From: Actinopolyspora biskrensis
GTDB lineage: Bacteria; Actinomycetota; Actinomycetes; Mycobacteriales; Pseudonocardiaceae
Direction of reading: 5' to 3'
Assembly (NCBI RefSeq): GCF_013408175.1
Contig: NZ_JACBYW010000010.1
Location: 1 to 64,000, forward strand
DNA: 64,000 nucleotides
Position numbers and translations under genes: made by a program. Of the stretch, positions 1 to 64,000 are shown one piece after another. The notes beneath the pieces are model-generated. The model saw only the letters and a program-made list of their open reading frames with translations, made no database searches and was not told where the DNA came from. Every line of letters begins with the position of its first letter. Position 1 is the first letter of the stretch.

Positions 1-24
1 ACACCGCCGACCCAACCCCCCCAA

Positions 25-53
25 GCCCGGCCCCCACCACAAGGGGGCCGGGC
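25..53. terminator. Terminator-like hairpin at the left edge
   Basis: An 11-bp perfect inverted repeat (GCCCGGCCCCC and GGGGGCCGGGC) encloses a 7-base loop. It probably ends a gene lying left of the window. There is no T-run on the plus side. The rest of 54-306 shows no convincing gene; it contains a short imperfect duplication around 234-262 (two copies of AGGAGTTCGGG) and is the leader of the next gene. Confidence 0.6.
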
Positions 54-306
54 CATACTCATCTCTCACAACACAGCACAACACACACCCGCTCTCCGCC
101 GCGGACCGCGGAGCCCTCGCAGGAGCCCGTAGTACACCGATCCCCCGATGGGGCTCGCGGTGCCCCTGCGTGATGCGGCCGGACCTTGCCGGACGGTATG
201 TTCCCCGCACACGACCCGCCACTACCTACAAGAAGGAGTTCGGGTCAAAGGAGTTCGGGGCCGGTGAGGACGCCCCTCCGCGTTTCGATGTGCCACGGAT
301 CGGTGC

Positions 307-1287
307 GTGATGATCGAACAGCGTGTGGAACACGGGACCGGAGAGTCCCGTTCCCCGGTGCCGCACGGGATTCTCCGGGCGAGCTCTCCGACCGGCCCCG
401 CAACGGGCACTGCCGTTCTGCTGTTGTGCTTCCTGGTTGGACAGTTGGCCAGTGCTCTCGGCCTTCTCGCGGTGCTCCTCGGTTCGGGCGAGGCCTTCCG
501 GGGAGGTGCCGTCCGGTTGGATCTGCCGGCGCAGCTCGCGCTGACCGGAGGTTTTCTGGCCGGGGTTCTGGCTCTCGGCGCGTGGTTGACCGGCAAGGAG
601 CGCCGTCCTTTCTCCAGCGTGGGCTTTCCACCGGTGCGGGGCGTGGTCCGATCCCTGCTGCTCGGGGCTGTCGTGGCCCTGGTCGCGGTGACGTTGCTCG
701 TGCTCCTCGGTGTGGTCACCGGCCAACTCGTCCTCGAGCGGGAGGTCCTCCATTCGGTGGGAGCGGCGCTGGTGGTTCCGGCACTGCTGGGATTCGCCGT
801 GCAGGCGGGCAGCGAGGAGATCCTCGTGCGGGGCTATCTGGTCCAGGTCACCTGGCGGAAGTGGGGCCTGGGCGCGGCTGTCTGCGCCCAGGCCGTGGTT
901 TTCACCCTGCTGCACGGGCTCAACACGGGGTTCGGGCTGCTCCCGCTGGTCAACCTGCTGCTGATCTCCCTGGTGCTGGTTTTCTGGGCGTTGGCGGAGG
1001 GCGGCCTGTGGGGAGTGTGCGCTTTTCACGCGGTGTGGAACTGGTGCCAGGGCAACGTCTACGGCATCGAGGTCTCCGGCATGACGCTGACCACCACCCT
1101 GTTCCAGACGGACCCCGCGTCGACGGGTTCGACGTTGCTCACCGGGGGTGATTTCGGGCTGGAGGGTGGTCTGATCACCACCCTGGTGCTCGCGTGCTGC
1201 CTGGTGGTCGTGGTGCGTGTCTTCCTGCGTAGCGGATTGACCGGACCTCCCCGTCCCGGTTCACTGGGCGGAGCGTCGCGGAAGTGA
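307..1287 (+). CDS. CPBP family intramembrane protease (Abi/CAAX-like)
   Basis: This is a 326-residue multi-pass membrane protein. The three CPBP (Abi) signatures are visible: EExxxR at about residues 170-175 (SEEILVRG), FxxxH at about 199-203 (FTLLH) and HxxxN at about 241-245 (HAVWN). The family comprises intramembrane glutamic proteases related to Rce1, and many bacterial members have unknown substrates. The first 35 residues are polar, and about eight hydrophobic segments follow. Two ATG codons are adjacent (307 and 310), so the start is uncertain by one residue. The next gene, crcB, lies 123 bp downstream. No substrate can be inferred from the context. Confidence 0.85.
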   Translation: MMIEQRVEHGTGESRSPVPHGILRASSPTGPATGTAVLLLCFLVGQLASALGLLAVLLGSGEAFRGGAVRLDLPAQLALTGGFLAGVLALGAWLTGKERRPFSSVGFPPVRGVVRSLLLGAVVALVAVTLLVLLGVVTGQLVLEREVLHSVGAALVVPALLGFAVQAGSEEILVRGYLVQVTWRKWGLGAAVCAQAVVFTLLHGLNTGFGLLPLVNLLLISLVLVFWALAEGGLWGVCAFHAVWNWCQGNVYGIEVSGMTLTTTLFQTDPASTGSTLLTGGDFGLEGGLITTLVLACCLVVVVRVFLRSGLTGPPRPGSLGGASRK

Positions 1288-1410
1288 TGCGTTATCCTGG
1301 TCGCGGTTCGTGCGCGACGGACTCCGGCGGTGGGGCTCGCCGGGAGAAAACCGCGAAGCTGTTCGCCGACGGTCCCTACCCGTACGAGGGATTCCGGGTG
1401 GGGAGGACTG

Positions 1411-1866
1411 TTGTCCGGTGTTTTTCGAGTTCGAGCGCGACGGCGCTTCCCGTGGGCGGCGGTTCTCGCCGTGGCGCTGGGCGGCGCGCTGGGTTCCGTG
1501 GCCCGTTACGGCGTATCGCCGTGGATCGATCGGGGCGGCGCGGGGTTTCCCTGGAGCACCCTGGTGGTCAACGTGGTGGGCTGTTTGATCATCGGGGCGG
1601 TCACGGTGCTGCTCGAGGAGATCGGTGACCCGCACCGGCTGGTGCGTCCGTTCGTGGGAGTCGGTGTGCTGGGCGGCTTCACCACGTTCTCCACCTGCGT
1701 CGCCGACGTGGGCGGCCTGCTGGCCGCGCAACGTCCCGTCCAGGCGACGTTCTACCTCTTCGGAACCGTCGCGCTCGGTGTGGTGTCCGTGGGGTGCGGA
1801 GCGGCCTCGGTTCGGGCGATCGCGCGGCAGGCGACGGGGAGTGCGGAGAGGGCCGAGCAGTCGTGA
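1411..1866 (+). CDS. crcB: Fluoride channel FluC/CrcB, first subunit
   Basis: About 151 residues with four predicted membrane helices and the FluC hallmark GGFTTFST at about residues 88-95. The family forms dual-topology dimeric channels that expel fluoride across the cytoplasmic membrane. I chose the TTG at 1411 because GGGAGG lies at 1401-1406. An in-frame ATG at 1330 would add 27 non-conserved residues with no ribosome site. The stop overlaps the GTG of a second crcB by 4 bases (GTGA), so the two are translationally coupled and probably act as a hetero-pair, as in other high-GC Gram-positives with tandem crcB genes. Confidence 0.88.
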   Translation: MSGVFRVRARRRFPWAAVLAVALGGALGSVARYGVSPWIDRGGAGFPWSTLVVNVVGCLIIGAVTVLLEEIGDPHRLVRPFVGVGVLGGFTTFSTCVADVGGLLAAQRPVQATFYLFGTVALGVVSVGCGAASVRAIARQATGSAERAEQS

Positions 1867-2240
1867 CGTCGTTGCTGGTCGCGATGGGCGGGGCTTGCGG
1901 GGCGCTGGCGCGTTACGGGATCGACCACGCGGTGCGGCGCTTCAACCGGGGAGCGTTCCCGTGGGCCACGCCGGCGGTCAATCTTCTCGGGTCGTTCCTG
2001 ATGGCCCTGGTGACGGGGTGGGCCGCGTTCGGGGGATTCAGCCCCTCGTGGGTGCGTACGCTGCTCGTCACGGGGTTGTGCGGGGCGTTGACCACCTTCA
2101 GCACCTTCGGCATGGACACGGTCCGGCTCTGCTCCGGGGGAGCGCGTTCGCCGGCGGTGTTGAACGTGCTGGTCACGGTTCTGGGGGGACTCGTGGCCGG
2201 TGGGATCGGGTTCGGGCTGGCCTTTCTCCTCCAGGGGTGA
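1863..2240 (+). CDS. crcB: Fluoride channel FluC/CrcB, second subunit
   Basis: A 125-residue, four-helix membrane protein with the FluC motif GALTTFSTFGMDT at about residues 70-82. The GTG at 1863 overlaps the upstream crcB stop (GTGA). An upstream in-frame ATG at 1794 would lie entirely inside the first gene. Together the two genes form one fluoride-export operon. No crcB-type fluoride riboswitch was recognised by eye in front of the pair. The 219 bases after it contain an imperfect hairpin at about 2277-2318 (CGGAAACGGA and TCCGTTTCGG) that could end transcription. Confidence 0.88.
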   Translation: MTSLLVAMGGACGALARYGIDHAVRRFNRGAFPWATPAVNLLGSFLMALVTGWAAFGGFSPSWVRTLLVTGLCGALTTFSTFGMDTVRLCSGGARSPAVLNVLVTVLGGLVAGGIGFGLAFLLQG

Positions 2241-2459
2241 TTGCTTTTCCGACCCGGATCCGATCACCGAGCCGACCGGAAACGGAGAATCCGCGAGCTC
2301 TCGGCTGGTCCGTTTCGGGGAGCGCTTTGCGACTTTCTGACGTCCTTGACAGGATGAACGCCGCTCGATCGTGAAAGTCGTTCAATGCGCGGTGCGTGTG
2401 GAGCGCGTCCGCCGGTAGGCGATCGGAGCCGGTCGTACCCTTCGAGAAAGGTAAACTCG

Positions 2460-3443
2460 TTGCAAACCGCCGTGAATTCCACGACACATCTCGCCGAGGC
2501 TTCCGCCGCGAGTGTGGCCGACCCAGTGGTGAACTGGTTCACCGAGAACTCGGGCGCCTTCGTGTCCGGATTCATCAACGTTCTCATCATCCTGCTCGTG
2601 GCCGTGGTGTTCCGCGCCGTGACGGGGCGGGTGATCACCCACGGTGTCCGGCGGATGGTGAGCTCGCACCAGCGGCTCAACCAGGCCACGTCCAAGGCGG
2701 GGAACCTGGTGACCCGCCAGTCGAACAGCTCCGAGAGCGCTGGCCAGCGCCAGCAGCAGCGCGCGCAGACCATCGGTTCGGTGCTGCGCAGCGTGGCTTC
2801 CTCGGTCATCTTCGGTGTCGCCTTCGTGATGATCCTCGGAGAGTTCGGGATCAATCTCGGTCCGATCCTGGCCAGCGCCGGTGTGCTCGGACTGGCGATC
2901 GGTTTCGGCGCGCAGAGCCTGGTGCAGGACTTCCTGTCCGGCATCTTCATGATGATCGAGGACCAGTACGGCGTGGGGGACGTGGTCGACACCGGTGACG
3001 CGGTCGGAACCGTGGAATCGGTGACCCTGCGGATCACGAAGATCCGCGATCTCAACGGCGGGCTGTGGTACGTCCGCAACGGCGAGATCATGCGCGTGTG
3101 CAACATGAACCAGGACTGGGCGAACGCGGTCGTGGAGATTCCGCTGGATTACAGCGTCGACATCGCCCACGCCGAACGTGTGATCGAATCGGCCATCGAC
3201 GATTTCGCGGCCGAGGACGAGTTCAAGTCCAGGATTCTGGAGAAGCCCGATCTGAGCGGCGTCATCGGCATCGGCAACGGTTCGGTGACCGTGCGCATCA
3301 TCGTCAAGGTCAAGCCGGGCGAGCAGTGGGCGCTGGGACGTGCGCTGCGTGGCCGGCTCAAGAGCCGTTTCGACTCCGAAGGGGTGCGGGTCGCGTACCC
3401 GCTGCTGCCCGGTAACGGGGTCGGTGCGGCCAAGCAGGGCTGA
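2460..3443 (+). CDS. Mechanosensitive ion channel, MscS family
   Basis: About 327 residues. Hydrophobic helices at roughly 30-55 and 105-150 are followed by the MscS pore and beta domain (GFGAQSLVQDFLSGIFMMIEDQYGVGDVV, given here as a region near residues 140-170, then ITKIRDLNGGLWYVRNGEI). The family relieves turgor on hypo-osmotic shock. The TTG at 2460 has GAGAAAGG about 8 bases upstream. An ATG at 2385 in the same frame would add 25 residues of no recognisable character. Between the first and second helices is a polar Gln/Ser-rich stretch (SNSSESAGQRQQQ). It converges on the membrane-protein pair at 3529-4325. Confidence 0.88.
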   Translation: MQTAVNSTTHLAEASAASVADPVVNWFTENSGAFVSGFINVLIILLVAVVFRAVTGRVITHGVRRMVSSHQRLNQATSKAGNLVTRQSNSSESAGQRQQQRAQTIGSVLRSVASSVIFGVAFVMILGEFGINLGPILASAGVLGLAIGFGAQSLVQDFLSGIFMMIEDQYGVGDVVDTGDAVGTVESVTLRITKIRDLNGGLWYVRNGEIMRVCNMNQDWANAVVEIPLDYSVDIAHAERVIESAIDDFAAEDEFKSRILEKPDLSGVIGIGNGSVTVRIIVKVKPGEQWALGRALRGRLKSRFDSEGVRVAYPLLPGNGVGAAKQG

Positions 3444-3464
3444 TTCGGAGTCGGACGTGTCCTC

Positions 3465-3503
3465 CCCGCGGGCCCGGCCGTCCTCCGACGGTCGGGCCGG
3501 GGC
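3465..3503. terminator. Hairpin between convergent genes
   Basis: An imperfect GC-rich inverted repeat (GCCCGGCCG at 3472-3480 against CGGTCGGGC at 3489-3497, extended by CCCCGC/GGGGCGG flanks). It lies between the mscS-type gene and the convergent gene ending at 3529, so it is probably a bidirectional terminator. Confidence 0.5.
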
Positions 3504-3528
3504 GGACGCCGCGACCGGCGCTCTCGGG

Positions 3529-3945
3529 TCAGCTCCGGTCACGGGTCCTGTTGATCCGCAGGATTCCCAGTGCGATCAGCCCGAGCAGAGCTCCCCAGAT
3601 GATGTTGCTCAACACGATGCTGACCATGTTCCCCGCGGGCATGGAGATCTGGCCCACCCCGGCGAAGGCCGACACGGCGCGGTTGAGCACCACCGCGAGG
3701 ACCCCGTAGCCGCCCCCGGTGATCACGAGCGTGAGCAGTGGATGCGGGACGCGGCGAACCACCACCGTCGCCACCCAGCACACCGCTATCAGAGCCGCCA
3801 CCACCAACGGGGTCCACGGCCTGCCGAGCGTCCTGTAGACCCCGAGCATCCCCAGCGCCGGTTGGAGGAGTCCCACCACGGCGAGCACGGCGATGGTGAG
3901 CCAGTGCAGCTGCCCGAAGGTCGACCCGCTGTTCGGACCGGTCAT
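3529..3945 (-). CDS. Small four-helix membrane protein of unknown function
   Basis: 138 residues with four hydrophobic segments (about 16-36, 48-70, 77-100 and 112-132). It ends in a short basic tail (RINRTRDRS). I do not recognise the family. The ATG at 3943-3945 shares one base with the stop of the upstream LapA-like gene (TGATG), so the two are a coupled operon and probably work at the same membrane. The longer frame that continues upstream to 4692 runs across the neighbouring gene and has no hydrophobic or conserved character there, so I rejected it as the start. Confidence 0.7.
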   Translation of the reverse strand: MTGPNSGSTFGQLHWLTIAVLAVVGLLQPALGMLGVYRTLGRPWTPLVVAALIAVCWVATVVVRRVPHPLLTLVITGGGYGVLAVVLNRAVSAFAGVGQISMPAGNMVSIVLSNIIWGALLGLIALGILRINRTRDRS

Positions 3946-4325
3946 CACGACACCTTTCCGCGTTTCTTGCGCTTGCCGCTCCTGCGCAGCTGCATGATCC
4001 GGGCGGCTCCGACCAGGGCGACGAGCAGTCCGCCGATGGCCGCTGCGAACAGCAGGGCCACTCCGAGGGGCAGCGCTCCGCGCACCCCGAGGAAGGTGAC
4101 CGTCACTGCCTGCAGGTTCTGTAGAATGAAGATCAGCAGGATTATGAGGGCGATCGTCGCGACGACAACGGCGGCCCAGGTCCCCGCCGTCCGGGTGTGA
4201 CTCTGTTCCTTCCGCGCTTCCGTTCCTCCGCGGACACTGCTTTCCCCGTCGCCCGGTGGACGCACTTCCGGCTCGTGCTGCCCGTTCTCCCCGTCGTCGG
4301 ACCATCCTCGTGTTTTTTCGGACAT
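3945..4325 (-). CDS. LapA-domain membrane protein (DUF1049)
   Basis: About 126 residues. A charged N-terminal tail of some 50 residues is followed by two membrane helices with the LapA/DUF1049 pattern (ILLIFILQNLQAVTVTFLG, then a second helix GVALLFAAAIGGLLVALVG) and a very basic C-terminus (RRSGKRKKRGK). The founding member takes part in lipopolysaccharide assembly, but actinobacteria lack LPS, so the role here is unknown. I chose MSEKTRG (4325) rather than the ATG at 4352 because it begins the usual charged tail; both are possible. It is first in a two-gene operon. Confidence 0.75.
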   Translation of the reverse strand: MSEKTRGWSDDGENGQHEPEVRPPGDGESSVRGGTEARKEQSHTRTAGTWAAVVVATIALIILLIFILQNLQAVTVTFLGVRGALPLGVALLFAAAIGGLLVALVGAARIMQLRRSGKRKKRGKVS

Positions 4326-4420
4326 GTGCCCATTGTGACCGGTCGCTTTCACCGAGCGTGCGGTGATCCTCGCTCCGCGTGTTCGGTGGGTGTTCGTGTG
4401 GCCGGGGAAGGAGTCCCGTG

Positions 4421-4978
4421 GTGAAGCCGCCCATCGAACCGGTGGTGTTGACCGGAGGCCCGGGTGCGGGCAAGAGCACGTTGATCGAACGGCTGGCGTC
4501 GAGCGGGTACGCGTGCGTTCCCGAGGCCGGGCGCCGCGTCATCCGGGAGCAGAGCAGCATAGGTGGCAGGGGAGTGCCCTGGGAAGACCCCGAGCTGTTC
4601 GCCGAACTCATGCTCAGCCGGGAGCTGGCCTCGTACGAGGGCGCTCTCCGTGCGCGTCCGCCGGTGTTCTGTGACAGGGGGATCCCGGACATCGTCGGGT
4701 TCCTGCGCGTCGTGGATCTTCCGGTGCCGCGGCACCTGGAATCCGCGGCCGCACGGTCGCGCTACCACCGCCTGGTGTTCGTCGCTCCGTTCTGGCCGGA
4801 GATCTACCGGCTCGACGACCAGCGCGCCCAGTCTCCGGAGGAGGCGCGGCGCACGTGCCGGGCGGTGGTCGACGCCTATGTCGAGTACGGCTACGAACCG
4901 GTCCTGTTGCCGTGCTGCGATGTGGACGGGCGGGTGCGCTTCGTGCGGGAGACGTTGGCAGCGGGCGGGTGTTCGTGA
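4421..4978 (+). CDS. P-loop NTPase, AAA_28-type
   Basis: 185 residues with a clear Walker A (GGPGAGKST, residues 12-20) near the N-terminus and an aspartate-bearing segment PPVFCDRGIPD near residue 80. The pattern matches the AAA_28 group of small ATPases/kinase-like proteins, whose substrates are mostly unknown. GTG codons at 4418 and 4421 are both preceded by GGAAGGAG (4405-4412); 4421 gives the better spacing (8 bases). It is followed 43 bases later by a broken DJ-1/PfpI gene and then a GNAT gene, all on the same strand. No partner function can be deduced. Confidence 0.75.
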   Translation: MKPPIEPVVLTGGPGAGKSTLIERLASSGYACVPEAGRRVIREQSSIGGRGVPWEDPELFAELMLSRELASYEGALRARPPVFCDRGIPDIVGFLRVVDLPVPRHLESAAARSRYHRLVFVAPFWPEIYRLDDQRAQSPEEARRTCRAVVDAYVEYGYEPVLLPCCDVDGRVRFVRETLAAGGCS

Positions 4979-5021
4979 AAACGGGCGGACCCGTCGGCAG
5001 TGGTTGTGCTTGGATGCGGGC

Positions 5022-5503
5022 ATGGGGTCGTCGCACGAGGTCGCGCACATCGGTGTTTTCCTGTTTCCCGACGTGGGGAGCTGGACGCGGTCGGGCCGTG
5101 GGAGGTGCTCGCCCACTGGACCGGCAATTTCCCGGAGGACGGCCGTGCCGTCTCCACCTTCTCCGCGGACGGTGGGCCGGTGCGCTGCGCCAAGGGGTTG
5201 ACGGTCGAGGCGGATCACTCCTTCGCGGACGCTCCGGCCTGGGACGTGCTGGTTCATCCGGGCGGTCGCGGCACGTTGCCGATGCCGGAGGACGAGGCGC
5301 AGCCGGACCGGCCGGCCGAGCTGGATCCGAGTGTCGATGTCCGCGGCGAGCAGCGTTTCGTCGACGACGGGGACGTGATCACCGCGGCGGGGGTGTCGGC
5401 GGGCATCGACACGGCCCTGCACCTAGTCGGCAGGCTGGCCTCGTTCGAGCGTGCCGCCGAGGTGCGCGCCGGGATCCAGTACGACCCGCGCCCTCCGGTG
5501 TGA
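5022..5503 (+). pseudogene. DJ-1/PfpI family gene, frameshifted and missing its active-site segment
   Basis: The first part reads MGSSHEVAHIGVFLFPDVG from the ATG at 5022. The frame then has to shift at about 5073-5080, where GTGGGGAGCTGGAC looks like GTGGAGGAGCTGGAC less one base. After that it continues ELDAVGPWEVLAHW...CAKGLTVEADHSFADAPAWDVLVHPGGRGT, which is a typical DJ-1/PfpI body. A second lesion is an internal in-frame gap after GTLPMPEDEA: the roughly 40 residues that normally carry the catalytic cysteine (the xCTGS elbow) are absent, and the text resumes at AELDPSVDVRGEQRFVDDGDVITAAGVSAGID. The gene is therefore almost certainly non-functional. Its last codons overlap the GTG of the downstream GNAT gene (GTGA). 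Confidence 0.8.
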
Positions 5504-6255
5504 CGGGGCCGGCGCAGGTGGAGCGGGAACGTCTGATCGAGCGTTGCGCTGCGCGCGCGTGGCCCGCGGAGACCGTCCGGTCCGAGTCCGGGTGGTTGCT
5601 GCGCGCCACGGAGCACTGCTCCCGGCGACGTGGGAACAGCGCCGTGCCGCCGTTCGGCGGCGGGGCCGCTCACGGCCTCTCGGCGGTGGAGGAGTTCTAC
5701 CGCTGTCGTGGCACCCCGGTGCTCGTGCGGGTCACGCCCGCTCATCGGCACGGTGGGTTGGATTCCGAGCTGGCCCTTCGCGGGTATGCGGCGGAAGCTC
5801 CCACGCTGGTGCTGTGCGCCGAGCTGTTCGGCAGGGCGTGGCGTGGTTCGAGCCGGAGGGCGGAGTGCCGGGTGGTGCTGAACGCGCGTGATCCGCTGTG
5901 GGCCGAGTACACGGCGGCGCGGGGCGAGGTCGCCGCCGTGCGGCGCACCGTTGACCGGATCGCGCCCACGACGGTTTTCGCCAGGGCCGGGGAGCCGGGA
6001 GATCCGCTCGGGTTCGGCGCGGCCGTGTTCGACAGCGGTCTGTTGGGGATTTTCGGCATGTGGACGGCTCCGGGCCGCCGTGGCGGCGGAATCGCCTCGG
6101 CCGTGTTGCGGCGGCTGCTCGAGTGGGGAACGCGACGGGGTGCGCGCACCGCGTGGTTGCAGGTCGAGGAGTCGACCCCGGCGGCCCTGGCGCTGTACCG
6201 GAGGCGTGGTTTCGGCCTGTCCCACCGCTACCACTACCGCCGGTCACCCGAGTGA
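5500..6255 (+). CDS. GNAT family N-acetyltransferase
   Basis: 251 residues. The C-terminal 130 residues hold the GNAT core with an acetyl-CoA loop resembling R-x-x-G-x-G/A (GRRGGGIASAVLRRLLEWG, about residues 190-208), followed by WLQVEESTPAALALYRRRGF, the usual beta5/alpha4 signature. The N-terminal half is a degenerate GNAT-like lobe, as in two-domain family members. The GTG at 5500 overlaps the stop of the broken DJ-1/PfpI gene by 4 bases, so expression was coupled to it. The acceptor substrate is unknown. The reading frame extends far upstream (to 4855) but that part is noise. Confidence 0.82.
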   Translation: MTGPAQVERERLIERCAARAWPAETVRSESGWLLRATEHCSRRRGNSAVPPFGGGAAHGLSAVEEFYRCRGTPVLVRVTPAHRHGGLDSELALRGYAAEAPTLVLCAELFGRAWRGSSRRAECRVVLNARDPLWAEYTAARGEVAAVRRTVDRIAPTTVFARAGEPGDPLGFGAAVFDSGLLGIFGMWTAPGRRGGGIASAVLRRLLEWGTRRGARTAWLQVEESTPAALALYRRRGFGLSHRYHYRRSPE

Positions 6256-6461
6256 CGGCGGCTTCCGCCCGGAGGGTCCGTAGCGGCGTGTGGTGCTGCT
6301 CTCGCGGTACGTGAGCACTCGGGGTGTCGAAGCTCGCAGTTGGGTCCGCATTCCAGGAACAGCGTTTACATCCTGGGAAACCCCTGTTAGGAACGTTCGA
6401 GTACGACCGGAGGTGTCCCGGCTCGTCCGGGACGCGACTCGTTCGAGGAGGTTTCGACCAC

Positions 6462-7430
6462 ATGGGCGCGTTACGTCGGGCCGCGGATCTCATCGGCCGC
6501 TGGTTCGCGCTGCTGGTGCTGCTGGGCGGACTCGTGGGCCTGCTGTTCCCGACGGCGACGAGCGCGCTTTCCCCGGCCATCACCCCGCTGCTGGGGGTGA
6601 TCATGTTCGGTATGGGGCTGACCCTGCGCACCGCCGATTTCGCGCTGGTGCTGCGGCATCCGCAGGCGGTGCTGGCCGGGCTGGTCGCTCAGTACGTGCT
6701 GATGCCGCTGCTGGGCTGGGGGATCGGCACCCTGTTCGGCTTCTCCGCGGCGCTGCTGGCGGGCATGGTGCTGGTCGGGGCGACACCGGGAGGCACGGCG
6801 TCCAACGTGGTCGTTTACCTCTCGCGGGGGCACGTCGCCCTCTCCGTGGCCATGACCTCGGTTTCCACCCTGCTCGCGCCGCTGCTCACCCCGTTGCTGG
6901 TGCTGTGGCTGGCCGGGTCGAGCCTCCCCGTGGACGCGGTCGGACTGTTCTCCAGCATCGTCAAGGTCGTGCTGGTGCCCGTGGTGCTCGGGATCGTGGT
7001 CCGCGCGTTGCTGACCCGCTGGGTCGAACGCGTGCTGCCGCTGCTGCCGCTGGTCTCGGTCACCGGGATCGTGGTCGTGGTGGCGGCCGTCGTCGGGGGC
7101 AACGCGAGCACGTTGGCCTCGGTCGGTGTGCTGCTGTTGCTGGCCGTGGTGCTGCACAACGCCTGCGGGCTGCTGCTCGGTTACGGCGCGGCCAGGCTGG
7201 CCGGCGTGGCGGAACCGGCCAGACGCGCGATCAGCGTGGAAGTGGGGATGCAGAACTCCGGTCTCGCGGCGAGCCTGGCCACCACGCACTTCACCCCGCT
7301 GGCCGCGCTGCCCGCGGCACTGTTCTCGGTGTGGCACAACCTGTCCGGCGCGATCGTGGCCTCGTTCTGGTCGCGGCGCCCGGCGGGGGAGCAGGACTCC
7401 GCCGGAGCGGCTAGCTCCGCGCGGAGCTGA
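6462..7430 (+). CDS. Bile acid:sodium symporter (BASS) family transporter
   Basis: 322 residues with about ten hydrophobic segments. BASS features include PLLGVIMFGMGLTL near residue 40, the GATPGGTASNVVVYLSRGHVALSV region near 105-125 and the EVGMQNSGLAASLA segment near 260, which together match the sodium- and substrate-binding crossover motifs. Actinobacterial relatives move organic acids or pantoate-like compounds, but the substrate cannot be told here. The ATG at 6462 follows GAGGAGG (6445-6451). An ATG at 6324 in the same frame would add 46 residues of non-membrane noise. It converges on the GH9 gene. Confidence 0.85.
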   Translation: MGALRRAADLIGRWFALLVLLGGLVGLLFPTATSALSPAITPLLGVIMFGMGLTLRTADFALVLRHPQAVLAGLVAQYVLMPLLGWGIGTLFGFSAALLAGMVLVGATPGGTASNVVVYLSRGHVALSVAMTSVSTLLAPLLTPLLVLWLAGSSLPVDAVGLFSSIVKVVLVPVVLGIVVRALLTRWVERVLPLLPLVSVTGIVVVVAAVVGGNASTLASVGVLLLLAVVLHNACGLLLGYGAARLAGVAEPARRAISVEVGMQNSGLAASLATTHFTPLAALPAALFSVWHNLSGAIVASFWSRRPAGEQDSAGAASSARS

Positions 7431-7477
7431 TCCCCGCTGCTCGGCTTCTCCCCGGAGGCGGTCCCGGCCGTCCGGGA

Positions 7478-7506
7478 AGCGTGTTTCGGCGCTGCCTGCG
7501 CCGGAG
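7478..7506 (+). repeat. Partial copy of the dispersed intergenic repeat
   Basis: The segment GTTTCGGCGCTGCCTGCG at about 7482-7499, followed by CCG-AG, closely matches the tail module of the dispersed repeats at 29092-29243 and (reverse strand) 46082-46270. Only this module is recognisable here. It lies between the convergent BASS and GH9 genes. Confidence 0.45.
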
Positions 7507-7577
7507 GAGAAACCCCGACCCGCCCGGCAGCTCAGCCGGAGAGCTCCGTGATCCGGTGAAGGACCGACCATCGCCGC

Positions 7578-7617
7578 GGGCTCCCGGGAAACGCCGGAAC
7601 GGATCCTCCGGGAGCCC
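7578..7617. terminator. Hairpin between convergent BASS and GH9 genes
   Basis: A 10-bp perfect inverted repeat (GGGCTCCCGG at 7578-7587, CCGGGAGCCC at 7608-7617) around a 20-base loop, ten bases beyond the GH9 stop. It is well placed to end both convergent transcripts. Confidence 0.6.
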
Positions 7618-7626
7618 GGGGTCGGG

Positions 7627-9471
7627 TCAGCCTCCGGCGCTGACGGCGTACAGGTACCAGGTGGCGTGCGGCAGCCACTGCTCCGTCCAGCGCCAGTCCC
7701 AGTCCTCGCCGGTCTCGGAGTAACCGCGGTTCCACAGGATCCCCGAACCGTCCCGGTTCCTTCCGGTGATGCCGTTGGCGATCCCGCCGGCCGTGTTCAG
7801 GAACTGCCAGGAGTCCAACCACATGTACCGGGGGTTGTTCCTGCCGCTGCCGCCGAGCATGCACACCTCGAACGGGTTGAGCCCGAGGATCCAGTTGAGC
7901 TGGTCGGCCGCGTAGCGGCGCAGCCCGGCGGCGAACTCCCCGTCGAACCTTCTGGCCGCCAGCCGGGCCGCGGTGGCCAGCGAGGCGATCCGGGCGTTCT
8001 CGCCCTGCCACCACCGGTCCTCGGCTCGCGGGGTCACGTCGTGCGGGAAGAAGAACGAGGTGTGCCGGTGCCCCGTGCCGTCCTGGACCAGTTCGCGCGC
8101 GTAGCCGTAGGGGTTGGTCACTTCCGAGGTGACCCGTAGTTCGAAGGACAGCGACCTGCGCACCACGTCCAGCACCCGTTCGGCCCGCGCGGGGCCGGCG
8201 ATGTCCAGATAGGTCAGCAGGCTCACCACGGGAAGGCCCGCGTCGGAGGGGTGGAAGTACGGTCGGTCCCCGTCGTCGGCGCGCCAGTAGTCCCGGTGGC
8301 CGCGCCAGGAGGCCAGCCGGTTCAGCAGGTTGTCGGCCCGCTCGTCGGCGGCCGCGCGGTAGGTGCTGTCACCGGTGGCCTTGTGCAGTTCCACCGCGGC
8401 TACCAGGGCGTTGTAGTCGTCCTGGATGTTCTCGGCCCCGTCGTTGGTCATCTCGGTGTTGTGCCGCCGCAGGTGGGCGAAGGCGTTCTCGGCGGTGCGC
8501 AGGTACTCCTCCGGGGAGTGCTCCCCGGAGGGCTCGAGGGTGGAGGCCAGCGCCAGCGCCGCGATCGCCACACCGGCGCCCTCGCGGTGGTTGACCTGGC
8601 GGACCAGGCGTTCGCCGTCCTGCTCGACGGCTCTCAGGTAGCGCAGCGCCGGGTCCTTTGGCGGACCGGGCTGCATGACCGAGTGGCAGAACGTCCCCTC
8701 CGGACGTTTCACCCTGGTGAGGTAGTCGGCGCCGTACAGGCCCTCGTCGCACAACCAGGTCCGCAGTTGGGTGAACTCCGCGTTGTCGCGTGCGGTGAGC
8801 TGCTCGTGGGCCTTGAGCAGCCCCCATGCCGTCAGCGGGATGGACAGCGTGTTGAAGTAGCTGTGCCGTGAGAGCTGGGTGAAGTGCTTGCCGAAGTCCC
8901 CGGTGGCGTCGTACCAGCCGCCGTGCGCGTCGATCCCGCCCGAGCCGTTCTCGCCCACGGGCAGGGAGTGGTCCCGCCGGTCGAACCTCCCGGAGCAGCG
9001 GGTGGCCTTGAACCAGTGCGCCACGTGGGAGAGGGTGCCGCGTTCCAGCGCGAACGCGGTGACGGTGAAGGGCTCGGATTCGCCGTGCGGGCTGCCGCCC
9101 GCGCCCGCCCGCAGCACGTACTCGCCCTCGGTGGAGAGCTCGGAGAAGTCGAGCGTCCAGTGGTGCCGGTCTCCCCAGTCGTGGACCGGTCCGACGTAGT
9201 GGGGACGCGTCCGGTGGACGGTTTCGCCCGTCCCGGTGTCCACGAGCACGCACCAGTCGATGCGCACGCGGTGGTCGGCGGTGAGCACGGCGGTTTTCGG
9301 CGCGTGCGGTTCGTAGCCGACCTGGTTCACGTGCACCCGCGTCCCACCGCTGCCGCCGTGTCCGGGTGCGGTTTCCGCGGTGGCGCTTCCGGTCAGCGCG
9401 CTCACGGCCGTTCCGCCGCTGACGGCCGCCGATCCCGCGAGGAAACGGCGTCGGTCGATGTCTGTGGACAT
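7627..9471 (-). CDS. Secreted glycoside hydrolase family 9-like protein (cellulase fold)
   Basis: 614 residues. The N-terminus is a Tat signal (DRRRFLAGSAAVSGGTAVSALTGSATA). An immunoglobulin-like CelD_N region follows (VHVNQVGYEPHAPKTAVL, about residues 45-145), then the (alpha/alpha)6 catalytic barrel beginning GGIDAHGGWYDATGDFGKH near residue 180. This is the place of the GH9 DAGD motif, but here the sequence is DATGD. The C-terminal signature is QLNWILGLNPFEVCMLGGSG, and the ending LPHATWYLYAV is typical. The family hydrolyses beta-1,4-glucans or related oligosaccharides, and this divergent member may act on another glycan. The ATG at 9471 has GGAGGG five bases upstream; a GTG at 9477 overlaps that site. 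It is divergent from the metallophosphoesterase gene. Confidence 0.8.
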   Translation of the reverse strand: MSTDIDRRRFLAGSAAVSGGTAVSALTGSATAETAPGHGGSGGTRVHVNQVGYEPHAPKTAVLTADHRVRIDWCVLVDTGTGETVHRTRPHYVGPVHDWGDRHHWTLDFSELSTEGEYVLRAGAGGSPHGESEPFTVTAFALERGTLSHVAHWFKATRCSGRFDRRDHSLPVGENGSGGIDAHGGWYDATGDFGKHFTQLSRHSYFNTLSIPLTAWGLLKAHEQLTARDNAEFTQLRTWLCDEGLYGADYLTRVKRPEGTFCHSVMQPGPPKDPALRYLRAVEQDGERLVRQVNHREGAGVAIAALALASTLEPSGEHSPEEYLRTAENAFAHLRRHNTEMTNDGAENIQDDYNALVAAVELHKATGDSTYRAAADERADNLLNRLASWRGHRDYWRADDGDRPYFHPSDAGLPVVSLLTYLDIAGPARAERVLDVVRRSLSFELRVTSEVTNPYGYARELVQDGTGHRHTSFFFPHDVTPRAEDRWWQGENARIASLATAARLAARRFDGEFAAGLRRYAADQLNWILGLNPFEVCMLGGSGRNNPRYMWLDSWQFLNTAGGIANGITGRNRDGSGILWNRGYSETGEDWDWRWTEQWLPHATWYLYAVSAGG

Positions 9472-9486
9472 GGCCACCCTCCATTT

Positions 9487-9497
9487 TGGTCTAAACC
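9487..9497. promoter_or_regulatory. Possible DasR-type (dre-like) operator before the GH9 gene
   Basis: TGGTCTAAACC differs by one base from the core of the known DasR-responsive element (TGGTCTAGACCA). It lies immediately upstream of the GH9 ribosome site. The outer bases match poorly, so this is a weak candidate. DasR controls chitin and N-acetylglucosamine utilisation genes in Streptomyces. Confidence 0.3.
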
Positions 9498-9738
9498 TTT
9501 CGGGAGGTTAGGGGGCGGACTCAGGGGGTTGGCAAGGGCGGGGTCCCGGGCTTGCTGCGTTCGCGAGCCCGATTGGTCCTTTCGGGAGGCGGGGCACGAG
9601 CACTTCCGGAGGAACGTCCGGGGCGGATCCGGGAGGGTTCGTGGTTTTCACCCGGTGTTCGTGAAACACCCACCGCGGGGTCACCCGGTGCGCCTACGGT
9701 GCTTCCACGTCGAGGTGGAACCGAACGGTTGGGGCGGT

Positions 9739-10917
9739 ATGAGCGAGCGGACAGGACCCATCGGGCGGCGTGCGTTGTTCCGGGCCACCGGCGTGGGGGC
9801 CGCCGCGGCAGCGGCGACCCCGGCGGTGGCCCGGGCGGGAACCGCGCGGGAGGACGGGGCGCCGGAGCCGAAGCTGCGCTTCCGGGAGGACGGGACCTTC
9901 CGGGTGGTGCAGTTCAACGACACGCAGGACGACGAGCGCACCGACCGGCGCACCGTCGAGCTCATGGAACGCACCCTCGACTCCGAGCGGCCGGACTTCG
10001 CGCTGATCAACGGCGACGTCATCACCGGTGGCTGCGACAGCGAGCTCCAGGTGAAGCAGGCCATCAACAACGTGGTCACACCGATGGAGTCGCGCGGTGT
10101 GCCGTGGGCGATCACGTTCGGCAACCACGACGAGGACTCCGAGCGGAGCTCCGGCATGTCCGAGCAGGACATGCTGGAGTTCTACACGAGCTACGAGCAC
10201 AACCTCAACGAGCGAGGACCGCGGGACGGCAGCGGCACCGGGGACGCGGTGCTGACCGTGGCCGGTTCGCACGACGGACGGGCGGCTTTCGCGCTGTGGC
10301 TGGTCGATTCGGGCCGCTACGCCCCGGAGACCATCGCCGGGCAGGACTTCGAGGGGTACCCGCACTGGGGGTGGGTCCGCCCGGACCAGATCCGGTGGTA
10401 CTCGGAGACCTCGCGGAAACTCGAACGGGCCGCTGGCGGCAGGGTTCCGGGGCTGATGTGGATGCACATCCCGTTGTGGGAACACCGGTTCATGTGGTTC
10501 GCCGGTGTGGACTCGCGCGGCGAGCAGGACCACGCCCGCGCGGTGGAGAAGCACGGAATCGAGGGCGAGCGCAACGAGGCCGAGTGCCCGGGGCCGTTCA
10601 ACAGCGGCATGTTCACCGCGATCCTCGAACGTGGCGACGTGCGGGGTGTGTTCTGCGGACACGACCACGTGAACTCGTACGTGGGCGACTACTACGGGGT
10701 GCTGCTGGGGTACTCCTCCGGCACCGGTTTCGGGCCGTACGGGCTCGACGGCGCGGACAGGCACCGGCTGCGCGGAGCAAGGGTGTTCACCCTGGACGAG
10801 AACGCGGACGGGGTGCTGCGCGAGACCCGCATGGTCTTCGCCCGGGACTTCGGCATCGACATGAGCCCGCAGGACCAACCGATGGCTCCGCTGCCGCTGG
10901 GGCCGGAGCAGCGCTGA
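9739..10917 (+). CDS. Tat-exported metallophosphoesterase
   Basis: 392 residues. A twin-arginine signal peptide (GRRALFRATGVGAAAAAATPAVARA) occupies about residues 9-33. The calcineurin-like phosphoesterase motifs follow: FNDTQD (first metal Asp, near residue 61), NGDVITGG (about 90), GNHDED (about 128-133) and GHDHVN (about 307-312). This pattern resembles secreted purple-acid-phosphatase-like proteins, which hydrolyse phosphomonoesters or diesters at a di-metal centre outside the membrane. The ATG at 9739 has only a weak ribosome site, and the frame extends far upstream without signal character. It is divergent from GH9, and the shared 267-bp spacer may carry both promoters. Confidence 0.85.
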   Translation: MSERTGPIGRRALFRATGVGAAAAAATPAVARAGTAREDGAPEPKLRFREDGTFRVVQFNDTQDDERTDRRTVELMERTLDSERPDFALINGDVITGGCDSELQVKQAINNVVTPMESRGVPWAITFGNHDEDSERSSGMSEQDMLEFYTSYEHNLNERGPRDGSGTGDAVLTVAGSHDGRAAFALWLVDSGRYAPETIAGQDFEGYPHWGWVRPDQIRWYSETSRKLERAAGGRVPGLMWMHIPLWEHRFMWFAGVDSRGEQDHARAVEKHGIEGERNEAECPGPFNSGMFTAILERGDVRGVFCGHDHVNSYVGDYYGVLLGYSSGTGFGPYGLDGADRHRLRGARVFTLDENADGVLRETRMVFARDFGIDMSPQDQPMAPLPLGPEQR

Positions 10918-11216
10918 AGCGGATCAGCACGGGCGGCGCGCTGTCGGGGGATCTCGGCGGGACGCCGCCCGGCTGTTTCCGATTTCGCCTAAGGATTCCT
11001 TGCAGTACGACTTGCTCGGGTGGCCGGCTTCCGGCGCGTGAGGCGGCGCCCTGCTGCGTTGGACGGCACCTCGAGTAGCGACCTACGCCACGTGCCCTCC
11101 CGCCTTGCGATGCATCCACCTCACGTGCCGGAGCACCTCGTTCTGCTCTGGCCGAGCGCTCCAGCCAAGAAAAACCACACTGAAAGGACCCCTGAAACCG
11201 GAGGTTGTCCGCAGGG
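10918..11216. other. Intergenic region with a weak repeat copy
   Basis: I see no gene here. The stretch around 11067-11095 (CACCTCGAGTAGCG, then ACCTACGCCACGTGCC) resembles part of the dispersed repeat copy at 38290-38315 (CATCGAGTAGCC, then GCCTGCGCCACGTCGG). The two flanking genes converge (metallophosphoesterase, glycosyltransferase). Confidence 0.4.
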
Positions 11217-12371
11217 TTATCGCTCGGCGAGTTCCGGCAGTCGCCCGACCACTTCCTCCGGCGAGGGCATGGCGGCGATCTCGGAGGCCAGGCGGTTCGC
11301 CACCTCCCGCGGGGCCGGGTCGGCCAGCAGCCGTCGCGCCGCTGCGGTGACGGCCTCGGTTTCCAGCTGCTCGGGAAGCAGGCTCTCCCCCGCGCCGGAG
11401 GCGTGGATCGCCTCGGCGTTGGCGAACTGGTCGGCTCCCCTGGGCAGCAGCAGCTGGGGGACGGCCGCGCCCAGCGCTCCGAGGGTGGTCCCGCTGCCGC
11501 CGTGGTGCACGATCAGGTCCAGGTGCGGCAGCAGCTCCGACTGCGGCAGCCAGCTTTCCACGGTGACGTTGTCCGGCTGTTCCCCCAGCTCGGCGGGGTC
11601 CACGGGGCCGGTGGCGACCAGCAGGTGCAGGGGCAGCCGGGCGAGTGCCGCCGATGTCTCGCGCAGCAGCTCGGCGGTGCCGAAGCCGGTTCCGAAGCTC
11701 AGGTACGCCAGCCCGTGCCCGGGCTCACGGTGCAGCAGCCGTTCGGGTGGTGGGGCGTTTTCCGGTTGCGGGACCGGACGCAGCGCGAAGCGGCGGTGGT
11801 CGTTCCGCGCTTGCGCGGTGTGCAGCGAGGGCGGGTAGATGTCCAGGTGGGGGACCGTGCGTCCCGGTTCCGGTGCGGACAGGCCGAGTTCGGCGCTGAA
11901 TTCGGCCAGCAGCCGCTCGTGCTCCTCGAATCCGGCTGGGGTGTCCGGGCCGATTCCGTGGGACAGCGCGGGGATCCCGGCGAGTCGCGCGGCGATCTCG
12001 GCTCCGCTGTTGGCGCTGTCGAGGACCACCACGTCCGGTGCGGTTCGCTCCAGCAACGGGGCGAGGTCGGTGAGGAAGCGGTGCGGCAGGGTCCTTCCGA
12101 AGGTCTCCGCGCCGACGCGGGCGAGCCGCTCCCCGGTGAGTCCGGGGTCGTCCGGTGTGGTGCCGAAGAGGTCGCGGATGGTCCGAGCTCCGGCTTCGCG
12201 GATCGAGGTGCCCGCGGTGAGCGGTTCGAATCCCGCCTTCCGCAGCGTCGGGTGCATGTCCGGGCCGGTGGCGAAGTCGACCTGGTGGCCGGCCGCGCGT
12301 GCGGCGGTGGCCAGCGGAAGCAGGGGGCGGGTGTGCCCGTGGGCGGCGAGGGCGGTGAACAGGAGGCGCAC
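11217..12371 (-). CDS. GT1-family glycosyltransferase (orphan)
   Basis: 384 residues with a GT-B fold. The N-terminal acceptor domain starts MRLLFTALAAHGHTRPLLPLA, and the C-terminal donor domain carries the signature DLIVHHGGSGTTLGALGAAVPQLLLPRGADQFANA near residues 285-320. This resembles the EryCIII/DesVII-like antibiotic glycosyltransferases that use nucleotide-activated sugars. It stands 123 bp downstream of DUF2182 on the same strand and is far from the polyketide cluster, so its acceptor is unknown; it may be a self-protection or stray secondary-metabolism gene. The ATG at 12371 is the natural start, as the beta1 strand begins immediately. Confidence 0.85.
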   Translation of the reverse strand: MRLLFTALAAHGHTRPLLPLATAARAAGHQVDFATGPDMHPTLRKAGFEPLTAGTSIREAGARTIRDLFGTTPDDPGLTGERLARVGAETFGRTLPHRFLTDLAPLLERTAPDVVVLDSANSGAEIAARLAGIPALSHGIGPDTPAGFEEHERLLAEFSAELGLSAPEPGRTVPHLDIYPPSLHTAQARNDHRRFALRPVPQPENAPPPERLLHREPGHGLAYLSFGTGFGTAELLRETSAALARLPLHLLVATGPVDPAELGEQPDNVTVESWLPQSELLPHLDLIVHHGGSGTTLGALGAAVPQLLLPRGADQFANAEAIHASGAGESLLPEQLETEAVTAAARRLLADPAPREVANRLASEIAAMPSPEEVVGRLPELAER

Positions 12372-12494
12372 GTGCGGAGATCCTAGGGGACCGGTTCCGC
12401 GCGTGGGGCGGTCTCGGAGGAGATCGGGTGCTCGTGCAGGGGCCGTGCCCTCCTTCCCGCGTGCTTCCCGCCACGGAGCGGGAGGTGCGCGGAG

Positions 12495-13304
12495 CTACGC
12501 GACCGCGCTGACCAGTCCCGGGTTCACGAGCAGGACGGTTCCGGCTCCGGCGAGGAGTGCGCCGATCGCGCGACTGGTCCGTCTCGCGTGCGGCAGAACC
12601 TTCTCGACGGTGATGACGGCCGTGACACCCGCCATCCAGACGAGGCTCATCGTCCCGGCCGCCAACAGCACGACCATCAGCGCCCAGCAGCATCCGATGC
12701 AGTAGGCCCCGTGCCCGCAACCGACCAGCAGCGCGCCGCGCCGGCTGCGGACGGCCCGTTGACCGTGCTGGACCAGCAGGGCCATCGGTGAGCGGCAGTG
12801 CGCCAGGCACCACTGCTTCAGCCGGGTGAACTGGAACAGCCCCGCGATCAGCAGCACGATCGCTCCCCAGCGGGCCGCCGTGGTGCTACCGGCCGTGGCC
12901 AGAGAGTCGAAGGCCAGCAGGCACGCGTACGCCAACAACCCCGTCAGGGTCCAGGTGAGCAGGTAGCCGAAGGTCAACGCCGTCACGCTGCCCGTGCCGG
13001 CACGGCGTTGCCGCAGCAGCCTGCTCATGCCGAGGGTGAACGGCGTGATGCCGGGCAGCATCATCGCGGTCATCATGATCATCCATGTGAACAGGAAGAA
13101 TCCCGCTCGTGCCCACTCGATACCGGGCGGGGTCATCGGCCGCGTCCCGGTCAGGATTCCCAACCGCATGCCGGGGGTGGCCAGGCTGTGAGTCAGCAGC
13201 CAGGCCAGCACGGTGAGCGTGAGCAGCGCGGCCGCCAGCAGGAGTTCGGTCCGCGACCACGTGCCGGGCCGCGGGATCCCACGCGACGCGACTCGATTCG
13301 TCAC
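12495..13304 (-). CDS. DUF2182 membrane protein (putative metal-binding)
   Basis: 269 residues with about six to seven helices. DUF2182 landmarks are visible: FTWMIMMTAMMLPGITPF near residue 75-90, LAHCRSPM near 160, and GCGHGAYCIGCCWALM near 190-205, a cysteine/histidine-rich segment taken to bind metal. The GTG at 13304 overlaps the DUF1326 stop (GTGA), so the pair is translationally coupled. DUF2182 and DUF1326 genes are commonly neighbours in bacteria, but the biochemical role is unestablished. An upstream in-frame start at 13412 would lie inside the DUF1326 gene. Confidence 0.85.
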   Translation of the reverse strand: MTNRVASRGIPRPGTWSRTELLLAAALLTLTVLAWLLTHSLATPGMRLGILTGTRPMTPPGIEWARAGFFLFTWMIMMTAMMLPGITPFTLGMSRLLRQRRAGTGSVTALTFGYLLTWTLTGLLAYACLLAFDSLATAGSTTAARWGAIVLLIAGLFQFTRLKQWCLAHCRSPMALLVQHGQRAVRSRRGALLVGCGHGAYCIGCCWALMVVLLAAGTMSLVWMAGVTAVITVEKVLPHARRTSRAIGALLAGAGTVLLVNPGLVSAVA

Positions 13305-13960
13305 GGCGCATCCGGTCCGGACCATTCGAAGGGGATGAGCTTGCTGGAGTAACCGGACCGGTCCCATCGGAACCCGAACGCGTCGGTCCGGTCCGTGACG
13401 GCTCTGCCCCAAACAGCCGGTGGTTGTCCCGGCCCGACCTCCGCGCCGGGCAGGTTGTGGACCTCCACTCGGCTCCCCTCGGAGGTGGTGGGACCGGTCA
13501 GGGCTTCCACGGCCGCTTCGGCCTTACCGGGTATCCGCACGTTCCACCGCGCGAAGTTCTCCTCGAACGAGGCCTCGATGGGGGCGAACTCCATGCCGAG
13601 GATCTCGGGCCGGAACATCGCCCCGAACCGTGCGGGCCAGCCTCCCGCCTCGCCTCCGAAGATCGTCCGCAGGGCCTGCCGCTGGTCCTCGTCGGCGCGT
13701 TCGTCGATGAACACGGCGGCGTACGGGTCCGTGTGGTCGCCGTCCCACACGTTTCCGACGAAGGAGGTGAGCATCACGACGCTGAGTCCGTTCAGCCCGG
13801 TCTCGCCGTAGGTTCCGGTGCGAACGTGCCAGACGAGGATGCCGCTGCAGTCCCCGTACGTCGGGGGCTGGGCGAAAGCGCAGGGGCAGGGGATGGCGCA
13901 CTTGCAGGCGTCGAACCAGACGCCGTCGAGGTGCCAACTCAGGGCGGTCGGAGTAGTCAT
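13301..13960 (-). CDS. DUF1326 domain protein
   Basis: 219 residues, soluble. The N-terminus carries the DUF1326 cysteine cluster WFDACKCAIPCPCAFAQPP (about residues 15-33, four cysteines in a CxC-x3-CxC arrangement), a plausible metal site. The middle has the conserved GLSVVMLTSFVGNVWDGDHTDPYAAVFIDE region. It is first in the operon with DUF2182, to which it is joined by a 4-base overlap. The function is unknown. The 203 bases upstream (13961-14163) hold no gene and must contain its promoter, and the 106-bp duplication begins just beyond. Confidence 0.85.
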   Translation of the reverse strand: MTTPTALSWHLDGVWFDACKCAIPCPCAFAQPPTYGDCSGILVWHVRTGTYGETGLNGLSVVMLTSFVGNVWDGDHTDPYAAVFIDERADEDQRQALRTIFGGEAGGWPARFGAMFRPEILGMEFAPIEASFEENFARWNVRIPGKAEAAVEALTGPTTSEGSRVEVHNLPGAEVGPGQPPAVWGRAVTDRTDAFGFRWDRSGYSSKLIPFEWSGPDAP

Positions 13961-14163
13961 GATCCACCTCGTCGTCCGTCGTGGTGGGCTACTTCCGTCT
14001 CAGTCTCCGCTCCCGGCGAGCGCGGGTGTCAATACGCGGTGCGCGCCGTTTCCCGAGCGAATCGGATCAGCCGGCTCGGCACGCGCGGCCGAGCTCAATG
14101 CGTGAAATACGTTCGTGATTCCGTGCTGCACGGAGTCGTACCGCACCACGTCTCCGGCCGTTC

Positions 14164-14269
14164 TCACTGCTGTGACAGGGCGAGAGCTCCGCCGAGCCCG
14201 ATGAGGGTGGTGCCGCTGGCGGCGTGCTGGCGTCGTTGCCAGCGCGGGTTGTTGGCGAGCCAGGTGCCG
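14164..14269. repeat. Left 106-bp direct repeat (copy of the lysE-type gene 3' end)
   Basis: This segment is identical over 106 bases to 16297-16402, which are the last 106 bases of the lysE-type gene including its stop codon (read on the minus strand). Identity starts exactly at the stop codon. Bases on either side differ (C before TCAC here, T there; GAT after here, AGT there). There is no upstream part of the gene here, so it is a truncated duplicate. Confidence 0.95.
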
Positions 14270-14393
14270 GATGCCGCTTTCGGTACTTTTCCGGAGGAGG
14301 TTTGCCCCTGGGGTCGAGGTGGGGGCGCCACCGGGGAGGAAAAACGGGGAGCGATGCTGCGTCCTCTGGCACGGCGTTGTCTCGCCTAGCTTG

Positions 14394-14409
14394 TCGAACC
14401 CGTGTTCGA
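14394..14409. promoter_or_regulatory. LexA/SOS box upstream of the dprA-like gene
   Basis: TCGAAC-CCGT-GTTCGA is a perfect 6-4-6 palindrome and matches the known actinobacterial LexA (Cheo-type) box TCGAAC-N4-GTTCGA. It lies 128 bp before the chosen dprA start and 53 bp before an alternative start at 14463. This suggests that the cassette is repressed by LexA and induced by DNA damage. Confidence 0.75.
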
Positions 14410-14537
14410 TACTCTGTTTCCGGGGTGGTTGAGGTCCGTGTTCGAAGGCTCGGGAGGTGTCCATGCGCAGTGCTTCACCCGGTTCGGTGGGCCCCTGGGA
14501 AGGGCCGCGCGCTCTCACATCTCCTAGGCTTTCGGGT

Positions 14538-15473
14538 ATGAGCTCCTGGAACGACGAGGAACGAGCGGCATTGGTGGCCCTGTTGCGGGCGCGCCCGGAA
14601 GGGATGTCGTGGCCGACGATCACTTCCGAGGTGGCCGAAGCCGGTAGTGCGCGTGCTGTTCGGGAGCGTTTCGGGACTCTTTCTCCCGGGGATGTTGCCT
14701 TGTTCGAGGTGACCTCGTCGGAGCGCCCTCCGGACGGAGGGCTCGAACGGGCGTTGGAGGACGTCGCCTCCTGGCGTGATGAGGACTTCGATTTCCTCAC
14801 TTTTCAGGACGAGCACTACCCACCCCGTCTTCTCGAGGTGAATCAGGTTCCCCCGTTCGTCTTCGCTCGTGGAAAGCTCGTTCCTGACGAGAGCGCGGTT
14901 TCGGTAGTGGGCTCCCGTGCGGCTTCGGAATACGCTCGTGCGATTACCGCCGATGTTGCCCGCAGACTGTCGGGTGCGGGTTTCACGGTGCTTTCGGGGC
15001 TGGCGAGCGGAATCGATACCGCAGCGCACACTGCCGCGCTCGACAGCGGTGGCCGAACGGTAGCGATCCTCGGAAGCGGTATTCGTCGGGTCTATCCCGC
15101 GGCGAACCGGGAGTTGCAGGAACGGATCGCTCGGGAGGGGCTCGTGCTGTCCCAGTTCTGGCCCGACTCACCTCCGACCAAGCAGAGCTTCCCGATGAGA
15201 AACGCGACGATGAGTGCCTACGGCGTCGCCACGATCGTCGTCGAGGCGGGCGAACACAGTGGGGCACGAATTCAGGCGCGGATGGCTGTCGAGCACGGGC
15301 GTCCGGTGATTCTGATGAAGCCTGTGGCAAGAGGGACCGACTGGGGGGCGCAGCTGTGCGCGCAGCCCGGTGTCTTCGTCGTCGACACTCCGGAGGAGGC
15401 CGTCGGTGTCGCGGAACGGTTGGCCAGTGGTGAACGGGAGGTCTCACGGCTGCTCGCCTTGGCCACGTCGTGA
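14538..15473 (+). CDS. dprA: DNA-processing protein A-like (Smf/DprA, SLOG superfamily)
   Basis: 311 residues. After an N-terminal helical region (WNDEERAALVALLRARPEGMSW) comes the Smf/DprA Rossmann-like domain: FLTFQDEHYPPRLLEV, SVVGSRAAS (about 121-129), SGLASGIDTAAHTAAL (153-168), VAILGSGIRRVYP, then SFPMRNATMSAYGVATIVVEAGEHSGARIQARMAVEHGRPV. Canonical DprA loads RecA on single-stranded DNA during transformation; this copy has no comEA/comEC neighbours. The ATG at 14538 starts at the conserved helix but lacks a ribosome site. The in-frame ATG at 14463 has GGGAGG five bases away and would add 25 residues. The stop overlaps the next gene by 4 bases (GTGA), so the products probably act together, behind an SOS box. 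Confidence 0.85.
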   Translation: MSSWNDEERAALVALLRARPEGMSWPTITSEVAEAGSARAVRERFGTLSPGDVALFEVTSSERPPDGGLERALEDVASWRDEDFDFLTFQDEHYPPRLLEVNQVPPFVFARGKLVPDESAVSVVGSRAASEYARAITADVARRLSGAGFTVLSGLASGIDTAAHTAALDSGGRTVAILGSGIRRVYPAANRELQERIAREGLVLSQFWPDSPPTKQSFPMRNATMSAYGVATIVVEAGEHSGARIQARMAVEHGRPVILMKPVARGTDWGAQLCAQPGVFVVDTPEEAVGVAERLASGEREVSRLLALATS

Positions 15474-16270
15474 CTGACGAGGAAATTCGGACGGAGCTAC
15501 GGCGGCAACTGACCCGTCGGGTGGGCGGGTTCTTCCACAATACGAGGAAGATCCACGGTGTGACCTGTCTGGTGTGTGCTGGACCGGTTTCCTCCAACGA
15601 GGATGTTTGTTCCAGGTGTGCCGGGCATCGTGCGGAGTTCGGTGACCGGCTGGCGGATCGGGTGCTGCTGCTGACGTATGTCCGTGGTCAGCAACCACGG
15701 ACGCAGCACCAGTCGGCGCACACCGTGCGAGCGTACAAGTGGCCCTGGTCACCGGTGGAGAGGTGCCTCAACGATCTGCGGCTGATGGTTTTGGCCGCCA
15801 CCCGTATTCACGCTCGGTGCGTTGCCGAATCAGCGGGACGAATCTGGGATTCGGTGACTTTCGTTCCTTCCAGGAACAGGCCGGGAGCGGAACATCCTGT
15901 TGCCGAGCTGGCACGTCATGTGGCTTTTCGTAATCGGTCCGAGAACCGACTGGTTTTGGAGATCGGCCCGGGATTCGATGCTTCGGAGCGTGTCGTCCGT
16001 ACTGATCAGTTCGTCGTACCGGATGGGTACAGGGAACGTGTGATGGGCAAGCACGTGTTGTTGGTGGACGACACGTGGACTTCGGGAGCGAAGATGCAGT
16101 CGGCGGCTGTGGCGCTCAGTGACGCCGGTGCGGAACAGGTTACGGCGCTGTGCGTGGCCAGGTGGTGTCGACACGATTGGCCGGATCATCGGGAGCTGCT
16201 GGATTCCTGTGCCGAGCCTTATGACGCTTTCGGATGCCCTGTCCTGGGTGAGGGGTGTTCGGTAAGGTGA
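15470..16270 (+). CDS. Zinc-ribbon phosphoribosyltransferase-like protein (ComF-like)
   Basis: 266 residues. An N-terminal zinc ribbon is formed by Cys33, Cys36, Cys47 and Cys50 (CLVC and CSRC). The C-terminal half is a type I phosphoribosyltransferase fold with the PRPP loop VLLVDDTWTSG at 196-206 and a preceding SVTFVPSRNRPG region. This is the ComF-like layout. The GTG at 15470 overlaps the dprA-like stop, indicating strict co-expression. ComF proteins accompany DNA uptake, but here the pairing with a SLOG protein on a repeat-bounded, SOS-box-bearing segment suggests a stress or conflict function. The reaction is unknown. Confidence 0.8.
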   Translation: MTDEEIRTELRRQLTRRVGGFFHNTRKIHGVTCLVCAGPVSSNEDVCSRCAGHRAEFGDRLADRVLLLTYVRGQQPRTQHQSAHTVRAYKWPWSPVERCLNDLRLMVLAATRIHARCVAESAGRIWDSVTFVPSRNRPGAEHPVAELARHVAFRNRSENRLVLEIGPGFDASERVVRTDQFVVPDGYRERVMGKHVLLVDDTWTSGAKMQSAAVALSDAGAEQVTALCVARWCRHDWPDHRELLDSCAEPYDAFGCPVLGEGCSVR

Positions 16271-16296
16271 GCTCGTCGTGTGTTCGCACTCGCGGT

Positions 16297-16402
16297 TCAC
16301 TGCTGTGACAGGGCGAGAGCTCCGCCGAGCCCGATGAGGGTGGTGCCGCTGGCGGCGTGCTGGCGTCGTTGCCAGCGCGGGTTGTTGGCGAGCCAGGTGC
16401 CG
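16297..16402. repeat. Right 106-bp direct repeat (3' end of the lysE-type gene)
   Basis: Identical to 14164-14269. It encodes (minus strand) the last 34 codons and the stop of the lysE-type gene, including GTWLANNPRWQRRQH and GTTLIGLGGALALSQQ. Confidence 0.95.
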
Positions 16403-16925
16403 AGTGAGCCGGCGAAGACGGCCACGAGCAGGTCGGCGGTGGAGGCGAGCACGACGAAGGCCAGCCCGAGGGCGAGGAAGGCGATGCTCTGCGAGCCCCG
16501 TTCGGGGTGCACGAACTGCGGTATGAACGCCAGGAAGAACATCGCCGTCTTCGGGTTGAGCACTTCGGTGACCAGGCCCTGGGTCACCGCGGAGCCGCGC
16601 TGTTCCAGGGACGTCGTCCGCTGCTCCGCGGGTGCGCCGCGCAGTTCCCACAGGGTGCGTGCGCCCAGGTAGACCAGGTAGGCGGCGCCGAGGAACTTGA
16701 CCACGGTGAACGCCAGAGCCGAGGTGGCCAGCAGCGCCGACAGCCCGGCCGTGGCGGCGAGCACGTGCACCGCTGCTCCGAGGAAGGTGCCATGGCCGAG
16801 CGGACCCCTTCGGCCCGGCCGCCGTGCAGGCTGCGGGCGAGCACGTACAGGATCCCGGGGCCGGGGGCGACGGCTATCAGCGTCGCGGCCCCCAGGAAGA
16901 TCCACCATTCGGAGAGGTCCGGCAT
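16297..16925 (-). pseudogene. LysE/RhtB-type amino acid exporter gene with a one-base frameshift
   Basis: The N-terminus MPDLSEWWIFLGAATLIAV, then APGPGILYVLARSLHGGRAEGVRSAM, is read from the ATG at 16925. The body GTFLGAAVHVLAATAG...LNPKTAMFFLAFIPQF...LALSQQ lies in another frame. The switch falls at 16790-16791, where ATGGC should be ATGGGC. Restoring one G gives a normal 209-residue LysE/RhtB exporter with six helices. Either the gene is dead or this is a sequencing error. The 3' end is the source of the 106-bp repeat, so the cassette insertion and the frameshift affect the same gene, although the insertion alone would have left it intact. Confidence 0.8.
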
Positions 16926-17154
16926 GGGGGCGAGGCTACAAGAACGTGGTCGGTGCGTGTTCCGACGACCTCCGGTCGTACCGGTGTTCGGGACACCGGG
17001 AGGCGCACCGTGCGGAGATCGCTCCGCACCTCGCGGAGGTCCACCTGGCCGAACCGGTCGGGTGGGAGGTCTGGAGAGTCTCCGCGGTTCGACGTTTCGG
17101 TGTGGCGCGGGGGCGCGCTCGGGAGCCGAGCGTGGAGGTGGCGCGGGGCCGGCC

Positions 17155-17454
17155 TCAGTCGGTGTCGGTGTCCTCGACGAAGAACAGGCGCCGTTCCAGG
17201 GCCGAGCCCCGCACTTCGAGCGCCCGCGCGTATTCGGGCGAGTCGTACCACTCCCGGGCGCGCCGCATGCTCGGGAACTCGACGACAACGACGCGCTGCT
17301 CCACCGGCCAGCTGCCCTCGACCACGTCCGGCGACGCGCCGCGGACCACGTAGCGCCCGCCGTACTGCTCGATCGAGTTCCGGGCCAACTCGCGGTACCG
17401 CTCGGCGAGTTGTTCGTCGAGTATCTCCACCTCGGATATCACGTACGCGGTCAT
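17155..17454 (-). CDS. DUF1330 domain protein
   Basis: 99 residues with a dimeric alpha/beta-barrel (ferredoxin-like) fold. The DUF1330 pattern is clear: MTAYVISEVEILDEQLAERYRE, then ARNSIEQYGGRYVVRG and VVVEFPSMRRAREWYDSPEYARAL. The family resembles small stress or monooxygenase-like proteins, and the function is unproven. The ATG at 17454 is chosen because the beta1 strand begins there; the longer frame to 17802 has no conserved content. It is divergent from the GNAT gene at 17588, with 133 bp between them for both promoters. Confidence 0.85.
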   Translation of the reverse strand: MTAYVISEVEILDEQLAERYRELARNSIEQYGGRYVVRGASPDVVEGSWPVEQRVVVVEFPSMRRAREWYDSPEYARALEVRGSALERRLFFVEDTDTD

Positions 17455-17587
17455 CACCCGCCAGTCTGCCGCGGACGGCGAAGCACGTGTGGCCGTTCGT
17501 CTCGATTCCGGGCACCCACCGACGAATCGAGTCATGTTGGCACGTTCGGCGGATGAGACGGCGCGGAGCAGGCCGTAATTTTCGGGC

Positions 17588-18148
17588 ATGTCGACGTTGT
17601 CCTTTCCCCGGCCGCCGCTGGCCGACGAGGTCGTCGCTTTGCGCCCGTGGCGGCGCGCGGACATTCCGCAGAAGTTCGCGGGGTTCTCCGATCCGCTGTG
17701 CCAGCGCTTCTCGTGGCCGTCGGCCGAGCGGTTCACCGAGGCCCACGTTCGACGGAATCTCGAGGACGAGGAACGGGAGCGGCTCAACGGGGAGGCGCTC
17801 AACTTCGCCGTGGTGGACGTGGCCGCGCGGGAGCACGTGCTGGGCGGTGCCCAGCTCTACGATGTGGACGGTGCGCGGTCGTGCGCGGCGGTCGGCTACT
17901 GGCTCGCCCCGCACGCGCGGGGACGCGGCATCGCCACGCGCACGGTGCGACTGCTGGCCCGGTGGGGTTTCGAGCGACTCGCGCTCGCCCGCCTGGAACT
18001 CACCTGCGGGCCGGACAACACGGCCTCCCAACGGGTTGCCGAGCGGTGCGGGTTCACCAGGGAGGGAATGCTGCGTTCGCACCTGCCGTTTCAGGGCGTG
18101 CGGCGCGACACCGTGATGTACGGCCTGCTGCCCGGGGAGTTGGACTGA
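17588..18148 (+). CDS. GNAT acetyltransferase, RimJ/RimL-like
   Basis: 186 residues forming one GNAT domain. The N-terminus LRPWRRADIPQKFAGFSDP is typical of the RimJ/RimL branch. The acetyl-CoA loop is PHARGRGIATRTVRLLARWGF (about residues 108-128), followed by LELTCGPDNTASQRVAERCGFTREGMLR. Members acetylate ribosomal protein N-termini or small molecules such as antibiotics; the acceptor is unknown. The ATG at 17588 gives the standard length. No operon partner: the next gene is more than 700 bp away. Confidence 0.85.
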   Translation: MSTLSFPRPPLADEVVALRPWRRADIPQKFAGFSDPLCQRFSWPSAERFTEAHVRRNLEDEERERLNGEALNFAVVDVAAREHVLGGAQLYDVDGARSCAAVGYWLAPHARGRGIATRTVRLLARWGFERLALARLELTCGPDNTASQRVAERCGFTREGMLRSHLPFQGVRRDTVMYGLLPGELD

Positions 18149-18895
18149 GCCCGGCTGCTCCGGGGCTCACCAGGAGGTGCTCCGGAGCTCGGACGGCGGC
18201 TACTTTCCGGCGGTTGCGGACACGTCAGGAATCGCAGAAGTTCGATTCCTTCCCGGGGTTGACGAGGCTCGCCAACTGATCCTGGGGTGATGAGCCGCGG
18301 CCTCGGCGCCGAAGCTGGTTTCCCGCAGGTGGGGCGGGATCAGCGGTCAACACCCACGAGGGCCGCGGGGTCCCTCCGGTCCGCTCTCGCCCGGGTCGAC
18401 ACCAGTCTCGTGAAGACGCCTGCAGTGTGCCGCGGCTCCGCGCAGGACGGACGGACGAGCACGTTCACGTTCGTCGAACCTCTTTCGGGCGGAAAGTTCG
18501 GCCGCTGGTTCACCCGCGCCGGCGCGGGTGATCACGTGGACTCCTCTCACGTGCTTGCCGCGGCGGCCGCGTGCCGGACGGTGTTTCCGGACCCGGTGGA
18601 CGGCGGGTGCGGCCTGCGGCTGAGGAGGACGGCAAGGGGAGAACGAGATCTTACCATTCCCGCAGGAACAAAAAGCGTTCCATTAAAGAGATTTCATATA
18701 GAATTCATTTTACTGTCACGAAAATTTTTGAATATCACGCGATCGAGTGTGTTCGATCATTTTTCTTTGTTGGTTCGCGATGTCGCCGATAGTGTGGTGG
18801 CGCCCTGGTGAGTGCAGTAATTCTCACTTGTTCCCCCGTGCTCGTCAATGCCGTCGAGCTTCCTTTTCGTGTCGATTTTGTTGGGAACGGCCAGC
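18149..18895. other. Gene-free region with an AT-rich patch
   Basis: No convincing gene. A frame of 174 codons (18287-18811) has no recognisable domain and runs through the AT-rich part. From about 18640 to 18785 the sequence is strikingly AT-rich for this genome (AAAAAGCG, TTCATATAGAATTCATTTTACTG, GAAAATTTTTGAATAT given here as pieces). Within it is a 6-6-6 inverted repeat GATCGA-N6-TCGATC (18741-18758), a possible operator for the DUF1275 gene. It may be foreign or regulatory DNA. Confidence 0.5.
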
Positions 18896-19642
18896 ATGAG
18901 TACTTCGGCAGCAGGTGCGGACACCGACGCGTCACCGTCCCGGGAGCTGTCCCCCGACAGCGGACTCCCGACGGTTCTCATGGGGTTGACCGTGCTGAGC
19001 GGCATCATCGACGCGGTCAGCTACCTCGGACTCGGACGTCTGTTCCTGGGCAAGATGACCGGCAACGTGGTCGTGCTCGGGCTCTCCACCGCTCAGGTTC
19101 CCGGGTTCTCGGTGACCGTTCCCGTAGCGGCGCTGACGGCTTTCCTGCTGGGAGCTGTGCTGGGCGGGCGGTTGCGAACCGCTCTCGGGCACGCCAGGTT
19201 CCGCTGGGTGAGCTCGGCGTTGACGATCGAGGCGGTCCTGCTGGTCGCCGCTGCAGGAACCGCCGCCGTGACCGGCGCCGACGGTCCCGAACCGACCGAC
19301 CTGGAGATTCTCGTCCTGGTCGTGCTGATGGCCCTGGCCATGGGGCTGCGCAACGCCACCGTGCGCAAGCTCGCGGTCCCGGACCTGACCACGACGCTCA
19401 TCACGCTCACCCTGGCCGACATAGCGGCGGACTGCTTCCTGGCGGGGCGGCGCAATTCACGCCTGAACCGTAGGTTCGGAGCCGTGGTGTCCATCTTCGG
19501 CGGCGCGCTGCTCGGCGGGTACCTCGTGCTCAGGTACGGGCTGCTGCCGCCGTTGGTGGTTGCCGCTGCGCTGGCCACGGCACTGGCCGTCGGTTATCCG
19601 CTGCTGTGGCTGTGGTTCGCCCGCAGGCGCGGTCGTCGCTGA
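18896..19642 (+). CDS. DUF1275 (YoaK-like) membrane protein
   Basis: About 248 residues with six to seven helices. DUF1275 features: VLSGIIDAVSYLGLGRLFLGKMTGNVVVLG near residues 30-60 and MALAMGLRNATVRKLAVPDLTTTLITLTLADIA near 145-175. The family is thought to be a transporter-like membrane group without an assigned substrate. The ATG at 18896 has GGGAACGG upstream; an alternative ATG at 18848 would add 16 hydrophobic residues. An AT-rich upstream patch with an inverted repeat may carry its promoter and operator. No genes overlap it, so it is probably monocistronic. Confidence 0.82.
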   Translation: MSTSAAGADTDASPSRELSPDSGLPTVLMGLTVLSGIIDAVSYLGLGRLFLGKMTGNVVVLGLSTAQVPGFSVTVPVAALTAFLLGAVLGGRLRTALGHARFRWVSSALTIEAVLLVAAAGTAAVTGADGPEPTDLEILVLVVLMALAMGLRNATVRKLAVPDLTTTLITLTLADIAADCFLAGRRNSRLNRRFGAVVSIFGGALLGGYLVLRYGLLPPLVVAAALATALAVGYPLLWLWFARRRGRR

Positions 19643-19923
19643 ATCGGCCGGGCCGCGGCGAGCGGTGTCTCACGTGGCGACGGTGGGGAACTCGTCGAGC
19701 CGATGGCGTGTGTTCGTCCAGCTCGTGACGCGGAAGGCGGTCCGTGCCCCACCGACCGCGGTTGACCGTCCTCAACGGTCCGAGGTCGACCGGTGGTGGG
19801 GTGCTGATCGCGTGGACATGCCCCGAGGTCGTTACATCCGTGGCGAGAGCCCGCGAGGGATTCCACCAAACGAGCCCCTGTGCCGGGGGGAACAGAAAAC
19901 ATCGATGAGATGCTGGTTGATCG

Positions 19924-20478
19924 ATGACCACGCACGCGCTCGGGCTGATCGGTTCCGCCACCGATGGTCTGGAGAACATCCGCACTTCCCTGATTGAGCC
20001 AGCGATCGCGCGTGGTTGGCGGGTCGCGGTGACGCTGACTCCGACGGCGGGAACGTGGTTGGAGGACACCGGGGAGCTGGCTCGGATCGAGGACGCTACG
20101 GGCCTGCCGTGCCGGGTGGCTCCGCGGATGCCGCGCGAGACGAGTCCGCACCCTCCGATCGACTGCTTCCTCGTCTGCCCCGCGAGTGCGAACACGGTCG
20201 CCAAGCTCGCGCTCGGCCTTGCCGACAACCAGGCGTTGACGACGGTCTGCGAAGCGATCGGTACTCAAGGGGTGCCGATCGTGGTGTTCCCGAGGATCAA
20301 CGCCGCGCACGCCCGGCAACCCGCTTGGGACGCCCACATCTCCGCTCTGGAGCGTGCGGGCGTGCACCTGCTGACCGGGGACGAGTACTGGCCGCTGCAC
20401 GAACCGCGCGGCGCACCTGCCGGCAAGGACCTTCCCTGGACGAGGATCCTCGACACGCTCGAGGAGGTGTCCGGCTGA
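19924..20478 (+). CDS. Flavoprotein of the HFCD (PPC decarboxylase-like) family
   Basis: 184 residues with a single Rossmann-like flavoprotein domain. Visible features include GLIGSATDGLENIRTSLIEPAIARGW at the N-terminus, a PASANTVAKLALGLADNQALTTVCEA segment (residues about 80-105, the flavin/PASAN-type motif) and VVFPRINAAHARQPAWDAHI, which fits the substrate-clamp region. Relatives include Dfp/CoaC and lantibiotic cysteine decarboxylases; free-standing actinobacterial forms are uncharacterised. The start at 19924 follows a poor ribosome site. The preceding 281 bp (19643-19923) contain no gene that I recognise. A terminator and tRNA-Gly on the opposite strand follow. Confidence 0.75.
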   Translation: MTTHALGLIGSATDGLENIRTSLIEPAIARGWRVAVTLTPTAGTWLEDTGELARIEDATGLPCRVAPRMPRETSPHPPIDCFLVCPASANTVAKLALGLADNQALTTVCEAIGTQGVPIVVFPRINAAHARQPAWDAHISALERAGVHLLTGDEYWPLHEPRGAPAGKDLPWTRILDTLEEVSG

Positions 20479-20507
20479 GGGCGTGGAGTCCACCCCGGCC
20501 TGGCACG

Positions 20508-20551
20508 AAAAAGGCCCAGGCGGAACCCTGCGGGGTCCTGACCTGGGCCTT
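20508..20551 (-). terminator. Terminator of the tRNA-Gly gene
   Basis: AAGGCCCAGG and CCTGGGCCTT form a perfect 10-bp stem with an internal GACCCCGCAGGGTTCC sub-hairpin. On the minus strand it is followed by TTTTTC. It lies 10 bases beyond the tRNA 3' end and could also end the flavoprotein transcript. Confidence 0.85.
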
Positions 20552-20561
20552 CATCGTCGGA

Positions 20562-20632
20562 GCGGGTGACGGGAATCGAACCCGCATTCTCAGCTTGGGA
20601 AGCTGATGTTCTTACCATTGAACTACACCCGC
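20562..20632 (-). tRNA. tRNA-Gly (anticodon CCC)
   Basis: A 71-base cloverleaf on the minus strand: acceptor GCGGGTG/CACCCGC, D arm GTTCAATGGTAAGAAC, anticodon stem TCAGC/GCTGA around loop TTCCCAA (anticodon CCC), and T arm containing GTTCGATTC. CCA is not encoded. It reads GGG glycine codons. A strong terminator follows. Confidence 0.95.
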
Positions 20633-20711
20633 ACTGCCTCAATGCGCTGATAACAACGCTAGCACGGCCACCATCGTCCGGTGTTCGCCCCCCGCCCGAT
20701 ACGCTGTGCGG

Positions 20712-21293
20712 GTGCTGCTCAGTGACCATGACCTGCGTAAAGAGCTCGATGACGGGCGCTTGGAACTCGATCCGTTCGACGACGCGCTGATACAACCATC
20801 GAGCGTCGACGTCCGGCTGGACCGTTTCTTCCGCGTCTTCGACAACTCCAAGTACACCCACATCGACCCCTCGCGGCAGCAGGACGACCTGACCTCGCTC
20901 GTCGAACACTCCGACGACGACGCGTTCGTGCTGCACCCCGGCGAGTTCGTCCTCGGCTCCACCTTCGAGACGGTGCGGCTGCCCGAGGACCTGGCGGGCA
21001 GGCTCGAGGGCAAGTCCTCCCTGGGACGGCTCGGTCTGTTGACCCATTCGACGGCCGGTTTCATCGACCCCGGGTTCGGTGGGCACATCACCCTCGAACT
21101 GTCCAACGTCGCGAATCTGCCCATCACCCTCTGGCCGGGCATGAAGATAGGGCAGCTGTGCCTGTTCCGCCTGTCCAGCCCGGCCGAGCACCCGTACGGC
21201 AGCAAAGCGGCCGGTTCACGATACCAGGGACAGCGCGGCCCCACCCCCTCACGCGCATATCTCAACTTCGTAAGGGTTGACACCAGTAGGTGA
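20712..21293 (+). CDS. dcd: dCTP deaminase (probably dUMP-forming)
   Basis: 193 residues, the usual length of Dcd. The N-terminus [16 protein letters not shown], the nucleotide-binding/catalytic block [29 protein letters not shown] (about residues 96-124) and the tail [13 protein letters not shown] are diagnostic. The catalytic Glu follows in HITLELSN. It deaminates dCTP; actinobacterial enzymes such as the mycobacterial one also hydrolyse dUTP to dUMP, supplying thymidylate synthesis. The GTG at 20712 is chosen because family members start at the LLSD segment; a GTG two codons earlier (20706) is possible. It is divergent from tRNA-Gly by 79 bp. Confidence 0.95.
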
Positions 21294-21501
21294 ACACGAT
21301 CGAGACCGAGTCGTTAGTCGTTCAGATGCAGCTCGCGTCGATTCAGCAACGTATGGTGTCTGAATGCGTCACAGTGGTCAGCATCACACTGAATCGTGGA
21401 AGTCAAGCGGGATGGATGTGACTTACGTTGTCGCGTAACCCGTCGTTAACGAGCGGTGTGCGAAATGGCACACCGGCGAACGGGGGCACAGGAGAACTTC
21501 G

Positions 21502-22905
21502 ATGTCGGTAGATCAGACGAGAGGTCGTTCCACCGATCACCTGGCACACGTGGTGATGATCGCCGGGGCGGCTGCCCTGGGTGGCTTTCTGTTCGGTTAT
21601 GACACTTCGGTCATCAACGGTGCGGTGCAGGCCATCCAGGACAACTTCGCCGTCGGCGCGGCGCTTACCGGCGTCACCGTCGCCGCGGCTCTGCTGGGTT
21701 CGGCTGTGGGAGCGGCCATAGCAGGTGGCATAGCGGACAGACTCGGCCGCACTCGGGTCATGCAGGTGGCGGCCGCGCTGTTCATCATCAGCGCCATCGG
21801 TTCGGCGCTGCCGTTCACCATTTGGGATCTGGCCATGTGGCGAATAGTCGGCGGCGTCGCCGTCGGTATCGCCTCCATGATCGGTCCGGCCTACATCGCC
21901 GAGGTGGCCCCGGCCGAGTACCGCGGACGACTCGGTTCGTTGCAGCAGCTCGCGATCGTGCTGGGAATCGCGGTTTCCCAGCTGGTCAACTACGCCCTCG
22001 CCTCCGCGGCGGGAGGCAGTGCCTCGGCCCAGCTGGGCCCGTTGGACACCTGGCAGTGGATGCTGGCGGTTGAGGCCGTCCCCGCGTTGATCTACCTGAT
22101 CCTCGCCACGATCATCCCCGAATCCCCGCGCTACCTCGTCTCCGCGGGCAAGACCGAACTCGCCCGCAAGGTGCTGCGCCGCATCGAGTCGGCCGACGCG
22201 GACGAGAAGATCAAGGAGATCCGGGACGCCCTCGGCGGCGAGCAGAAACCGAGGCTCAGCGACCTGCGCGGAAGGTTCGGTCTGCTCCCCATCGTGTGGG
22301 TCGGCATGGCCATCGCCGCGCTGCAGCAGTTCGTCGGCATCAACGTCATCTTCTACTACTCCTCCTCGCTGTGGCAGTCCGTCGGCGTGGAGGAGAGCAA
22401 CTCGCTGCTGCTGAGCCTGTTCACCTCCATCGTCAACATCGTCGGCACGATCGTCGCGATCATGCTGGTCGACAAGATCGGCCGCAAGCCGCTGCTCGTG
22501 ATGGGCTCGACCGGTATGACGATCGCGCTGGCGATCACCGGGTGGGCGTTCAGCTACGCCGAGGTCAGCGGCGACCAGGCCAACCTGCCGTTCGCCTGGG
22601 GCGTGGTGGCGCTGCTCTCCGCCAGTACCTTCGTGTTCTGCTTCGCCGCTTCCTGGGGTGTCGTGATGTGGGTGCTGCTCGGCGAGATGTTCCCGCCCCG
22701 CATCCGTGCCGCGGCGCTCGCCATCGGCACCGCCACGAACTGGGTGGCGAACTGGTTGGTCACCGTGACGTTCCCGAGCATGAACGCCTGGAACCTCCCG
22801 GCGACCTACTTCATCTACGCGGCGTTCGCGTTGATCTCGCTGTTCTTCGTGGTGCGCTACCTCAAGGAGACCAAGGGGCGCTCGCTGGAGGAGATGGGCA
22901 GCTGA
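21502..22905 (+). CDS. MFS sugar porter (glucose/xylose:proton symporter type)
   Basis: 467 residues, 12 helices. Sugar-porter signatures: GGFLFGYDTSVINGAV (about 28-43), the DRLGRTR loop (about 77), PESPRYLVSAGK (about 205), QQFVGINVIFYYS in helix 7 (sugar binding), DKIGRKPLL (about 330) and a C-terminal KETKGRSLEEM. It resembles the actinobacterial GlcP group and probably imports glucose or a similar hexose with a proton. The ATG at 21502 follows GGAGAA at 21491-21496. It stands alone. The 208 bp upstream show no gene, and two hairpins follow it. Confidence 0.88.
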   Translation: MSVDQTRGRSTDHLAHVVMIAGAAALGGFLFGYDTSVINGAVQAIQDNFAVGAALTGVTVAAALLGSAVGAAIAGGIADRLGRTRVMQVAAALFIISAIGSALPFTIWDLAMWRIVGGVAVGIASMIGPAYIAEVAPAEYRGRLGSLQQLAIVLGIAVSQLVNYALASAAGGSASAQLGPLDTWQWMLAVEAVPALIYLILATIIPESPRYLVSAGKTELARKVLRRIESADADEKIKEIRDALGGEQKPRLSDLRGRFGLLPIVWVGMAIAALQQFVGINVIFYYSSSLWQSVGVEESNSLLLSLFTSIVNIVGTIVAIMLVDKIGRKPLLVMGSTGMTIALAITGWAFSYAEVSGDQANLPFAWGVVALLSASTFVFCFAASWGVVMWVLLGEMFPPRIRAAALAIGTATNWVANWLVTVTFPSMNAWNLPATYFIYAAFALISLFFVVRYLKETKGRSLEEMGS

Positions 22906-22943
22906 TCGGAGCCGTCCGCTCGTTCTCGCCGGAGTGCTCGGCC

Positions 22944-22980
22944 GGCGGAACCTCCCGCCGGCTTCACCGCGGGAGGCGCG
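22944..22980 (+). repeat. Hairpin copy of the dispersed GGAACCTCCCGC repeat
   Basis: CGGAACCTCCCGC at about 22946-22958 pairs with GCGGGAGG at 22969-22976. This is the core of the dispersed repeat family seen at 29.1, 35.2, 38.2 and 46.2 kb. It sits 40 bases after the sugar-porter stop and may act as a terminator. Confidence 0.5.
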
Positions 22981-23045
22981 ATGCCGAGCGGGTACGAGGT
23001 CCGGGCCGAGCCGGGGCCTCGTTACCCGCGGCAGCGCACATCGGG

Positions 23046-23072
23046 AGGGGCGTCGCCCGCCGCGACGCCCCT
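23046..23072. terminator. Terminator-like hairpin
   Basis: An 11-bp stem (AGGGGCGTCGC and GCGACGCCCCT) with a 5-base loop, between the sugar-porter gene and the convergent hypothetical gene ending at 23107. Confidence 0.65.
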
Positions 23073-23106
23073 CGCTTCGCCGGGGCGGACGGATCCGTGA
23101 GTCGGT

Positions 23107-23507
23107 TCAGTCTCGCGTGTTCATCCGTCCGTACTTCTCGAAGGCGACGTAGTCGGTCAGCTCGTCCCGGCCCAGGTTGACCCGCTCGAACGAGCGCAGC
23201 ACCCGCATCCCGCGGCGGTCCTCGAGCAGCCCGGCCGGGTCGAAAGGGAGCGGGAACGGCTCCTGTGCTTCGAATGTCGAGTCCGCCGGGGCTTTGTGCA
23301 CGTCGTAAGCGCCGTCGTCACCGAGCCGCAGCAGTACGACCCCGGCGTGGCCCCTGGTGCGGGAGACCTCCACGCGCATGAAGCACTCGGTGCCCGTCTC
23401 GGCGCACGTGGCGGGTTCGTCGATCCGGTCGGCGAGATCGGGGTCCAGACACAGTGCAGCTCGACGAGTGGGTCGAACGCTCCGGTGTCGTAGGCAGGTG
23501 CGGCCAC
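23107..23507 (-). pseudogene. Hypothetical gene, apparently frameshifted
   Basis: From a GTG at 23507 with GAAGGGGG in front, one frame reads VAAPAYDTGAFDPLVELHCV. A second frame then continues LDPDLADRIDEPATCAETGT, then ECFMRVEVSRTRGHAGVVLLRLGDDGAYDVHK and ends NLGRDELTDYVAFEKYGRMNTRD at 23107. The switch near 23446-23450 is consistent with one lost base (TGTGTCTGG). The restored protein would be about 133 residues; I do not recognise the family. An unbroken frame does exist from 23685 to 23107, but its first half is arginine-rich noise. A real start at MSTAVAEG in that frame is the alternative. Confidence 0.5.
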
Positions 23508-23787
23508 AGGTACCCCCTTCGGCCACCGCGGTGCTCATGCCCGAGACCGCCGCGAGCGATCGGCCGCGTGGGCCACCGCGCCGATCTCTCACCCCACCGG
23601 GGAGCAGCGTGATTCGGTCACCGGCCGCGCTCCGGCTGCCCGCCTCTCCGGCCGGGGTCGTTTCGCGGACACCGCTCCCGAGCACGAAACGGGGCCGGAC
23701 TCCCGAGTGGGAATCCGGCCCCGTTCGTCGAACCGTCGCCGCTTTCCGAACGGGCGGCGCGGGACCGCAGCCGCTCGGCGCCAGCGG

Positions 23788-26055
23788 TCAGCCGCTCGTC
23801 TCGGCGTTCGCGGTGACCCCGTCCGAGCCCTGGTCGTCGTCCCCGGGGCCGTCGCCGTTCGCGTCGGAACCACTGTCACCGCGCTTGACGGACTGCAGCA
23901 GCAGCTGCGCCACGTCGACGACCTCGACGTCCTCCGAGGCGGTCTGCTCGTTCTGCCGCGTGGTCACCCCGTCGGTGAGCATGACCTTGCAGAACGGGCA
24001 GCCGGTGGCAACCTTCGACGGTGCCGTGCCCAGTGCCTCGTCCACGCGGTCGAGGTTGATCCGCTTGCCCGTGCGTTCCTCCATCCACATCCGGGCACCA
24101 CCGGCTCCGCAGCACATCGCGCGGTCCGCGTGCCTGGGCATCTCGCGGAACGAGGCCCCGGAGGCGTTGACCAGGTCACGCGGGGGTTCGTAGACCTTGT
24201 TGTGCCTGCCGATGTAGCACGGGTCGTGGTAGGTGACGTCCTCGGTGACCGGGGCGACCGGGACCAGCCGCTTCTCCCGCACCAGCCTGTTGAGCAGCTG
24301 GGTGTGGTGCACCACCTCGTAGTTGCCGCCGAGCTGCCCGTACTCGTTGGCCAGGCTGTTGAAGCAGTGCGCGCAGGTGGCGACGATCTTGCGCTTGCTG
24401 GGCTCGCGCCCCTCGAACACGGAGTTCAGCGTCTCCACGTTCTGCTCGGCCAACATCTGGAAGAGGAACTCGTTGCCCGCGCGCCGGGCCGGATCGCCGG
24501 TGCAGCCCTCCTCCGGGCCGAGCACGGTGTACTTCACGCCCGCGATGTGGAGCAGCTCGGCGACGGCCTTGGTGGTCTTCTTCGCGCGGTCCTCGAACGC
24601 GCCCGCGCAGCCGACCCAGAACAGGTACTCGACGTCCTCGTCCAGCTCACCGTCGAAGACCGGCACCTCGAAGTCGAGCTCCTCGGCCCAGGCCAGCCGG
24701 TCCTTGTTGTTCTGACCCCACGGATTGCCCTTGTTCTCCAGGTTCTTGAACATCCCGCCGAGCTCGGTGGGGAAGTTCGACTCGATCATCACCTGGTAGC
24801 GCCGCATGTCGACGATGTGGTCGACGTGCTCGATGTCCACCGGGCACTGCTCGACGCAGGCGCCGCAGCTGGTGCAGGCCCACAGCACCTCGGGGTCGAT
24901 GATGCCTGCTTCCTCGGGGCCGCCGACCAGCGGACGCTCCGACTCGGCCAGGGCCAGCGCGTCGATCCTCTCCTTGCGCTGTTCGGCGTCGTCGCCGGTG
25001 AGGCCGACCTCGTCGCCGGCCATGTCCTTCTTGCCGCCCTCCAGCAGGTACGGCGCCTTGGCGTAGGCGTGCTCGCGCAGGCTGGTGATCAGCATCTTCG
25101 GGGAGAGCGGCTTGGCCGTGTTCCAGGCGGGGCACTGGTCCTGGCACCGCCCGCACTCGGTGCAGGTGGTGAAGTCCAGCCAGCCCTTCCAGGAGAAGTC
25201 CTCGACGCTGCCCGCCCCGAAGGTGTCGTTGTCCGGGTCGGCCTGCTCGAAGTCTATCGGTTCGCCGTTGCTCATCATCGGCTTCAGCGCGCCGAGCGCG
25301 GTGCGCTCCGGGTCCCGCTTGAAGTAGATGTTGAAGAACGCGGTGAACCGGTGCCAGGCCACGCCCATGGTGATGTTCGAGGCGATGACGATGACCCAGA
25401 TCATCGCCGAGAGGATCTTGAACGCGGCGAACAGCGACACCGCGAACGCGCTCGCGGGCAGGACGCTGCCGAGCGCGAAGCTGATCGGTGCCGACCACAC
25501 CGGGGCGTGGAAGAGGTCGGAGGAGACCTTGAAGGAGCGCAGGCCCATGATGCCGACGCCCTCCAGGACGACGACGGCTTCGACGAAGTAGGCCTGCCAG
25601 AAGTTGGATCCGGCGAACCGGGAGACGCGTCCGGCGCGGCGGGGGTGGTTGAGCTGGCGTACCGCGCTGAGCCAGATCCCTCCGAGGATCGTGGTCACAC
25701 CGAGGACCTCGATCAGCAGGTTCCACGGGCCGAACGACCCGAGCCAGGGGATCTCGAAGGGCGCGTGGAAGACTTCGCCGTAGGCGACGAGTACGCTGAG
25801 ACTGAGTCCGCCGAAGCCCACCATGACGAACCAGTGGGCGATCCCCACGTGGCTCTTCTTGAGCATCTTGGTGTGCCCGAGGACTTCCTTGATCATGTTG
25901 CTGAACCGGGCGCCGAACGGCCCCTTGCGGTTCGGGTCCGGTTGTCCGAGCCGGATGGAGGAGATCATCCGGCGAACCGTCCTGACCACCATGACCACCG
26001 CGACGACGGTCACGGCAAGACAGATCAGGCCCAGGACGAGCTGTAGGGCTACCAT
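23788..26055 (-). CDS. etfD: Membrane Fe-S oxidoreductase, EtfD-like (heterodisulfide reductase-related)
   Basis: 755 residues. The N-terminus has about five helices resembling a nitrate-reductase gamma-type heme/quinone domain (residues 1-270). Two [4Fe-4S] motifs follow: CTECGRCQDQCP (about 297-308) and CTSCGACVEQCP (about 394-405). Two cysteine-rich CCG domains come last (ATCAHCFNSL; DPCYIGRHNKVYEPP; AMCCGAGGARMW; TGCPFCKVMLTDG). This is the layout of mycobacterial EtfD (Rv0338c type), which passes electrons from ETF, and thus acyl-CoA dehydrogenases, to quinone. The C-terminus has an acidic tail. The ATG at 26055 follows AGGAGG. A 5-6-5 palindrome lies upstream. Confidence 0.85.
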   Translation of the reverse strand: MVALQLVLGLICLAVTVVAVVMVVRTVRRMISSIRLGQPDPNRKGPFGARFSNMIKEVLGHTKMLKKSHVGIAHWFVMVGFGGLSLSVLVAYGEVFHAPFEIPWLGSFGPWNLLIEVLGVTTILGGIWLSAVRQLNHPRRAGRVSRFAGSNFWQAYFVEAVVVLEGVGIMGLRSFKVSSDLFHAPVWSAPISFALGSVLPASAFAVSLFAAFKILSAMIWVIVIASNITMGVAWHRFTAFFNIYFKRDPERTALGALKPMMSNGEPIDFEQADPDNDTFGAGSVEDFSWKGWLDFTTCTECGRCQDQCPAWNTAKPLSPKMLITSLREHAYAKAPYLLEGGKKDMAGDEVGLTGDDAEQRKERIDALALAESERPLVGGPEEAGIIDPEVLWACTSCGACVEQCPVDIEHVDHIVDMRRYQVMIESNFPTELGGMFKNLENKGNPWGQNNKDRLAWAEELDFEVPVFDGELDEDVEYLFWVGCAGAFEDRAKKTTKAVAELLHIAGVKYTVLGPEEGCTGDPARRAGNEFLFQMLAEQNVETLNSVFEGREPSKRKIVATCAHCFNSLANEYGQLGGNYEVVHHTQLLNRLVREKRLVPVAPVTEDVTYHDPCYIGRHNKVYEPPRDLVNASGASFREMPRHADRAMCCGAGGARMWMEERTGKRINLDRVDEALGTAPSKVATGCPFCKVMLTDGVTTRQNEQTASEDVEVVDVAQLLLQSVKRGDSGSDANGDGPGDDDQGSDGVTANAETSG

Positions 26056-26101
26056 GCTCGTGGCCTCCTGTTCGCGGGTTTGAGCGCCGAGCGTAACCCA
26101 T

Positions 26102-26117
26102 GTTACTGGTCGGTAAC
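26102..26117. promoter_or_regulatory. Palindromic operator candidate upstream of the EtfD-like gene
   Basis: GTTAC-TGGTCG-GTAAC forms a perfect 5-6-5 inverted repeat about 47 bp before the start of the EtfD-like gene. Its form suits a TetR-type regulator. No regulator gene is adjacent. Confidence 0.4.
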
Positions 26118-26518
26118 CATTGGGGTTTCCGCTCGTGGTGGAAACAGCCGGTGATTGTGCGGAACGCTATCGCGAAAAACCGGTCGGGCAACAGTTCGGC
26201 GTTCCGGTCTCGGGCGATTCGGAGGTGTTCCACGGGGGGCCGCCTGCCGGGCACCGCTGTCGTTCGCCCCCGTGAGGACGGTTTCGCCCCCGGGGACGGC
26301 CTTCGACGGGCACCGCTCGCACCTCGCTCGCGCCGGGTGCGATTTTCACCACGTCGGGTCCGCCCCCGCCTGTCCGGGGGGTGGGGGCGCGTTCTGCGGT
26401 CCTGCGGCGGTGCCGCCGCGGGAAGCGGCTCGGTATGGTGGGCCCAACCCCTCGTGGGTGACCTTTCGGCGCCCGGTTTCTCCGGCGGTGTCGCCGCCGT
26501 TTCCGGTTTGGGGGAGCG
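26118..26518. other. Gene-free divergent region
   Basis: Between the EtfD-like gene (minus) and the DUF1707 gene (plus). Frames here are short, arginine-rich and mutually overlapping, and I see no gene. It must hold the divergent promoters. GGGGGAG at 26511-26517, directly before the ATG at 26519, is too close to act as a normal ribosome site. Confidence 0.6.
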
Positions 26519-26995
26519 ATGGCCGAACCCGACGATTCGATCATGCGGGCTTCCGACGCCGACCGTGAAACGGCGGTGGAAAGGCTGCGTGGCGCGCTGA
26601 ACGAGGGCAGATTGGACATCGCCGAGTTCGACGAGCGCGTCCGGCGCGCCTACGCGGCCGTGACCTGGGGAGAACTCCGGCCGCTCACGGAGGATCTGCC
26701 CGCCTCGTCCGCGGTGGCCGAGCAGGGCTCGGCACCCGCCCGGAAGGGGAGGGACCGGAAGCTCGGCAAGGAGTGGCGCGACTGGGCGGGCACGTCCTTC
26801 GTCCTGGTCGGCATCTGGGGGATGACCTCCCTGCTGTCCGGTGACCTCCAGTGCTTCTGGCCGGCCATACCGATGGGCATCTGGGCGCTCGTCCTGATGG
26901 CCGGGATGTTCTTCGGTTTCGGCGGCGCGGACCCCGCCGAGGACGCCGACTCCGACGACGAGGAAGGCCCCTTCGGCGGTACGACTCGCCGTTGA
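26519..26995 (+). CDS. DUF1707 protein with two membrane helices
   Basis: 158 residues. Residues 6-58 are a DUF1707 domain (MRASDADRETAVERLRGALNEG, then LDIAEFDERVRRAYAAVTWGELRPLTEDLP), a short helical module common in actinobacteria. A basic linker and two helices (about 95-110, 116-138) come next, then an acidic tail (DPAEDADSDDEEGPFGG). DUF1707 proteins often sit at the membrane, and the role is not known. It could also start at the internal ATG at 26543 (MRAS), which begins the domain exactly. Confidence 0.8.
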   Translation: MAEPDDSIMRASDADRETAVERLRGALNEGRLDIAEFDERVRRAYAAVTWGELRPLTEDLPASSAVAEQGSAPARKGRDRKLGKEWRDWAGTSFVLVGIWGMTSLLSGDLQCFWPAIPMGIWALVLMAGMFFGFGGADPAEDADSDDEEGPFGGTTRR

Positions 26996-27160
26996 TCGAG
27001 GTATTCGGGCTGATCGGGATTTCCGGCCCGGTTCGCGCGGCGGTGCGCGATGTGTTCGACACGGCTGCCGGTGGAGGAGTACATTCCAAATCTGGAACAT
27101 CTGTTCAAATTTTGGTTGTTTCGTCGCCCACGCGGCGACGCGACGGTGCTCGGAGGCTTC

Positions 27161-27484
27161 GTGGTCTACATCGTGCTGGCGACGGCGATACTGTCGGAGG
27201 TGCTCGGGACGATCTCGCTGCGGTTCGTCGAAGGCCTGAGCAGGCCCCTTCCGCTCGCGCTGGTGGTGCTCGGCTACGGCTCGGCGTTCGTGGCGCTGTC
27301 CAAAGTCCTCAAGATGGGCATCCCCGTGGGGGCGGCCTACGCGATCTGGGCCGGTGTCGGCGTCGCCCTCGTGGCGCTCATCGGCGCGGTCTTCCTGAAC
27401 GAGACCATGACACTCGTCCAACTGATGGGAGTGCTGCTGATCATCGGTGGCGTGGTCGCGCTGGAGGCCGGAGGAGCACATTGA
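27161..27484 (+). CDS. Small multidrug resistance (SMR/EmrE-type) efflux protein
   Basis: 107 residues, the exact usual length of SMR proteins, with four helices. The essential membrane glutamate is Glu13 (ATAILSEVLGT), and the helix-3 GxG-type pattern appears in GIPVGAAYAIWAGVG. It exports cationic drugs or polyamine-like compounds in exchange for protons. The GTG at 27161 is preceded by GGAGG (27152-27156). An upstream in-frame ATG at 27050 adds 37 residues (EYIPNLEHLFKFWLF) that are unlike SMR proteins. The stop overlaps the TTG of a TetR gene by 4 bases (TTGA), so pump and repressor are co-expressed. Confidence 0.88.
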   Translation: MVYIVLATAILSEVLGTISLRFVEGLSRPLPLALVVLGYGSAFVALSKVLKMGIPVGAAYAIWAGVGVALVALIGAVFLNETMTLVQLMGVLLIIGGVVALEAGGAH

Positions 27485-28071
27485 CCGACACCGAGAGTCC
27501 GGGCGAGCGGTCCGACGGACGCCGTGCCAAGGGCGAGCGCAGACGGCGCGCGATCATCGACGCCACGCTGCGCGTGGTCGAGCGGGACGGCATCGCGGGG
27601 GTGAGCCACCGCAACATCGCCCGCGAGGCGGAGATCCCGCCCGCTTCGATCATCTACTACTTCGACAGCATCGACGGGGTCCTGGTGGCGACCCTGCTGG
27701 AGAGCTGCGAAACGATGATCTCCGAGCTGCGTCGGTCGACCGAGGACGCCGCCGACGACCCGGAGCGGTGGGTGACCGCCACGGCCGAGATGCTGTCCGG
27801 GATGGTGCGGGACCACCGCGGGCGGACGCTGGCCGAGTACGAGCTCTACCTGCTCGCCGCCCGCAGGCCTGCGCTGCGGCCTGCGGCCCGGCGCTGGATG
27901 GAGGTCACGGCGGGCTACGTGCACGGCATCGGGGGCAGGGACTCCGGTGCCGTGCAGGCCATGCTCGCGGCCCTCGACGGTTTGTTGATGCAGGCGTTGA
28001 TCGCCGAGCGACCCCCCGGCCCCGAGGTGTTCCGCCCGGCGCTGGCGGCCCTGGTGCGGCCACGGGAGTGA
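27481..28071 (+). CDS. TetR family regulator, probable repressor of the SMR pump
   Basis: 196 residues. The TetR DNA-binding domain is clear: RRRAIIDATLRVVERDGIAGVSHRNIAREAEIPPASIIYYFDSIDGVL (helix-turn-helix about residues 38-57). The C-terminal ligand domain is helical and includes ALDGLLMQALIAERPP. The TTG at 27481 overlaps the SMR stop and has GGAGGAG just upstream. The neighbouring pump suggests that it senses drug-like ligands and controls the smr-tetR operon. I saw no obvious palindrome in the few bases before the SMR start. Confidence 0.85.
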   Translation: MTDTESPGERSDGRRAKGERRRRAIIDATLRVVERDGIAGVSHRNIAREAEIPPASIIYYFDSIDGVLVATLLESCETMISELRRSTEDAADDPERWVTATAEMLSGMVRDHRGRTLAEYELYLLAARRPALRPAARRWMEVTAGYVHGIGGRDSGAVQAMLAALDGLLMQALIAERPPGPEVFRPALAALVRPRE

Positions 28072-28085
28072 GCGGTCCGCGGCCG

Positions 28086-28132
28086 CGCGGGCTCCGGCGA
28101 CGTCTCGCGGGCTCCGGCGACGTCTCGCGGGC
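28086..28132. repeat. 20-bp tandem repeat, 2.35 copies
   Basis: The unit CGCGGGCTCCGGCGACGTCT occurs perfectly at 28086-28105 and 28106-28125, then CGCGGGC. It lies between the convergent tetR and hisG genes. It is a short replication-slippage repeat with no known role. Confidence 0.9.
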
Positions 28133-28178
28133 ACGGCTCCGTGCCCCGAGGCGTCGGTGGCCGAGCGGCTCCGCGGGC

Positions 28179-29045
28179 CTAGAGACGGCAGGCCTCCAGG
28201 CGCGTGACCAGTATCTCGGTGGCTCCCACCTCGGCCAGCCGGTCCATCACGTCCTGGACGTCGGCGCGGGGGACCATGCTCCGGACCGCGACCAGGCCCG
28301 GTTCCGCGAGGTTGGACACGGTCGGCGACTCCTTGCCCGGGGTGATCGCGGTGGCCGTTTCGAGCGCGGACTTCGGGCAGTTGTAGTCCATGACCACGAA
28401 GCTGCGCGCGTCGAGAACGCCGCGCAGGCGCTGCAGCAGCACCTGCACCGCCTGCTCCCGCTCCTCGGTGAGCGCCGTCTCCGAACCGCGCACGAGCACG
28501 GCCTGCGACCGCAGGATCGGCTCGCCCAGCGTGACCAGCCCGGCAGCGCGCAGGGAGGAACCGGTTTCGACCACATCGGCGATGGCCTCGGCCAGCCCCA
28601 GCTCGACGGCCGTTTCCACGGCCCCGTCCAGCTCCACGGTGTGGATCTTGATGCCGTACCGGTGCGCGGCCTGCTCGACCAGGCGGGGGAACGAGGTCGC
28701 GACCCGCTTGCCGTCCAGGTCCTCCACCGAGCGGACCGGGCCGTCGGCGGCGACGGCGAAGTAGAACTCGGAGCTGCCGAAACCGAGTGGCAGCAGCTCC
28801 TTCGTGCTCGCGGCCGTTCCCGCCCCGGCCAGCAGGTCCTGTCCTGTTATGCCGACGTCGAGCACTCCGGCGCCCACGTTGCGGGCGATGTCGCCGGCTC
28901 GCCAGAAGATGAACCGCACGTTGTTCGTCCGGTCCTCGGCGAACAGGGCCCGATGCTCGCGATGCAGCCGGTATCCCGCTTCGTCCAGCAGTTGGGTGGT
29001 CGGACCGTGCAGCGATCCCTTGTTCGGGACGGCGACGCGCAACAT
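28179..29045 (-). CDS. hisG: ATP phosphoribosyltransferase, long form
   Basis: 288 residues. It condenses ATP and PRPP in the first step of histidine synthesis. The N-terminus LRVAVPNKGSLHGPTTQLLDEAGY, DVGITGQDLLAGAG near 65 and ELDGAVETAVELGLAEAIADVVETGSSLRAAGL (the PRPP-binding region, about 145-175) are typical. The final 75 residues (SMVPRADVQDVMDRLAEVGATEILVTRLEACRL) form the PII-like histidine-feedback domain of HisG long, so no HisZ is needed. The ATG at 29045 is preferred over 29051. hisE, usually directly upstream in actinobacteria, is not present here; a dispersed repeat occupies that place. Confidence 0.95.
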   Translation of the reverse strand: MLRVAVPNKGSLHGPTTQLLDEAGYRLHREHRALFAEDRTNNVRFIFWRAGDIARNVGAGVLDVGITGQDLLAGAGTAASTKELLPLGFGSSEFYFAVAADGPVRSVEDLDGKRVATSFPRLVEQAAHRYGIKIHTVELDGAVETAVELGLAEAIADVVETGSSLRAAGLVTLGEPILRSQAVLVRGSETALTEEREQAVQVLLQRLRGVLDARSFVVMDYNCPKSALETATAITPGKESPTVSNLAEPGLVAVRSMVPRADVQDVMDRLAEVGATEILVTRLEACRL

Positions 29046-29091
29046 CAGCATCCTCAAATACAGCCTGCTAGGACTTCGTCGGCTCGGTTGT

Positions 29092-29243
29092 CGTGGGCGG
29101 TCGCCGAGCGGAACCTCCAGCGGGCTCTCGTGAGCGGGTGTCCCGATGCCGGGACCGTCGCGAGAGCCCGTGCGGGAGACCCCGCGGCGGCGGCTGCTCG
29201 GGTGGTGCGTTTCAGCGCTGCCGGCGCCGAAGTGCGACCTCGG
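29092..29243 (+). repeat. Dispersed intergenic repeat, copy at hisG
   Basis: Three blocks shared with other copies can be read: GCGGAACCTCCAGCGGGCTC followed by TCGTGAGCGGGTG (29109-29140), GAGACCCCGCGGCGG (29176-29190) and GCGTTTCAGCGCTGCC followed by GGCGCCGAAG-N3-GACCTC (29207-29242). The order and spacing agree with the reverse-strand copy at 46082-46270 and, less well, with 38236-38395. Confidence 0.65.
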
Positions 29244-29270
29244 ACAACCGAGTGAACACACCTGACGAAG

Positions 29271-29305
29271 CACTACTATGCCCTGGAACCACCAATCCTA
29301 GTAGT
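29271..29305. promoter_or_regulatory. 8-bp inverted repeat in the hisG/DUF4097 divergent region
   Basis: CACTACTA (29271-29278) and TAGTAGTG (29298-29305) are perfect inverted repeats around a 19-base centre. It may be an operator or a hairpin in either leader. It does not look like a T-box or a his leader peptide. Confidence 0.4.
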
Positions 29306-29477
29306 GCGCTGTGGGGCGAGTTCGTTCGGCTGTTCGAGACCTCGCCCGTCCCTGTCCGCTCCCGGTGCTTCTCGGGGGAGTTCTCGGGGCGTGTCCGGGG
29401 TTTCGCCCGATTCCGCGCGGGTGGAACCGGCGTTAGCTTGATGGTGTCCGTATCGGCCCGCGGCGGAGGCGATGGTG

Positions 29478-30254
29478 ATGGTTCGTACGGGGTTGGCGGT
29501 GGGGGGTGCCGTGCTGGTTCTCCTGGGTGGTGCGGCCCTGACCTGGGGTGAGCCCTCCGAGACCCGCACGGCCGCTCTGCCGGGGGTGTCCACGGTCGAA
29601 CTGGAGCGGGGAGCCGCTCGAGTGGAGATCGACCGCGAACCGGGGGTCGAGCCCACGATCCGCACCGAGCGGACCGGATGGGGCGGTTGGGGAGCGGACG
29701 GCGGAGCCTCGTACCGCCTGGACGAGGACCGGCTCGTGCTCGAACCGCGCTGCGGCTGGGGGTGCCGGGTGAACTACCGGGTCAGCCTTCCCGAGCGGGC
29801 ACGGGTGACCGGGGAGCTCGAATCCGGGTCGTTGCGGGTCACCGGGATGTCCGCGACCGATGTCCGGGTGGGTTCCGGCGGCCTGCGGTTGCGCGACGTC
29901 TCGGGAGGGGTCACCGCGAGCACCGGTTCCGGTGCCGTCGAGTTGGCCGATGTGGCCGGGCCCGTGGACGTGGACACCGGAAGTGGAACTGTCGAGGGCA
30001 CGAATGTTCACTCCGAGGAAGTAACTACGCACACCAGTTCGGGTGGAATATCGCTGGACCTGTCCGATCCGAGGGCGGTGCGTGCCGATACGGGCAGTGG
30101 CGGCATCGAGTTGGAGGTCGCCGACAAGCCCTACAGGGTGGTCACCGACACCGGGAGCGGACGGACGGACGTCGAGGTCGAGCGGGATCGGGACGCGGGG
30201 AGTTCGTTGCGGTTGTCCACCGGAAGCGGTTCGATAGAGGTCGGTCCCCGGTAA
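29478..30254 (+). CDS. DUF4097 beta-strand-repeat protein, membrane-anchored or secreted
   Basis: 258 residues. A single N-terminal hydrophobic segment (about residues 2-23) is followed by a beta-helix-like DUF4097 domain with repeated short units: ESGSLRVTG, VGSGGLRL, STGSGAVELADV, DTGSGTVEGT, HTSSGGISLDL, DTGSGGIELEV, DTGSGRTDVEV and STGSGSIEV. The family is widespread and unassigned. The ATG at 29478 has GGAGG about nine bases away; the ATG at 29472 is too close to it. Cysteines in RCGWGCR near residue 95 could form a disulfide outside the cell. Confidence 0.8.
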   Translation: MVRTGLAVGGAVLVLLGGAALTWGEPSETRTAALPGVSTVELERGAARVEIDREPGVEPTIRTERTGWGGWGADGGASYRLDEDRLVLEPRCGWGCRVNYRVSLPERARVTGELESGSLRVTGMSATDVRVGSGGLRLRDVSGGVTASTGSGAVELADVAGPVDVDTGSGTVEGTNVHSEEVTTHTSSGGISLDLSDPRAVRADTGSGGIELEVADKPYRVVTDTGSGRTDVEVERDRDAGSSLRLSTGSGSIEVGPR

Positions 30255-30609
30255 ACCTCGATGACCCCGGTAAGCCTCGATGAGCGAGCAGGCGGTGCTT
30301 CCGCCGGCCGCCGAGCGAGACGCTCCGGCGGACTTCACCCTCACCCACGCGGCGCGCCGCTCCGGTCTCCTGGCGCGCCGAGTCGGGGACATCGCGAGGT
30401 GCCGAGCCTCACGTGCGGGCGCTCGGCCTGCCTCCCCACGCGGAACCTGCGCCGAGCTCCCCCGGGCAGGGGTGGGAAGAGCCCCTCGGAGGGGCCCGGG
30501 GACCCACTGAGTGCCGCTCGACTCTTCGGGAATATCTGTGCAGGTCACAGAGTTGTTGGAAGTGCGTCCGGAATGCACGCTGAAGGTCGTGCGTTGAGCG
30601 GGCAGGAAC
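30255..30609. other. Gene-free region before the dnaK promoter
   Basis: No gene is supported. CGCGGAACCTGCGCC (30439-30453) resembles the dispersed-repeat core. A small hairpin GCCCC-TCGGA-GGGGC lies at 30481-30495. The two shorter frames here overlap each other and lack domain character. Confidence 0.5.
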
Positions 30610-30630
30610 CTTGAGCGTGCTCGACTCAAA
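30610..30630. promoter_or_regulatory. HAIR element 1 (HspR operator)
   Basis: CTTGAGC-N7-ACTCAAA matches the HspR inverted repeat CTTGAGT-N7-ACTCAAG at 12 of 14 positions. It lies 105 bp before dnaK and should mediate heat-shock repression by HspR with DnaK as co-repressor. Confidence 0.88.
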
Positions 30631-30665
30631 GCTGGTTTGACGAAACGGATGCTGTTTCGGTAAAA

Positions 30666-30686
30666 CTTGAGTCAGACAGGCTCAGG
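30666..30686. promoter_or_regulatory. HAIR element 2 (HspR operator)
   Basis: CTTGAGT-N7-GCTCAGG matches the HAIR consensus at 12 of 14 positions. It ends 48 bp before the dnaK start. Paired HAIR boxes upstream of dnaK are typical of actinomycetes. Confidence 0.82.
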
Positions 30687-30734
30687 AGTTGTAAGTCCTG
30701 GCTGAGAAACCAACATTACTGGAGGAGACTTCCA

Positions 30735-32620
<1,886 letters not shown>

Positions 32621-32624
<4 letters not shown>

Positions 32625-33400
32625 CTCCGAACAAGCCAGAAGAAGGCCGGGGCCCCCAGGCCCCCGGCGCACAGGACGAAGGCGAACAGGAGCCCGTCGT
32701 CGTGCGGGACCGGCGCAGGATCGACCCGGAAACGGGGATGCGTCGGCCCGCCGAGGGCGACGAGCCGGAGGACGCCGGCGGTCGGACCGGTGAGGTGACC
32801 GACAGTATGTCCGGAACGCTGGACGACGAGCTGGCCCAGGTCGCTGCCGAGGCCGAGGCGGTGGAGAACGCCGCCGAGGCCACGGACGAGGAGTCCTCCT
32901 CGGACGCCGAGGCGCAGCTGCGCCGTCAGGTCGACGAGCTGACCGCGGACGTGAAGCGGGTCCAGGCCGAGTACGCCAACTACCGCAAGCGGGTCGAACG
33001 GGACCGGGACGCAGTCGTCAACAACGCGAAGGCCTCGATCGCGGAGTCCCTGCTGACGGTGCTGGACGACCTGGAGCGGGCCGAGTCGCACGGTGATCTG
33101 ACCGGACCGTTCAAGGCGGTTTCGGACAAGCTCACCTCCGCGCTGACCGAGGCCGGGCTGGAAAGCTTCGGCAAGGAGGGCGAGGAGTTCGACCCGAGCG
33201 TGCACGAGGCCGTTCAGCACGACACCTCTCCCGAGGTCGACGGGCCGACCGTGACCACGGTGCTGCGTCGTGGCTACCGCTTCGGTGATCGGGTGCTGCG
33301 ACCGGCGATGGTCGGGGTCACCGATCACGAGCCCGCCGCGGGCGGCGACGGCGACACTGTCGCGGCGGATTCTCAGGACGAGACTTCCGAACAAGGCTGA
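32621..33400 (+). CDS. grpE: Nucleotide exchange factor GrpE
   Basis: 259 residues, longer than average because of a disordered N-terminus (about 100 residues rich in E, D, A and P). The coiled-coil begins near [30 protein letters not shown]. The beta-wing head has [19 protein letters not shown] and the family ending [24 protein letters not shown]. It releases ADP from DnaK. The GTG start shares 4 bases with the dnaK stop. A C-terminal acidic extension ([19 protein letters not shown]) follows the signature. Confidence 0.96.
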
Positions 33401-33477
33401 GTCACTAGACTGCTGAGGAACTGCCGTGTTCAGTAACTGCTCGAGCGGGCCCGTCCACGGGTTCCCGCGAGGCCGTT

Positions 33478-33515
33478 CGTTCGCGTCGGGGGGCCGCTCG
33501 GCGCCCCCGCGAACG
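33478..33515. terminator. Strong hairpin between grpE and dnaJ
   Basis: CGTTCGC (33478-33484) pairs with GCGAACG (33509-33515) and an inner GGGGG pairs with CCCCC. It lies just before the dnaJ ribosome site AAAGGAGG (33527-33534). There is no T-run. It may attenuate or process the operon transcript rather than end it. Confidence 0.5.
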
Positions 33516-33541
33516 GATCGTGACGAAAGGAGGGACGTCCG

Positions 33542-34735
33542 GTGAGTGCCAGGGAATGGCTGGACAAGGATTTCTACGCCGAACTGGGCGTCTCCTCCGA
33601 CGCCTCGGCCGACGAGATCAAAAAGGCGTACCGGAAGCTGGCCAGGGAGAACCATCCCGATGCCAATCCCGGGGACACCAAGGCGGAGAACAAGTTCAAA
33701 GCCGTCTCCGAGGCCTACGGAGTGCTGTCCGATCCCGAGAAGCGCAAGCAGTACGACGAGGCCCGCAGGCTGTTCGCCTCCGGTGGTGGCGGCCAGGGTG
33801 GAGTCGGCGGCTTCGGCGGCGGCTTCGGGTCGCAGCCGGGGGCCGGTGGCGCCGGGTTCGATCTCGGCGACCTGTTCGGCGGCATGGGTGGTCAGTCCGG
33901 CGGATTCGGCGATCTCTTCGGTGGGGTCTTCGGCAATCGCGGAGGAGCCGGTGCGGGCAGCGTGAACCGCCCCACCAGGGGGTCCGATGTGGAAACCGAG
34001 GTCCGCATCGACTTCACCGAGGCGGTGAAGGGCGCGACGGTTCCGCTGCGTCTTTCCAGCCCGGCCACCTGCACGACCTGTCACGGCTCCGGAGCACGCC
34101 CGGGCACGAGTCCTCGGAGGTGCTCGACCTGCTCGGGTCAGGGTGCGGTCACCCGTAACCAGGGTGCTTTCGCGTTCAGCGAGCCGTGCCCGGACTGCCG
34201 GGGGCGGGGCAGGGTCGTCGACCAGCCCTGCTCCGAGTGCCGCGGTGAGGGCGTCAGCACCAAGACGAGGACGTTGACGGTGCGGATCCCGCAGGGCGTC
34301 TCGGAGGGACAGCGGATCCGGTTGGCCCACCAGGGAGAACCGGGGCGCAACGGTGCCTCCGCGGGCGATCTGTACGTGGTCGTGCACGTCAACCCGCACC
34401 AGGTGTTCGGACGTTCGGGGCACGACCTGACCATCACCGTTCCAGTGACCTTCCCCGAACTGGCGCTGGGCGCTACGTTGACCGTGCCGACGCTGGAGAG
34501 CAAGGTTTCGGTGAAGGTTCCCGCGGGGACCAACAGCGGCCGTACTCTCCGAGTGCGCGGCAAGGGAATCGGCAAGAAGGACGGCGGTAGCGGGGATCTG
34601 CTGGTGACGCTGCAAGTGGCTGTTCCGTCCAGGCTGGACGGAAAGGCCAACGAGGCGTTGGAGGCCTACGCGGCGGCGACGGCTCAGCACGATCCGCGTG
34701 CCGAGCTGAACGAGCTGCTCCGGAGGTCGGAATGA
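33542..34735 (+). CDS. dnaJ: Chaperone DnaJ (Hsp40)
   Basis: 397 residues. The J domain has the HPD triad at residues 38-40 ([10 protein letters not shown]). A long Gly/Phe region follows ([16 protein letters not shown], given as part, through GGVFGNRGG, about 80-140). A zinc region with four CxxCxGxG-type repeats spans about 177-232 ([32 protein letters not shown]), then two beta C-terminal domains. It delivers substrates to DnaK and stimulates its ATPase. The GTG at 33542 has AAAGGAGG eight bases upstream. The stop overlaps hspR by 4 bases (ATGA). Confidence 0.97.
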
Positions 34736-35196
34736 CCGCGCGTGAATGGTCCTCGGAACCCGGCCTGGCAGCCGGGTTTCCTCCCGGCGCGTCAGAGGAC
34801 ACACCGGTTTTCGTGATCTCCGTGGCCGCGGAACTGTCCGGGCTGCACGCCCAGACACTGCGCAGCTACGACCGGCTCGGTCTCGTGTCCCCGGGGCGTA
34901 CTCCCGCGGGAGGACGCCGTTACTCGGCTCGCGACATCGCGGTTCTCCGCGAGGTGCAGCGCCTCTCCCAGGAGGAGGGCGTGAACCTCGCGGGGATCAA
35001 GCGCATCATCGAGCTGGAGAATCAGGTCGACGCGTTGCGCAGCAAGATCAAGGAGCTGACCGAGGAGCTCGCCACGGCACACGTCGCCGCCGAGCAGGCG
35101 GCGGCACGGGTGCACGCCTCCTATCGGCGTGATCTGGTGCCCGTGCGCCAGGAAACGGCGTTGGTCGTGTGGCGGCCGGAGCGCCGCAGGAGCTGA
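34732..35196 (+). CDS. hspR: Heat shock repressor HspR (MerR family)
   Basis: 154 residues. After a variable 25-residue N-terminus comes the MerR-type winged helix: [40 protein letters not shown], then [48 protein letters not shown], a coiled-coil dimer helix. It binds HAIR boxes and represses the dnaK operon, so this is an autoregulatory loop with the two boxes at 30610 and 30666. The ATG at 34732 overlaps the dnaJ stop. A basic tail (RPERRRS) ends it, followed by a repeat-type hairpin. Confidence 0.96.
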
Positions 35197-35240
35197 CCGC
35201 GCGTTCCGCGGCTTCCCGAGCTCCGAACCCGTCCGGTGCC

Positions 35241-35280
35241 GGACCTCCCGCTTTCGAGAGCGGGCGGGAGGTTCCGCCAC
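35241..35280 (-). repeat. Dispersed repeat core acting as a hairpin between hspR and the flavohemoprotein gene
   Basis: GGACCTCCCGC (35241-35251) pairs with GCGGGAGGTTCC (35264-35275). Read on the minus strand, GGCGGAACCTCCCGC-N2-GCTCTCG matches the core of the repeats at 29.1, 38.2 and 46.2 kb. It lies between convergent genes and probably terminates both. Confidence 0.6.
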
Positions 35281-35319
35281 GCAACCACCCGAGCAACCGG
35301 CACCGCCGAAGGTTCCCCC

Positions 35320-36501
35320 TCAATCCAGGGTGAACGGATCGTAGTGGATCCGCTCCAGCGGAGTCCCGGCCACGAGCATCCGCGAAACCGTCGTGCGGAT
35401 CATCTCCGGGGAACCGCTGACCAGCACGTCGTGCTCCTCCCAGGCTCCGTGCCGCGTCACCGCGTCGGCCAGGGTGCCGTGCTCGGCTCCCTGCGCGGAG
35501 GGGTCGTCCTCGAGGACCGGGATGACCTTGAGCCAGGGATTGCTCATCGCGGCCTGTTGCAGGTTCCGCAGCTCGTACAGGTCGTCCCTGGTGCGTCCTC
35601 CGTAGAACAGGTGCACCTCGGGGTTGCCGCCGTACTGCGTCAGTTCCTCGATGATCGCCCGCAGCGGAGCCAACCCGGTGCCTCCCGCGATCATGACCAC
35701 GTCGCGTTCGGAGCTCCGGTCGACGTGCATCCGCCCCATGGGGGCTCCCATGCGCCACTGGTCTCCGAGCTGGGCGTGTCCCACGATGGCTCGGCTGACC
35801 CAACCGCCTTCCACCGAACGAATGTGGAACTCCATGGTCCCGTCCTCGGAGGGCGGGTTCGCGGGGGAGAGGTAGCGCCACAACCTGGGACGTTGGGGCA
35901 CCTCCACGCTGACGTACTGCCCGGCCTGGTACGGCACGGGGTACTCGGGGCGGACGCGCACCAGCGCCATGTCCCAGCTCAGTCGTTCGTGGTGCACGAC
36001 CTCGCCGTTGTACCAGGCAGGCCCTTCGTCGGCGGCCGCGGCGTTGGCCATGGTCGTGGCCATGATCGTGTAAGCCTCGGCCCACGCCCGTTCGACGGCC
36101 TCGGTCCAGCTGTCGCCCGCGTGCTTCTTTATGGCGGCGAGCAGCGCGGTTCCGACGGCTTCGTAGTGTTCCGAGACCACACCGAATTTGCGGTGGTCCC
36201 GCCCGAGCTGTTGGAGGAAGGGCGTGAGTTCGTCCGGGCGGTCCACCATCTGAACCACGTGGACCAGGGCACGCAGCAGTCTGCTGCGCTGCACCTCCAT
36301 GTTGACTGGGAAGAGCTCGCGGGTCGCTGGTGCGAGGCTGAACAGCATGCCGTAGAAGAAGCGGGACACTTCTTCCGAGTAGGGCTCGACTTCGGCCCAG
36401 CTCTCGCGGATGAGCTGGACCATGTTCGCGGCGTTGGCCAGGTGCGCGCGATTCTGTTCGTCGTTCGGCTGTTCCGGTTGTAAGGCGGCGTTGGCTGTCA
36501 T
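35320..36501 (-). CDS. Flavohemoprotein-type globin-FAD/NAD oxidoreductase
   Basis: About 393 residues. The N-terminal globin domain (about 20-155) has ANMVQLIRESWAEVEPYSEE and the proximal-histidine region GRDHRKFGVVSEHYEAVG. The reductase domain follows with FAD motif RLWRYLSPAN (about 230) and NAD motif GGTGLAPLRAIIEEL (about 300), ending DVLVSGSPEMIRTTVSRM. The layout resembles Hmp, an NO dioxygenase that turns nitric oxide into nitrate, but actinobacterial globin-reductases of this branch may have other roles. I chose ATG 36501; the GTG at 36522 is possible. It converges on the chaperone operon. Confidence 0.85.
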   Translation of the reverse strand: MTANAALQPEQPNDEQNRAHLANAANMVQLIRESWAEVEPYSEEVSRFFYGMLFSLAPATRELFPVNMEVQRSRLLRALVHVVQMVDRPDELTPFLQQLGRDHRKFGVVSEHYEAVGTALLAAIKKHAGDSWTEAVERAWAEAYTIMATTMANAAAADEGPAWYNGEVVHHERLSWDMALVRVRPEYPVPYQAGQYVSVEVPQRPRLWRYLSPANPPSEDGTMEFHIRSVEGGWVSRAIVGHAQLGDQWRMGAPMGRMHVDRSSERDVVMIAGGTGLAPLRAIIEELTQYGGNPEVHLFYGGRTRDDLYELRNLQQAAMSNPWLKVIPVLEDDPSAQGAEHGTLADAVTRHGAWEEHDVLVSGSPEMIRTTVSRMLVAGTPLERIHYDPFTLD

Positions 36502-36956
36502 CGCTCGGGCGAGTCTCTCCACATTGGCGGGCGTACCTGTTCAGGCACGGCGTCCGTGTACATGTCCCCCGACTGCCAGGAACTCTAACCCGTTTTTCGG
36601 GTTGTGTGACCCTTGATGCCACCTTTGAGTGGATGTTTAATACACACCGTCAGTGTGTGCTCACACAGTTGAGTTGATTTCGCATTCCAGTGCTTGCATG
36701 TTCTCCGAGGCGTGACACGGTGAGGCGCGTGATCCCGGACTGGTTGACCTCTCCCGAGGCTCGTCGCCCCACGGGGACGGCGAAGGCCGAACTCCTGGAA
36801 CTGGAGCTCGCGGAGTCCACGCTGCCCGCGAGCTCGCCGGACGCGGACGCGACCGCCGGAACCGTCCGTTCCGGCCCCGGGGGCGGCTTCGACGCCCCTT
36901 CCGGGGACAGCCCGACACGTCCCACCATGAGGGCGGTCACCCCCCACTCGTCCACA
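36502..36956. other. Divergent promoter region, coding status of the right half unclear
   Basis: From 36502 to about 36720 the DNA is noticeably AT-richer and carries an imperfect repeat CAGTGTGTGCTCACACAGT (about 36650-36668), a palindrome-like GTGTG-N-TCACAC that may be an operator. From 36690 a plus-strand frame runs in phase with the PNPOx-like gene, but its residues (Ser/Pro/Ala-rich) lack conserved character. I therefore treat it as leader, not gene. Confidence 0.45.
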
Positions 36957-37643
36957 ATGGATGGAAGCTCCGCGGGTGGATATCCGGCCGATCCCTTCGC
37001 CACGGCCGGTGGGGAGCCGCGGTTGCCCGGCTCGTCGGGCGAGCACCTGTTGCAGCAGGCCTACGACACCGAGAAGCGTGCTCGCCGCTTCTACGACGAT
37101 CAGGTCCTCGACCACCTCAATCCGCGCATGAAGGAGTTCATCGCCGGTATCGACCTGGCCTTCATCGCCACGGCCGACGGTCACGGCGAGTGCGACTCGA
37201 GCCTGCGGGCGGGCGCTCCCGGGTTCATCGAGGTGCTCGGTGACCGGCATCTCGCCTACCCCGAGTACCGGGGCAACGGTGTGATGGCCAGCCTGGGGAA
37301 CATCAGCGAGAACCCCCACGTCGGCATACTGCTCGTCGACTTCGTGACCGAGTTGATCGGGCTGCACGTCAACGGCAAGGCCCGCATCCTCGAGGACGTC
37401 GACCTCAGGGCGATCCACCCCCAACTCCCCTCCGAGTTCGAACGCGGCCGCAAGCCGGAGCGCTGGGTGGTGGTGCAGGTGGAGGAGGCCTACATCCACT
37501 GCCGCAAGCACATACCGCGCATGGAGCCGGTGGAGCGGAACCGCTCCTGGGGCACCGACGACGTCAAGCGCAAGGGCGGGGACCACTTCGCGGCCAAGGG
37601 GACCCCTCGTCCCTGGCACGATCCACAGCCCCAGCACGGGTGA
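36957..37643 (+). CDS. Pyridoxamine 5'-phosphate oxidase-fold protein
   Basis: About 228 residues from the ATG at 36957 (MDGSSAGGYPADPFATAGGEP). The split-barrel flavin-binding core is visible: RMKEFIAGIDLAFIATADGHGECDSSLRAGAPGFIEVL, then LAYPEYRGNGVMASLGNISENPHVGILLVDF and LHVNGKARIL. It ends with a family-typical segment VEEAYIHCRKHIPRM. Such proteins bind FMN or F420 and reduce or oxidise small molecules; the substrate is unknown. Starts at 36927 or further upstream (36690) cannot be excluded. The next gene, a MarR regulator, begins 69 bp after its stop and may be co-transcribed. Confidence 0.78.
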   Translation: MDGSSAGGYPADPFATAGGEPRLPGSSGEHLLQQAYDTEKRARRFYDDQVLDHLNPRMKEFIAGIDLAFIATADGHGECDSSLRAGAPGFIEVLGDRHLAYPEYRGNGVMASLGNISENPHVGILLVDFVTELIGLHVNGKARILEDVDLRAIHPQLPSEFERGRKPERWVVVQVEEAYIHCRKHIPRMEPVERNRSWGTDDVKRKGGDHFAAKGTPRPWHDPQPQHG

Positions 37644-37712
37644 CGGGCCGGATGTCCGCGATCCCGCCGTTGCCGTCAAACTGGAAGCGTCGGTGAACGG
37701 AGGGAGGCCCCG

Positions 37713-38207
37713 GTGGTGAGCGAAGCCCGTCCGGATGATGTTTCGACCGCGGACGCGGGCGCTGGCTCCTCCGACGAGGAACGCGACAGCGCGGCGGCCG
37801 AGGTCGAGCAGGAACTGGCGATGATGTTCCGCCGCGCGCGCAAGATGTCGTCGAGCGTCGCCACCGAGGTGCACCCCGAACTCGACCCGGCCTCCTACAG
37901 CCTGCTGTTGATGGTGGCCGATTCCGGCTCGCTGCGTGCCATGGACATGGCGGAGCGCATCGGCCTGGACAAGTCCACGGTGAGCAGGCAGATCGCGCAC
38001 CTCGTGCGGCTGGATCTGCTGCGGCGGGTTCCCGACCCGGAGGACGGCAGGGCGCGGTTGATCCAGTTGTCGGACTCGGGCAGAGCGCGGCTGGACGAGG
38101 CCCGGAAGTGCCGTTCCCGCAGGCTGCGGGCGGACTTCGCCCAGTGGTCCACCGATGATCTGCACCAGTTCGCGCGGTTGCTGGGCAAGCTCAACGCCAT
38201 GCACTGA
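37713..38207 (+). CDS. MarR family transcriptional regulator
   Basis: 164 residues. The winged helix is clear: PASYSLLLMVADSGSLRAMDMAERIGLDKSTVSRQIAHLVRLDLLRRVPDPEDGRARLIQLSDSG (about 55-120; recognition helix DKSTVSRQIAHL). An acidic N-terminal stretch precedes it, and the C-terminal dimer helices end ARLLGKLNAMH. The GTG at 37713, or the next codon GTG at 37716, follows GGAGGGAGG. It lies just after the PNPOx-like gene, which may be its target. A second MarR lies 326 bp further on, separated by a dispersed repeat. Confidence 0.85.
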   Translation: MVSEARPDDVSTADAGAGSSDEERDSAAAEVEQELAMMFRRARKMSSSVATEVHPELDPASYSLLLMVADSGSLRAMDMAERIGLDKSTVSRQIAHLVRLDLLRRVPDPEDGRARLIQLSDSGRARLDEARKCRSRRLRADFAQWSTDDLHQFARLLGKLNAMH

Positions 38208-38235
38208 TCGGACTGGGAAGTCGGCGGATCGGTTT

Positions 38236-38395
38236 GCGCAGGTGGTCACTCGGCGGAACCTCTCGCGGGTTCTCGCCCCGGGCGCCCGACATCGAGTAGC
38301 CGCCTGCGCCACGTCGGGCCGCCCTGGTGAGAGCACCGAGAGAGACCCCGCGGCGGTGCCGACCGCGGGAGTGGTCGTAAGCGGCTGTGCCGCTT
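38236..38395 (+). repeat. Dispersed intergenic repeat, copy between two marR genes
   Basis: Shared blocks: GCAGGTGGTCACTCGGCGGA then ACCTCTCGCGGGTTCTCG (38238-38275), CATCGAGTAGCCGCCTGCG (38290-38308) and AGAGACCCCGCGGCGG (38340-38355). The order matches the copies at 29.1 kb and 46.2 kb (reverse). The region 38208-38475 contains no gene. Confidence 0.6.
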
Positions 38396-38475
38396 GACCG
38401 AACAGGGACGGCCGGGCGAGCGCTCAGGTCCTCCGGAAGCTTCGGTGTGTTCTCGGTCTCGCCCGCCGCGAAACA

Positions 38476-38519
38476 AGTTGCTTGGTGAAACTAATAATTT
38501 TATAGTTGCTTGTACCAAC
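38476..38519. promoter_or_regulatory. AT-rich promoter/operator with AGTTGCTTG direct repeats
   Basis: AGTTGCTTG occurs at 38476-38484 and 38504-38512, 28 bp apart, around the AT-rich stretch ACTAATAATTTTATAGT. CAAG-TTG-CTTG is also a short palindrome. The second repeat ends 21 bp before the marR start, as expected for autorepression of the marR-MFS pair. Confidence 0.55.
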
Positions 38520-38533
38520 CAAAGGAATGGGCG

Positions 38534-39022
38534 ATGACGTCGCACACCGAGGCCTGCGGGCGATTGCTGGGGCCGCTTCGGAATCTCCTGGGGTTCAGGC
38601 AAACGGCGCTGCAGCGGGCACAACAGAGCAATGACCTGACCGTTTCCGGCACCGGGCTGCTGGCCGAACTCGTGCACGGCGGCGAGTCGCGGGCTTCCGA
38701 CCTCGCCCACGACCGCGTGGTGGACGCCTCCGTGGTGAGCAGGCAGTTGGGGCACCTCGAGCAGGAGGGGCTGGTCGAGCGCAGACCCGACCCGGAGGAC
38801 CGCAGGGTCTCGTTGCTGCGGGCCACCGACCGGGGGCGGGAGGTGCTGGCCGAGCGCGAGGAGCAGAAGGCGCGCTGGCTCAGCCACGCGCTGCGCGACT
38901 GGGACGACGACGAACTCGTCAAGCTCGCGGAGCTGCTGCGGGGACTCTCCTGCGACCTGATCGAAGCCTCGCGCGAGGCGTTGGCCGGTCCGGACGAAGC
39001 GATCGAGGAAGGGAACCGATGA
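38534..39022 (+). CDS. MarR family regulator of the adjacent MFS pump
   Basis: 162 residues. The winged helix reads GTGLLAELVHGGESRASDLAHDRVVDASVVSRQLGHLEQEGLVERRPDPEDRRVSLLRATDRG, with recognition helix DASVVSRQLGHL at about residues 64-75. The ATG at 38534 has AAAGGA seven bases upstream; the upstream ATG at 38510 lies in the operator region. Its stop overlaps the MFS start (ATGA), the classic marR-efflux pump arrangement, so it probably represses the pump until a drug-like ligand binds. AGTTGCTTG repeats in the promoter are the likely operator. Confidence 0.85.
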   Translation: MTSHTEACGRLLGPLRNLLGFRQTALQRAQQSNDLTVSGTGLLAELVHGGESRASDLAHDRVVDASVVSRQLGHLEQEGLVERRPDPEDRRVSLLRATDRGREVLAEREEQKARWLSHALRDWDDDELVKLAELLRGLSCDLIEASREALAGPDEAIEEGNR

Positions 39023-41718
39023 CGACATCGAGCCTCGCGGAAACCGAGGACGGTCCGGCACCGCCGAACCCCGCGCGAGGAGCCGAGCAGCGGAGCGGGT
39101 CGGCGGAGACCGGGCGGAACGCTTCGAACGGCGACGCGATGACGCACCGGCAGGTGCTCAAGGCGTTCGTGGGGCTGATGCTGGCGCTGCTGGTGGCCAT
39201 ACTCAGCTCCACCATCGTGTCCAACGCGCTCCCCCGGATCACCGCCGAACTCGACGGGACGCAGGGGCAGTACACCTGGGTGGTCACGGCGATGCTGCTG
39301 ACCTCGACGGCGACCACCCCGCTGTGGGGCAAGCTGTCCGACCTGTTCAGCAAGAAGCTGCTCTACCAGCTGGCCATCGCGATCTTCACCCTCGGATCGA
39401 TACTCGGCGGGTTCTCCCAGTCGATGGGGATGCTCATCGGGTTCCGCGCGATCCAGGGGATCGGCATGGGCGGGATGCAGGCCCTGATCCAGGTGGTGAT
39501 CGCGGCCATGGTCGCCCCGCGTGACCGCGGTCGTTACACCGGCTACATCGGTGCCACCTTCGCGGTCGCCACCACGAGCGGGCCGCTGGTCGGCGGTCTG
39601 ATCGTGGATTCGCCACTGGGGTGGCGCTGGTGCTTCTGGGTGACAGCACCGATCGCGGTCATCGCCTTCCTCGTGCTGGGGCGGACGCTGCGGCTGCCCG
39701 TGATCAAGCGGGACGTCTCGATCGACTGGTTCGGTGCGCTGTTCCTGGTCGGGGGCGTGAGCCTGTTGCTGGCCTGGGTCTCCTTGGCGGGCAAGCAGTT
39801 CGACTGGATCTCCTGGCCGACCCTCGGCTTCGTCGCGGGCGGATTGGTTGCCCTGATCGTGGCCGTGGTCATCGAGACGAAGGTGCGCGAGCCGATCGTT
39901 CCGCTGGGCATGTTCCGCAACCCCACGGTCACGCTGGCGATCATCGCCATGGTGGCGGTCGGTACCGCCATGTTCGGCGGTTCGGTGTTCCTGGCCCAGT
40001 ACTTCCAGCTGGGGCGCGGCTACACCCCGACGGAGGCCGGGCTGATGACCCTGCCGATGGTGCTCGGGCTGTTCGTCTCCTCGACGGTTTCCGGCCAGAT
40101 CATCTCCAGGATCACGGGAAAGATCAAGCCGTTCCTCATCGGCGGGAGCGTGGTGCTCACCGTGGGGATGGGGCTGTTGAGCACGATCGACTCGGACACG
40201 CCGTTGCCTGTCGTGGACGTCTACCTCGCGCTGATGGGGATCGGCGTCGGTGCGTTGATGCAGAACCTGGTGCTCGCGGTTCAGAACAGCGTCGGCACCA
40301 GGGACATGGGATCGGTGACCTCGGTGGTCACCTTCTTCCGCACGCTCGGTGGTTCGGCCGGTGTGTCCGTGCTGGGCGCGGTGCTGGGATCGCGGGTGTC
40401 CGGCTACGTCAGCGACGGGTTGTCCGGGTTGCCCGGAGGTGCTTCCGCGGCTTCGGACATCGGCGGTTCGAGCAGCGTCTCCCTGGACATCGGCAGCCTG
40501 CCCGGTCCGATCGAGGAGATCGTGCGCGACGCCTACGGCATGGCCATCGGGGACCTGTTCCTCATCACGGCCTGCATCTCGGTGGTGACCCTGCTCGCCG
40601 TGTTGGTGATCCGCGAGGTCCCACTGCGCACCACCGTCGAGAAGCAGGAGCCGGAAGACGGGCACCGGGCTGTGGAAAATCCTGAAGAGCTTGTGGACAA
40701 CTCGCCGAGTGGTAGCGCTGGGTCGTTGACCGGTGCGTCGACTTCGGTGCAGCCGATCAGGCGTGAAGGGGACATTTTGGAGGCGACGGGCCGCACTGTG
40801 CACACAACGGAAAAGCTTGTGGACAACTCTGTGGACAGGTCTGGGGACAACCTTGGGGAGAACTCGTTTGACAGCTGGTCATCGACTTCATCCGATGGTG
40901 GTTCCGGGGGGCACGCGTCCGGTGTGAACGGCACGAGCCTCACCGGTTCCCTCTACCCGGGTGACGGCGGCCTGACCGTGTACGGGGTGGTTCGCGGTCC
41001 GGGCGGTTCCCCGCTCTCGGAGGCGGTGCTCACCCTGACCGACTCGCTGGGCAACCAGGTGGACCGGGCCCGCTCGGATGAGCAGGGACACTATCGCGTG
41101 ACACCCACCGGCGGTGGGACCTACGTGCTGATCGCCGCGGCCGGGGACTACCAGCCGTCCGCCTCCATGATCGCCGTGTCCGGGCGCGCGGTGCGGCACG
41201 ACGTGGAGCTCTCCGGGGGTGCCGGACTGGCGGGGATGGTCCGCAGCGGCCCGGTTCCCGTCCCGGAGGCGACCGTCGTGCTGACCGACGTGCGCGGCAG
41301 CGTCGTCGCCGCGACCAGGACCGGCAGCGGAGGGGGCTACGAGCTCTCCGATCTGGTCGGAGGTTCCTACGCCCTCACCGTCACCGCGGACGGCTACCAG
41401 CCGGTGAGCACCGAGGTGACCATCTCCGAGGGCAAGCAGTCCACGCTCGACGTGGCCCTCGAGGCCGGGGCCGGGGTCAGCGGGGTGGTCCGTTCCGCCC
41501 GGATGGGGCACGTCGTTCCCGAGGCGCAGGTGACCCTGCTGGACTCCACGGGCGGGGTGGTCGCGTCCACGGTCACGGATGTGGACGGGGCCTACGAGTT
41601 CGCCGATCTCTCGCACGGTGAGTACACCGTGATCGCCACCGGTTACCCGCCCACCGCGAACACGGTTCGGGTCCGGGAGGAGCAGCTCGGTTACGACATA
41701 GCGCTCGGGCTGGAGTAG
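39019..41718 (+). CDS. EmrB/QacA-type MFS efflux pump fused to carboxypeptidase-regulatory-like repeats
   Basis: 899 residues, much longer than the 450-550 of ordinary pumps. Residues about 45-540 form a 14-helix DHA2 transporter (SSTIVSNALPRITAEL; LWGKLSDLFSKK; GFRAIQGIGMGGMQAL; GPLVGGLIVDSPLGWRWCFW). A Ser/Asp/Asn-rich linker (about 550-650) contains a 12-bp tandem repeat. Three carboxypeptidase D regulatory-like/SpaA-type beta modules follow (GLTVYGVVRGPGGSPLSEAV; GLAGMVRSGPVPVPEATV; GVSGVVRSARMGHVVPEAQV). With an even helix number both ends are cytosolic, so the modules would face inward. It is coupled to marR by a 4-base overlap; a YceI protein with a similar module follows. Confidence 0.88.
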   Translation: MTTSSLAETEDGPAPPNPARGAEQRSGSAETGRNASNGDAMTHRQVLKAFVGLMLALLVAILSSTIVSNALPRITAELDGTQGQYTWVVTAMLLTSTATTPLWGKLSDLFSKKLLYQLAIAIFTLGSILGGFSQSMGMLIGFRAIQGIGMGGMQALIQVVIAAMVAPRDRGRYTGYIGATFAVATTSGPLVGGLIVDSPLGWRWCFWVTAPIAVIAFLVLGRTLRLPVIKRDVSIDWFGALFLVGGVSLLLAWVSLAGKQFDWISWPTLGFVAGGLVALIVAVVIETKVREPIVPLGMFRNPTVTLAIIAMVAVGTAMFGGSVFLAQYFQLGRGYTPTEAGLMTLPMVLGLFVSSTVSGQIISRITGKIKPFLIGGSVVLTVGMGLLSTIDSDTPLPVVDVYLALMGIGVGALMQNLVLAVQNSVGTRDMGSVTSVVTFFRTLGGSAGVSVLGAVLGSRVSGYVSDGLSGLPGGASAASDIGGSSSVSLDIGSLPGPIEEIVRDAYGMAIGDLFLITACISVVTLLAVLVIREVPLRTTVEKQEPEDGHRAVENPEELVDNSPSGSAGSLTGASTSVQPIRREGDILEATGRTVHTTEKLVDNSVDRSGDNLGENSFDSWSSTSSDGGSGGHASGVNGTSLTGSLYPGDGGLTVYGVVRGPGGSPLSEAVLTLTDSLGNQVDRARSDEQGHYRVTPTGGGTYVLIAAAGDYQPSASMIAVSGRAVRHDVELSGGAGLAGMVRSGPVPVPEATVVLTDVRGSVVAATRTGSGGGYELSDLVGGSYALTVTADGYQPVSTEVTISEGKQSTLDVALEAGAGVSGVVRSARMGHVVPEAQVTLLDSTGGVVASTVTDVDGAYEFADLSHGEYTVIATGYPPTANTVRVREEQLGYDIALGLE
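40818..40865 (+). repeat. 12-bp tandem repeat in the MFS linker (DnaA-box-like units)
   Basis: Four imperfect 12-mers in a row: TGTGGACAACTC, TGTGGACAGGTC, TGGGGACAACCT, TGGGGAGAACTC. They encode the VDNS/VDRS/GDNL/GENS repeats. A further TGTGGACAA unit lies at 40692-40700. TGTGGACAA is the reverse complement of the actinobacterial DnaA-box form TTGTCCACA. The location inside a gene and the codon period favour a coding repeat. Confidence 0.85.
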
Positions 41719-41796
41719 CCCGCGAACGGAATCGCCGCACGCAGCGGGACGCGGTCCGGTTCCGCGTCCCGCCGGATCACATGAGAGGAAGGCCGG

Positions 41797-42654
41797 ATGG
41801 ATTCCGGGCAGGACGCAGCAGGAGCGCGCGGGGAGCAGGAGAGCGGCGCGGTCGCGGTACAGGTCCGTTCGCTCGGTGGTTGGCCGATACCGGACGCGGT
41901 GCTGACCGTCACCGACGGATCGGGTGCGCAGCGCGGGCGTGTTCACGCCGACGCGGAGGGCCTCGCGCGTGCGGACGGTCTCGCCGAGGGGCGTTACACG
42001 GCGATCGTCACCGCCCTGGGGCACCAGCCCACCGCGCGGACGGCGATGGTGCGCTCCGGCCACGAGGCTGCGCTCGGCACCGTCGAGCTGTCCCCGGTCA
42101 GTGGTGGTGAGCTGCCCGAGCCCGGAGTCTGGCGCATCGACCCGGAGCACTCCTCGATCCGGGCCACGGCGCAGCACCTCGGGATAAGCAGCATCCACGG
42201 CCGGTTCAACGGGTTCGGCGGCGAGATCAGGATGGCCCGTCCCGTGGAGTCCTCCCGGGTGGAGGTGCGGATCGACGCCTCGAGCGTGGACACGGGCAAC
42301 GAGCAGCGCGACCAGCACCTGCGCAGCGCCGACTTCCTCGACGCGGCCAACCACCCCGAGATCCTCTTCGAGGTGACGGGGATCGGCCGGCGGCAGGACG
42401 ACAACTGGGACCTGGTGGGGCGGCTCACGCTGTGCGGAGTGACGCGCGACGTCCGGCTGGAGACCCGGTTCGCCGGGACCGGCCCGGACCCCTGGGGCGG
42501 CACGCGTGCCTCCGCCACGGCCACGACCCTGCTGCGCAGGGAGGATTTCGCGATGACCTTCAACCAGTCGTTGAGCACCGGGATAGCCGCGATCGGGACC
42601 ACGCTGCGGATCGACATCGACGTGCAGGCCGTGCTGGCGGAGAGGACCGGTTGA
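41797..42654 (+). CDS. YceI family protein with an N-terminal carboxypeptidase-regulatory-like module
   Basis: 285 residues. Residues about 20-100 are a beta-sandwich module (AVQVRSLGGWPIPDAVLTVTDGSGAQRGRVHADAEG, then LAEGRYTAIVTALGHQP) like those at the end of the upstream pump. Residues about 105-280 form a YceI lipocalin-like domain (PGVWRIDPEHSSIRATAQHLGISSIHGRFNGFGGEI; LRSADFLDAANHPEILFEVTGI; GTTLRIDIDVQAVL), which binds isoprenoid-like lipids in known structures. There is no signal peptide, so it is probably cytosolic. It lies 78 bp after the pump, likely the same operon. The shared modules suggest a common partner. Confidence 0.85.
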   Translation: MDSGQDAAGARGEQESGAVAVQVRSLGGWPIPDAVLTVTDGSGAQRGRVHADAEGLARADGLAEGRYTAIVTALGHQPTARTAMVRSGHEAALGTVELSPVSGGELPEPGVWRIDPEHSSIRATAQHLGISSIHGRFNGFGGEIRMARPVESSRVEVRIDASSVDTGNEQRDQHLRSADFLDAANHPEILFEVTGIGRRQDDNWDLVGRLTLCGVTRDVRLETRFAGTGPDPWGGTRASATATTLLRREDFAMTFNQSLSTGIAAIGTTLRIDIDVQAVLAERTG

Positions 42655-42742
42655 TCGCGCAGCCGGCCGTGGCCTCCGGGTGGAGCCGGGCTGGAGGACA
42701 CGGCCGGGCGCCGTTCGGGTGCGGAGTTGCCGCGGAGCGAGG

Positions 42743-43603
42743 TCAGCTCCGGTGTTCGAAGGTCAGTTCGACGTCCGAGCCGTGGTAGTAGGTCCGCCCG
42801 GCTCGTTTGACTCTCCGCCACTTCCGTTCACTGGCGAGGCGGTACACGGTGCCGTGCGAGGTGTTCCACAGCCGGGAGACCGTTTCGACGTTCAACCAGC
42901 GGGGACGGGTGTTTCCGCCGTCGTTCGCCCCAGTCGCCCCGAGCCTCCTGCTCAGCTTGAGCCACTGGTGGCCGGACCAGCTGTGCGCGGAGTCGTCCTG
43001 GCAGGTTATCTCGAGCGGAGTGTGCTTCTCCGCCGGATGCAGCAGCGCGACGAGCCTTCCGGCGCAGCTCTTCTCCACGCACGAACCGACGTGCAACCTG
43101 CGGGTGGGGTCGGAGTGGAGCACGTCGCGGGTCTTCCGCACGAGCTGTGCGATCTCGGAGACCAGCTCCGCCGCGGCACTGTGTGAGACCAACCAATCGG
43201 AGTGCTTCACCAGAAACGCCGCCATGTCCGTGACGGTTCTCCGCGGGGCCGCGACCCTCCGCTGCTCCACGACCATGCCCGTCCACGAGCCGAGCACGTG
43301 GAGCACGGAGGTGCGGGCGTCGGACGCCCCCACGTTGAGCGGCAGGGACGGTTCGGAAGTGCCCGCGACCCGCTCGCGGAGTCGGCTCGGGCTGACGGTC
43401 GTTCCTCCGAGGGCGTGGCCGCACGCCCTGTGGAGATCGGGCAGCACGCGAAGCCCGTAGAGCAGCTCGTCCCGGCACCCGCCGCAGAGTTCCGCTGCTG
43501 CCGGGGCGGTCCGGTCGTTGTCCCCCGGGCCGGCTCGGCGGTGGCGTCCGGGACCGGCGCACAGATTTACCGGTGATTTTTCGGAGTCCGTGTTCTGCCA
43601 CAT
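42743..43603 (-). CDS. OvmZ-like zinc-finger/helix-turn-helix protein
   Basis: 286 residues. A cysteine pair CGGC opens a conserved N-terminal part (AELCGGCRDELLYGLRVLPDLHRA), and further cysteines occur in CVEKSCAGRLVALLHP and ITCQDD. The C-terminus resembles a helix-turn-helix/excisionase fold (RWLNVETVSRLWNTSHGTVYRLASERKWRRVKRAGRTYYHG). From memory it matches proteins called OvmZ, found in the oviedomycin (angucyclinone) cluster and widely elsewhere in actinomycetes; function unknown, regulatory role plausible. The ATG at 43603 follows GGGGGAG. It borders the polyketide cluster on the left and may or may not belong to it. Confidence 0.7.
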   Translation of the reverse strand: MWQNTDSEKSPVNLCAGPGRHRRAGPGDNDRTAPAAAELCGGCRDELLYGLRVLPDLHRACGHALGGTTVSPSRLRERVAGTSEPSLPLNVGASDARTSVLHVLGSWTGMVVEQRRVAAPRRTVTDMAAFLVKHSDWLVSHSAAAELVSEIAQLVRKTRDVLHSDPTRRLHVGSCVEKSCAGRLVALLHPAEKHTPLEITCQDDSAHSWSGHQWLKLSRRLGATGANDGGNTRPRWLNVETVSRLWNTSHGTVYRLASERKWRRVKRAGRTYYHGSDVELTFEHRS

Positions 43604-44508
43604 TGCTTGCTCCCCCAGAGTGAGCTGTTGGCGATTGTTCCGCGCACTCCGGGGTGCGCGGCCCGAGTGGAGCTTAGAAACTCCGCGGGCATGTGACAAC
43701 ACCTGTTTTCGGTGTTGCTCGCGGAATTGATCGTCAATTTACCTTCGGTTTTCATTTGACGAAGTTCGGACGTGGTGTTTTCGGAAACTTGAACCGGGAA
43801 CGGTTGACCACGTGGGGGGGTGGCGAAGAATATTGGTGACAACCTGGATTCCGCTGTCCGCAGGGGCGGTGCACAGTGGACGTGCCTCGTGGGAGCTGAG
43901 ATTCGCCCGTCCGGGAAGAAGTGCGGAGGATCGCGCGGCTGGCGGGCTGTGCGGTTTCCGTGCGGTAGTCGGCCCCGGACGTGGATTCCCGCGCATGCGT
44001 CCTCCCGCTGCTCGGGCGCGCGTTCGGTTGTTCAGTCCGGAGGTGGATCGCTCCGAGCTGGTTTCTTCTCGTTTTTAGCCGTGGTTCGTGATTTTCTGGT
44101 GGGATTTCTCGTGGATTCGTGTGCTTCCGGAGGAAGAGTGTGTGACGAGGGCCAGGACATGAGGGTGGGCGACGCCGTTCCGGAGAGGCGGACACGCGGG
44201 CGGACCGGCGAGCGCGTTCGCCGTGAGGGCGCGCGGCCTCCGGAGCGCGTGGTCGAGCAGGACCCGGGTCCGTCCGTGGAGGGGGCGGCCGAGGCGGACG
44301 AGGACCACCTCGTGCGCGGTTACGACTGATCGTCTCTCCGGGGCGCGGAGGTGGAAAGCGCGGTCGTGCCGAGGCCGCAGCGTGGCTCGTCTCCGGCGCC
44401 GACAGCCCTCGCGGGCGGGGGCGGCGTGGTCGCTTGGCTGGTTGATCTCGGATGCGGGGTCCGACGACCTCATCCAAATGTCATGATCAATTGCTGTATT
44501 GGGAAAAC
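43604..44508. other. Long intergenic region left of the polyketide cluster
   Basis: About 0.9 kb. The first 250 bases are AT-rich by local standards (GTTTTCGGTGTTGCTCGCGG, GATCGTCAATTTACC) and hold the OvmZ-like promoter. No frame has clear domain character. The only candidate is a 56-codon frame at 44159-44329 (listed separately). It could be the true edge of the cluster. Confidence 0.5.
44159..44329 (+). CDS. Possible small hydrophilic protein
   Basis: 56 codons from the ATG at 44159: arginine/glutamate-rich, ending DEDHLVRGYD. The phase continues upstream to 43820 without character. A weak AGGAC precedes the ATG. I do not recognise it. It is kept only because its acidic ending looks protein-like, and it may be noise. 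Confidence 0.25.
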   Translation: MRVGDAVPERRTRGRTGERVRREGARPPERVVEQDPGPSVEGAAEADEDHLVRGYD

Positions 44509-44544
44509 ATTGTCACTTGACATGACAATCCAGTGCTCTAGCAT
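44509..44544 (+). promoter_or_regulatory. Promoter with a MarR-type operator
   Basis: ATTGTCA (44509-44515) and TGACAAT (44523-44529) are perfect 7-bp inverted repeats 7 bases apart. The -35 hexamer TTGACA (44517-44522) lies inside the palindrome, and a -10-like TAGCAT (44539-44544) follows after 16 bases. The predicted transcript begins near the in-frame GTG at 44552. MarR binding here would block RNA polymerase. Confidence 0.75.
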
Positions 44545-44593
44545 TGTTGGTGTGAGTGATCAGAGTAAGCCCCTGAACGAGGGGGAGCCGGCC

Positions 44594-45091
44594 ATGGACC
44601 GGCCCGCGTTTCTGCTCTCGGCTCTCGGCCTGCACGTCGCGAGTGACTTCACCGAGAGACTGCGACCGTTCGGGCTGGAGCCGATCAAGTTCGCCCTGCT
44701 CGCGCATCTGAAGTCCGACGAGGGCAGTACTCAGCAGTCCCTCGCGGACGCCCTCGGGGTGCACCGCAACGCGATGGTCGGACTCGTCGACGAGCTCGAG
44801 GAGCAGGAGCTGGTGCAGCGCCGCCCCCATCCCAGCGACCGGCGGGCGAAGGCGCTCTACCTCACCGAGCCCGCTCACGAACTGGTCGAGCGCGGATATC
44901 GCGTGGCGGATGAACAGGACGCGGACCTGCTGTCCGTGCTGGAGGAATCCGAACGCCCCCAGCTGATCTCCCTGCTGCGGCGCGTCGCCGAAGCACGGGG
45001 GGTGAACCCGCAGGCCCACCTGTGCATGACGCAGAACTCCGGACCGGTCAAGCAGCCCCCCACGAACCGAGCGGACGAGGACTCCAAATGA
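44594..45091 (+). CDS. MarR family regulator of the DrrAB-type exporter
   Basis: 165 residues. The winged helix reads EPIKFALLAHLKSDEGSTQQSLADALGVHRNAMVGLVDELEEQELVQRRPHPSDRRAKALYLT (about 25-90; recognition helix HRNAMVGLVDEL). The ATG at 44594 has GGGGGAG six bases upstream. A leaderless start at GTG 44552, which would add MSDQSKPLNEGEPA, is possible because the predicted transcription start is there. The stop overlaps the ABC ATPase gene (ATGA). A perfect palindrome over the -35 box suggests autorepression, relieved by the polyketide product or an intermediate. Confidence 0.88.
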   Translation: MDRPAFLLSALGLHVASDFTERLRPFGLEPIKFALLAHLKSDEGSTQQSLADALGVHRNAMVGLVDELEEQELVQRRPHPSDRRAKALYLTEPAHELVERGYRVADEQDADLLSVLEESERPQLISLLRRVAEARGVNPQAHLCMTQNSGPVKQPPTNRADEDSK

Positions 45092-46053
45092 TCGAATCCA
45101 GTCAACTGACCCGGAAGTTCAGCACGAAGCAGGGCACGGTCGAGGCGGTCCGCGGTGTCGACTTCGAGGTCGCCGAAGGTGAGACGGTCGGTTTCCTGGG
45201 GGCGAACGGCGCCGGGAAGACGACCACGCTCCGGATGCTGACCACACTGCTGGGCCCCAGCTCGGGAACGGCGACCGTCGCGGGGCACGACCTGCGCGAT
45301 GAACCGATCGAGGTGCGCAAGCGCATCGGTTACGTCGCCCAGGCCGGCGGGACCGATCCGCAGACCTCGGTGCGGGAGGAGCTCGCGCTGCAAGCCAGGC
45401 TCTACCGGGTGCCTGCCTCCGAGGTCCCGGAGCGAGTGCGGCGAGTGAGCCACCAGCTCGACCTGTACGACCTGCTGGATCGAGAGGCCGGGGCGCTGTC
45501 CGGGGGGCAACGCCGCAGGTTGGACATCGCGCTGGGACTCATCCACCGGCCGCCGCTGGTGTTCCTGGACGAGCCGACCAGCGGACTCGATCCGCAGGCC
45601 CGCAGCGCGTTGTGGGAACACATCCGGCGACTGCGCGACGAACTCGGAACCACGATCTTCCTGACCACGCACTACCTGGACGAGGCGGACGCGCTCTGCG
45701 ACCGGCTGCTGATCATCGATCAGGGCCGGATCGTGACCGAGGGGTCGCCGGAGGAGCTCAAGAACCGGGTCGCCGGCGACCTGATCACCATCGAACTGCA
45801 GAGCGGGGAGCTGGTGGACCGGGCGAAGGCGCTTCTCGGATCACGGGAGGACGTTCGCGAGCTCGCCACAGTGGGATCGACGCTGCGACTCACGGTGGAG
45901 CGCGGCGAGCAGGCGGTCCTGGACATGCTGCGCGTGCTGGACGGAGCCGAGCTCCAGCCGATCGCCATCAACCTGGCCCGCCCCTCACTCGACCAGGTCT
46001 TCCTGGCCTTCACGGGCCGCTCGTTGCACGACGACCCGGGCGCCACGACCTGA
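45088..46053 (+). CDS. ABC exporter ATPase, DrrA type
   Basis: 321 residues. Walker A GANGAGKTT (about 38-46), Q-loop YVAQAGGTDPQ, ABC signature LSGGQRRRL (about 136), Walker B PLVFLDEPTSGLDP and switch TTHYLDEAD are all intact. The C-terminal 90 residues are the DrrA-type extension (SLDQVFLAFTGRSL). DrrA-DrrB exporters pump anthracyclines and other aromatic products, giving self-resistance. The ATG at 45088 overlaps the marR stop. The permease gene begins 252 bp later, separated by a dispersed repeat, an unusual gap for this pair. Confidence 0.92.
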   Translation: MIESSQLTRKFSTKQGTVEAVRGVDFEVAEGETVGFLGANGAGKTTTLRMLTTLLGPSSGTATVAGHDLRDEPIEVRKRIGYVAQAGGTDPQTSVREELALQARLYRVPASEVPERVRRVSHQLDLYDLLDREAGALSGGQRRRLDIALGLIHRPPLVFLDEPTSGLDPQARSALWEHIRRLRDELGTTIFLTTHYLDEADALCDRLLIIDQGRIVTEGSPEELKNRVAGDLITIELQSGELVDRAKALLGSREDVRELATVGSTLRLTVERGEQAVLDMLRVLDGAELQPIAINLARPSLDQVFLAFTGRSLHDDPGATT

Positions 46054-46081
46054 CCGATGTTCTCCGTTCGAGTCGTCGGCC

Positions 46082-46270
46082 GGCCTGAGGTCTTTCTTCG
46101 GCGCAGGCGGTGCCGAAACGCCCACCCGATCAGTCGGTACCGCCGCGGGGCCTCTCGTGTGCGCTCTCGCGCGGACGGCCCCGAGGTCGGGCAGGCCGCT
46201 ACCCGAGGTCGGAGGCACCCGCTCACGAGACCGCGGGAGGTTCCGCCCAGCGAGCCACCTACGACAGGGA
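46082..46270 (-). repeat. Dispersed intergenic repeat inside the drrA-drrB operon
   Basis: Read on the minus strand: GGGCGGAACCTCCCGCGGTC then TCGTGAGCGGGTG (46221-46254), GACCTCGGGTAGCGGCCTG (46191-46212), GGCCCCGCGGCGG (about 46140-46155), then GGGCGTTTCGGCACCGCC followed by TGCGCCGAAG-N3-GACCTC (46088-46125). It contains the blocks of the hisG-side copy in the same order and is the most complete copy I see. Confidence 0.65.
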
Positions 46271-46305
46271 AGAACAGAAAACTTTAGTGAGCGAGGAGAG
46301 CTCCG

Positions 46306-47070
46306 TTGGAACTGTTGCTGGATACCCGCCTGATTTTCGGCCGCTACATGCGGCAGCTGATGCGCAACAAGATCGCTCTTACGTTCGGGGTGCTGCAACC
46401 CCTGCTCTACCTCGGTTTCTTCGGGCCGTTGCTGACCCGGATGCCGGGGTCCGGAGCACTCTACGACGGCCAGAGCGTCTGGCAGGGGTTCGTGCCCGGG
46501 ATGCTCGTCATGCTGGGGCTGTTCGGCTCGGCCTTCGCCGGGTTCGGCATCATCGGCGAGCTGCGTCTGGGCGTCGTTGAAAGGATGCGAGTGACACCGG
46601 CCAGCAGGCTGGCGCTGCTCATGGGACGTATAGGCACGGACGTGGTTCGAATCGAGATGCAGGCGGTCCTGCTGTTGCTCGCCGCGTTCGGGTTCGGGCT
46701 GCGTGCCCCCGTCTTCGGGATCCTCATCTCGCTCGGGATCCTCGGTCTGATCACCGGTTGTATCGCGTCACTGTCCTATGCCATCGCGCTGTTCGCCCGC
46801 GAGGAGAACTCCTTCGCCCCGCTGCTGAACGCCGTGCTGCTGCCGTTGGTGCTGCTCTCGGGCATTCTGCTGCCGATGTCCTTGGCTCCGGGCTGGCTGA
46901 ACGCGCTGGCGCACATGAGCCCGTTCCTGTACGTCGTGAACGGGCTGCGGGACGCCTTCGTGGGGGACTACGGTTCGTCCGCCATGCTGGTCGGGTTGTT
47001 CGTGACGTTCGTGTTCACGGCGGTTTCGCTCACGGTCGGTGCGCTGACCTTCCGCCGGGAGAACGCCTGA
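46306..47070 (+). CDS. ABC exporter permease, DrrB type
   Basis: 254 residues with six helices (ABC2_membrane). LIFGRYMRQLMRNKIALTFGVLQPLLYLGFFG opens it, and the conserved GELRLGVVERMRVTPASRLALLMGRI cytoplasmic loop sits near residue 85-110. AREENSFAPLLNAVLLPLVLLSGILLPM and LAHMSPFLYVVNGLRDAFVGDY complete the family pattern. It forms the channel for the DrrA-type ATPase. The TTG at 46306 follows GAGGAG (46291-46296). A repeat separates it from the ATPase gene, so it may be transcribed partly on its own. Confidence 0.9.
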   Translation: MELLLDTRLIFGRYMRQLMRNKIALTFGVLQPLLYLGFFGPLLTRMPGSGALYDGQSVWQGFVPGMLVMLGLFGSAFAGFGIIGELRLGVVERMRVTPASRLALLMGRIGTDVVRIEMQAVLLLLAAFGFGLRAPVFGILISLGILGLITGCIASLSYAIALFAREENSFAPLLNAVLLPLVLLSGILLPMSLAPGWLNALAHMSPFLYVVNGLRDAFVGDYGSSAMLVGLFVTFVFTAVSLTVGALTFRRENA

Positions 47071-47257
47071 CGGGGGAGCCTCCGGGCTGGCGCTTCGGAA
47101 CGCGAGGGGCCGTTCGACCGGGTTGTTCCGCGCGGTTCGGTTCGGGTACGTCGGTCGGTGCGAGAGCACCAGCACGAACCAGCAGGTCGGACTCGCACAT
47201 CGTAGTCGTTCGGTGGAACTTCCAAGCGGAGGGCAGCTCCGTCGATTGTGGGAATAC

Positions 47258-48451
47258 ATGCACATAGCGTTTGTTTCAGGACCCGCGCACGGGCACGTCA
47301 ATCCAGCGTTGTCCGTGGTGGAGGAACTGGTGGAACGAGGACACAGGGTTACTTTCGCCACCGGTGCCCCCTTGGTCGGGGCGGTTTCGGAATCCGGAGC
47401 CACACCGGTCGAGATTCCCGCTACGCTCCCTCCCGTGCTGCGTACCAGCAATGAGATGACGGCTGACGACGTGGCCGGCATTCTCGAGCATTCCCTGGAA
47501 GAGATGCCCGGCGTCCTGGGAACGCTGGAGGAGCATTTCGCCGCGGACGTCCCGGACGCCGTGTGCTTCGAGATCATGACGAACGAAGGACAAATGCTCG
47601 CCTACCGGCTCGACGTTCCGGCTGTCAGCTGGATACCCACGTTCGCGGGGAACGAGCACTTCTCGTTGTTCTCCAGGATAGTGTCCGCGGACTTCGACCA
47701 CACGAGTCCCCGGCTGCTGTCCGCGGTGGAGAGGACGGCGGAGATGGCGTCGAGCAACGGCGTCCCGCAGGAACGTGATCCCATCGCGGCACCACCGTGC
47801 GGACTGAACCTTTCCTTGCTGCCGCGCGAGTTCCAGATCGCGGGGGAGACGTTCGACGACCGCGTCCGCTTCGTGGGGCCGTCGCCGAGGAGGAACGGAG
47901 CCGAACGGGACTGGACCCCACCGGACCGCGATGCAGCGGTACTGCTGGTATCGCTCGGCACGGTGGCGAACAGGCGTCCGGACCTGTTCCGCTCCTGCGT
48001 CCGTGTCTTCGCCGGCGGTCCGTGGCACGTCGTGGTGGCGACGGGCGACCTCCCGGCGGACGAGATCGGGGAAGTGCCGGACAACGTGGAACTGCACGAG
48101 TTCGTACCGCAGCTCTCCGTGCTGCGGTACGCCAGCGCTTTCATCTCCCACGCCGGGATGAACTCGGTCATGGAGGCGATGCTGCACCGGGTGCCGGTGC
48201 TGGCCGTGCCGCAGACTCCCGAGCAGCGCACCAATGCCGCCCGCGTGGAGGAACTCGGGCTCGGACGGGTCGTCTGCGAGGAGCTCGACCCTCCGACCCT
48301 GCGTCGTCTCGTGGACGAGGTGGTCGGTGACGAGGTCATCTCCCGGAATCTGGAGTGGATGCGGGAGGCCATCACCCGGAGCGGGGGATGTTCTGCCGCC
48401 GCGGATGCCGTCGAGGGGTACCTGAGCCAGGAGGGGGAACGTGGTGAGTAG
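47258..48451 (+). CDS. MGT/OleD-like UDP-glycosyltransferase, first of a tandem pair
   Basis: 397 residues, GT-B fold. MHIAFVSGPAHGHVNPALSVVEELVERGHRV opens the acceptor domain. The donor domain holds LLVSLGTVANRRPDLF (about 230) and SAFISHAGMNSVMEAMLHRVPVLAVPQTPEQRTNAARVEELG (about 305-345), the UDP-sugar motif of macrolide glycosyltransferases (MGT, OleD). These often inactivate antibiotics with glucose, so self-protection is possible beside a product-decorating role. The ATG at 47258 is the natural start. It overlaps the next glycosyltransferase by 11 bases and is clearly paralogous to it. The acceptor cannot be inferred. Confidence 0.88.
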   Translation: MHIAFVSGPAHGHVNPALSVVEELVERGHRVTFATGAPLVGAVSESGATPVEIPATLPPVLRTSNEMTADDVAGILEHSLEEMPGVLGTLEEHFAADVPDAVCFEIMTNEGQMLAYRLDVPAVSWIPTFAGNEHFSLFSRIVSADFDHTSPRLLSAVERTAEMASSNGVPQERDPIAAPPCGLNLSLLPREFQIAGETFDDRVRFVGPSPRRNGAERDWTPPDRDAAVLLVSLGTVANRRPDLFRSCVRVFAGGPWHVVVATGDLPADEIGEVPDNVELHEFVPQLSVLRYASAFISHAGMNSVMEAMLHRVPVLAVPQTPEQRTNAARVEELGLGRVVCEELDPPTLRRLVDEVVGDEVISRNLEWMREAITRSGGCSAAADAVEGYLSQEGERGE

Positions 48452-49646
48452 GCATTTCGCGTTCGTCGTGCCGGCCGCACATGGACACGTGACCCCGACG
48501 CTGCCGTTGGTCGGGGAACTCCTGCGGAGAGGGCATCGGGTCAGTTGTGCGACGGGGGAGGACTTCGTCGCGGACGTGGCCAGCACCGGTGCGAGGACCG
48601 TCGCGCTCCCGGCGAAGCCGCCTCCGCCGCTGCGCACGGTGGAGGGGAGGCTCAGTATGGACGATTTCCTCAAGATGGCCGATCACTCCAACGCCACCGC
48701 GCGAGCCTGCTTTCCGGTGCTGATGGACCACTTCGAAAGTGATCGCCCGGACTTGGTGTGCTTCGAGACGAGGGATCTCGCAGGCCGCATGTTGGTGGAC
48801 CGCCTGGGGAGTGCCGGAGCGGCACTCGTCCCCACGCTCGCGAGCAACGAGAGCTTTTCGCTGCAGGCCGGTATGGTTCCGAGCTCGTTCGACCCGCAAC
48901 ACCCCGACCTGGTCGAGCTCGGGCGGAAGATGGAGGAATTCACTCGTGCGCACGGTGTATCCACGCCCACGGATCCGTCGGCCGCCGGCACGCCGGACCT
49001 GAACCTCGTGTTCATCCCCAGGGAGTTCCAGGTGCACGGTGACCTCTTCGACGACCGCTTCCGGTTCATCGGTCCCGCAGTGATCGACAGGGATGACACG
49101 GTGCCCGGGCGGGCGGGAGCGGAGGATCGTCCACTGCTGTTCGTGTCCCTGGGGACGGTTTTCAACCAGAACCCCGATTTTTTCCAGTCCTGTGTCGACG
49201 CCTTCAGGAACACCGAGTGGCGTGTCGCCGTGGCCACAGGAGGGAGTGTCGGACCGGAAGAACTGGAGGGAGTTTCCGATAACTTTGATATTCGTCCCCA
49301 CTTCTCGCAGAGCGAGATGCTGAATCGTGCGTCCGCGTTTTTGTCGCACGCGGGGATGAATTCGATCATGGACGCCGTGTACTACGAGGTTCCTCTGCTG
49401 GCGGCGCCGCAGATGCCGGAACAGCAGATCAACGCGAACCGGCTGGAAGAGCTCGGTGCGGGGCGGAGGGTTCGTCCGGACGAGTTCACCGCCGACGGTT
49501 TGTACCGAGCCGTTTCGCGGGTGGCGACCGATGGAGGAATCCGGGAAAACCTCGCGGGAATGCGTGCTGCTCTGGATTCGTGCGGAGGGGCCTCGGAGGG
49601 AGCTGATGCTCTCGAGCGGCGTGTGGATGCGGTTGGTTCGCGCTGA
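48441..49646 (+). CDS. MGT/OleD-like UDP-glycosyltransferase, second of a tandem pair
   Basis: 401 residues, GT-B fold, very like the preceding protein (FAFVVPAAHGHVTPTLPLVGELLRRGHRV; LLFVSLGTVFNQNPDFFQSC; SAFLSHAGMNSIMDAVYYEVPLLAAPQMPEQQINANRLEELG). The same MGT signature is present, so it probably uses a UDP- or dTDP-activated hexose. GTG codons at 48441 and 48444 overlap the end of the first gene, giving coupling. The pair seems to have arisen by duplication. The AT-rich end of its 3' spacer (49740-49810) precedes an NmrA-type reductase. Confidence 0.88.
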   Translation: MVSRHFAFVVPAAHGHVTPTLPLVGELLRRGHRVSCATGEDFVADVASTGARTVALPAKPPPPLRTVEGRLSMDDFLKMADHSNATARACFPVLMDHFESDRPDLVCFETRDLAGRMLVDRLGSAGAALVPTLASNESFSLQAGMVPSSFDPQHPDLVELGRKMEEFTRAHGVSTPTDPSAAGTPDLNLVFIPREFQVHGDLFDDRFRFIGPAVIDRDDTVPGRAGAEDRPLLFVSLGTVFNQNPDFFQSCVDAFRNTEWRVAVATGGSVGPEELEGVSDNFDIRPHFSQSEMLNRASAFLSHAGMNSIMDAVYYEVPLLAAPQMPEQQINANRLEELGAGRRVRPDEFTADGLYRAVSRVATDGGIRENLAGMRAALDSCGGASEGADALERRVDAVGSR

Positions 49647-49856
49647 TGATTCGTCCCTGTGATGGCTGTTCGGGCGGGGCGTCGTCCCGAGCGCGGCGGG
49701 ACGCGGTCATCGACGCTCGGCCGCGGGGCGTACCCGTCGGTGATGGTGGAAACGGTGATGTGTATCCAAATTTCCGCGTCAGGTTTTGTTTTTCTGGTTC
49801 TGTGACTGTTCGGCCCTCGTGGGAATGATTCTCGATTGGTTCGCGGAGGTGTACCG

Positions 49857-50684
49857 ATGATCTTGGTGACTGGTGCCACCGGCAACATCGGCAGTGTGTT
49901 GGTCCGTCAGCTCGCGGAACAGGGGGTTCCGGCGCGTGCGCTGACAAGGGACGCGAAGCGGGCGGTCGTTCCGTCCGGGGTCGACGTGGTCGAGGGAGAC
50001 CTGGGGCAGCCCGAATCGCTGCGTCCGGCCTGGGAGGGCGTGGAATCGCTCTTTCTGCTCCAGACGGGCAACGAGGATACGGAGGCTGTTCTGCGGTCCG
50101 CCCGGGAGGCCGGCGTCAAGCACGTGGTGATGGTCTCGTCGCTGCTCGCGGAGACACATCCCGACTCGCCGATCGGCGGTGGGGCGATCCAGGGCGAGCA
50201 GGTGGTGCGGGACAGCGGGATGTCCTGGACGATCCTGCGCCCCTGGGAGTTCGCCTCGAACGCGTTGTGGTGGGCGCAGGCGATTCGCGAGCAGGGTGTG
50301 GTGCGCGCCGCCGGTGGGGACGCGGGTTCGCCGGTGATCGACCCCGCGGACATCGCTTCGGTGGCGGGCCGGGTTCTTACCGAGCGGACTCACGAGGAGC
50401 GGATCTATTCGCTCACCGGGCCTGCCGAGGTCACTCCGCGCGAGCGGGTTCACAGCATCGGTCGGGTGCTGGGACGCGACCTCGTTTTCGAGGAGATGAC
50501 CGTGGAGGAGGAACGCGAAAGGCTGAAGCAGTTCATGCCGGCTGAAGTGGCCGAGTCGATGGTCGAGAATGATTCCGGTGACGATCAGGGGCCCGGAATC
50601 CGGACCGCTGTGGAGGACGTGACCGGAGCGCCGCCGCGAACATTCGAGCAATGGGCGGCCGACCACGCCGATTCCTTTCGGTGA
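49857..50684 (+). CDS. NmrA-like NAD(P)-binding reductase, copy 1
   Basis: 275 residues. Rossmann motif GATGNIGSVL (residues 7-16) is followed by VDVVEGDLGQPESL. The body has VMVSSLLAETHPDSP and SWTILRPWEFASNALWWA, typical of atypical short-chain reductases of the NmrA/HSCARG group, which lack the YxxxK pair. Such enzymes act in several aromatic polyketide clusters as ketoreductases or quinone reductases. The ATG at 49857 has GGAGG eight bases upstream. A close paralogue lies at 58283. A strong hairpin follows the stop. Confidence 0.85.
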   Translation: MILVTGATGNIGSVLVRQLAEQGVPARALTRDAKRAVVPSGVDVVEGDLGQPESLRPAWEGVESLFLLQTGNEDTEAVLRSAREAGVKHVVMVSSLLAETHPDSPIGGGAIQGEQVVRDSGMSWTILRPWEFASNALWWAQAIREQGVVRAAGGDAGSPVIDPADIASVAGRVLTERTHEERIYSLTGPAEVTPRERVHSIGRVLGRDLVFEEMTVEEERERLKQFMPAEVAESMVENDSGDDQGPGIRTAVEDVTGAPPRTFEQWAADHADSFR

Positions 50685-50710
50685 ACCCCGGGTGTGACCT
50701 GCTGTTTTCA

Positions 50711-50758
50711 ACCGCCGCGTTCCTGTGCCACGGATTCGGAACAGGAACGCGGCGGTTG
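50711..50758. terminator. Perfect 17-bp stem terminator after the NmrA-like gene
   Basis: AACCGCCGCGTTCCTGT (50711-50727) and ACAGGAACGCGGCGGTT (50742-50758) are perfectly complementary around a 14-base loop. This is one of the strongest hairpins in the window. It ends the left transcript of the cluster. The following 296 bp (to 51054) contain no supported gene. Confidence 0.85.
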
Positions 50759-51054
50759 TCCCGTCATTCCGGACCCGACTGATCTCGTCGTCCGTTCCAA
50801 CCAGCGAATTCCTCGCGCCGGCGCGGCCGTGAGGTCCGAACCTCAGCGATGTTTCCTTCCGCGGCGGAACTGATCCCGCGCTTGGTAAGACGGTTCCGGA
50901 AGGATTTCCGCTGCGTCCCCACCGTGGCGGAGCTCTCGTCAGTCTTCAGCGGAACCTTCAGGACCTCGCCGCGCCTCACGGCCGGTTCCGCGACGAAACC
51001 CGCCACGAACCACCGTTGTTACATTCACGTCGATTGCACGAGGTACGGAGCGTT

Positions 51055-52191
51055 ATGCGTCTTCTGTTTGCCACACCTCCCGGTTATGGTCACCTTTTCC
51101 CGATGGTCCCGCTGGCACACTCCGCGCTCGTCGCCGGGCATCACGTCCTGAGCGGAACGAGTGGGCCCACAGTGGAGGCCTCGGTCCACGCCGGTCTCCC
51201 CACGCTCGATGTTGCTCCGGACAAGCAGGTCGCCGCCCCTTACTTCCGCCTCGGCGAGGCGATCATGAACGAGGGGACCGCGACCGAGGACCTCGTCCGC
51301 GAGGTGTTCGGGAGGTTCGGAGAGATCAGCGAACTCATGCTGGACGGCCTTGTCCGAGCGGCCGAGGAGTGGGGAGCGGATGCGGTGGTCTACCCCCCCG
51401 CGTTCCCCGCAGGCCTCGTCGCGGCGCGCGTTGCGGGGATCCGTGCTGTGATGCACGGGATCGGCTTCCGGCGTCCCACGCTGCTACCTGCTCTGGAGAA
51501 CCTCGAGAGCACTGACGGTGGACCACGGACGGCGGATTCGGAGAAGGAACCCGACGTCGAAATCAACGTGAGCCCGAGCTCGGTCGAACCGGAGCCGGTT
51601 CCCGGGGCGCTTCCGATGAGGTACGGCTCGTACAACGGGGGAGCCGAATTGCCCTGGTGGTCGCTCACCAGCACGGACAAACCTCGTGTCGCGGTCACCC
51701 TAGGTTCGATGTCGTCGACGGTCCGCGAGGGTGAGCTGTTGACCCGGATCATCCGCGGTGCGGAGAACTTGGGGGTGGAAATCGTCCTCACCTCCGCGAG
51801 CATGGACCTCCCGGCGTTGCCGAAACCCCTGCCGGACTACGTCCGCGTCGTCGACTGGTTGCCGCTCAACATGCTGCTGGCGACATGTCAGGCGGTAGTC
51901 CACCACGGTGGCTCGGGATCGACTTTCACCGCGCTTCGTGCCGGTGTGCCGCAACTCGTCGTTCCGCACGGCGGGGACCGGCTGGATAACGCGACGGCCG
52001 TGGAGCGGCGTGGTTGTGGTCGCGCGCTGTCGCTCTCCGAGACGACGTCGGCCGACGTCGCCGACAAACTCCGGGAGGTCTTCGAAGACCCCGGATACCG
52101 TGCGGCGAGTACTGAGGTCGCGGAGGAGATGGCTTCGATGCCAGGTCCGGAGAGCGTGATCTCCCGGCTCGACTCGGAGATCCTCGTCTGA
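51055..52191 (+). CDS. EryCIII/UrdGT-like antibiotic glycosyltransferase, copy A
   Basis: 378 residues, GT-B. MRLLFATPPGYGHLFPMVPLAHSALVAGHHV opens it. Family features are ELMLDGLVRAAEEWGADAVVYPP, AVMHGIGFRRPT, VAVTLGSM and AVVHHGGSGSTFTALRAGVPQLVVPHGGDRLDNA. This branch attaches deoxysugars (dTDP donors) to polyketides. The neighbouring dTDP-sugar genes supply a likely donor. The ATG at 51055 is chosen because the beta1 strand begins there, preceded by ACGGAG. It shares most blocks with the glycosyltransferase at 55939, so the two are recent paralogues, perhaps for two sugars of one chain. Confidence 0.9.
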   Translation: MRLLFATPPGYGHLFPMVPLAHSALVAGHHVLSGTSGPTVEASVHAGLPTLDVAPDKQVAAPYFRLGEAIMNEGTATEDLVREVFGRFGEISELMLDGLVRAAEEWGADAVVYPPAFPAGLVAARVAGIRAVMHGIGFRRPTLLPALENLESTDGGPRTADSEKEPDVEINVSPSSVEPEPVPGALPMRYGSYNGGAELPWWSLTSTDKPRVAVTLGSMSSTVREGELLTRIIRGAENLGVEIVLTSASMDLPALPKPLPDYVRVVDWLPLNMLLATCQAVVHHGGSGSTFTALRAGVPQLVVPHGGDRLDNATAVERRGCGRALSLSETTSADVADKLREVFEDPGYRAASTEVAEEMASMPGPESVISRLDSEILV

Positions 52192-53017
52192 CCCGCTGTG
52201 GTTGGACGGGACGAACAGCGCACTGCTCCCTCTGCTCCGGTGGGTTGACGGAGCGGTGCGTTCGGTAAGCGGTGCCCGGAGTCCCTCGTCCGGCGGACCT
52301 CGAGCGGGAGCTGACTCGACGTGACGGGCGCTCCGTAGCGGAGCGGGGTGGCGGGCTCCTCCGCGGCCGCTCCGGGGACGTTCGACCGCCCGGTGGCCCC
52401 GGAGGAGTGTGCTCGGTAGTCGATCGCGGGGACCGAGGACGAGTGCCGGATGCTGACGAGCGTGACCGCCGTGCCCGGTGCGGAGGGCCCCACCGATACG
52501 TAGCGGGGCCGGTGACCGGTTGTCGGCGGGGACATGTCGAACGACGAGGGCACCGACCGTGCGTCCGGTACGTGACTGCCCGCTGCCGAGGCCGCTGTGG
52601 TCGAGGACCGGTCCCGCGCGCCCGGTGAGTGCGCTACCGCTCGCACCCGGTCGTTCGAATCCGATCGGTCCCGGGCCCGGTCGTCCCTCCCAGTGGAACG
52701 TGTTTTCCGGTGGACTCCCGGAATCAGTGCACTTCTTCGGGGGACGGAAAACTCCCCGGGACGCACGGTGCTGTTCCGGATCCGTGCCCGTAGGCGGCCG
52801 GACGGACGCAGCCGAACAGCGCACTGCTCGGAAAAGGGCGGGGGACCTTGTTCGGAGGACCTGCCGTGCCCGGAAAATTGATCGGCGGCAGCTGTCCTCC
52901 GAGGTGCTTTATACGGTTGTTCACCAGGGTGTGACCGGTTTGTCGAGTGACTTCTTCCCGCGGTCGCAAAATTGTCGTAAAAGGCTGTGACAGCACTGTC
53001 GTGCAGAGAGGTTTAGA
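52192..53017. other. Gene-free 0.8 kb region with a 17-bp direct repeat
   Basis: No frame shows a domain; the long frames on both strands are arginine/serine/proline-rich. CGAACAGCGCACTGCTC occurs exactly at 52212-52228 and 52813-52829. The last 100 bases (52910-53010) are AT-richer and hold the promoter of the sugar operon. The region may be the remnant of a lost gene. Confidence 0.55.
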
Positions 53018-53881
53018 ATGAAGGGGATCATACTTGCCGGGGGCAGCGGAACACGTCTTCACCCGATAACTCACGCTGTTTCCAAACAGCTCGTCCCGGT
53101 CTACGACAAACCGATGATCTACTACCCGCTTTCAGTGCTCATGCTTGCGGGGATCCGGGATATTCTGATCATAACCTCCCCGGGAGACGTGAAAAATTTC
53201 AGCGCGCTGCTCGGGGACGGTGAATCACTTGGTATTTCCATAAGCTATGCGACGCAGGAAAAACCGAGAGGGATAGCTGACGCCCTGGCGATCGGTTCCG
53301 AACACATAGGTGGGGACTCGGTGGCGTTGATACTCGGGGACAATATTTTCCACGGCCCGGGCTTCTCGTGGTCCCTGAAGCAGAACCTGGATTCGATCGA
53401 CGGGTGTGTTCTTTTCGGGTACCCGGTGCACGACCCGGAGCGCTACGGTGTCGGGGAAGTGGACTCGCACGGACGAATCGTTTCGATCGAGGAAAAGCCC
53501 GAGAAACCACGTTCGAACCGTGCCATAACCGGGTTGTACGCCTATGACAACGACGTCGTGTCCATGGTGGAGGAGCTGCGGCCCTCCTCGCGGGGGGAGC
53601 TGGAAATCACCGATGTGAACCGGATGTACATGGAACGAGGAAAGGCGCGGCTGGTCGATCTCGGACGTGGTTTCGCCTGGCTCGACACCGGCACCCCGGA
53701 AGCGCTTATCGAGGCTGGTCAGTACGTCAGGGCTCTGGAGGTGCGTCAAGGGGTGCGAATCGCTTGCATCGAGGAAATCGCCTTCCGCATGGGATTCATC
53801 GACCAGGAGTCCTGTTATCGAATGGGGCTGCGTCTGAACAAGTCGGAGTACGGTCGGTACATAATGGAACTGGCCGGGTAG
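53018..53881 (+). CDS. rmlA: Glucose-1-phosphate thymidylyltransferase
   Basis: 287 residues, the standard RmlA length. The nucleotide-binding motif GGSGTRLHP is at residues 8-16, LVPVYDKPMIYYPLSVLMLAGI at 25-46, and the sugar-binding core includes ILGDNIFHG (about 106-114), GRIVSIEEKPEKP and GLYAYDN. It makes dTDP-glucose from glucose-1-phosphate and dTTP. The ATG at 53018 follows AGAGAGG. It begins a run of sugar genes (rmlA, rmlB, FkbM methyltransferase, glycosyltransferase, ketoreductase), so it serves the pathway's deoxysugar rather than, or besides, the cell wall. Its codon use is more A/T-rich than that of its neighbours. Confidence 0.95.
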   Translation: MKGIILAGGSGTRLHPITHAVSKQLVPVYDKPMIYYPLSVLMLAGIRDILIITSPGDVKNFSALLGDGESLGISISYATQEKPRGIADALAIGSEHIGGDSVALILGDNIFHGPGFSWSLKQNLDSIDGCVLFGYPVHDPERYGVGEVDSHGRIVSIEEKPEKPRSNRAITGLYAYDNDVVSMVEELRPSSRGELEITDVNRMYMERGKARLVDLGRGFAWLDTGTPEALIEAGQYVRALEVRQGVRIACIEEIAFRMGFIDQESCYRMGLRLNKSEYGRYIMELAG

Positions 53882-53921
53882 TGGTCAACGGGTGCGCGGC
53901 GCACCGGAAAAGGAAATCAAA

Positions 53922-54902
53922 ATGAATATTCTGGTCACAGGAGGGGCAGGATTTATAGGTTCGAACTACGTGCGAAAGCTGTTCCAAGGGGAGTACCCGT
54001 CCTTCGACGGAGCGGGGGTAACCGTTTTGGACAAGCTGTCGTACGCGGGGAACCGAAAGAACCTCGCTCCGGTGGAGGGCAGCGACCGGTTTCACTTCGT
54101 CCGAGGAGATATTTGCGACCCCGCCGTCGTGCGTAGCGCGATGCGTGATGCCGATGTTGTCGTGAACTTTGCCGCGGAATCGCATGTAGACAATTCGATC
54201 AAAGGATCGAAGGGTTTTGTCGAGACCAATGTTCTGGGTACGCAGAACCTGCTTCAAGAGGCTTTGCGCGCCGAGGTGGATAAATTCGTCCACGTGTCGA
54301 CGGACGAGGTGTACGGCAGCGCCGAATCGGGCAGCTGGACGGAGGAGGAGCCACTGGACCCCAGGTCTCCGTACTCGGCTTCGAAAGCGAGCTCCGATCT
54401 GATGGTGATGGCTTTCAACCGGACGTACGGTTTGCCCGCTTGCATCACGCGGTGCTCCAACAACTATGGGCCCTACCAGTTTCCGGAGAAGGTCGTACCG
54501 CTGTTCATCACGAACCTGTTGGAAGGTGTTCCGGTCCCGCTGTACGGGGACGGCACAAATGTTCGTGACTGGCTACACGTCGATGACCACTGCGCGGGTG
54601 TTCAACTAGTTGCGGAGAGCGGAAGGCCGGGAGAGGTCTACAATATAGGTGGAGGAACCGAGCTGAGCAACCGAGAACTCACCGAACGGTTGCTCGAGGC
54701 TTTGGGGGAAGACCGGTCGATGATCACTCGGGTCCCGGACAGGCTCGGTCACGACTGGCGTTACTCGGTGGACAGCGGAAAGATTCGTGGCGAACTCGGG
54801 TACTGCCCGCGCGTGAGTTTTTCAGAGGGATTGTCCGAAACAGTTCGCTGGTACCGGGAGAACCAGGAATGGTGGGCCCCGCTCAAGCGTGCGAAATCGT
54901 AA
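53922..54902 (+). CDS. rmlB: dTDP-glucose 4,6-dehydratase
   Basis: 326 residues. The NAD motif is TGGAGFIGSNYV (residues 6-17). STDEVYGS near residue 125 holds the catalytic Thr-Asp-Glu, and the YSASKAS motif near 151 supplies Tyr and Lys. RCSNNYGPYQFPEKVVPLFITNLLEG and YGDGTNVRDWLHVDDHC are diagnostic. It converts dTDP-glucose to dTDP-4-keto-6-deoxyglucose. The ATG at 53922 has AAAGGAAA seven bases away; the upstream start at 53892 adds ten non-conserved residues. It is 40 bp after rmlA, the same operon. Confidence 0.95.
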   Translation: MNILVTGGAGFIGSNYVRKLFQGEYPSFDGAGVTVLDKLSYAGNRKNLAPVEGSDRFHFVRGDICDPAVVRSAMRDADVVVNFAAESHVDNSIKGSKGFVETNVLGTQNLLQEALRAEVDKFVHVSTDEVYGSAESGSWTEEEPLDPRSPYSASKASSDLMVMAFNRTYGLPACITRCSNNYGPYQFPEKVVPLFITNLLEGVPVPLYGDGTNVRDWLHVDDHCAGVQLVAESGRPGEVYNIGGGTELSNRELTERLLEALGEDRSMITRVPDRLGHDWRYSVDSGKIRGELGYCPRVSFSEGLSETVRWYRENQEWWAPLKRAKS

Positions 54903-54929
54903 ACGAAATACCCAGGAGGCATCGTGAAC

Positions 54930-55709
54930 ATGAGTTCGGAGTCCGCGCTGGAAACATTCACCCTTCCGGACGGACGTGAGTTGCTTTGCACAAATGCTGA
55001 TGACGCGGACGCGGTCTGGCGAGAGATCCTCGACGGTACGACGTACTCCGCGGCCGCGGAGTCGCTCGAGCCCGGTGAAACAGTAGTCGACGTCGGGGCC
55101 CACTTCGGTGTCACTTCGCTGTACTTCTCCGACCAGTCGAGCGAGGTTGAAGTAATCGCTTGTGAACCCGCACCGCAGTCCTTCTTGTGCCTCGAAGAAA
55201 ATTTTGGGCGGCACCTGAAGAGCGGTGTGTGCGTTCAAACTGCTGTTGGATCCCGCTCCGGGGAGGCACAGCTCACCTACTACCCGCACCAAACCACGAT
55301 GGCGACCCTGCACGTGGACGACGAGGATGACAAGCTCAATTTGGACACCATTTTGAGCAATATCGGCCTCGAGGAGTCGGCACGTGTCGCGTACTGGGAC
55401 AGGTCGCGAAGTGGCTCACAGCATGTCACGGTGCCGATCAGGACGCTCAGCGACATATTCGCCGAGCGCGGTGTGACCAGGGTCGGTTTGCTGAAGGTCG
55501 ACGTGGAGCGTTCCGAGCTCGATGTCCTCCTTGGGATAAGCGAATCTGATTACCGAATGATTCGCAACATCGTTATGGAGGTTCACGACGTCGATGACAA
55601 CCTGCGACGTGTCAGTGATCTGCTCCGGTCGAGAGGGTTTCGGTTGGAGACTTCCCAGGACAGTGTTTTCGAAGGCGGAAGCGTGTACACCGTGCTGGCG
55701 AAAAAATGA
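54930..55709 (+). CDS. FkbM family methyltransferase
   Basis: 259 residues. The SAM site is VDVGAHFGVTSLYF (about 53-66) followed by VEVIACEPAPQSFLCLEENF. The FkbM signature LLKVDVERSELDVLLG occurs at about 190-205 with IVMEVHD. FkbM-type enzymes O-methylate hydroxyls, including sugar hydroxyls, in macrolide and other pathways. Position between rmlB and a glycosyltransferase suggests that it methylates the sugar or the glycoside. AGGAGG (54914-54919) serves the ATG at 54930; a GTG at 54924 is closer and also possible. The insert HQTTMATLHVDDEDDKLNLD may determine substrate choice. Confidence 0.85.
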   Translation: MSSESALETFTLPDGRELLCTNADDADAVWREILDGTTYSAAAESLEPGETVVDVGAHFGVTSLYFSDQSSEVEVIACEPAPQSFLCLEENFGRHLKSGVCVQTAVGSRSGEAQLTYYPHQTTMATLHVDDEDDKLNLDTILSNIGLEESARVAYWDRSRSGSQHVTVPIRTLSDIFAERGVTRVGLLKVDVERSELDVLLGISESDYRMIRNIVMEVHDVDDNLRRVSDLLRSRGFRLETSQDSVFEGGSVYTVLAKK

Positions 55710-55938
55710 AGCGATGAACCGATGATTTCACCTTCCGGCGGTGCCGGAAGGATTTTCTCGTTGGGCGCTCCCGCGCCTGGAGCGCCGTTTTGATCGTGCC
55801 GATCCAGCGCTGTTCTTTTTTCTTGGTTCGGTTTCGCGCGTCCGTCGATGTGTACTTTATCGCGGACTTTCCCGTTTTTGTCGTCCGGTCGGTGCGACCG
55901 ACTCCGGTTTCTGTACCGATCTTGGTGAGGAGCTGTCA

Positions 55939-57102
55939 TTGCGACTTCTGTTTACTTCTCCGCCGGGAATGGCCCATCTGTATCCGATGACCCCCCTGGC
56001 CCATGCCGCGCGTACCAGCGGGCACGAGGTGCTCGTGGCCACCAGTGGAGCCACGGTGTCGGCCGCCACCGGCGCCGGGCTCCACACAGTGGACATAGCT
56101 CGTGGGCAAGGGGTCGACCGGCCGTACGAGCAGCTTGCGGAAACGGTCAAGGAGTCCGAGCTCGCTCCTCCGGAGCTCATGGTGGAGGTCGCCACCCGTT
56201 TCGGAGAGATGAGTGAGCTCATGCTGGACGGACTGGTGCGGACGGCCAAGGCGTGGCGGGCGGACGCGATCGTCTACCCTCCCGCTTTCCCGGCTGGACT
56301 GCTCGCCGCGAAAATATGCGGTATCCACAGCGTCCTGCACGGTTTTGGGTTGCGGCGTCCGACACTCATGCCTGCCATGGAGCAGCTGCTGGATACGGCG
56401 AGTGGCTGGGGAGTGACAGCGCTGCCCCGAGATCCGGACCTCGAGATCAGCATAAGTCCGCCCACGGTGGAAGCCGCGTCCATGACACCGGACTCGATGC
56501 AGGGACAGGAGAACGCCGATGCCCTGCGTATGCGTTACCTGCCCGAAAACGGCGGAGCGGAGCTTCCGAGTTGGTTGGTCGAGGAGAGCGCACGGCCACG
56601 GGTAGTGGTGACTCTGGGATCGATGCCTTCCACCGTCGGGGACGGTGATGTGCTCTCGGAAATAGTCCGTGGTGCGGGGGACATGGACGTCGAACTCGTC
56701 CTGATGTCCGCTCGGTCCGACCTTCCGGGGATGCCGGAAAAGATTCCTGACAACGTGCGAATGGTCGGTTGGCTCCCGATTCCCGCGCTTCTGTCGAGCA
56801 GTTCGTCGATTGTCCATCACGGGGGCATGGGGAGCACGTTCGCCGCTTTCGCGGCCGGCGTTCCGCAGGTGGTCGTTCCACATGGAGGGGACCGCGTCTA
56901 CAACGCCCAGGTCGTCGACGAGTGCGGTGCCGGGTTGAGCATCCCCCTGTTCGAGGTGGACGAGGCACGAGTCGGGAGAGAGCTTCGGCGCATCTTGAAC
57001 ACGCCAGGGTATTCGCAGGTCAGCGATGTGATATCGCGAGAGATGGCGGGTGGGATGAGCCCGCATGACGTCGTGCACCGGATGACGGAGATCTTCTCGT
57101 GA
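55939..57102 (+). CDS. EryCIII/UrdGT-like antibiotic glycosyltransferase, copy B
   Basis: 387 residues, GT-B. LRLLFTSPPGMAHLYPMTPLAHAART opens the protein. Conserved blocks shared with the gene at 51055 are SELMLDGLVR, ADAIVYPPAFPAGL, LHGFGLRRPTLMPAMEQL, VVVTLGSMPSTVGDGD and IVHHGGMGSTFAAFAAGVPQVVVPHGGDRVYNA. It should transfer a dTDP-activated 6-deoxysugar. The TTG at 55939 has GAGGAG six bases upstream; frames upstream are noise. It differs from copy A by an insert around residues 155-190. A ketoreductase follows 87 bp later. The two copies probably add successive or different sugars. Confidence 0.9.
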   Translation: MRLLFTSPPGMAHLYPMTPLAHAARTSGHEVLVATSGATVSAATGAGLHTVDIARGQGVDRPYEQLAETVKESELAPPELMVEVATRFGEMSELMLDGLVRTAKAWRADAIVYPPAFPAGLLAAKICGIHSVLHGFGLRRPTLMPAMEQLLDTASGWGVTALPRDPDLEISISPPTVEAASMTPDSMQGQENADALRMRYLPENGGAELPSWLVEESARPRVVVTLGSMPSTVGDGDVLSEIVRGAGDMDVELVLMSARSDLPGMPEKIPDNVRMVGWLPIPALLSSSSSIVHHGGMGSTFAAFAAGVPQVVVPHGGDRVYNAQVVDECGAGLSIPLFEVDEARVGRELRRILNTPGYSQVSDVISREMAGGMSPHDVVHRMTEIFS

Positions 57103-57189
57103 CGGGGAGGTTCTCCTCGTCCCGCCCTCGTGGATCCGTTGTTCGTGCTTCTCGAATTCTGATGGTGAATACCCAGAGTTGGCCGGGAG

Positions 57190-57939
57190 ATGGCTGTGGA
57201 AATTATAGGCAGAGGATTCCTTGCGCGACACTTGAACTTGAATATCGGTGACAGGCACCCGGACGTGACCGTGATCGCGGCCGGTGTGACGAATGTGGGG
57301 ACCACTTCGGCGGAGGAGTTCGACAGAGAAGCCACTCTCGTGTACGAAGCATTACGCAGGTGCCGGGCACAGGGGCGTACGGTCGTGTTCTTCTCCACCG
57401 CCTCGGCAGGAATGTACGGTGCGACGGATTCGCCAGGAACGGAGGAGGGAGCGGTGTTTCCCTCCACGGCGTACGGGCGCCACAAACTGGGACTCGAGCG
57501 CGTGTTGGCCACGTCGGGTGCGGACTGGCTGGCACTACGAGTGAGTCACGTCGTGGGGAGCGGGCAGCGGAAGTACCAGCTGATGCCGGCCCTCGCGAAC
57601 CAGGTTCGCGCCGGTGCGGTCACGTTGCACAGGGGAGCGGTACGGGACCTGATCGACGCCGAGCACATGGTGAGCATCCTTGACAGGCTTCTGGAAAAAG
57701 GTGTTTCAGGTGAAGTTTTCAACCTGGCTTCCGGTTTTTCGTACTCGGTGGAGGAGATAGTTGGGGAGTTGGAGAGTTCTTTGGGCGTGGTCGCGAGCAA
57801 GAGTGTGGTCGAGTCACCGACGGAGAACGCCTCGGTGAGTGTCGGCAAGATCCGTGAGTATGTTCCGGAGTTCGAGGAGTTCGGATTCGGTCCCGGGTAC
57901 TTGTCCCTGTTGCTCGATCGGTACCTGTCGACGTGGTGA
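57190..57939 (+). CDS. NDP-sugar 4-ketoreductase-like SDR
   Basis: 249 residues. The N-terminus is unusually short (MAVEIIGRGFLARHL): the usual Gly-rich loop is reduced to IGRGFLA. VVFFSTASAGMYG supplies the catalytic Ser/Thr, and TAYGRHKLGLERVL holds the Tyr-x3-Lys pair. VRDLIDAEHMVSILDRLL and GEVFNLASG follow the epimerase/dehydratase pattern. It probably reduces the 4-keto group of dTDP-4-keto-6-deoxyglucose, giving a 6-deoxyhexose such as D-fucose. No 2,3-dehydratase, 3-aminotransferase or 3,5-epimerase occurs in the window, so a simple 6-deoxysugar is favoured. That is inference. Confidence 0.75.
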   Translation: MAVEIIGRGFLARHLNLNIGDRHPDVTVIAAGVTNVGTTSAEEFDREATLVYEALRRCRAQGRTVVFFSTASAGMYGATDSPGTEEGAVFPSTAYGRHKLGLERVLATSGADWLALRVSHVVGSGQRKYQLMPALANQVRAGAVTLHRGAVRDLIDAEHMVSILDRLLEKGVSGEVFNLASGFSYSVEEIVGELESSLGVVASKSVVESPTENASVSVGKIREYVPEFEEFGFGPGYLSLLLDRYLSTW

Positions 57940-58282
57940 TCGCGCAGGACGGTTGTACGAGCGTGTGACGTCGGGTGATGGTTCCTGCCTCGTGTTCCGC
58001 GATCGATTCGGCGGTGTGGAGGAGGTTCATCGGTGCGTGGCTGTTCCGCACGTGTCGCTCCTCGGAGGGGCCGTACGGCCGAAGCACGGGTCCGGCGGAC
58101 CCCGGGAGGAGGGTGTTCCCCTCTCCTCCCCGGAAGAGGGGTGTTGTCGCACCGCTGCAGCTCCGGCGACCGGAAACGGTGCTTGTGATCGATATCACCG
58201 TCCGTTGACTTCCAGTTGGCTCGAAGTATCACGGTGTCGGGTGTTGCTGGGACCGATCACCGAGACCGATGGGGGAAATTCG
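57940..58282. other. Gene-free spacer with a small hairpin
   Basis: No gene recognised. CCCCTCT (58118-58124) and AGAGGGG (58135-58141) form a 7-bp stem that may end the sugar operon. The following 140 bp must contain the promoter of the second NmrA-like gene. Confidence 0.5.
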
Positions 58283-59107
58283 ATGATTCTGGTGACGTCG
58301 GCGACCGGGAACGTGGGTGGCCACCTGGTGCGCCAGCTGCACGAGTCCGGTTTCGCGGTGCGGGCGATGACCCGGGAGCCGAGCCGGGCCAGCGTGCCTG
58401 CCGGAGTGGAGATCGTGGAAGGGGACCTCGAGGCCCCGGAATCCCTCGGGGAGGTTTTCGACGGGGTTACCGGTTTCTTCGTCCTGGGGACGACGGGAGA
58501 CCTTTCCGGCGTGCTCGGCAGGGCCTCGGCCGCCGGCGTGAAACGAGTCGTGCTGGTGTCCACGTTCCTGGCCCGGACACATCCGGATTCCGCCATCGGA
58601 CGGGGTTCGCTGGAGGCGGAACGGCTCGTACGGGAGAGCGATCTCGAGGAGACCGTGCTGCGCCCCTGGGAGTACGCCTCGAACGTGACGGCGTGGGCGG
58701 AGGAGGTACGTGTCGAGGGCGTGGTGCGTCCTCCGACGGCGGGGCTGCCGTCTCCCGCCGTCCATCCCGCCGACATCGCCTCGCTGGCGGCGCACGCGTT
58801 GACGGAGGAGGGGCACGGCGGGCAGACCTACCCGTTGACCGGGCCCGAGGAGCTGACACCGCGGGACAAGGTGCGTGCCCTGGGCGAGGCTCTCGGGCGC
58901 GAACTCGGCTACGAGGAGCGGCAGGACCAGCGGGAACTGGAGCGGCTCTCCGAGCAGGCGCCGGACGAAACTACGGCCGGCTTGATGGTTCCCGGGGTCT
59001 GCTCCCTGGAAAGCCCCGGGGTGACCGACACCGTGGAGCGGATCACCGGCAGCCCGGCCCGGAGCTTCGGGCAGTGGGCCGCGGAGAATGCGCACCTTTT
59101 CCGGTGA
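58283..59107 (+). CDS. NmrA-like NAD(P)-binding reductase, copy 2
   Basis: 274 residues with Rossmann motif SATGNVGGHL (residues 6-15), GVEIVEGDLEAPESL, LVSTFLARTHPDSA and ETVLRPWEYASNVTAWA. It aligns throughout with the protein at 49857 (WEFASN/WEYASN, TPRERV/TPRDKV, FEQWAADHA/FGQWAAENA). It is a cluster reductase of unknown substrate. The ATG at 58283 follows GGGGGAAA. The two copies bracket the sugar/glycosyltransferase block, which suggests a segmental duplication of glycosyltransferase plus reductase. Confidence 0.85.
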   Translation: MILVTSATGNVGGHLVRQLHESGFAVRAMTREPSRASVPAGVEIVEGDLEAPESLGEVFDGVTGFFVLGTTGDLSGVLGRASAAGVKRVVLVSTFLARTHPDSAIGRGSLEAERLVRESDLEETVLRPWEYASNVTAWAEEVRVEGVVRPPTAGLPSPAVHPADIASLAAHALTEEGHGGQTYPLTGPEELTPRDKVRALGEALGRELGYEERQDQRELERLSEQAPDETTAGLMVPGVCSLESPGVTDTVERITGSPARSFGQWAAENAHLFR

Positions 59108-59449
59108 ACGGTTTCCCGCCGTGGTGATCGTCATCCGCAGGAAGGAGGGTCACTTCGCCGCCCGGAGGACGACAGGAGCGTTGCCAGCACGCGACGTGAC
59201 TGGCCCCGTGCCCCGCGCGGACCTCGTTCGAGACGGTTTCGGAAAGTCCGGGAACTCCGGCGAACTCTTCGTCGGTGGTTTCGACCGGCCGGCGTGGATG
59301 CGTGTTCGTGGGGGCTCGGGCCTCGTTCTCGGGTGTTCGTTTCCCGACCGGTGACGCGCACTCATCGCGTGAGTGCGCGTCACCCGCTTCGCGGTTCGCG
59401 AGGTTTCGTTGGCCAGACCGCTGCCCGTGCCGACGCTCGAGGTGGTGAC

Positions 59450-59640
59450 CACAGGCGCTGGTGGGGGCTGGTGGTAACAGCGCTGGCACACCTGCTGATC
59501 ACACTGGACGCCACGATCGTCAACGTCGCTCTGCTGCCGCCCGGCAAGACCGCGGCATCTCGGCGACGGGCCGCCCCCGGGGCATCACCGCCCACGCGCT
59601 CGCTTTCGCGGTACTCGTGGTGCCGGTCTCGGTGAACCCG
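59450..59640 (+). pseudogene. Decayed MFS (DHA2-type) efflux gene fragment
   Basis: RRWWGLVVTALAHLLITLDA, then TIVNVAL, read from about 59453, is the unmistakable first helix of an EmrB/QacA-type pump. After VAL the frame must shift to read GISATGRPRGITAHALAFAVLVVPVS, the next conserved segment, which then stops matching. Nothing of the remaining 12 helices is found. Only some 60 residues survive, so it is a relic. It lies between the NmrA-like gene and the FAD hydroxylase, perhaps once the cluster's second exporter. Confidence 0.7.
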
Positions 59641-60312
59641 CTGTTGGGCAAAGGGTTTCCGGCGGGGGCTGACCCGCGTGTGAGGCAGGAGTCACTGCTC
59701 GGCAGCGACCGGAAACCGCTCCGAGCGGTGACCTCGCGTGTCGAACGGTGACACTTGCTCACCACCCCGCCGCACCTGTGCTCCGTCCGGGGCTCGCCCC
59801 GAACCGGTGGGAGGCGCTCCGCCCGGCCGTGCGTCCGTGGTGGGCGCCCGCACCACCGTGGGCCACGTCCCCCCCGGGGCGCCGCTTCCGGGAGGGTCAC
59901 ATGCGCGATCTTGCGTAGTTATTGCTTTTTCTTGTGAAAGTTTTCCCGCGGCACCGTTGACGAGAGGACGGTGTGGCGAAGAAACTGGGAACCAGGATGG
60001 AGATCCCGTGTAGTCGGGGTCTCCGCTTCTGGGGTCCGGGTGCTCCGGCCGCGCTTTCCGTGGTCGTGCTTTTCCTTTCCCCTGCTTCGTCGCCCCGATT
60101 TTCGCGGGGAGGGGGGCTCTTTTCAACGGCCCCGCGGCGCTCCGGTCCGCGGGGCCTTTCGATTCTTTCCGGGTTTTATTCGGGAGGGTGCGGAGCAGGG
60201 GGTTCGCGTTTCCTTCGGCCTTTTCGTGCAGTTCACGCGGAGTGCCGCTTTCGGAAGGTACGGGAAAGAATCTGCCCCCGCTTGGCGGGCGCGGACTCCG
60301 ATGGAGGTTTTT
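59641..60312. other. Gene-free leader of the polyketide core operon
   Basis: No supported gene; one frame runs through from 59971 into the hydroxylase but is Arg/Phe/Ser-rich noise. An AT-rich stretch (59913-59945, TAGTTATTGCTTTTTCTTG) is a possible promoter. A terminator-like hairpin lies at 60128-60156. Confidence 0.5.
60128..60160 (+). terminator. Hairpin with T-rich tail in the leader of the hydroxylase
   Basis: GGCCCCGCGG (60128-60137) and CCGCGGGGCC (60147-60156) form a perfect 10-bp stem with a 9-base loop, followed by TTTCGATTCTTT. It looks like an intrinsic terminator 157 bp before the hydroxylase start, either ending an upstream transcript or attenuating the core operon. Confidence 0.7.
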
Positions 60313-61779
60313 GTGGAAAATTCCGTGATTATCGTGGGAGCGGGTCCGACCGGCTTGATGCTCGCCGGGGAGCTGCGGCTCTCCGGGGTTCCGGTGACGG
60401 TTCTGGAGCGGCTTCGAGAGCCCACCGGACAGTCCCGCGGGCTCGGGTTCACCGCCCGTGCCATGGAAGTGCTCGATCAACGGGGCCTGCTGTCCCGCTT
60501 CGACAGCGTGGCGACCAGCACTTCCGGGCACTTCGGCGGGATCGAGCTGGACTTCGGGGTTCTGGAGGACGGGCACTTCGGTGCCCGGGGGATCCCCCAG
60601 GCGCGCACCGAGGCCGTTCTGGAGGAGTGGGCCACCGAGCTGGGGGCCGAGGTGCGGCGGGGGTGCGAGCTCGTCGATCTCACCGACGACGGTTCCGGGG
60701 TGGACGTCGACTTCGAGGGCCCACAGGGCGCGGAGCGGCTGCGTGCCTCGTACCTGGTTGGGTGCGACGGCGGGCGCAGCACCACGCGCAAGAAGACCGG
60801 GATCGACTTCCCCGGCAGCGAACCGACCCTGGAGATGTTTCTCGGCGACGTGCGGGGGATGGGGCTGCGCTCGCGCTTCCTGGGCGAGAAGGTGACCGGC
60901 GGCATGGTGATGGCCGCTCCCCTGGAGGACGACGTCGACCGCATCATCGTGTGCGAACGGGGGACCCCGCCCAAACAGCGCACCGAACCCCCGGACTTCT
61001 CGGAGGTCGCCGCTGCGTGGGAACGCTTGACCGGGGAGGACATCCACGACGCGACACCGCTGTGGGTCAGTGCCTTCAGCGACGCCGCTCGCCAGGCCGC
61101 GGAGTACCGGAGGGGGCGCGTGCTGCTGGCGGGTGACGCCGCCCATGTTCACCTGCCCGCGGGAGGCCAGGGGCTCAGCGTTGGGGTGCAGGATGCCGTG
61201 AACCTCGGGTGGAAGCTCGCCGCCGTCCTCAACGGGTGGGCACCGAACGGTTTGCTGGACACCTACCACGAGGAGCGCCACGCGGTGGGTGTGCGGTTGC
61301 TGCGGAACACGCGCGCTCAGGGGCTGCTCTACCTGACTGGTGAGCACATGCGGCCGTTGCGCGAGATCTTCGCCGAGCTGCTCGAGCACGGTGAGGTGGC
61401 CCGGTATCTCGCCGGCATGGTCAGCGGCTTGGACATCACCTACGAGGTGGGACCGGGGGACCACCCGTTGCTGGGCAAGCGGCTACCACCGCGAAAGCTG
61501 CTGACCGGATCCGGAGTCACCAGCACCGCGGAGCTGCTGCGCTCGGGCAGGGGACTGCTGTTGCACGGCGGCGACGCGGGGATTCGCGAGTCCGTCTCCG
61601 GATGGGCGGACCGCGTCGACGTCGTCGCGGCCGAGTCCGCCGAAGACGCGGACCGGGACTTCTTCACGAAGGACACCGACGCCGTCCTGGTGCGACCGGA
61701 CGGCCACGTCGTGTGGGCGACCCCGGGTGGAGGGGAACTGGGTGCGGCGCTGCGGCGCTGGTTCGGTTCCCCGGCGTGA
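60313..61779 (+). CDS. FAD-dependent aromatic hydroxylase (PgaE/UrdE-like)
   Basis: 488 residues, normal for the group. The FAD motif GAGPTG is at residues 9-14 with the NAD-contact region ERLREPTGQSRG. The DG motif is in SYLVGCDGGRSTTRK (about 150), and the GD motif in RVLLAGDAAHVHLPAGGQGLSVGVQDAVNLGWKLA (about 268-302). A thioredoxin-like C-terminal domain ends it. PgaE, UrdE and relatives hydroxylate C-12 of angucycline-type polyketides using NADPH and oxygen. GGAGG at 60303-60307 favours the GTG at 60313; the ATG at 60301 overlaps it. It heads the core polyketide operon. Confidence 0.92.
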   Translation: MENSVIIVGAGPTGLMLAGELRLSGVPVTVLERLREPTGQSRGLGFTARAMEVLDQRGLLSRFDSVATSTSGHFGGIELDFGVLEDGHFGARGIPQARTEAVLEEWATELGAEVRRGCELVDLTDDGSGVDVDFEGPQGAERLRASYLVGCDGGRSTTRKKTGIDFPGSEPTLEMFLGDVRGMGLRSRFLGEKVTGGMVMAAPLEDDVDRIIVCERGTPPKQRTEPPDFSEVAAAWERLTGEDIHDATPLWVSAFSDAARQAAEYRRGRVLLAGDAAHVHLPAGGQGLSVGVQDAVNLGWKLAAVLNGWAPNGLLDTYHEERHAVGVRLLRNTRAQGLLYLTGEHMRPLREIFAELLEHGEVARYLAGMVSGLDITYEVGPGDHPLLGKRLPPRKLLTGSGVTSTAELLRSGRGLLLHGGDAGIRESVSGWADRVDVVAAESAEDADRDFFTKDTDAVLVRPDGHVVWATPGGGELGAALRRWFGSPA

Positions 61780-61857
61780 TCCGCCGCCGTCGGCGACTGC
61801 GCCTCCACCGGTGTGCTTCTCGATTTTTCCGAACGATCACGAACGGAGAGAACCAGC

Positions 61858-62187
61858 ATGTACAGCACGTTGATAGTGGCGCGGATGGACCCGTCCGCCA
61901 GTCAGGACGTGGCCGGGCTCTTCACGGAGTTCGACAGCACGGAGATGCCCCGTGTGATGGGGACGCGGCGTCGTCAGCTGTTCTCCTACAGAGGGTTGTA
62001 CTTCCACCTCCAGGACTTCGACTCCGACGACGGCGGCGAAGCGATCGAGCGCGCCAAGAGCGACCCGCGTTTCGTGGCCATCAGCAACGACCTGAAGCCC
62101 TTCATCGGAGCCTACGACCCGGAGACCTGGCGGTCTCCCTCGGACGCCATGGCGACCCGCTTCTACTACTGGGAGGACTCGGAATGA
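61858..62187 (+). CDS. TcmI/SchA-type polyketide cyclase
   Basis: 109 residues, the exact size of TcmI-family cyclases (dimeric ferredoxin-like fold). [25 protein letters not shown] opens it, [21 protein letters not shown] follows, and it ends [26 protein letters not shown], closely following the SchA/CurD family pattern. These enzymes close the later rings of aromatic polyketides. The ATG at 61858 follows GGAGAG. It sits 53 bp before the ketosynthase gene, the usual place in angucycline and spore-pigment-like clusters. Together with the hydroxylase it suggests a tri- or tetracyclic quinone product. Confidence 0.92.
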
Positions 62188-62239
62188 CCGGAACGGGGAT
62201 CCGGGAGGGCTGCCCGTCCTCGCACGAGGGAGGACTGTC

Positions 62240-63508
62240 TTGAACCGGCGAGTCGTGATCACCGGAATGGGCGTGCTCGCACCGGGTGGGACGGGGACGA
62301 AGGCGTTCTGGAAGTTGTTGACCGAGGGGCGGACGGCCACCAGGAGAATATCCCTGTTCGACCCCTCCCCCTTTCGTTCCCAGGTCGCGGCCGAGATCGA
62401 CTTCGATGGTGCGGAGCACGGGCTGAAGCCGCAGGAAACACGTCGCATGGACCGTGCCACTCAGCTGGCGGTCGTCGCGACCCGGGAAGCGATGACGGAC
62501 AGCGGTCTGGAGGACCGGGAGTTCGACCCGCACCGCACCGGTGTGACCGTGGGAAGCGCCGTGGGCGCGACCATGGGGCTGGAGCAGGAGTACCGCGTCG
62601 TCAGCAACGACGGTGACTCGTGGTTGGTGGATCACGAGTACGCGGTCCCGCATTTGTACAACCATCTCGTTCCCAGCTCGATCGCCACGGAGGTCGCCTG
62701 GTCGGTGGGTGCCGAGGGGGCGGCCGCGGTCGTTTCCGCGGGATGCACCTCCGGGCTGGACTCGGTCGGTTACGCCTGTGACCTGATTCGGGAGGGGACG
62801 ACCGACGTGATGATCGCCGGGGCCACGGACGCCCCGATATCGCCGATCACTTCGGCGTGCTTCGACGCGATCAAGGCGACGACGCCGCGCAACGACGATC
62901 CGGAGCACGCTTCGCGGCCCTTCGACGGAACTCGCAGCGGTTTCGTGCTCGGTGAGGGCGCGGCGATGTTCGTGCTTGAGGACCTGGAAAGCGCCCGACG
63001 GCGCGGAGCCACGGTCTACGCCGAGATAGCCGGGTACGCCTCGCGTTGCAACGCCTTCCACATGACGGGGTTGCGCGCGGACGGGCGGGAGATGGCCGAA
63101 GCCGTCAGGATCGCGCTGAACGAGGGCGGCCTGGACCCGACCGACATCGACTACGTCAACGCGCACGGATCGGGCACCAAGCAGAACGACCGCCACGAGA
63201 CCGCCGCGTTCAAGAGGAGTCTGGGCGAGCACGCCTACAGGGTTCCGGTCAGTTCCATCAAGTCCATGGTGGGGCACTCGCTCGGGGCGATCGGCTCCGT
63301 CGAGATAGCGGCTTCCGCGCTGGCCATCGACAACGACGTCGTACCGCCGACCGCGAACCTGCACGAGCCCGACCCCGAGTGCGATCTGGACTACGTGCCG
63401 TTGACGGCCCGGGAGCAACGCACCCGTGCGGTGCTGACCGTGGGAAGTGGTTTCGGCGGGTTCCAGAGCGCGATGGTGCTGACCGGAGCGGATCGGAGGA
63501 GTTCTTGA
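62240..63508 (+). CDS. Type II polyketide ketosynthase alpha subunit
   Basis: 422 residues. [23 protein letters not shown] opens it. The catalytic triad is Cys169 ([15 protein letters not shown]), His309 ([12 protein letters not shown]) and His346 ([12 protein letters not shown]), numbering that matches known KS-alpha subunits. It elongates the acyl-ACP chain with malonyl units together with the chain-length factor. The start is TTG 62240, with GAGGGAGGAC at 62226-62235. The stop overlaps the KS-beta start by 4 bases (TTGA), giving a 1:1 ratio. Confidence 0.97.
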
Positions 63509-64000
63509 GTGCGCCGGTGGTGATAACAGGGGTCGGAGTCACCGCGCCCAACGGTTTGGGCACCCGGGATTACTGGTCGGCGACGCTGGAGGGACGCAGC
63601 GGCATCGACGTGGTCAGCCGGTTCGACCCGGAGCAGTATCCCTCCAGACTGGCCGGTGAGGTCCCCGGTTTCGAGCCGACCGAGCACCTCCCGAGGAAGC
63701 TGATCCCGCAGACCGATCACATGACCCGGTTGGCCCTGGTGGCGGCCGATTGGGCGATCGCCGACGCCGGGGTGGTGCCGGAGGAGCTGTCCGAGTTCGA
63801 CATGGGAGTGGTCACGGCGAGCTCTTCCGGCGGATTCGAGTTCGGGCACCGGGAGCTGCAGAACCTGTGCGCCAAGGGAAACGAGTACGTCAGCGCCTAC
63901 CAGTCGTTCGCGTGGTTCTACGCGGTCAACACGGGCCAGATCTCGATCCGCAACGGCATGCGCGGTCCGAGCGGGGTCGTGGTCAGCGACCAGGCCGGTG
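63505..64000 (+). CDS. Type II polyketide chain-length factor (KS-beta), cut by the window edge
   Basis: 165 residues are visible, about 40 percent of a 405-residue protein. [23 protein letters not shown] starts it. At residue 163 the sequence SDQAGG carries Gln in place of the active cysteine, the mark of KS-beta subunits that decarboxylate malonyl-ACP and set chain length. The upstream region [21 protein letters not shown] and [22 protein letters not shown] is typical. The TTG at 63505 overlaps the KS-alpha stop with GGAGGAG just before. The chain-length-determining residues and the ACP lie outside the window. Confidence 0.95.

Follow-up and report, generated by a model that had tools for sequence, protein, structure and literature searches.

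A DprA-like and phosphoribosyltransferase gene pair in Actinopolyspora, related to ShosTA and under predicted LexA control

The DNA analyzed here (the window) is a stretch of 64,000 nucleotides from Actinopolyspora biskrensis (NCBI RefSeq assembly GCF_013408175.1, contig NZ_JACBYW010000010.1, positions 1 to 64,000 of the forward strand). It carries a dprA-like gene followed by a gene for a phosphoribosyltransferase (PRTase), here called prt, and the two overlap by 4 bases, as stated in the original prediction, which was made from the sequence alone (Table 1). The pair lies between two direct repeats, 2,027 bp apart, of which the two genes fill 1,733 bp, and is adjoined by a lysE-type exporter gene that, in a frame comparison with G003, G006, and G008, is frameshifted near its 5′ end in the A. 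biskrensis genome.

Table 1. Features of the dprA–prt locus (positions in the window).
Feature	Position	Strand	Remarks
Gene overlapping the DUF1326 gene	12495-13412	-	Neighbor; with the DUF1326 gene spans 12495..13960
DUF1326 gene	13301-13960	-	PF07040
Left 106-bp repeat	14164..14269	.	Shortened copy of the lysE 3′ end, with the same sequence as the right repeat
Predicted LexA operator (SOS box), TCGAACCCGTGTTCGA	14394..14409	+	128 bp upstream of the dprA ATG
-10-like hexamer, TACTCT	14410..14415	+	Abuts the SOS box
dprA-like gene	14538..15473	+	311 aa; DprA/SLOG core; proposed to be an antitoxin and to sense DNA; could also start in frame at a GTG (14457)
prt	15470..16270	+	266 aa; CxxC...CxxC and PRPP loop DDTWTSG; proposed toxin/effector
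Right 106-bp repeat	16297..16402	.	3′ end of the lysE-type gene
lysE-type exporter gene	16297..16925	-	PF01810; frameshifted near the 5′ end

The first protein of the pair matches PF02481 (2e-58), the PADLOC model of ShosA (PDLC03961; 1.1e-58), and PsyrA (1.5e-26). The ShosA model also matched all 41 DprA-like proteins in a set of selected intact members (40 of the 66 listed plus the window's own). Its predicted structure (pLDDT 93.6) resembles 3maj (Z 31.4) and the solved ShosA 8zva (Z 27.6, rmsd 3.7, 280 residues aligned). With the canonical DprA model TIGR00732, it scored 170.7 bits, below the curated cut-off of 191.15.

By sequence and predicted structure (pLDDT 95.5), the second protein has the ComFC architecture, a four-cysteine ribbon joined to a PRT fold with a PRPP loop, and Pfam revealed the PRT domain only, with no fused RecQ-type helicase in its 266 residues. 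Residues C33, C36, C47, C50, D201, T202, and G206 are invariant among 49 PRTase sequences (selected intact members, 48 of the 63 listed plus the window's own), 43 of which are matched by the ShosT profile (PDLC03962); the match of the window's PRTase to this profile is weak (21 bits, residues 189-235). ComFC is nominally the best fold match (7p0h; Z 10.2, rmsd 3.6, 167 aligned), tied with ShosT (8zvd; Z 9.5, rmsd 4.4, 180 aligned, from about ShosT residue 148 on), and Foldseek alone gave modest TM-scores. The score with the ComF model TIGR00201 was 27.6 bits, below a curated cut-off of 233.55 that is strict, being passed by 2 of 14 control genomes.

Several known systems come close to the pair. 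The closest is ShosTA, in which a DprA-like antitoxin (ShosA) and a PRTase toxin (ShosT) are encoded side by side; its solved structures (8zva and 9vzo; 8zvb-8zvd, 9w2p, and 9w2q) include both ShosA and ShosT, and both are among the profile and fold matches obtained here. The solved ShosT chain is longer, with 432 residues against 266, and the N-terminal CxxC...CxxC is extra in our protein; the predicted LexA box is described for the actinobacterial pairs covered here. A two-gene DprA–PRTase system carried by P2-like phages protects against T7 and lambda (available text of PMC9122126). That system belongs to E. coli phages, whereas the present pair lies on the chromosome, at a fixed place throughout an actinobacterial genus, and the two are likened by published description. 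PsyrTA/RqlHI likewise joins a DprA-like antitoxin to a toxic PRTase domain, the DprA-like RqlI being protective in the accessible part of PMC4670107, but in its toxin the PRTase is joined to a RecQ-like helicase, and our PRTase matched PsyrT only at the PRTase end (residues 636-683 of 689).

The gene order is conserved well beyond A. biskrensis. The dprA-like gene precedes prt in all 30 family loci examined, drawn from 58 genomes with a PRTase match, and in 73 of 80 named actinobacterial loci (same strand, no more than 1.7 kb upstream). A search of phages and plasmids, made to learn whether the family occurs on mobile elements, found the DprA–PRTase pair in two integrase-encoding Gordonia phages and a match to the PRTase in 11 plasmid records.

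Upstream of dprA lies a perfect match to TCGAAC-N4-GTTCGA; the Streptomyces LexA consensus is given as tCGAAC-N4-GNNCGa in the portion of PMC9380542 available. The box fits the consensus better than those at the recA and lexA promoters of the same genome, which have one mismatch each. It is present with no mismatch in 7 of the 10 genus genomes, followed directly by TANNCT in all seven, and in G001, G006, and G008, the perfect box is kept beside a broken prt. Among 72 actinobacterial pairs (of the 80 loci, seven without an upstream dprA and one cut at the N terminus were left out), 17 have a perfect box, 28 have one with at most one mismatch, and 38 with at most two, against 0, 0.6, and 3.6 predicted from 14,400 random control windows. 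None of 179 permuted half-sites exceeded 2 loci at up to one mismatch or 6 loci at up to two, and when spacers of 0 to 8 were scanned, only a spacer of 4 gave more than one locus at up to one mismatch. The other 34 of the 72 pairs have no box with two or fewer mismatches, including all the loci from Bifidobacterium, Mycobacterium/Mycolicibacterium, and Streptomyces, so LexA control is not universal. The Gordonia phage Bosnia also has no SOS box (best site, five mismatches). Judging from this conserved motif, DNA damage seems to turn the pair on through a predicted LexA operator. We found no paper that reports LexA control of a DprA–PRTase pair, although most subscription papers were beyond reach and the absence is thus unproven; in the main text of the S. 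venezuelae LexA regulon paper, the part at hand, the terms DprA, "DNA processing," and phosphoribosyl never occur.

The two genes differ in how often they are lost. Of 56 related genomes, 14 have a broken prt or none and 2 have a broken dprA, and in the discordant genomes, loss of prt outnumbers loss of dprA by 13 to 1 (exact two-sided p of about 0.002, calculated by hand and with shared ancestry ignored). The 56 genomes were ascertained through dprA (E ≤ 1e-50, seven candidates scored per genome), which favors an undamaged dprA; the dprA list also contains 54 of the 58 genomes that have a PRTase match, which speaks against a large bias, and the remaining four are G020 (a fragment) and G032, G142, and G170 (weak matches). 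These 56 were kept from 70 loci after leaving out G110, which is cut by a contig end, and 13 lower-scoring DprA matches (G030, G043, G083, G111, G149, G157, G181, G287, and G291, and second copies in G072, G076, G103, and G210). Among these 13, G157 and the second copy of G072 have a broken dprA with no prt found. The PRTases of G049, G103, G193, and G231, which match from about model position 28-40 on, were counted as intact. Both genes are under purifying selection, with dN/dS of 0.12-0.28 in all pairs compared except one near-identical dprA pair (0.39). G004 and G007 have kept the dprA-like gene but no prt, and the dN/dS of this orphan dprA (0.26) suggests continued constraint and thus a possible separate role. 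That prt is lost more often is as expected if it encodes a toxin. It could instead reflect dispensability rather than toxicity; some of the breaks may be sequencing errors, and the losses in G002, G004, and G007 may share one event.

Taken together, these results make it probable that the pair is a LexA-controlled defense operon of the toxin–antitoxin type related to ShosTA, in which toxicity and defense are what we infer. It would be an actinobacterial form of an established type of DprA–PRTase system, with the LexA box as the new part. What the analysis shows is that the two genes are paired, that their products have these predicted folds, that the PRPP loop, the cysteines, and the SOS-box sequence are conserved, that prt is lost more often than dprA, and that both genes are under purifying selection; carriage by the two Gordonia phages bears on phage protection circumstantially. 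This agrees with the original prediction that a SLOG/DprA–PRTase pair may serve conflict or stress rather than ordinary competence. A canonical competence pair is disfavored, since the DprA and ComF cut-offs are not reached and another DprA-family gene and a ComF-like gene lie elsewhere in the genome.

In the mechanism we envisage, LexA on the box abutting the -10-like element would keep the operon low in an undamaged cell, and phage attack or another insult would generate single-stranded DNA, leading to RecA-driven LexA cleavage and, if the box is read correctly, release of the operon. The DprA-like protein, encoded first, would bind single-stranded DNA, as its homology suggests, and would restrain the PRTase. 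The latter, an enzyme of predicted ComFC fold, would, if it behaves like ShosT and RqlH, act on PRPP or nucleotides and do harm when unrestrained. Should infection overwhelm the DprA partner or draw it away, the PRTase may then be freed, so that the cell stops or dies.

A possible, though rather unlikely, alternative is that the operon contains no toxin and encodes an SOS-induced pair for handling single-stranded DNA and for recombination, in which a RecA-loading DprA works with a ComFC-type protector or deliverer of single-stranded DNA in repair or rare DNA uptake. The PRTase does share its layout and its nominal top fold match with ComFC, which, as far as PMC9005727 is available, binds single-stranded DNA and in two species interacts with DprA, its partner in natural transformation. 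LexA control also fits a repair role, and so does the persistence of the dprA-like gene without prt. In Dinoroseobacter, LexA sites were predicted at both dprA and recA (accessible text of PMC6473078). The 13-to-1 excess of prt losses argues against a repair pair, as do the additional DprA-family and ComF-like genes of the genome, the carriage of the family by phages and plasmids, and the low scores of both proteins with the DprA and ComF models when the first matches ShosA so well.

The repeats call for a separate explanation. The original prediction of two identical 106-bp direct repeats, the left one a truncated duplicate of the 3′ end of the lysE-type gene, was borne out: the copies are identical at 106 of 106 positions, match nowhere else in the 4.95-Mb genome, and the right one sits within the PF01810 gene. 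The same prediction had allowed that the left repeat might be an assembly artefact, which is unlikely because two other species (G003 and G008) have orthologous left copies, each differing in sequence in its own way. In both, the lineage-specific bases are common to the two copies, and each copy resembles its partner in the same genome; the copies evolve in concert and so recombine with each other. The repeats look as if the lysE tail had been duplicated locally, with recombination keeping the copies similar, and the function would not require them. There is recombination between the repeats, yet no departure of the pair was observed.

It is very unlikely that the repeats are instead the footprint of a tandem duplication of dprA, prt, and the lysE tail from which the left genes were later lost. 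G000 and G008 share the inner boundary of the left copy, within about one base, and a review citing Pu et al. 2025 reports DNA duplications as an outcome of ShosT activity (PMC12593503, in the text available). This scheme leaves the outer boundary at the lysE stop codon unexplained, no trace of another dprA or prt was found left of the repeat, and the tie to ShosT is speculative.

Least tenable, and largely refuted, is the small, possibly excisable island of the original prediction, which would have integrated into the lysE 3′ end, regenerating the gene and leaving 106-bp attachment repeats: exact repeats at a gene end do bracket the putative promoter and both genes, the GC content is below that of the surroundings, and relatives occur on phages and plasmids, but the dprA-like gene occupies the same locus in all 10 Actinopolyspora genomes with no empty site among them, the repeat copies are most like their same-genome partners, and no integrase or transposase lies between the repeats, where the 268 and 26 bp left outside the two genes give an integrase no room. 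The left repeat is absent from 7 of the 10 genomes; in six, no lysE adjoins the dprA-like gene (it does so only in G000, G003, G006, and G008), and in one, lysE is present without the left repeat. Relatives carrying both genes without a repeat, named in advance as evidence against an island, are thus largely what we found, except that 6 of the 10 genomes lack an intact PRTase. The DUF1326 gene and its overlapping neighbor lie left of dprA here and right of it in six other genus genomes. The left-flank synteny marker, an out-of-frame ORF overlapping a phosphoesterase-like gene (named by its look), is unmatched in G007 and G008 and, being out of frame, serves as a position marker only; a further gene in the synteny comparison is putatively of the DUF2182 family. 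As for composition, the pair is indeed less GC-rich than its flanks, as had been claimed (0.632 against 0.689 for the remainder of a 22-kb stretch), but the window has lower values elsewhere (0.584 at 18500-18999 and 0.596 at 21250-21749). With the pair at 0.627-0.670 and its surroundings at 0.659-0.689 in the seven genus genomes measured, GC content is a weak guide to recent arrival. Local duplication and gene conversion can surround a two-gene unit with exact repeats even where its locus is fixed, and caution is needed in reading such repeats.

If the toxin–antitoxin reading is right, a defense or suicide module is licensed by the repressor of DNA repair, and damage caused by a phage would raise the module in step with RecA. 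We tentatively suggest, as a larger possibility that we hold with some doubt, that the pair represents a widespread actinobacterial module wiring the SOS response directly to a suicidal, nucleotide-acting enzyme. When DNA is damaged or a phage replicates, LexA would arm the DprA–ComFC-type pair, and the occupancy of DprA by single-stranded DNA would decide whether recombinational repair follows or the PRTase is released. Such a module may form an evolutionary bridge between DprA–ComFC competence and DprA–PRTase toxin–antitoxin defense.

The original prediction of two identical 106-bp repeats bracketing two overlapping genes was borne out: the copies are identical, occur nowhere else in the genome and flank a DprA-like gene (dprA) and a PRTase gene (prt). 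The DprA-like protein matched PF02481 and, at 1.1e-58, the PADLOC ShosA model, and it scored below the canonical DprA cut-off. Its structure model (pLDDT 93.6) had 3maj as best fold match among DprA structures (Z 31.4) and resembled ShosA 8zva (Z 27.6, rmsd 3.7, 280 aligned). For the PRTase, four N-terminal cysteines and the PRPP-loop core were invariant in 49 selected sequences, and the model (pLDDT 95.5) resembled both ComFC, the competence PRTase (7p0h; Z 10.2, rmsd 3.6, 167 aligned), and ShosT (8zvd; Z 9.5, rmsd 4.4, 180 aligned), two matches that are tied as far as the predicted fold goes. The genome carries another DprA-family gene elsewhere, at C2:27809, with 41% identity across 181 residues; a ComF-like gene at C4:515366 scored 43.8 bits, below the cut-off.

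Features of the locus and of compared loci. Coordinates without a handle are those of the window; G000 is the window's own genome, G001-G009 are other genus genomes and higher numbers further genomes of the family group; L, extracted loci; C, contigs of G000.
Feature	Coordinates (strand)	Remark
Two genes including DUF1326	12495-13960	
Left repeat	14164-14269	truncated duplicate of lysE-type gene 3' end
Predicted SOS box	14394-14409	
dprA	14538-15473 (+)	between repeats; 4-base overlap with prt; PF02481 and PADLOC ShosA matches
prt	15470-16270 (+)	
Right repeat	16297-16402	3' end of lysE-type gene
lysE-type gene	16297-16925 (-)	
recA	G000:C1:75599-77653	L246, L247
Duplication, G008	L091 15712-16899	
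Duplication, G003	L086 about 2891-4185	reverse orientation
Vasanti pair	L243 3051-4738	
Bosnia pair	L244 3099-4756	

ComFC is reported to bind ssDNA and to combine a zinc finger with a PRT domain (PMC9005727), while a review describes ShosT as a PRTase plus pyrophosphatase that upsets purine metabolism and ascribes DNA binding to ShosA (PMC12593503). The PRTase domain of RqlH is reportedly genotoxic and restrained by the DprA-like RqlI (PMC4670107), and protection against T7 and lambda has been reported for a DprA-PRTase pair of P2-like phages (PMC9122126). We judge the pair to be ShosTA-like, a variant of this known kind of antitoxin-toxin system with a ComFC-type PRTase and under predicted LexA control; we infer toxicity and a defence role. 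A lower-scoring DprA subfamily of the same family group (L229-L233) has a weak PRTase-domain match ~580-690 bp downstream in all five loci.

Upstream of dprA we found a perfect TCGAAC-N4-GTTCGA box ending 128 bp before the ATG; the genome has three such perfect sites in all, against a single one for the reversed-pattern control. The Streptomyces LexA consensus has been published as tCGAAC-N4-GNNCGa (PMC9380542). The genome encodes LexA, and its recA and lexA promoters carry a one-mismatch box each. The recA profile match itself is split (1-202 and 196-321) by ~1.07 kb within a single open frame of 784 aa, an interruption we take to be a likely intein. Across the genus, the dprA box was perfect and directly followed by TANNCT in 7 of 10 genomes; G002, G004 and G007 had no box, and in the same three prt is absent or a fragment, while G001, G006 and G008 kept the box although prt is broken. 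When the best-fitting box within 350 bp was taken at each of 30 loci of the family, it had 0 mismatches in 13, 1 in 6, 2 in 5 and at least 4 in 6. At 72 named loci, a set that partly overlaps the 30 with some species in both, the box was perfect in 17, within one mismatch in 28 and within two in 38, against 0, 0.6 and 3.6 expected from 14,400 windows drawn at random from these loci; 34 were without a box at up to two mismatches, and permuted half-sites and other spacers gave no comparable signal. Regulation by LexA, as predicted from these sites, is well supported at the sequence level in the genus and in about half of the wider set. No description of LexA control of DprA-PRTase pairs was found in the literature covered, most subscription papers lying outside its scope.

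The two genes are not lost equally often. Of the genus genomes, four (G000, G003, G005, G009) have an open prt; in the six others (G001, G002, G004, G006, G007, G008) the gene is broken or missing. Across 56 genomes of the family group as defined by the genome search tool, prt was broken or absent in 14 (these six, G017, G038, G047, G072, G076, G081, G155 and G201) and dprA broken in two (G002, G161), so that discordant losses stood at 13 to 1, in a set that was found through dprA and hence favours intact dprA; of the 58 genomes in which the PRTase was matched, 54 also appear in the dprA list. The dN/dS of both genes was 0.12-0.28 in all compared pairs save one near-identical dprA pair (0.39), and on this basis prt seems to have been broken only recently in G006 and G008. 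More frequent loss of prt is what one would expect if it encoded a costly effector whose partner is kept; a dispensable prt would give a similar picture.

The excisable island of the original prediction, with its comparison of occupied and empty sites, did not hold: a dprA-like gene of the same family is present in 10/10 genus genomes, no empty site was found among them, and the locus is, from its distribution, ancestral in the genus. Named genomes with PRTase relatives include Actinopolyspora mortivallis, A. xinjiangensis and A. alba. To the right of dprA lie lysE and a GNAT gene in G000, G003, G006 and G008, and the two genes including DUF1326 in the other six, with two further genes intervening in G004. 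In G000 those two genes lie to the left of the pair, as if circularly permuted by a local rearrangement; a DUF1326 gene was found nowhere in the genomes G003, G006 and G008. The lysE-type gene is frameshifted near its 5' end in the window genome, by either a sequencing error or a real break, and open in G003, G006 and G008.

The left lysE tail was found in G000, G003 and G008 and not in G006. Within a genome, the copies differ at 0/106 (G000), 0/75 (G003) and 4/106 (G008) positions, and between these genomes at 4/75 to 11/106. Some positions carry genome-private bases common to both copies (5, 22 and 34 in G003; 10, 34 and 70 in G008). The repeat starts at the lysE stop codon in all three, and its inner boundary agrees to ~1 base in G000 and G008. 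The simplest account is a single ancestral duplication of the lysE tail followed by repeated gene conversion between the copies. The repeats thus do recombine, and the pair might on rare occasions pop out by RecA-type recombination, with no such event seen among the 10 genus genomes. G008 and G003 each carry a direct duplication of ~540-590 bp (80% and 73% identical, respectively) that lies about 5 kb downstream of dprA-prt.

The Gordonia phages Vasanti and Bosnia each encode an integrase and carry a DprA-like gene with the PRTase gene immediately after it. The Bosnia pair adjoins the integrase gene and has no upstream box; the Vasanti pair lies six genes away from it, with a one-mismatch box 27 bp upstream. 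Eleven plasmid records matched the PRTase, eight of them across 80% or more of the protein, and a Pseudonocardia example carries both genes and a one-mismatch box; actinobacterial ShosTA is reported to show a tendency towards plasmid encoding (PMC10482375). Judged from this carriage by phages and plasmids, the DprA-PRTase family travels, though in Actinopolyspora it is fixed at one place.
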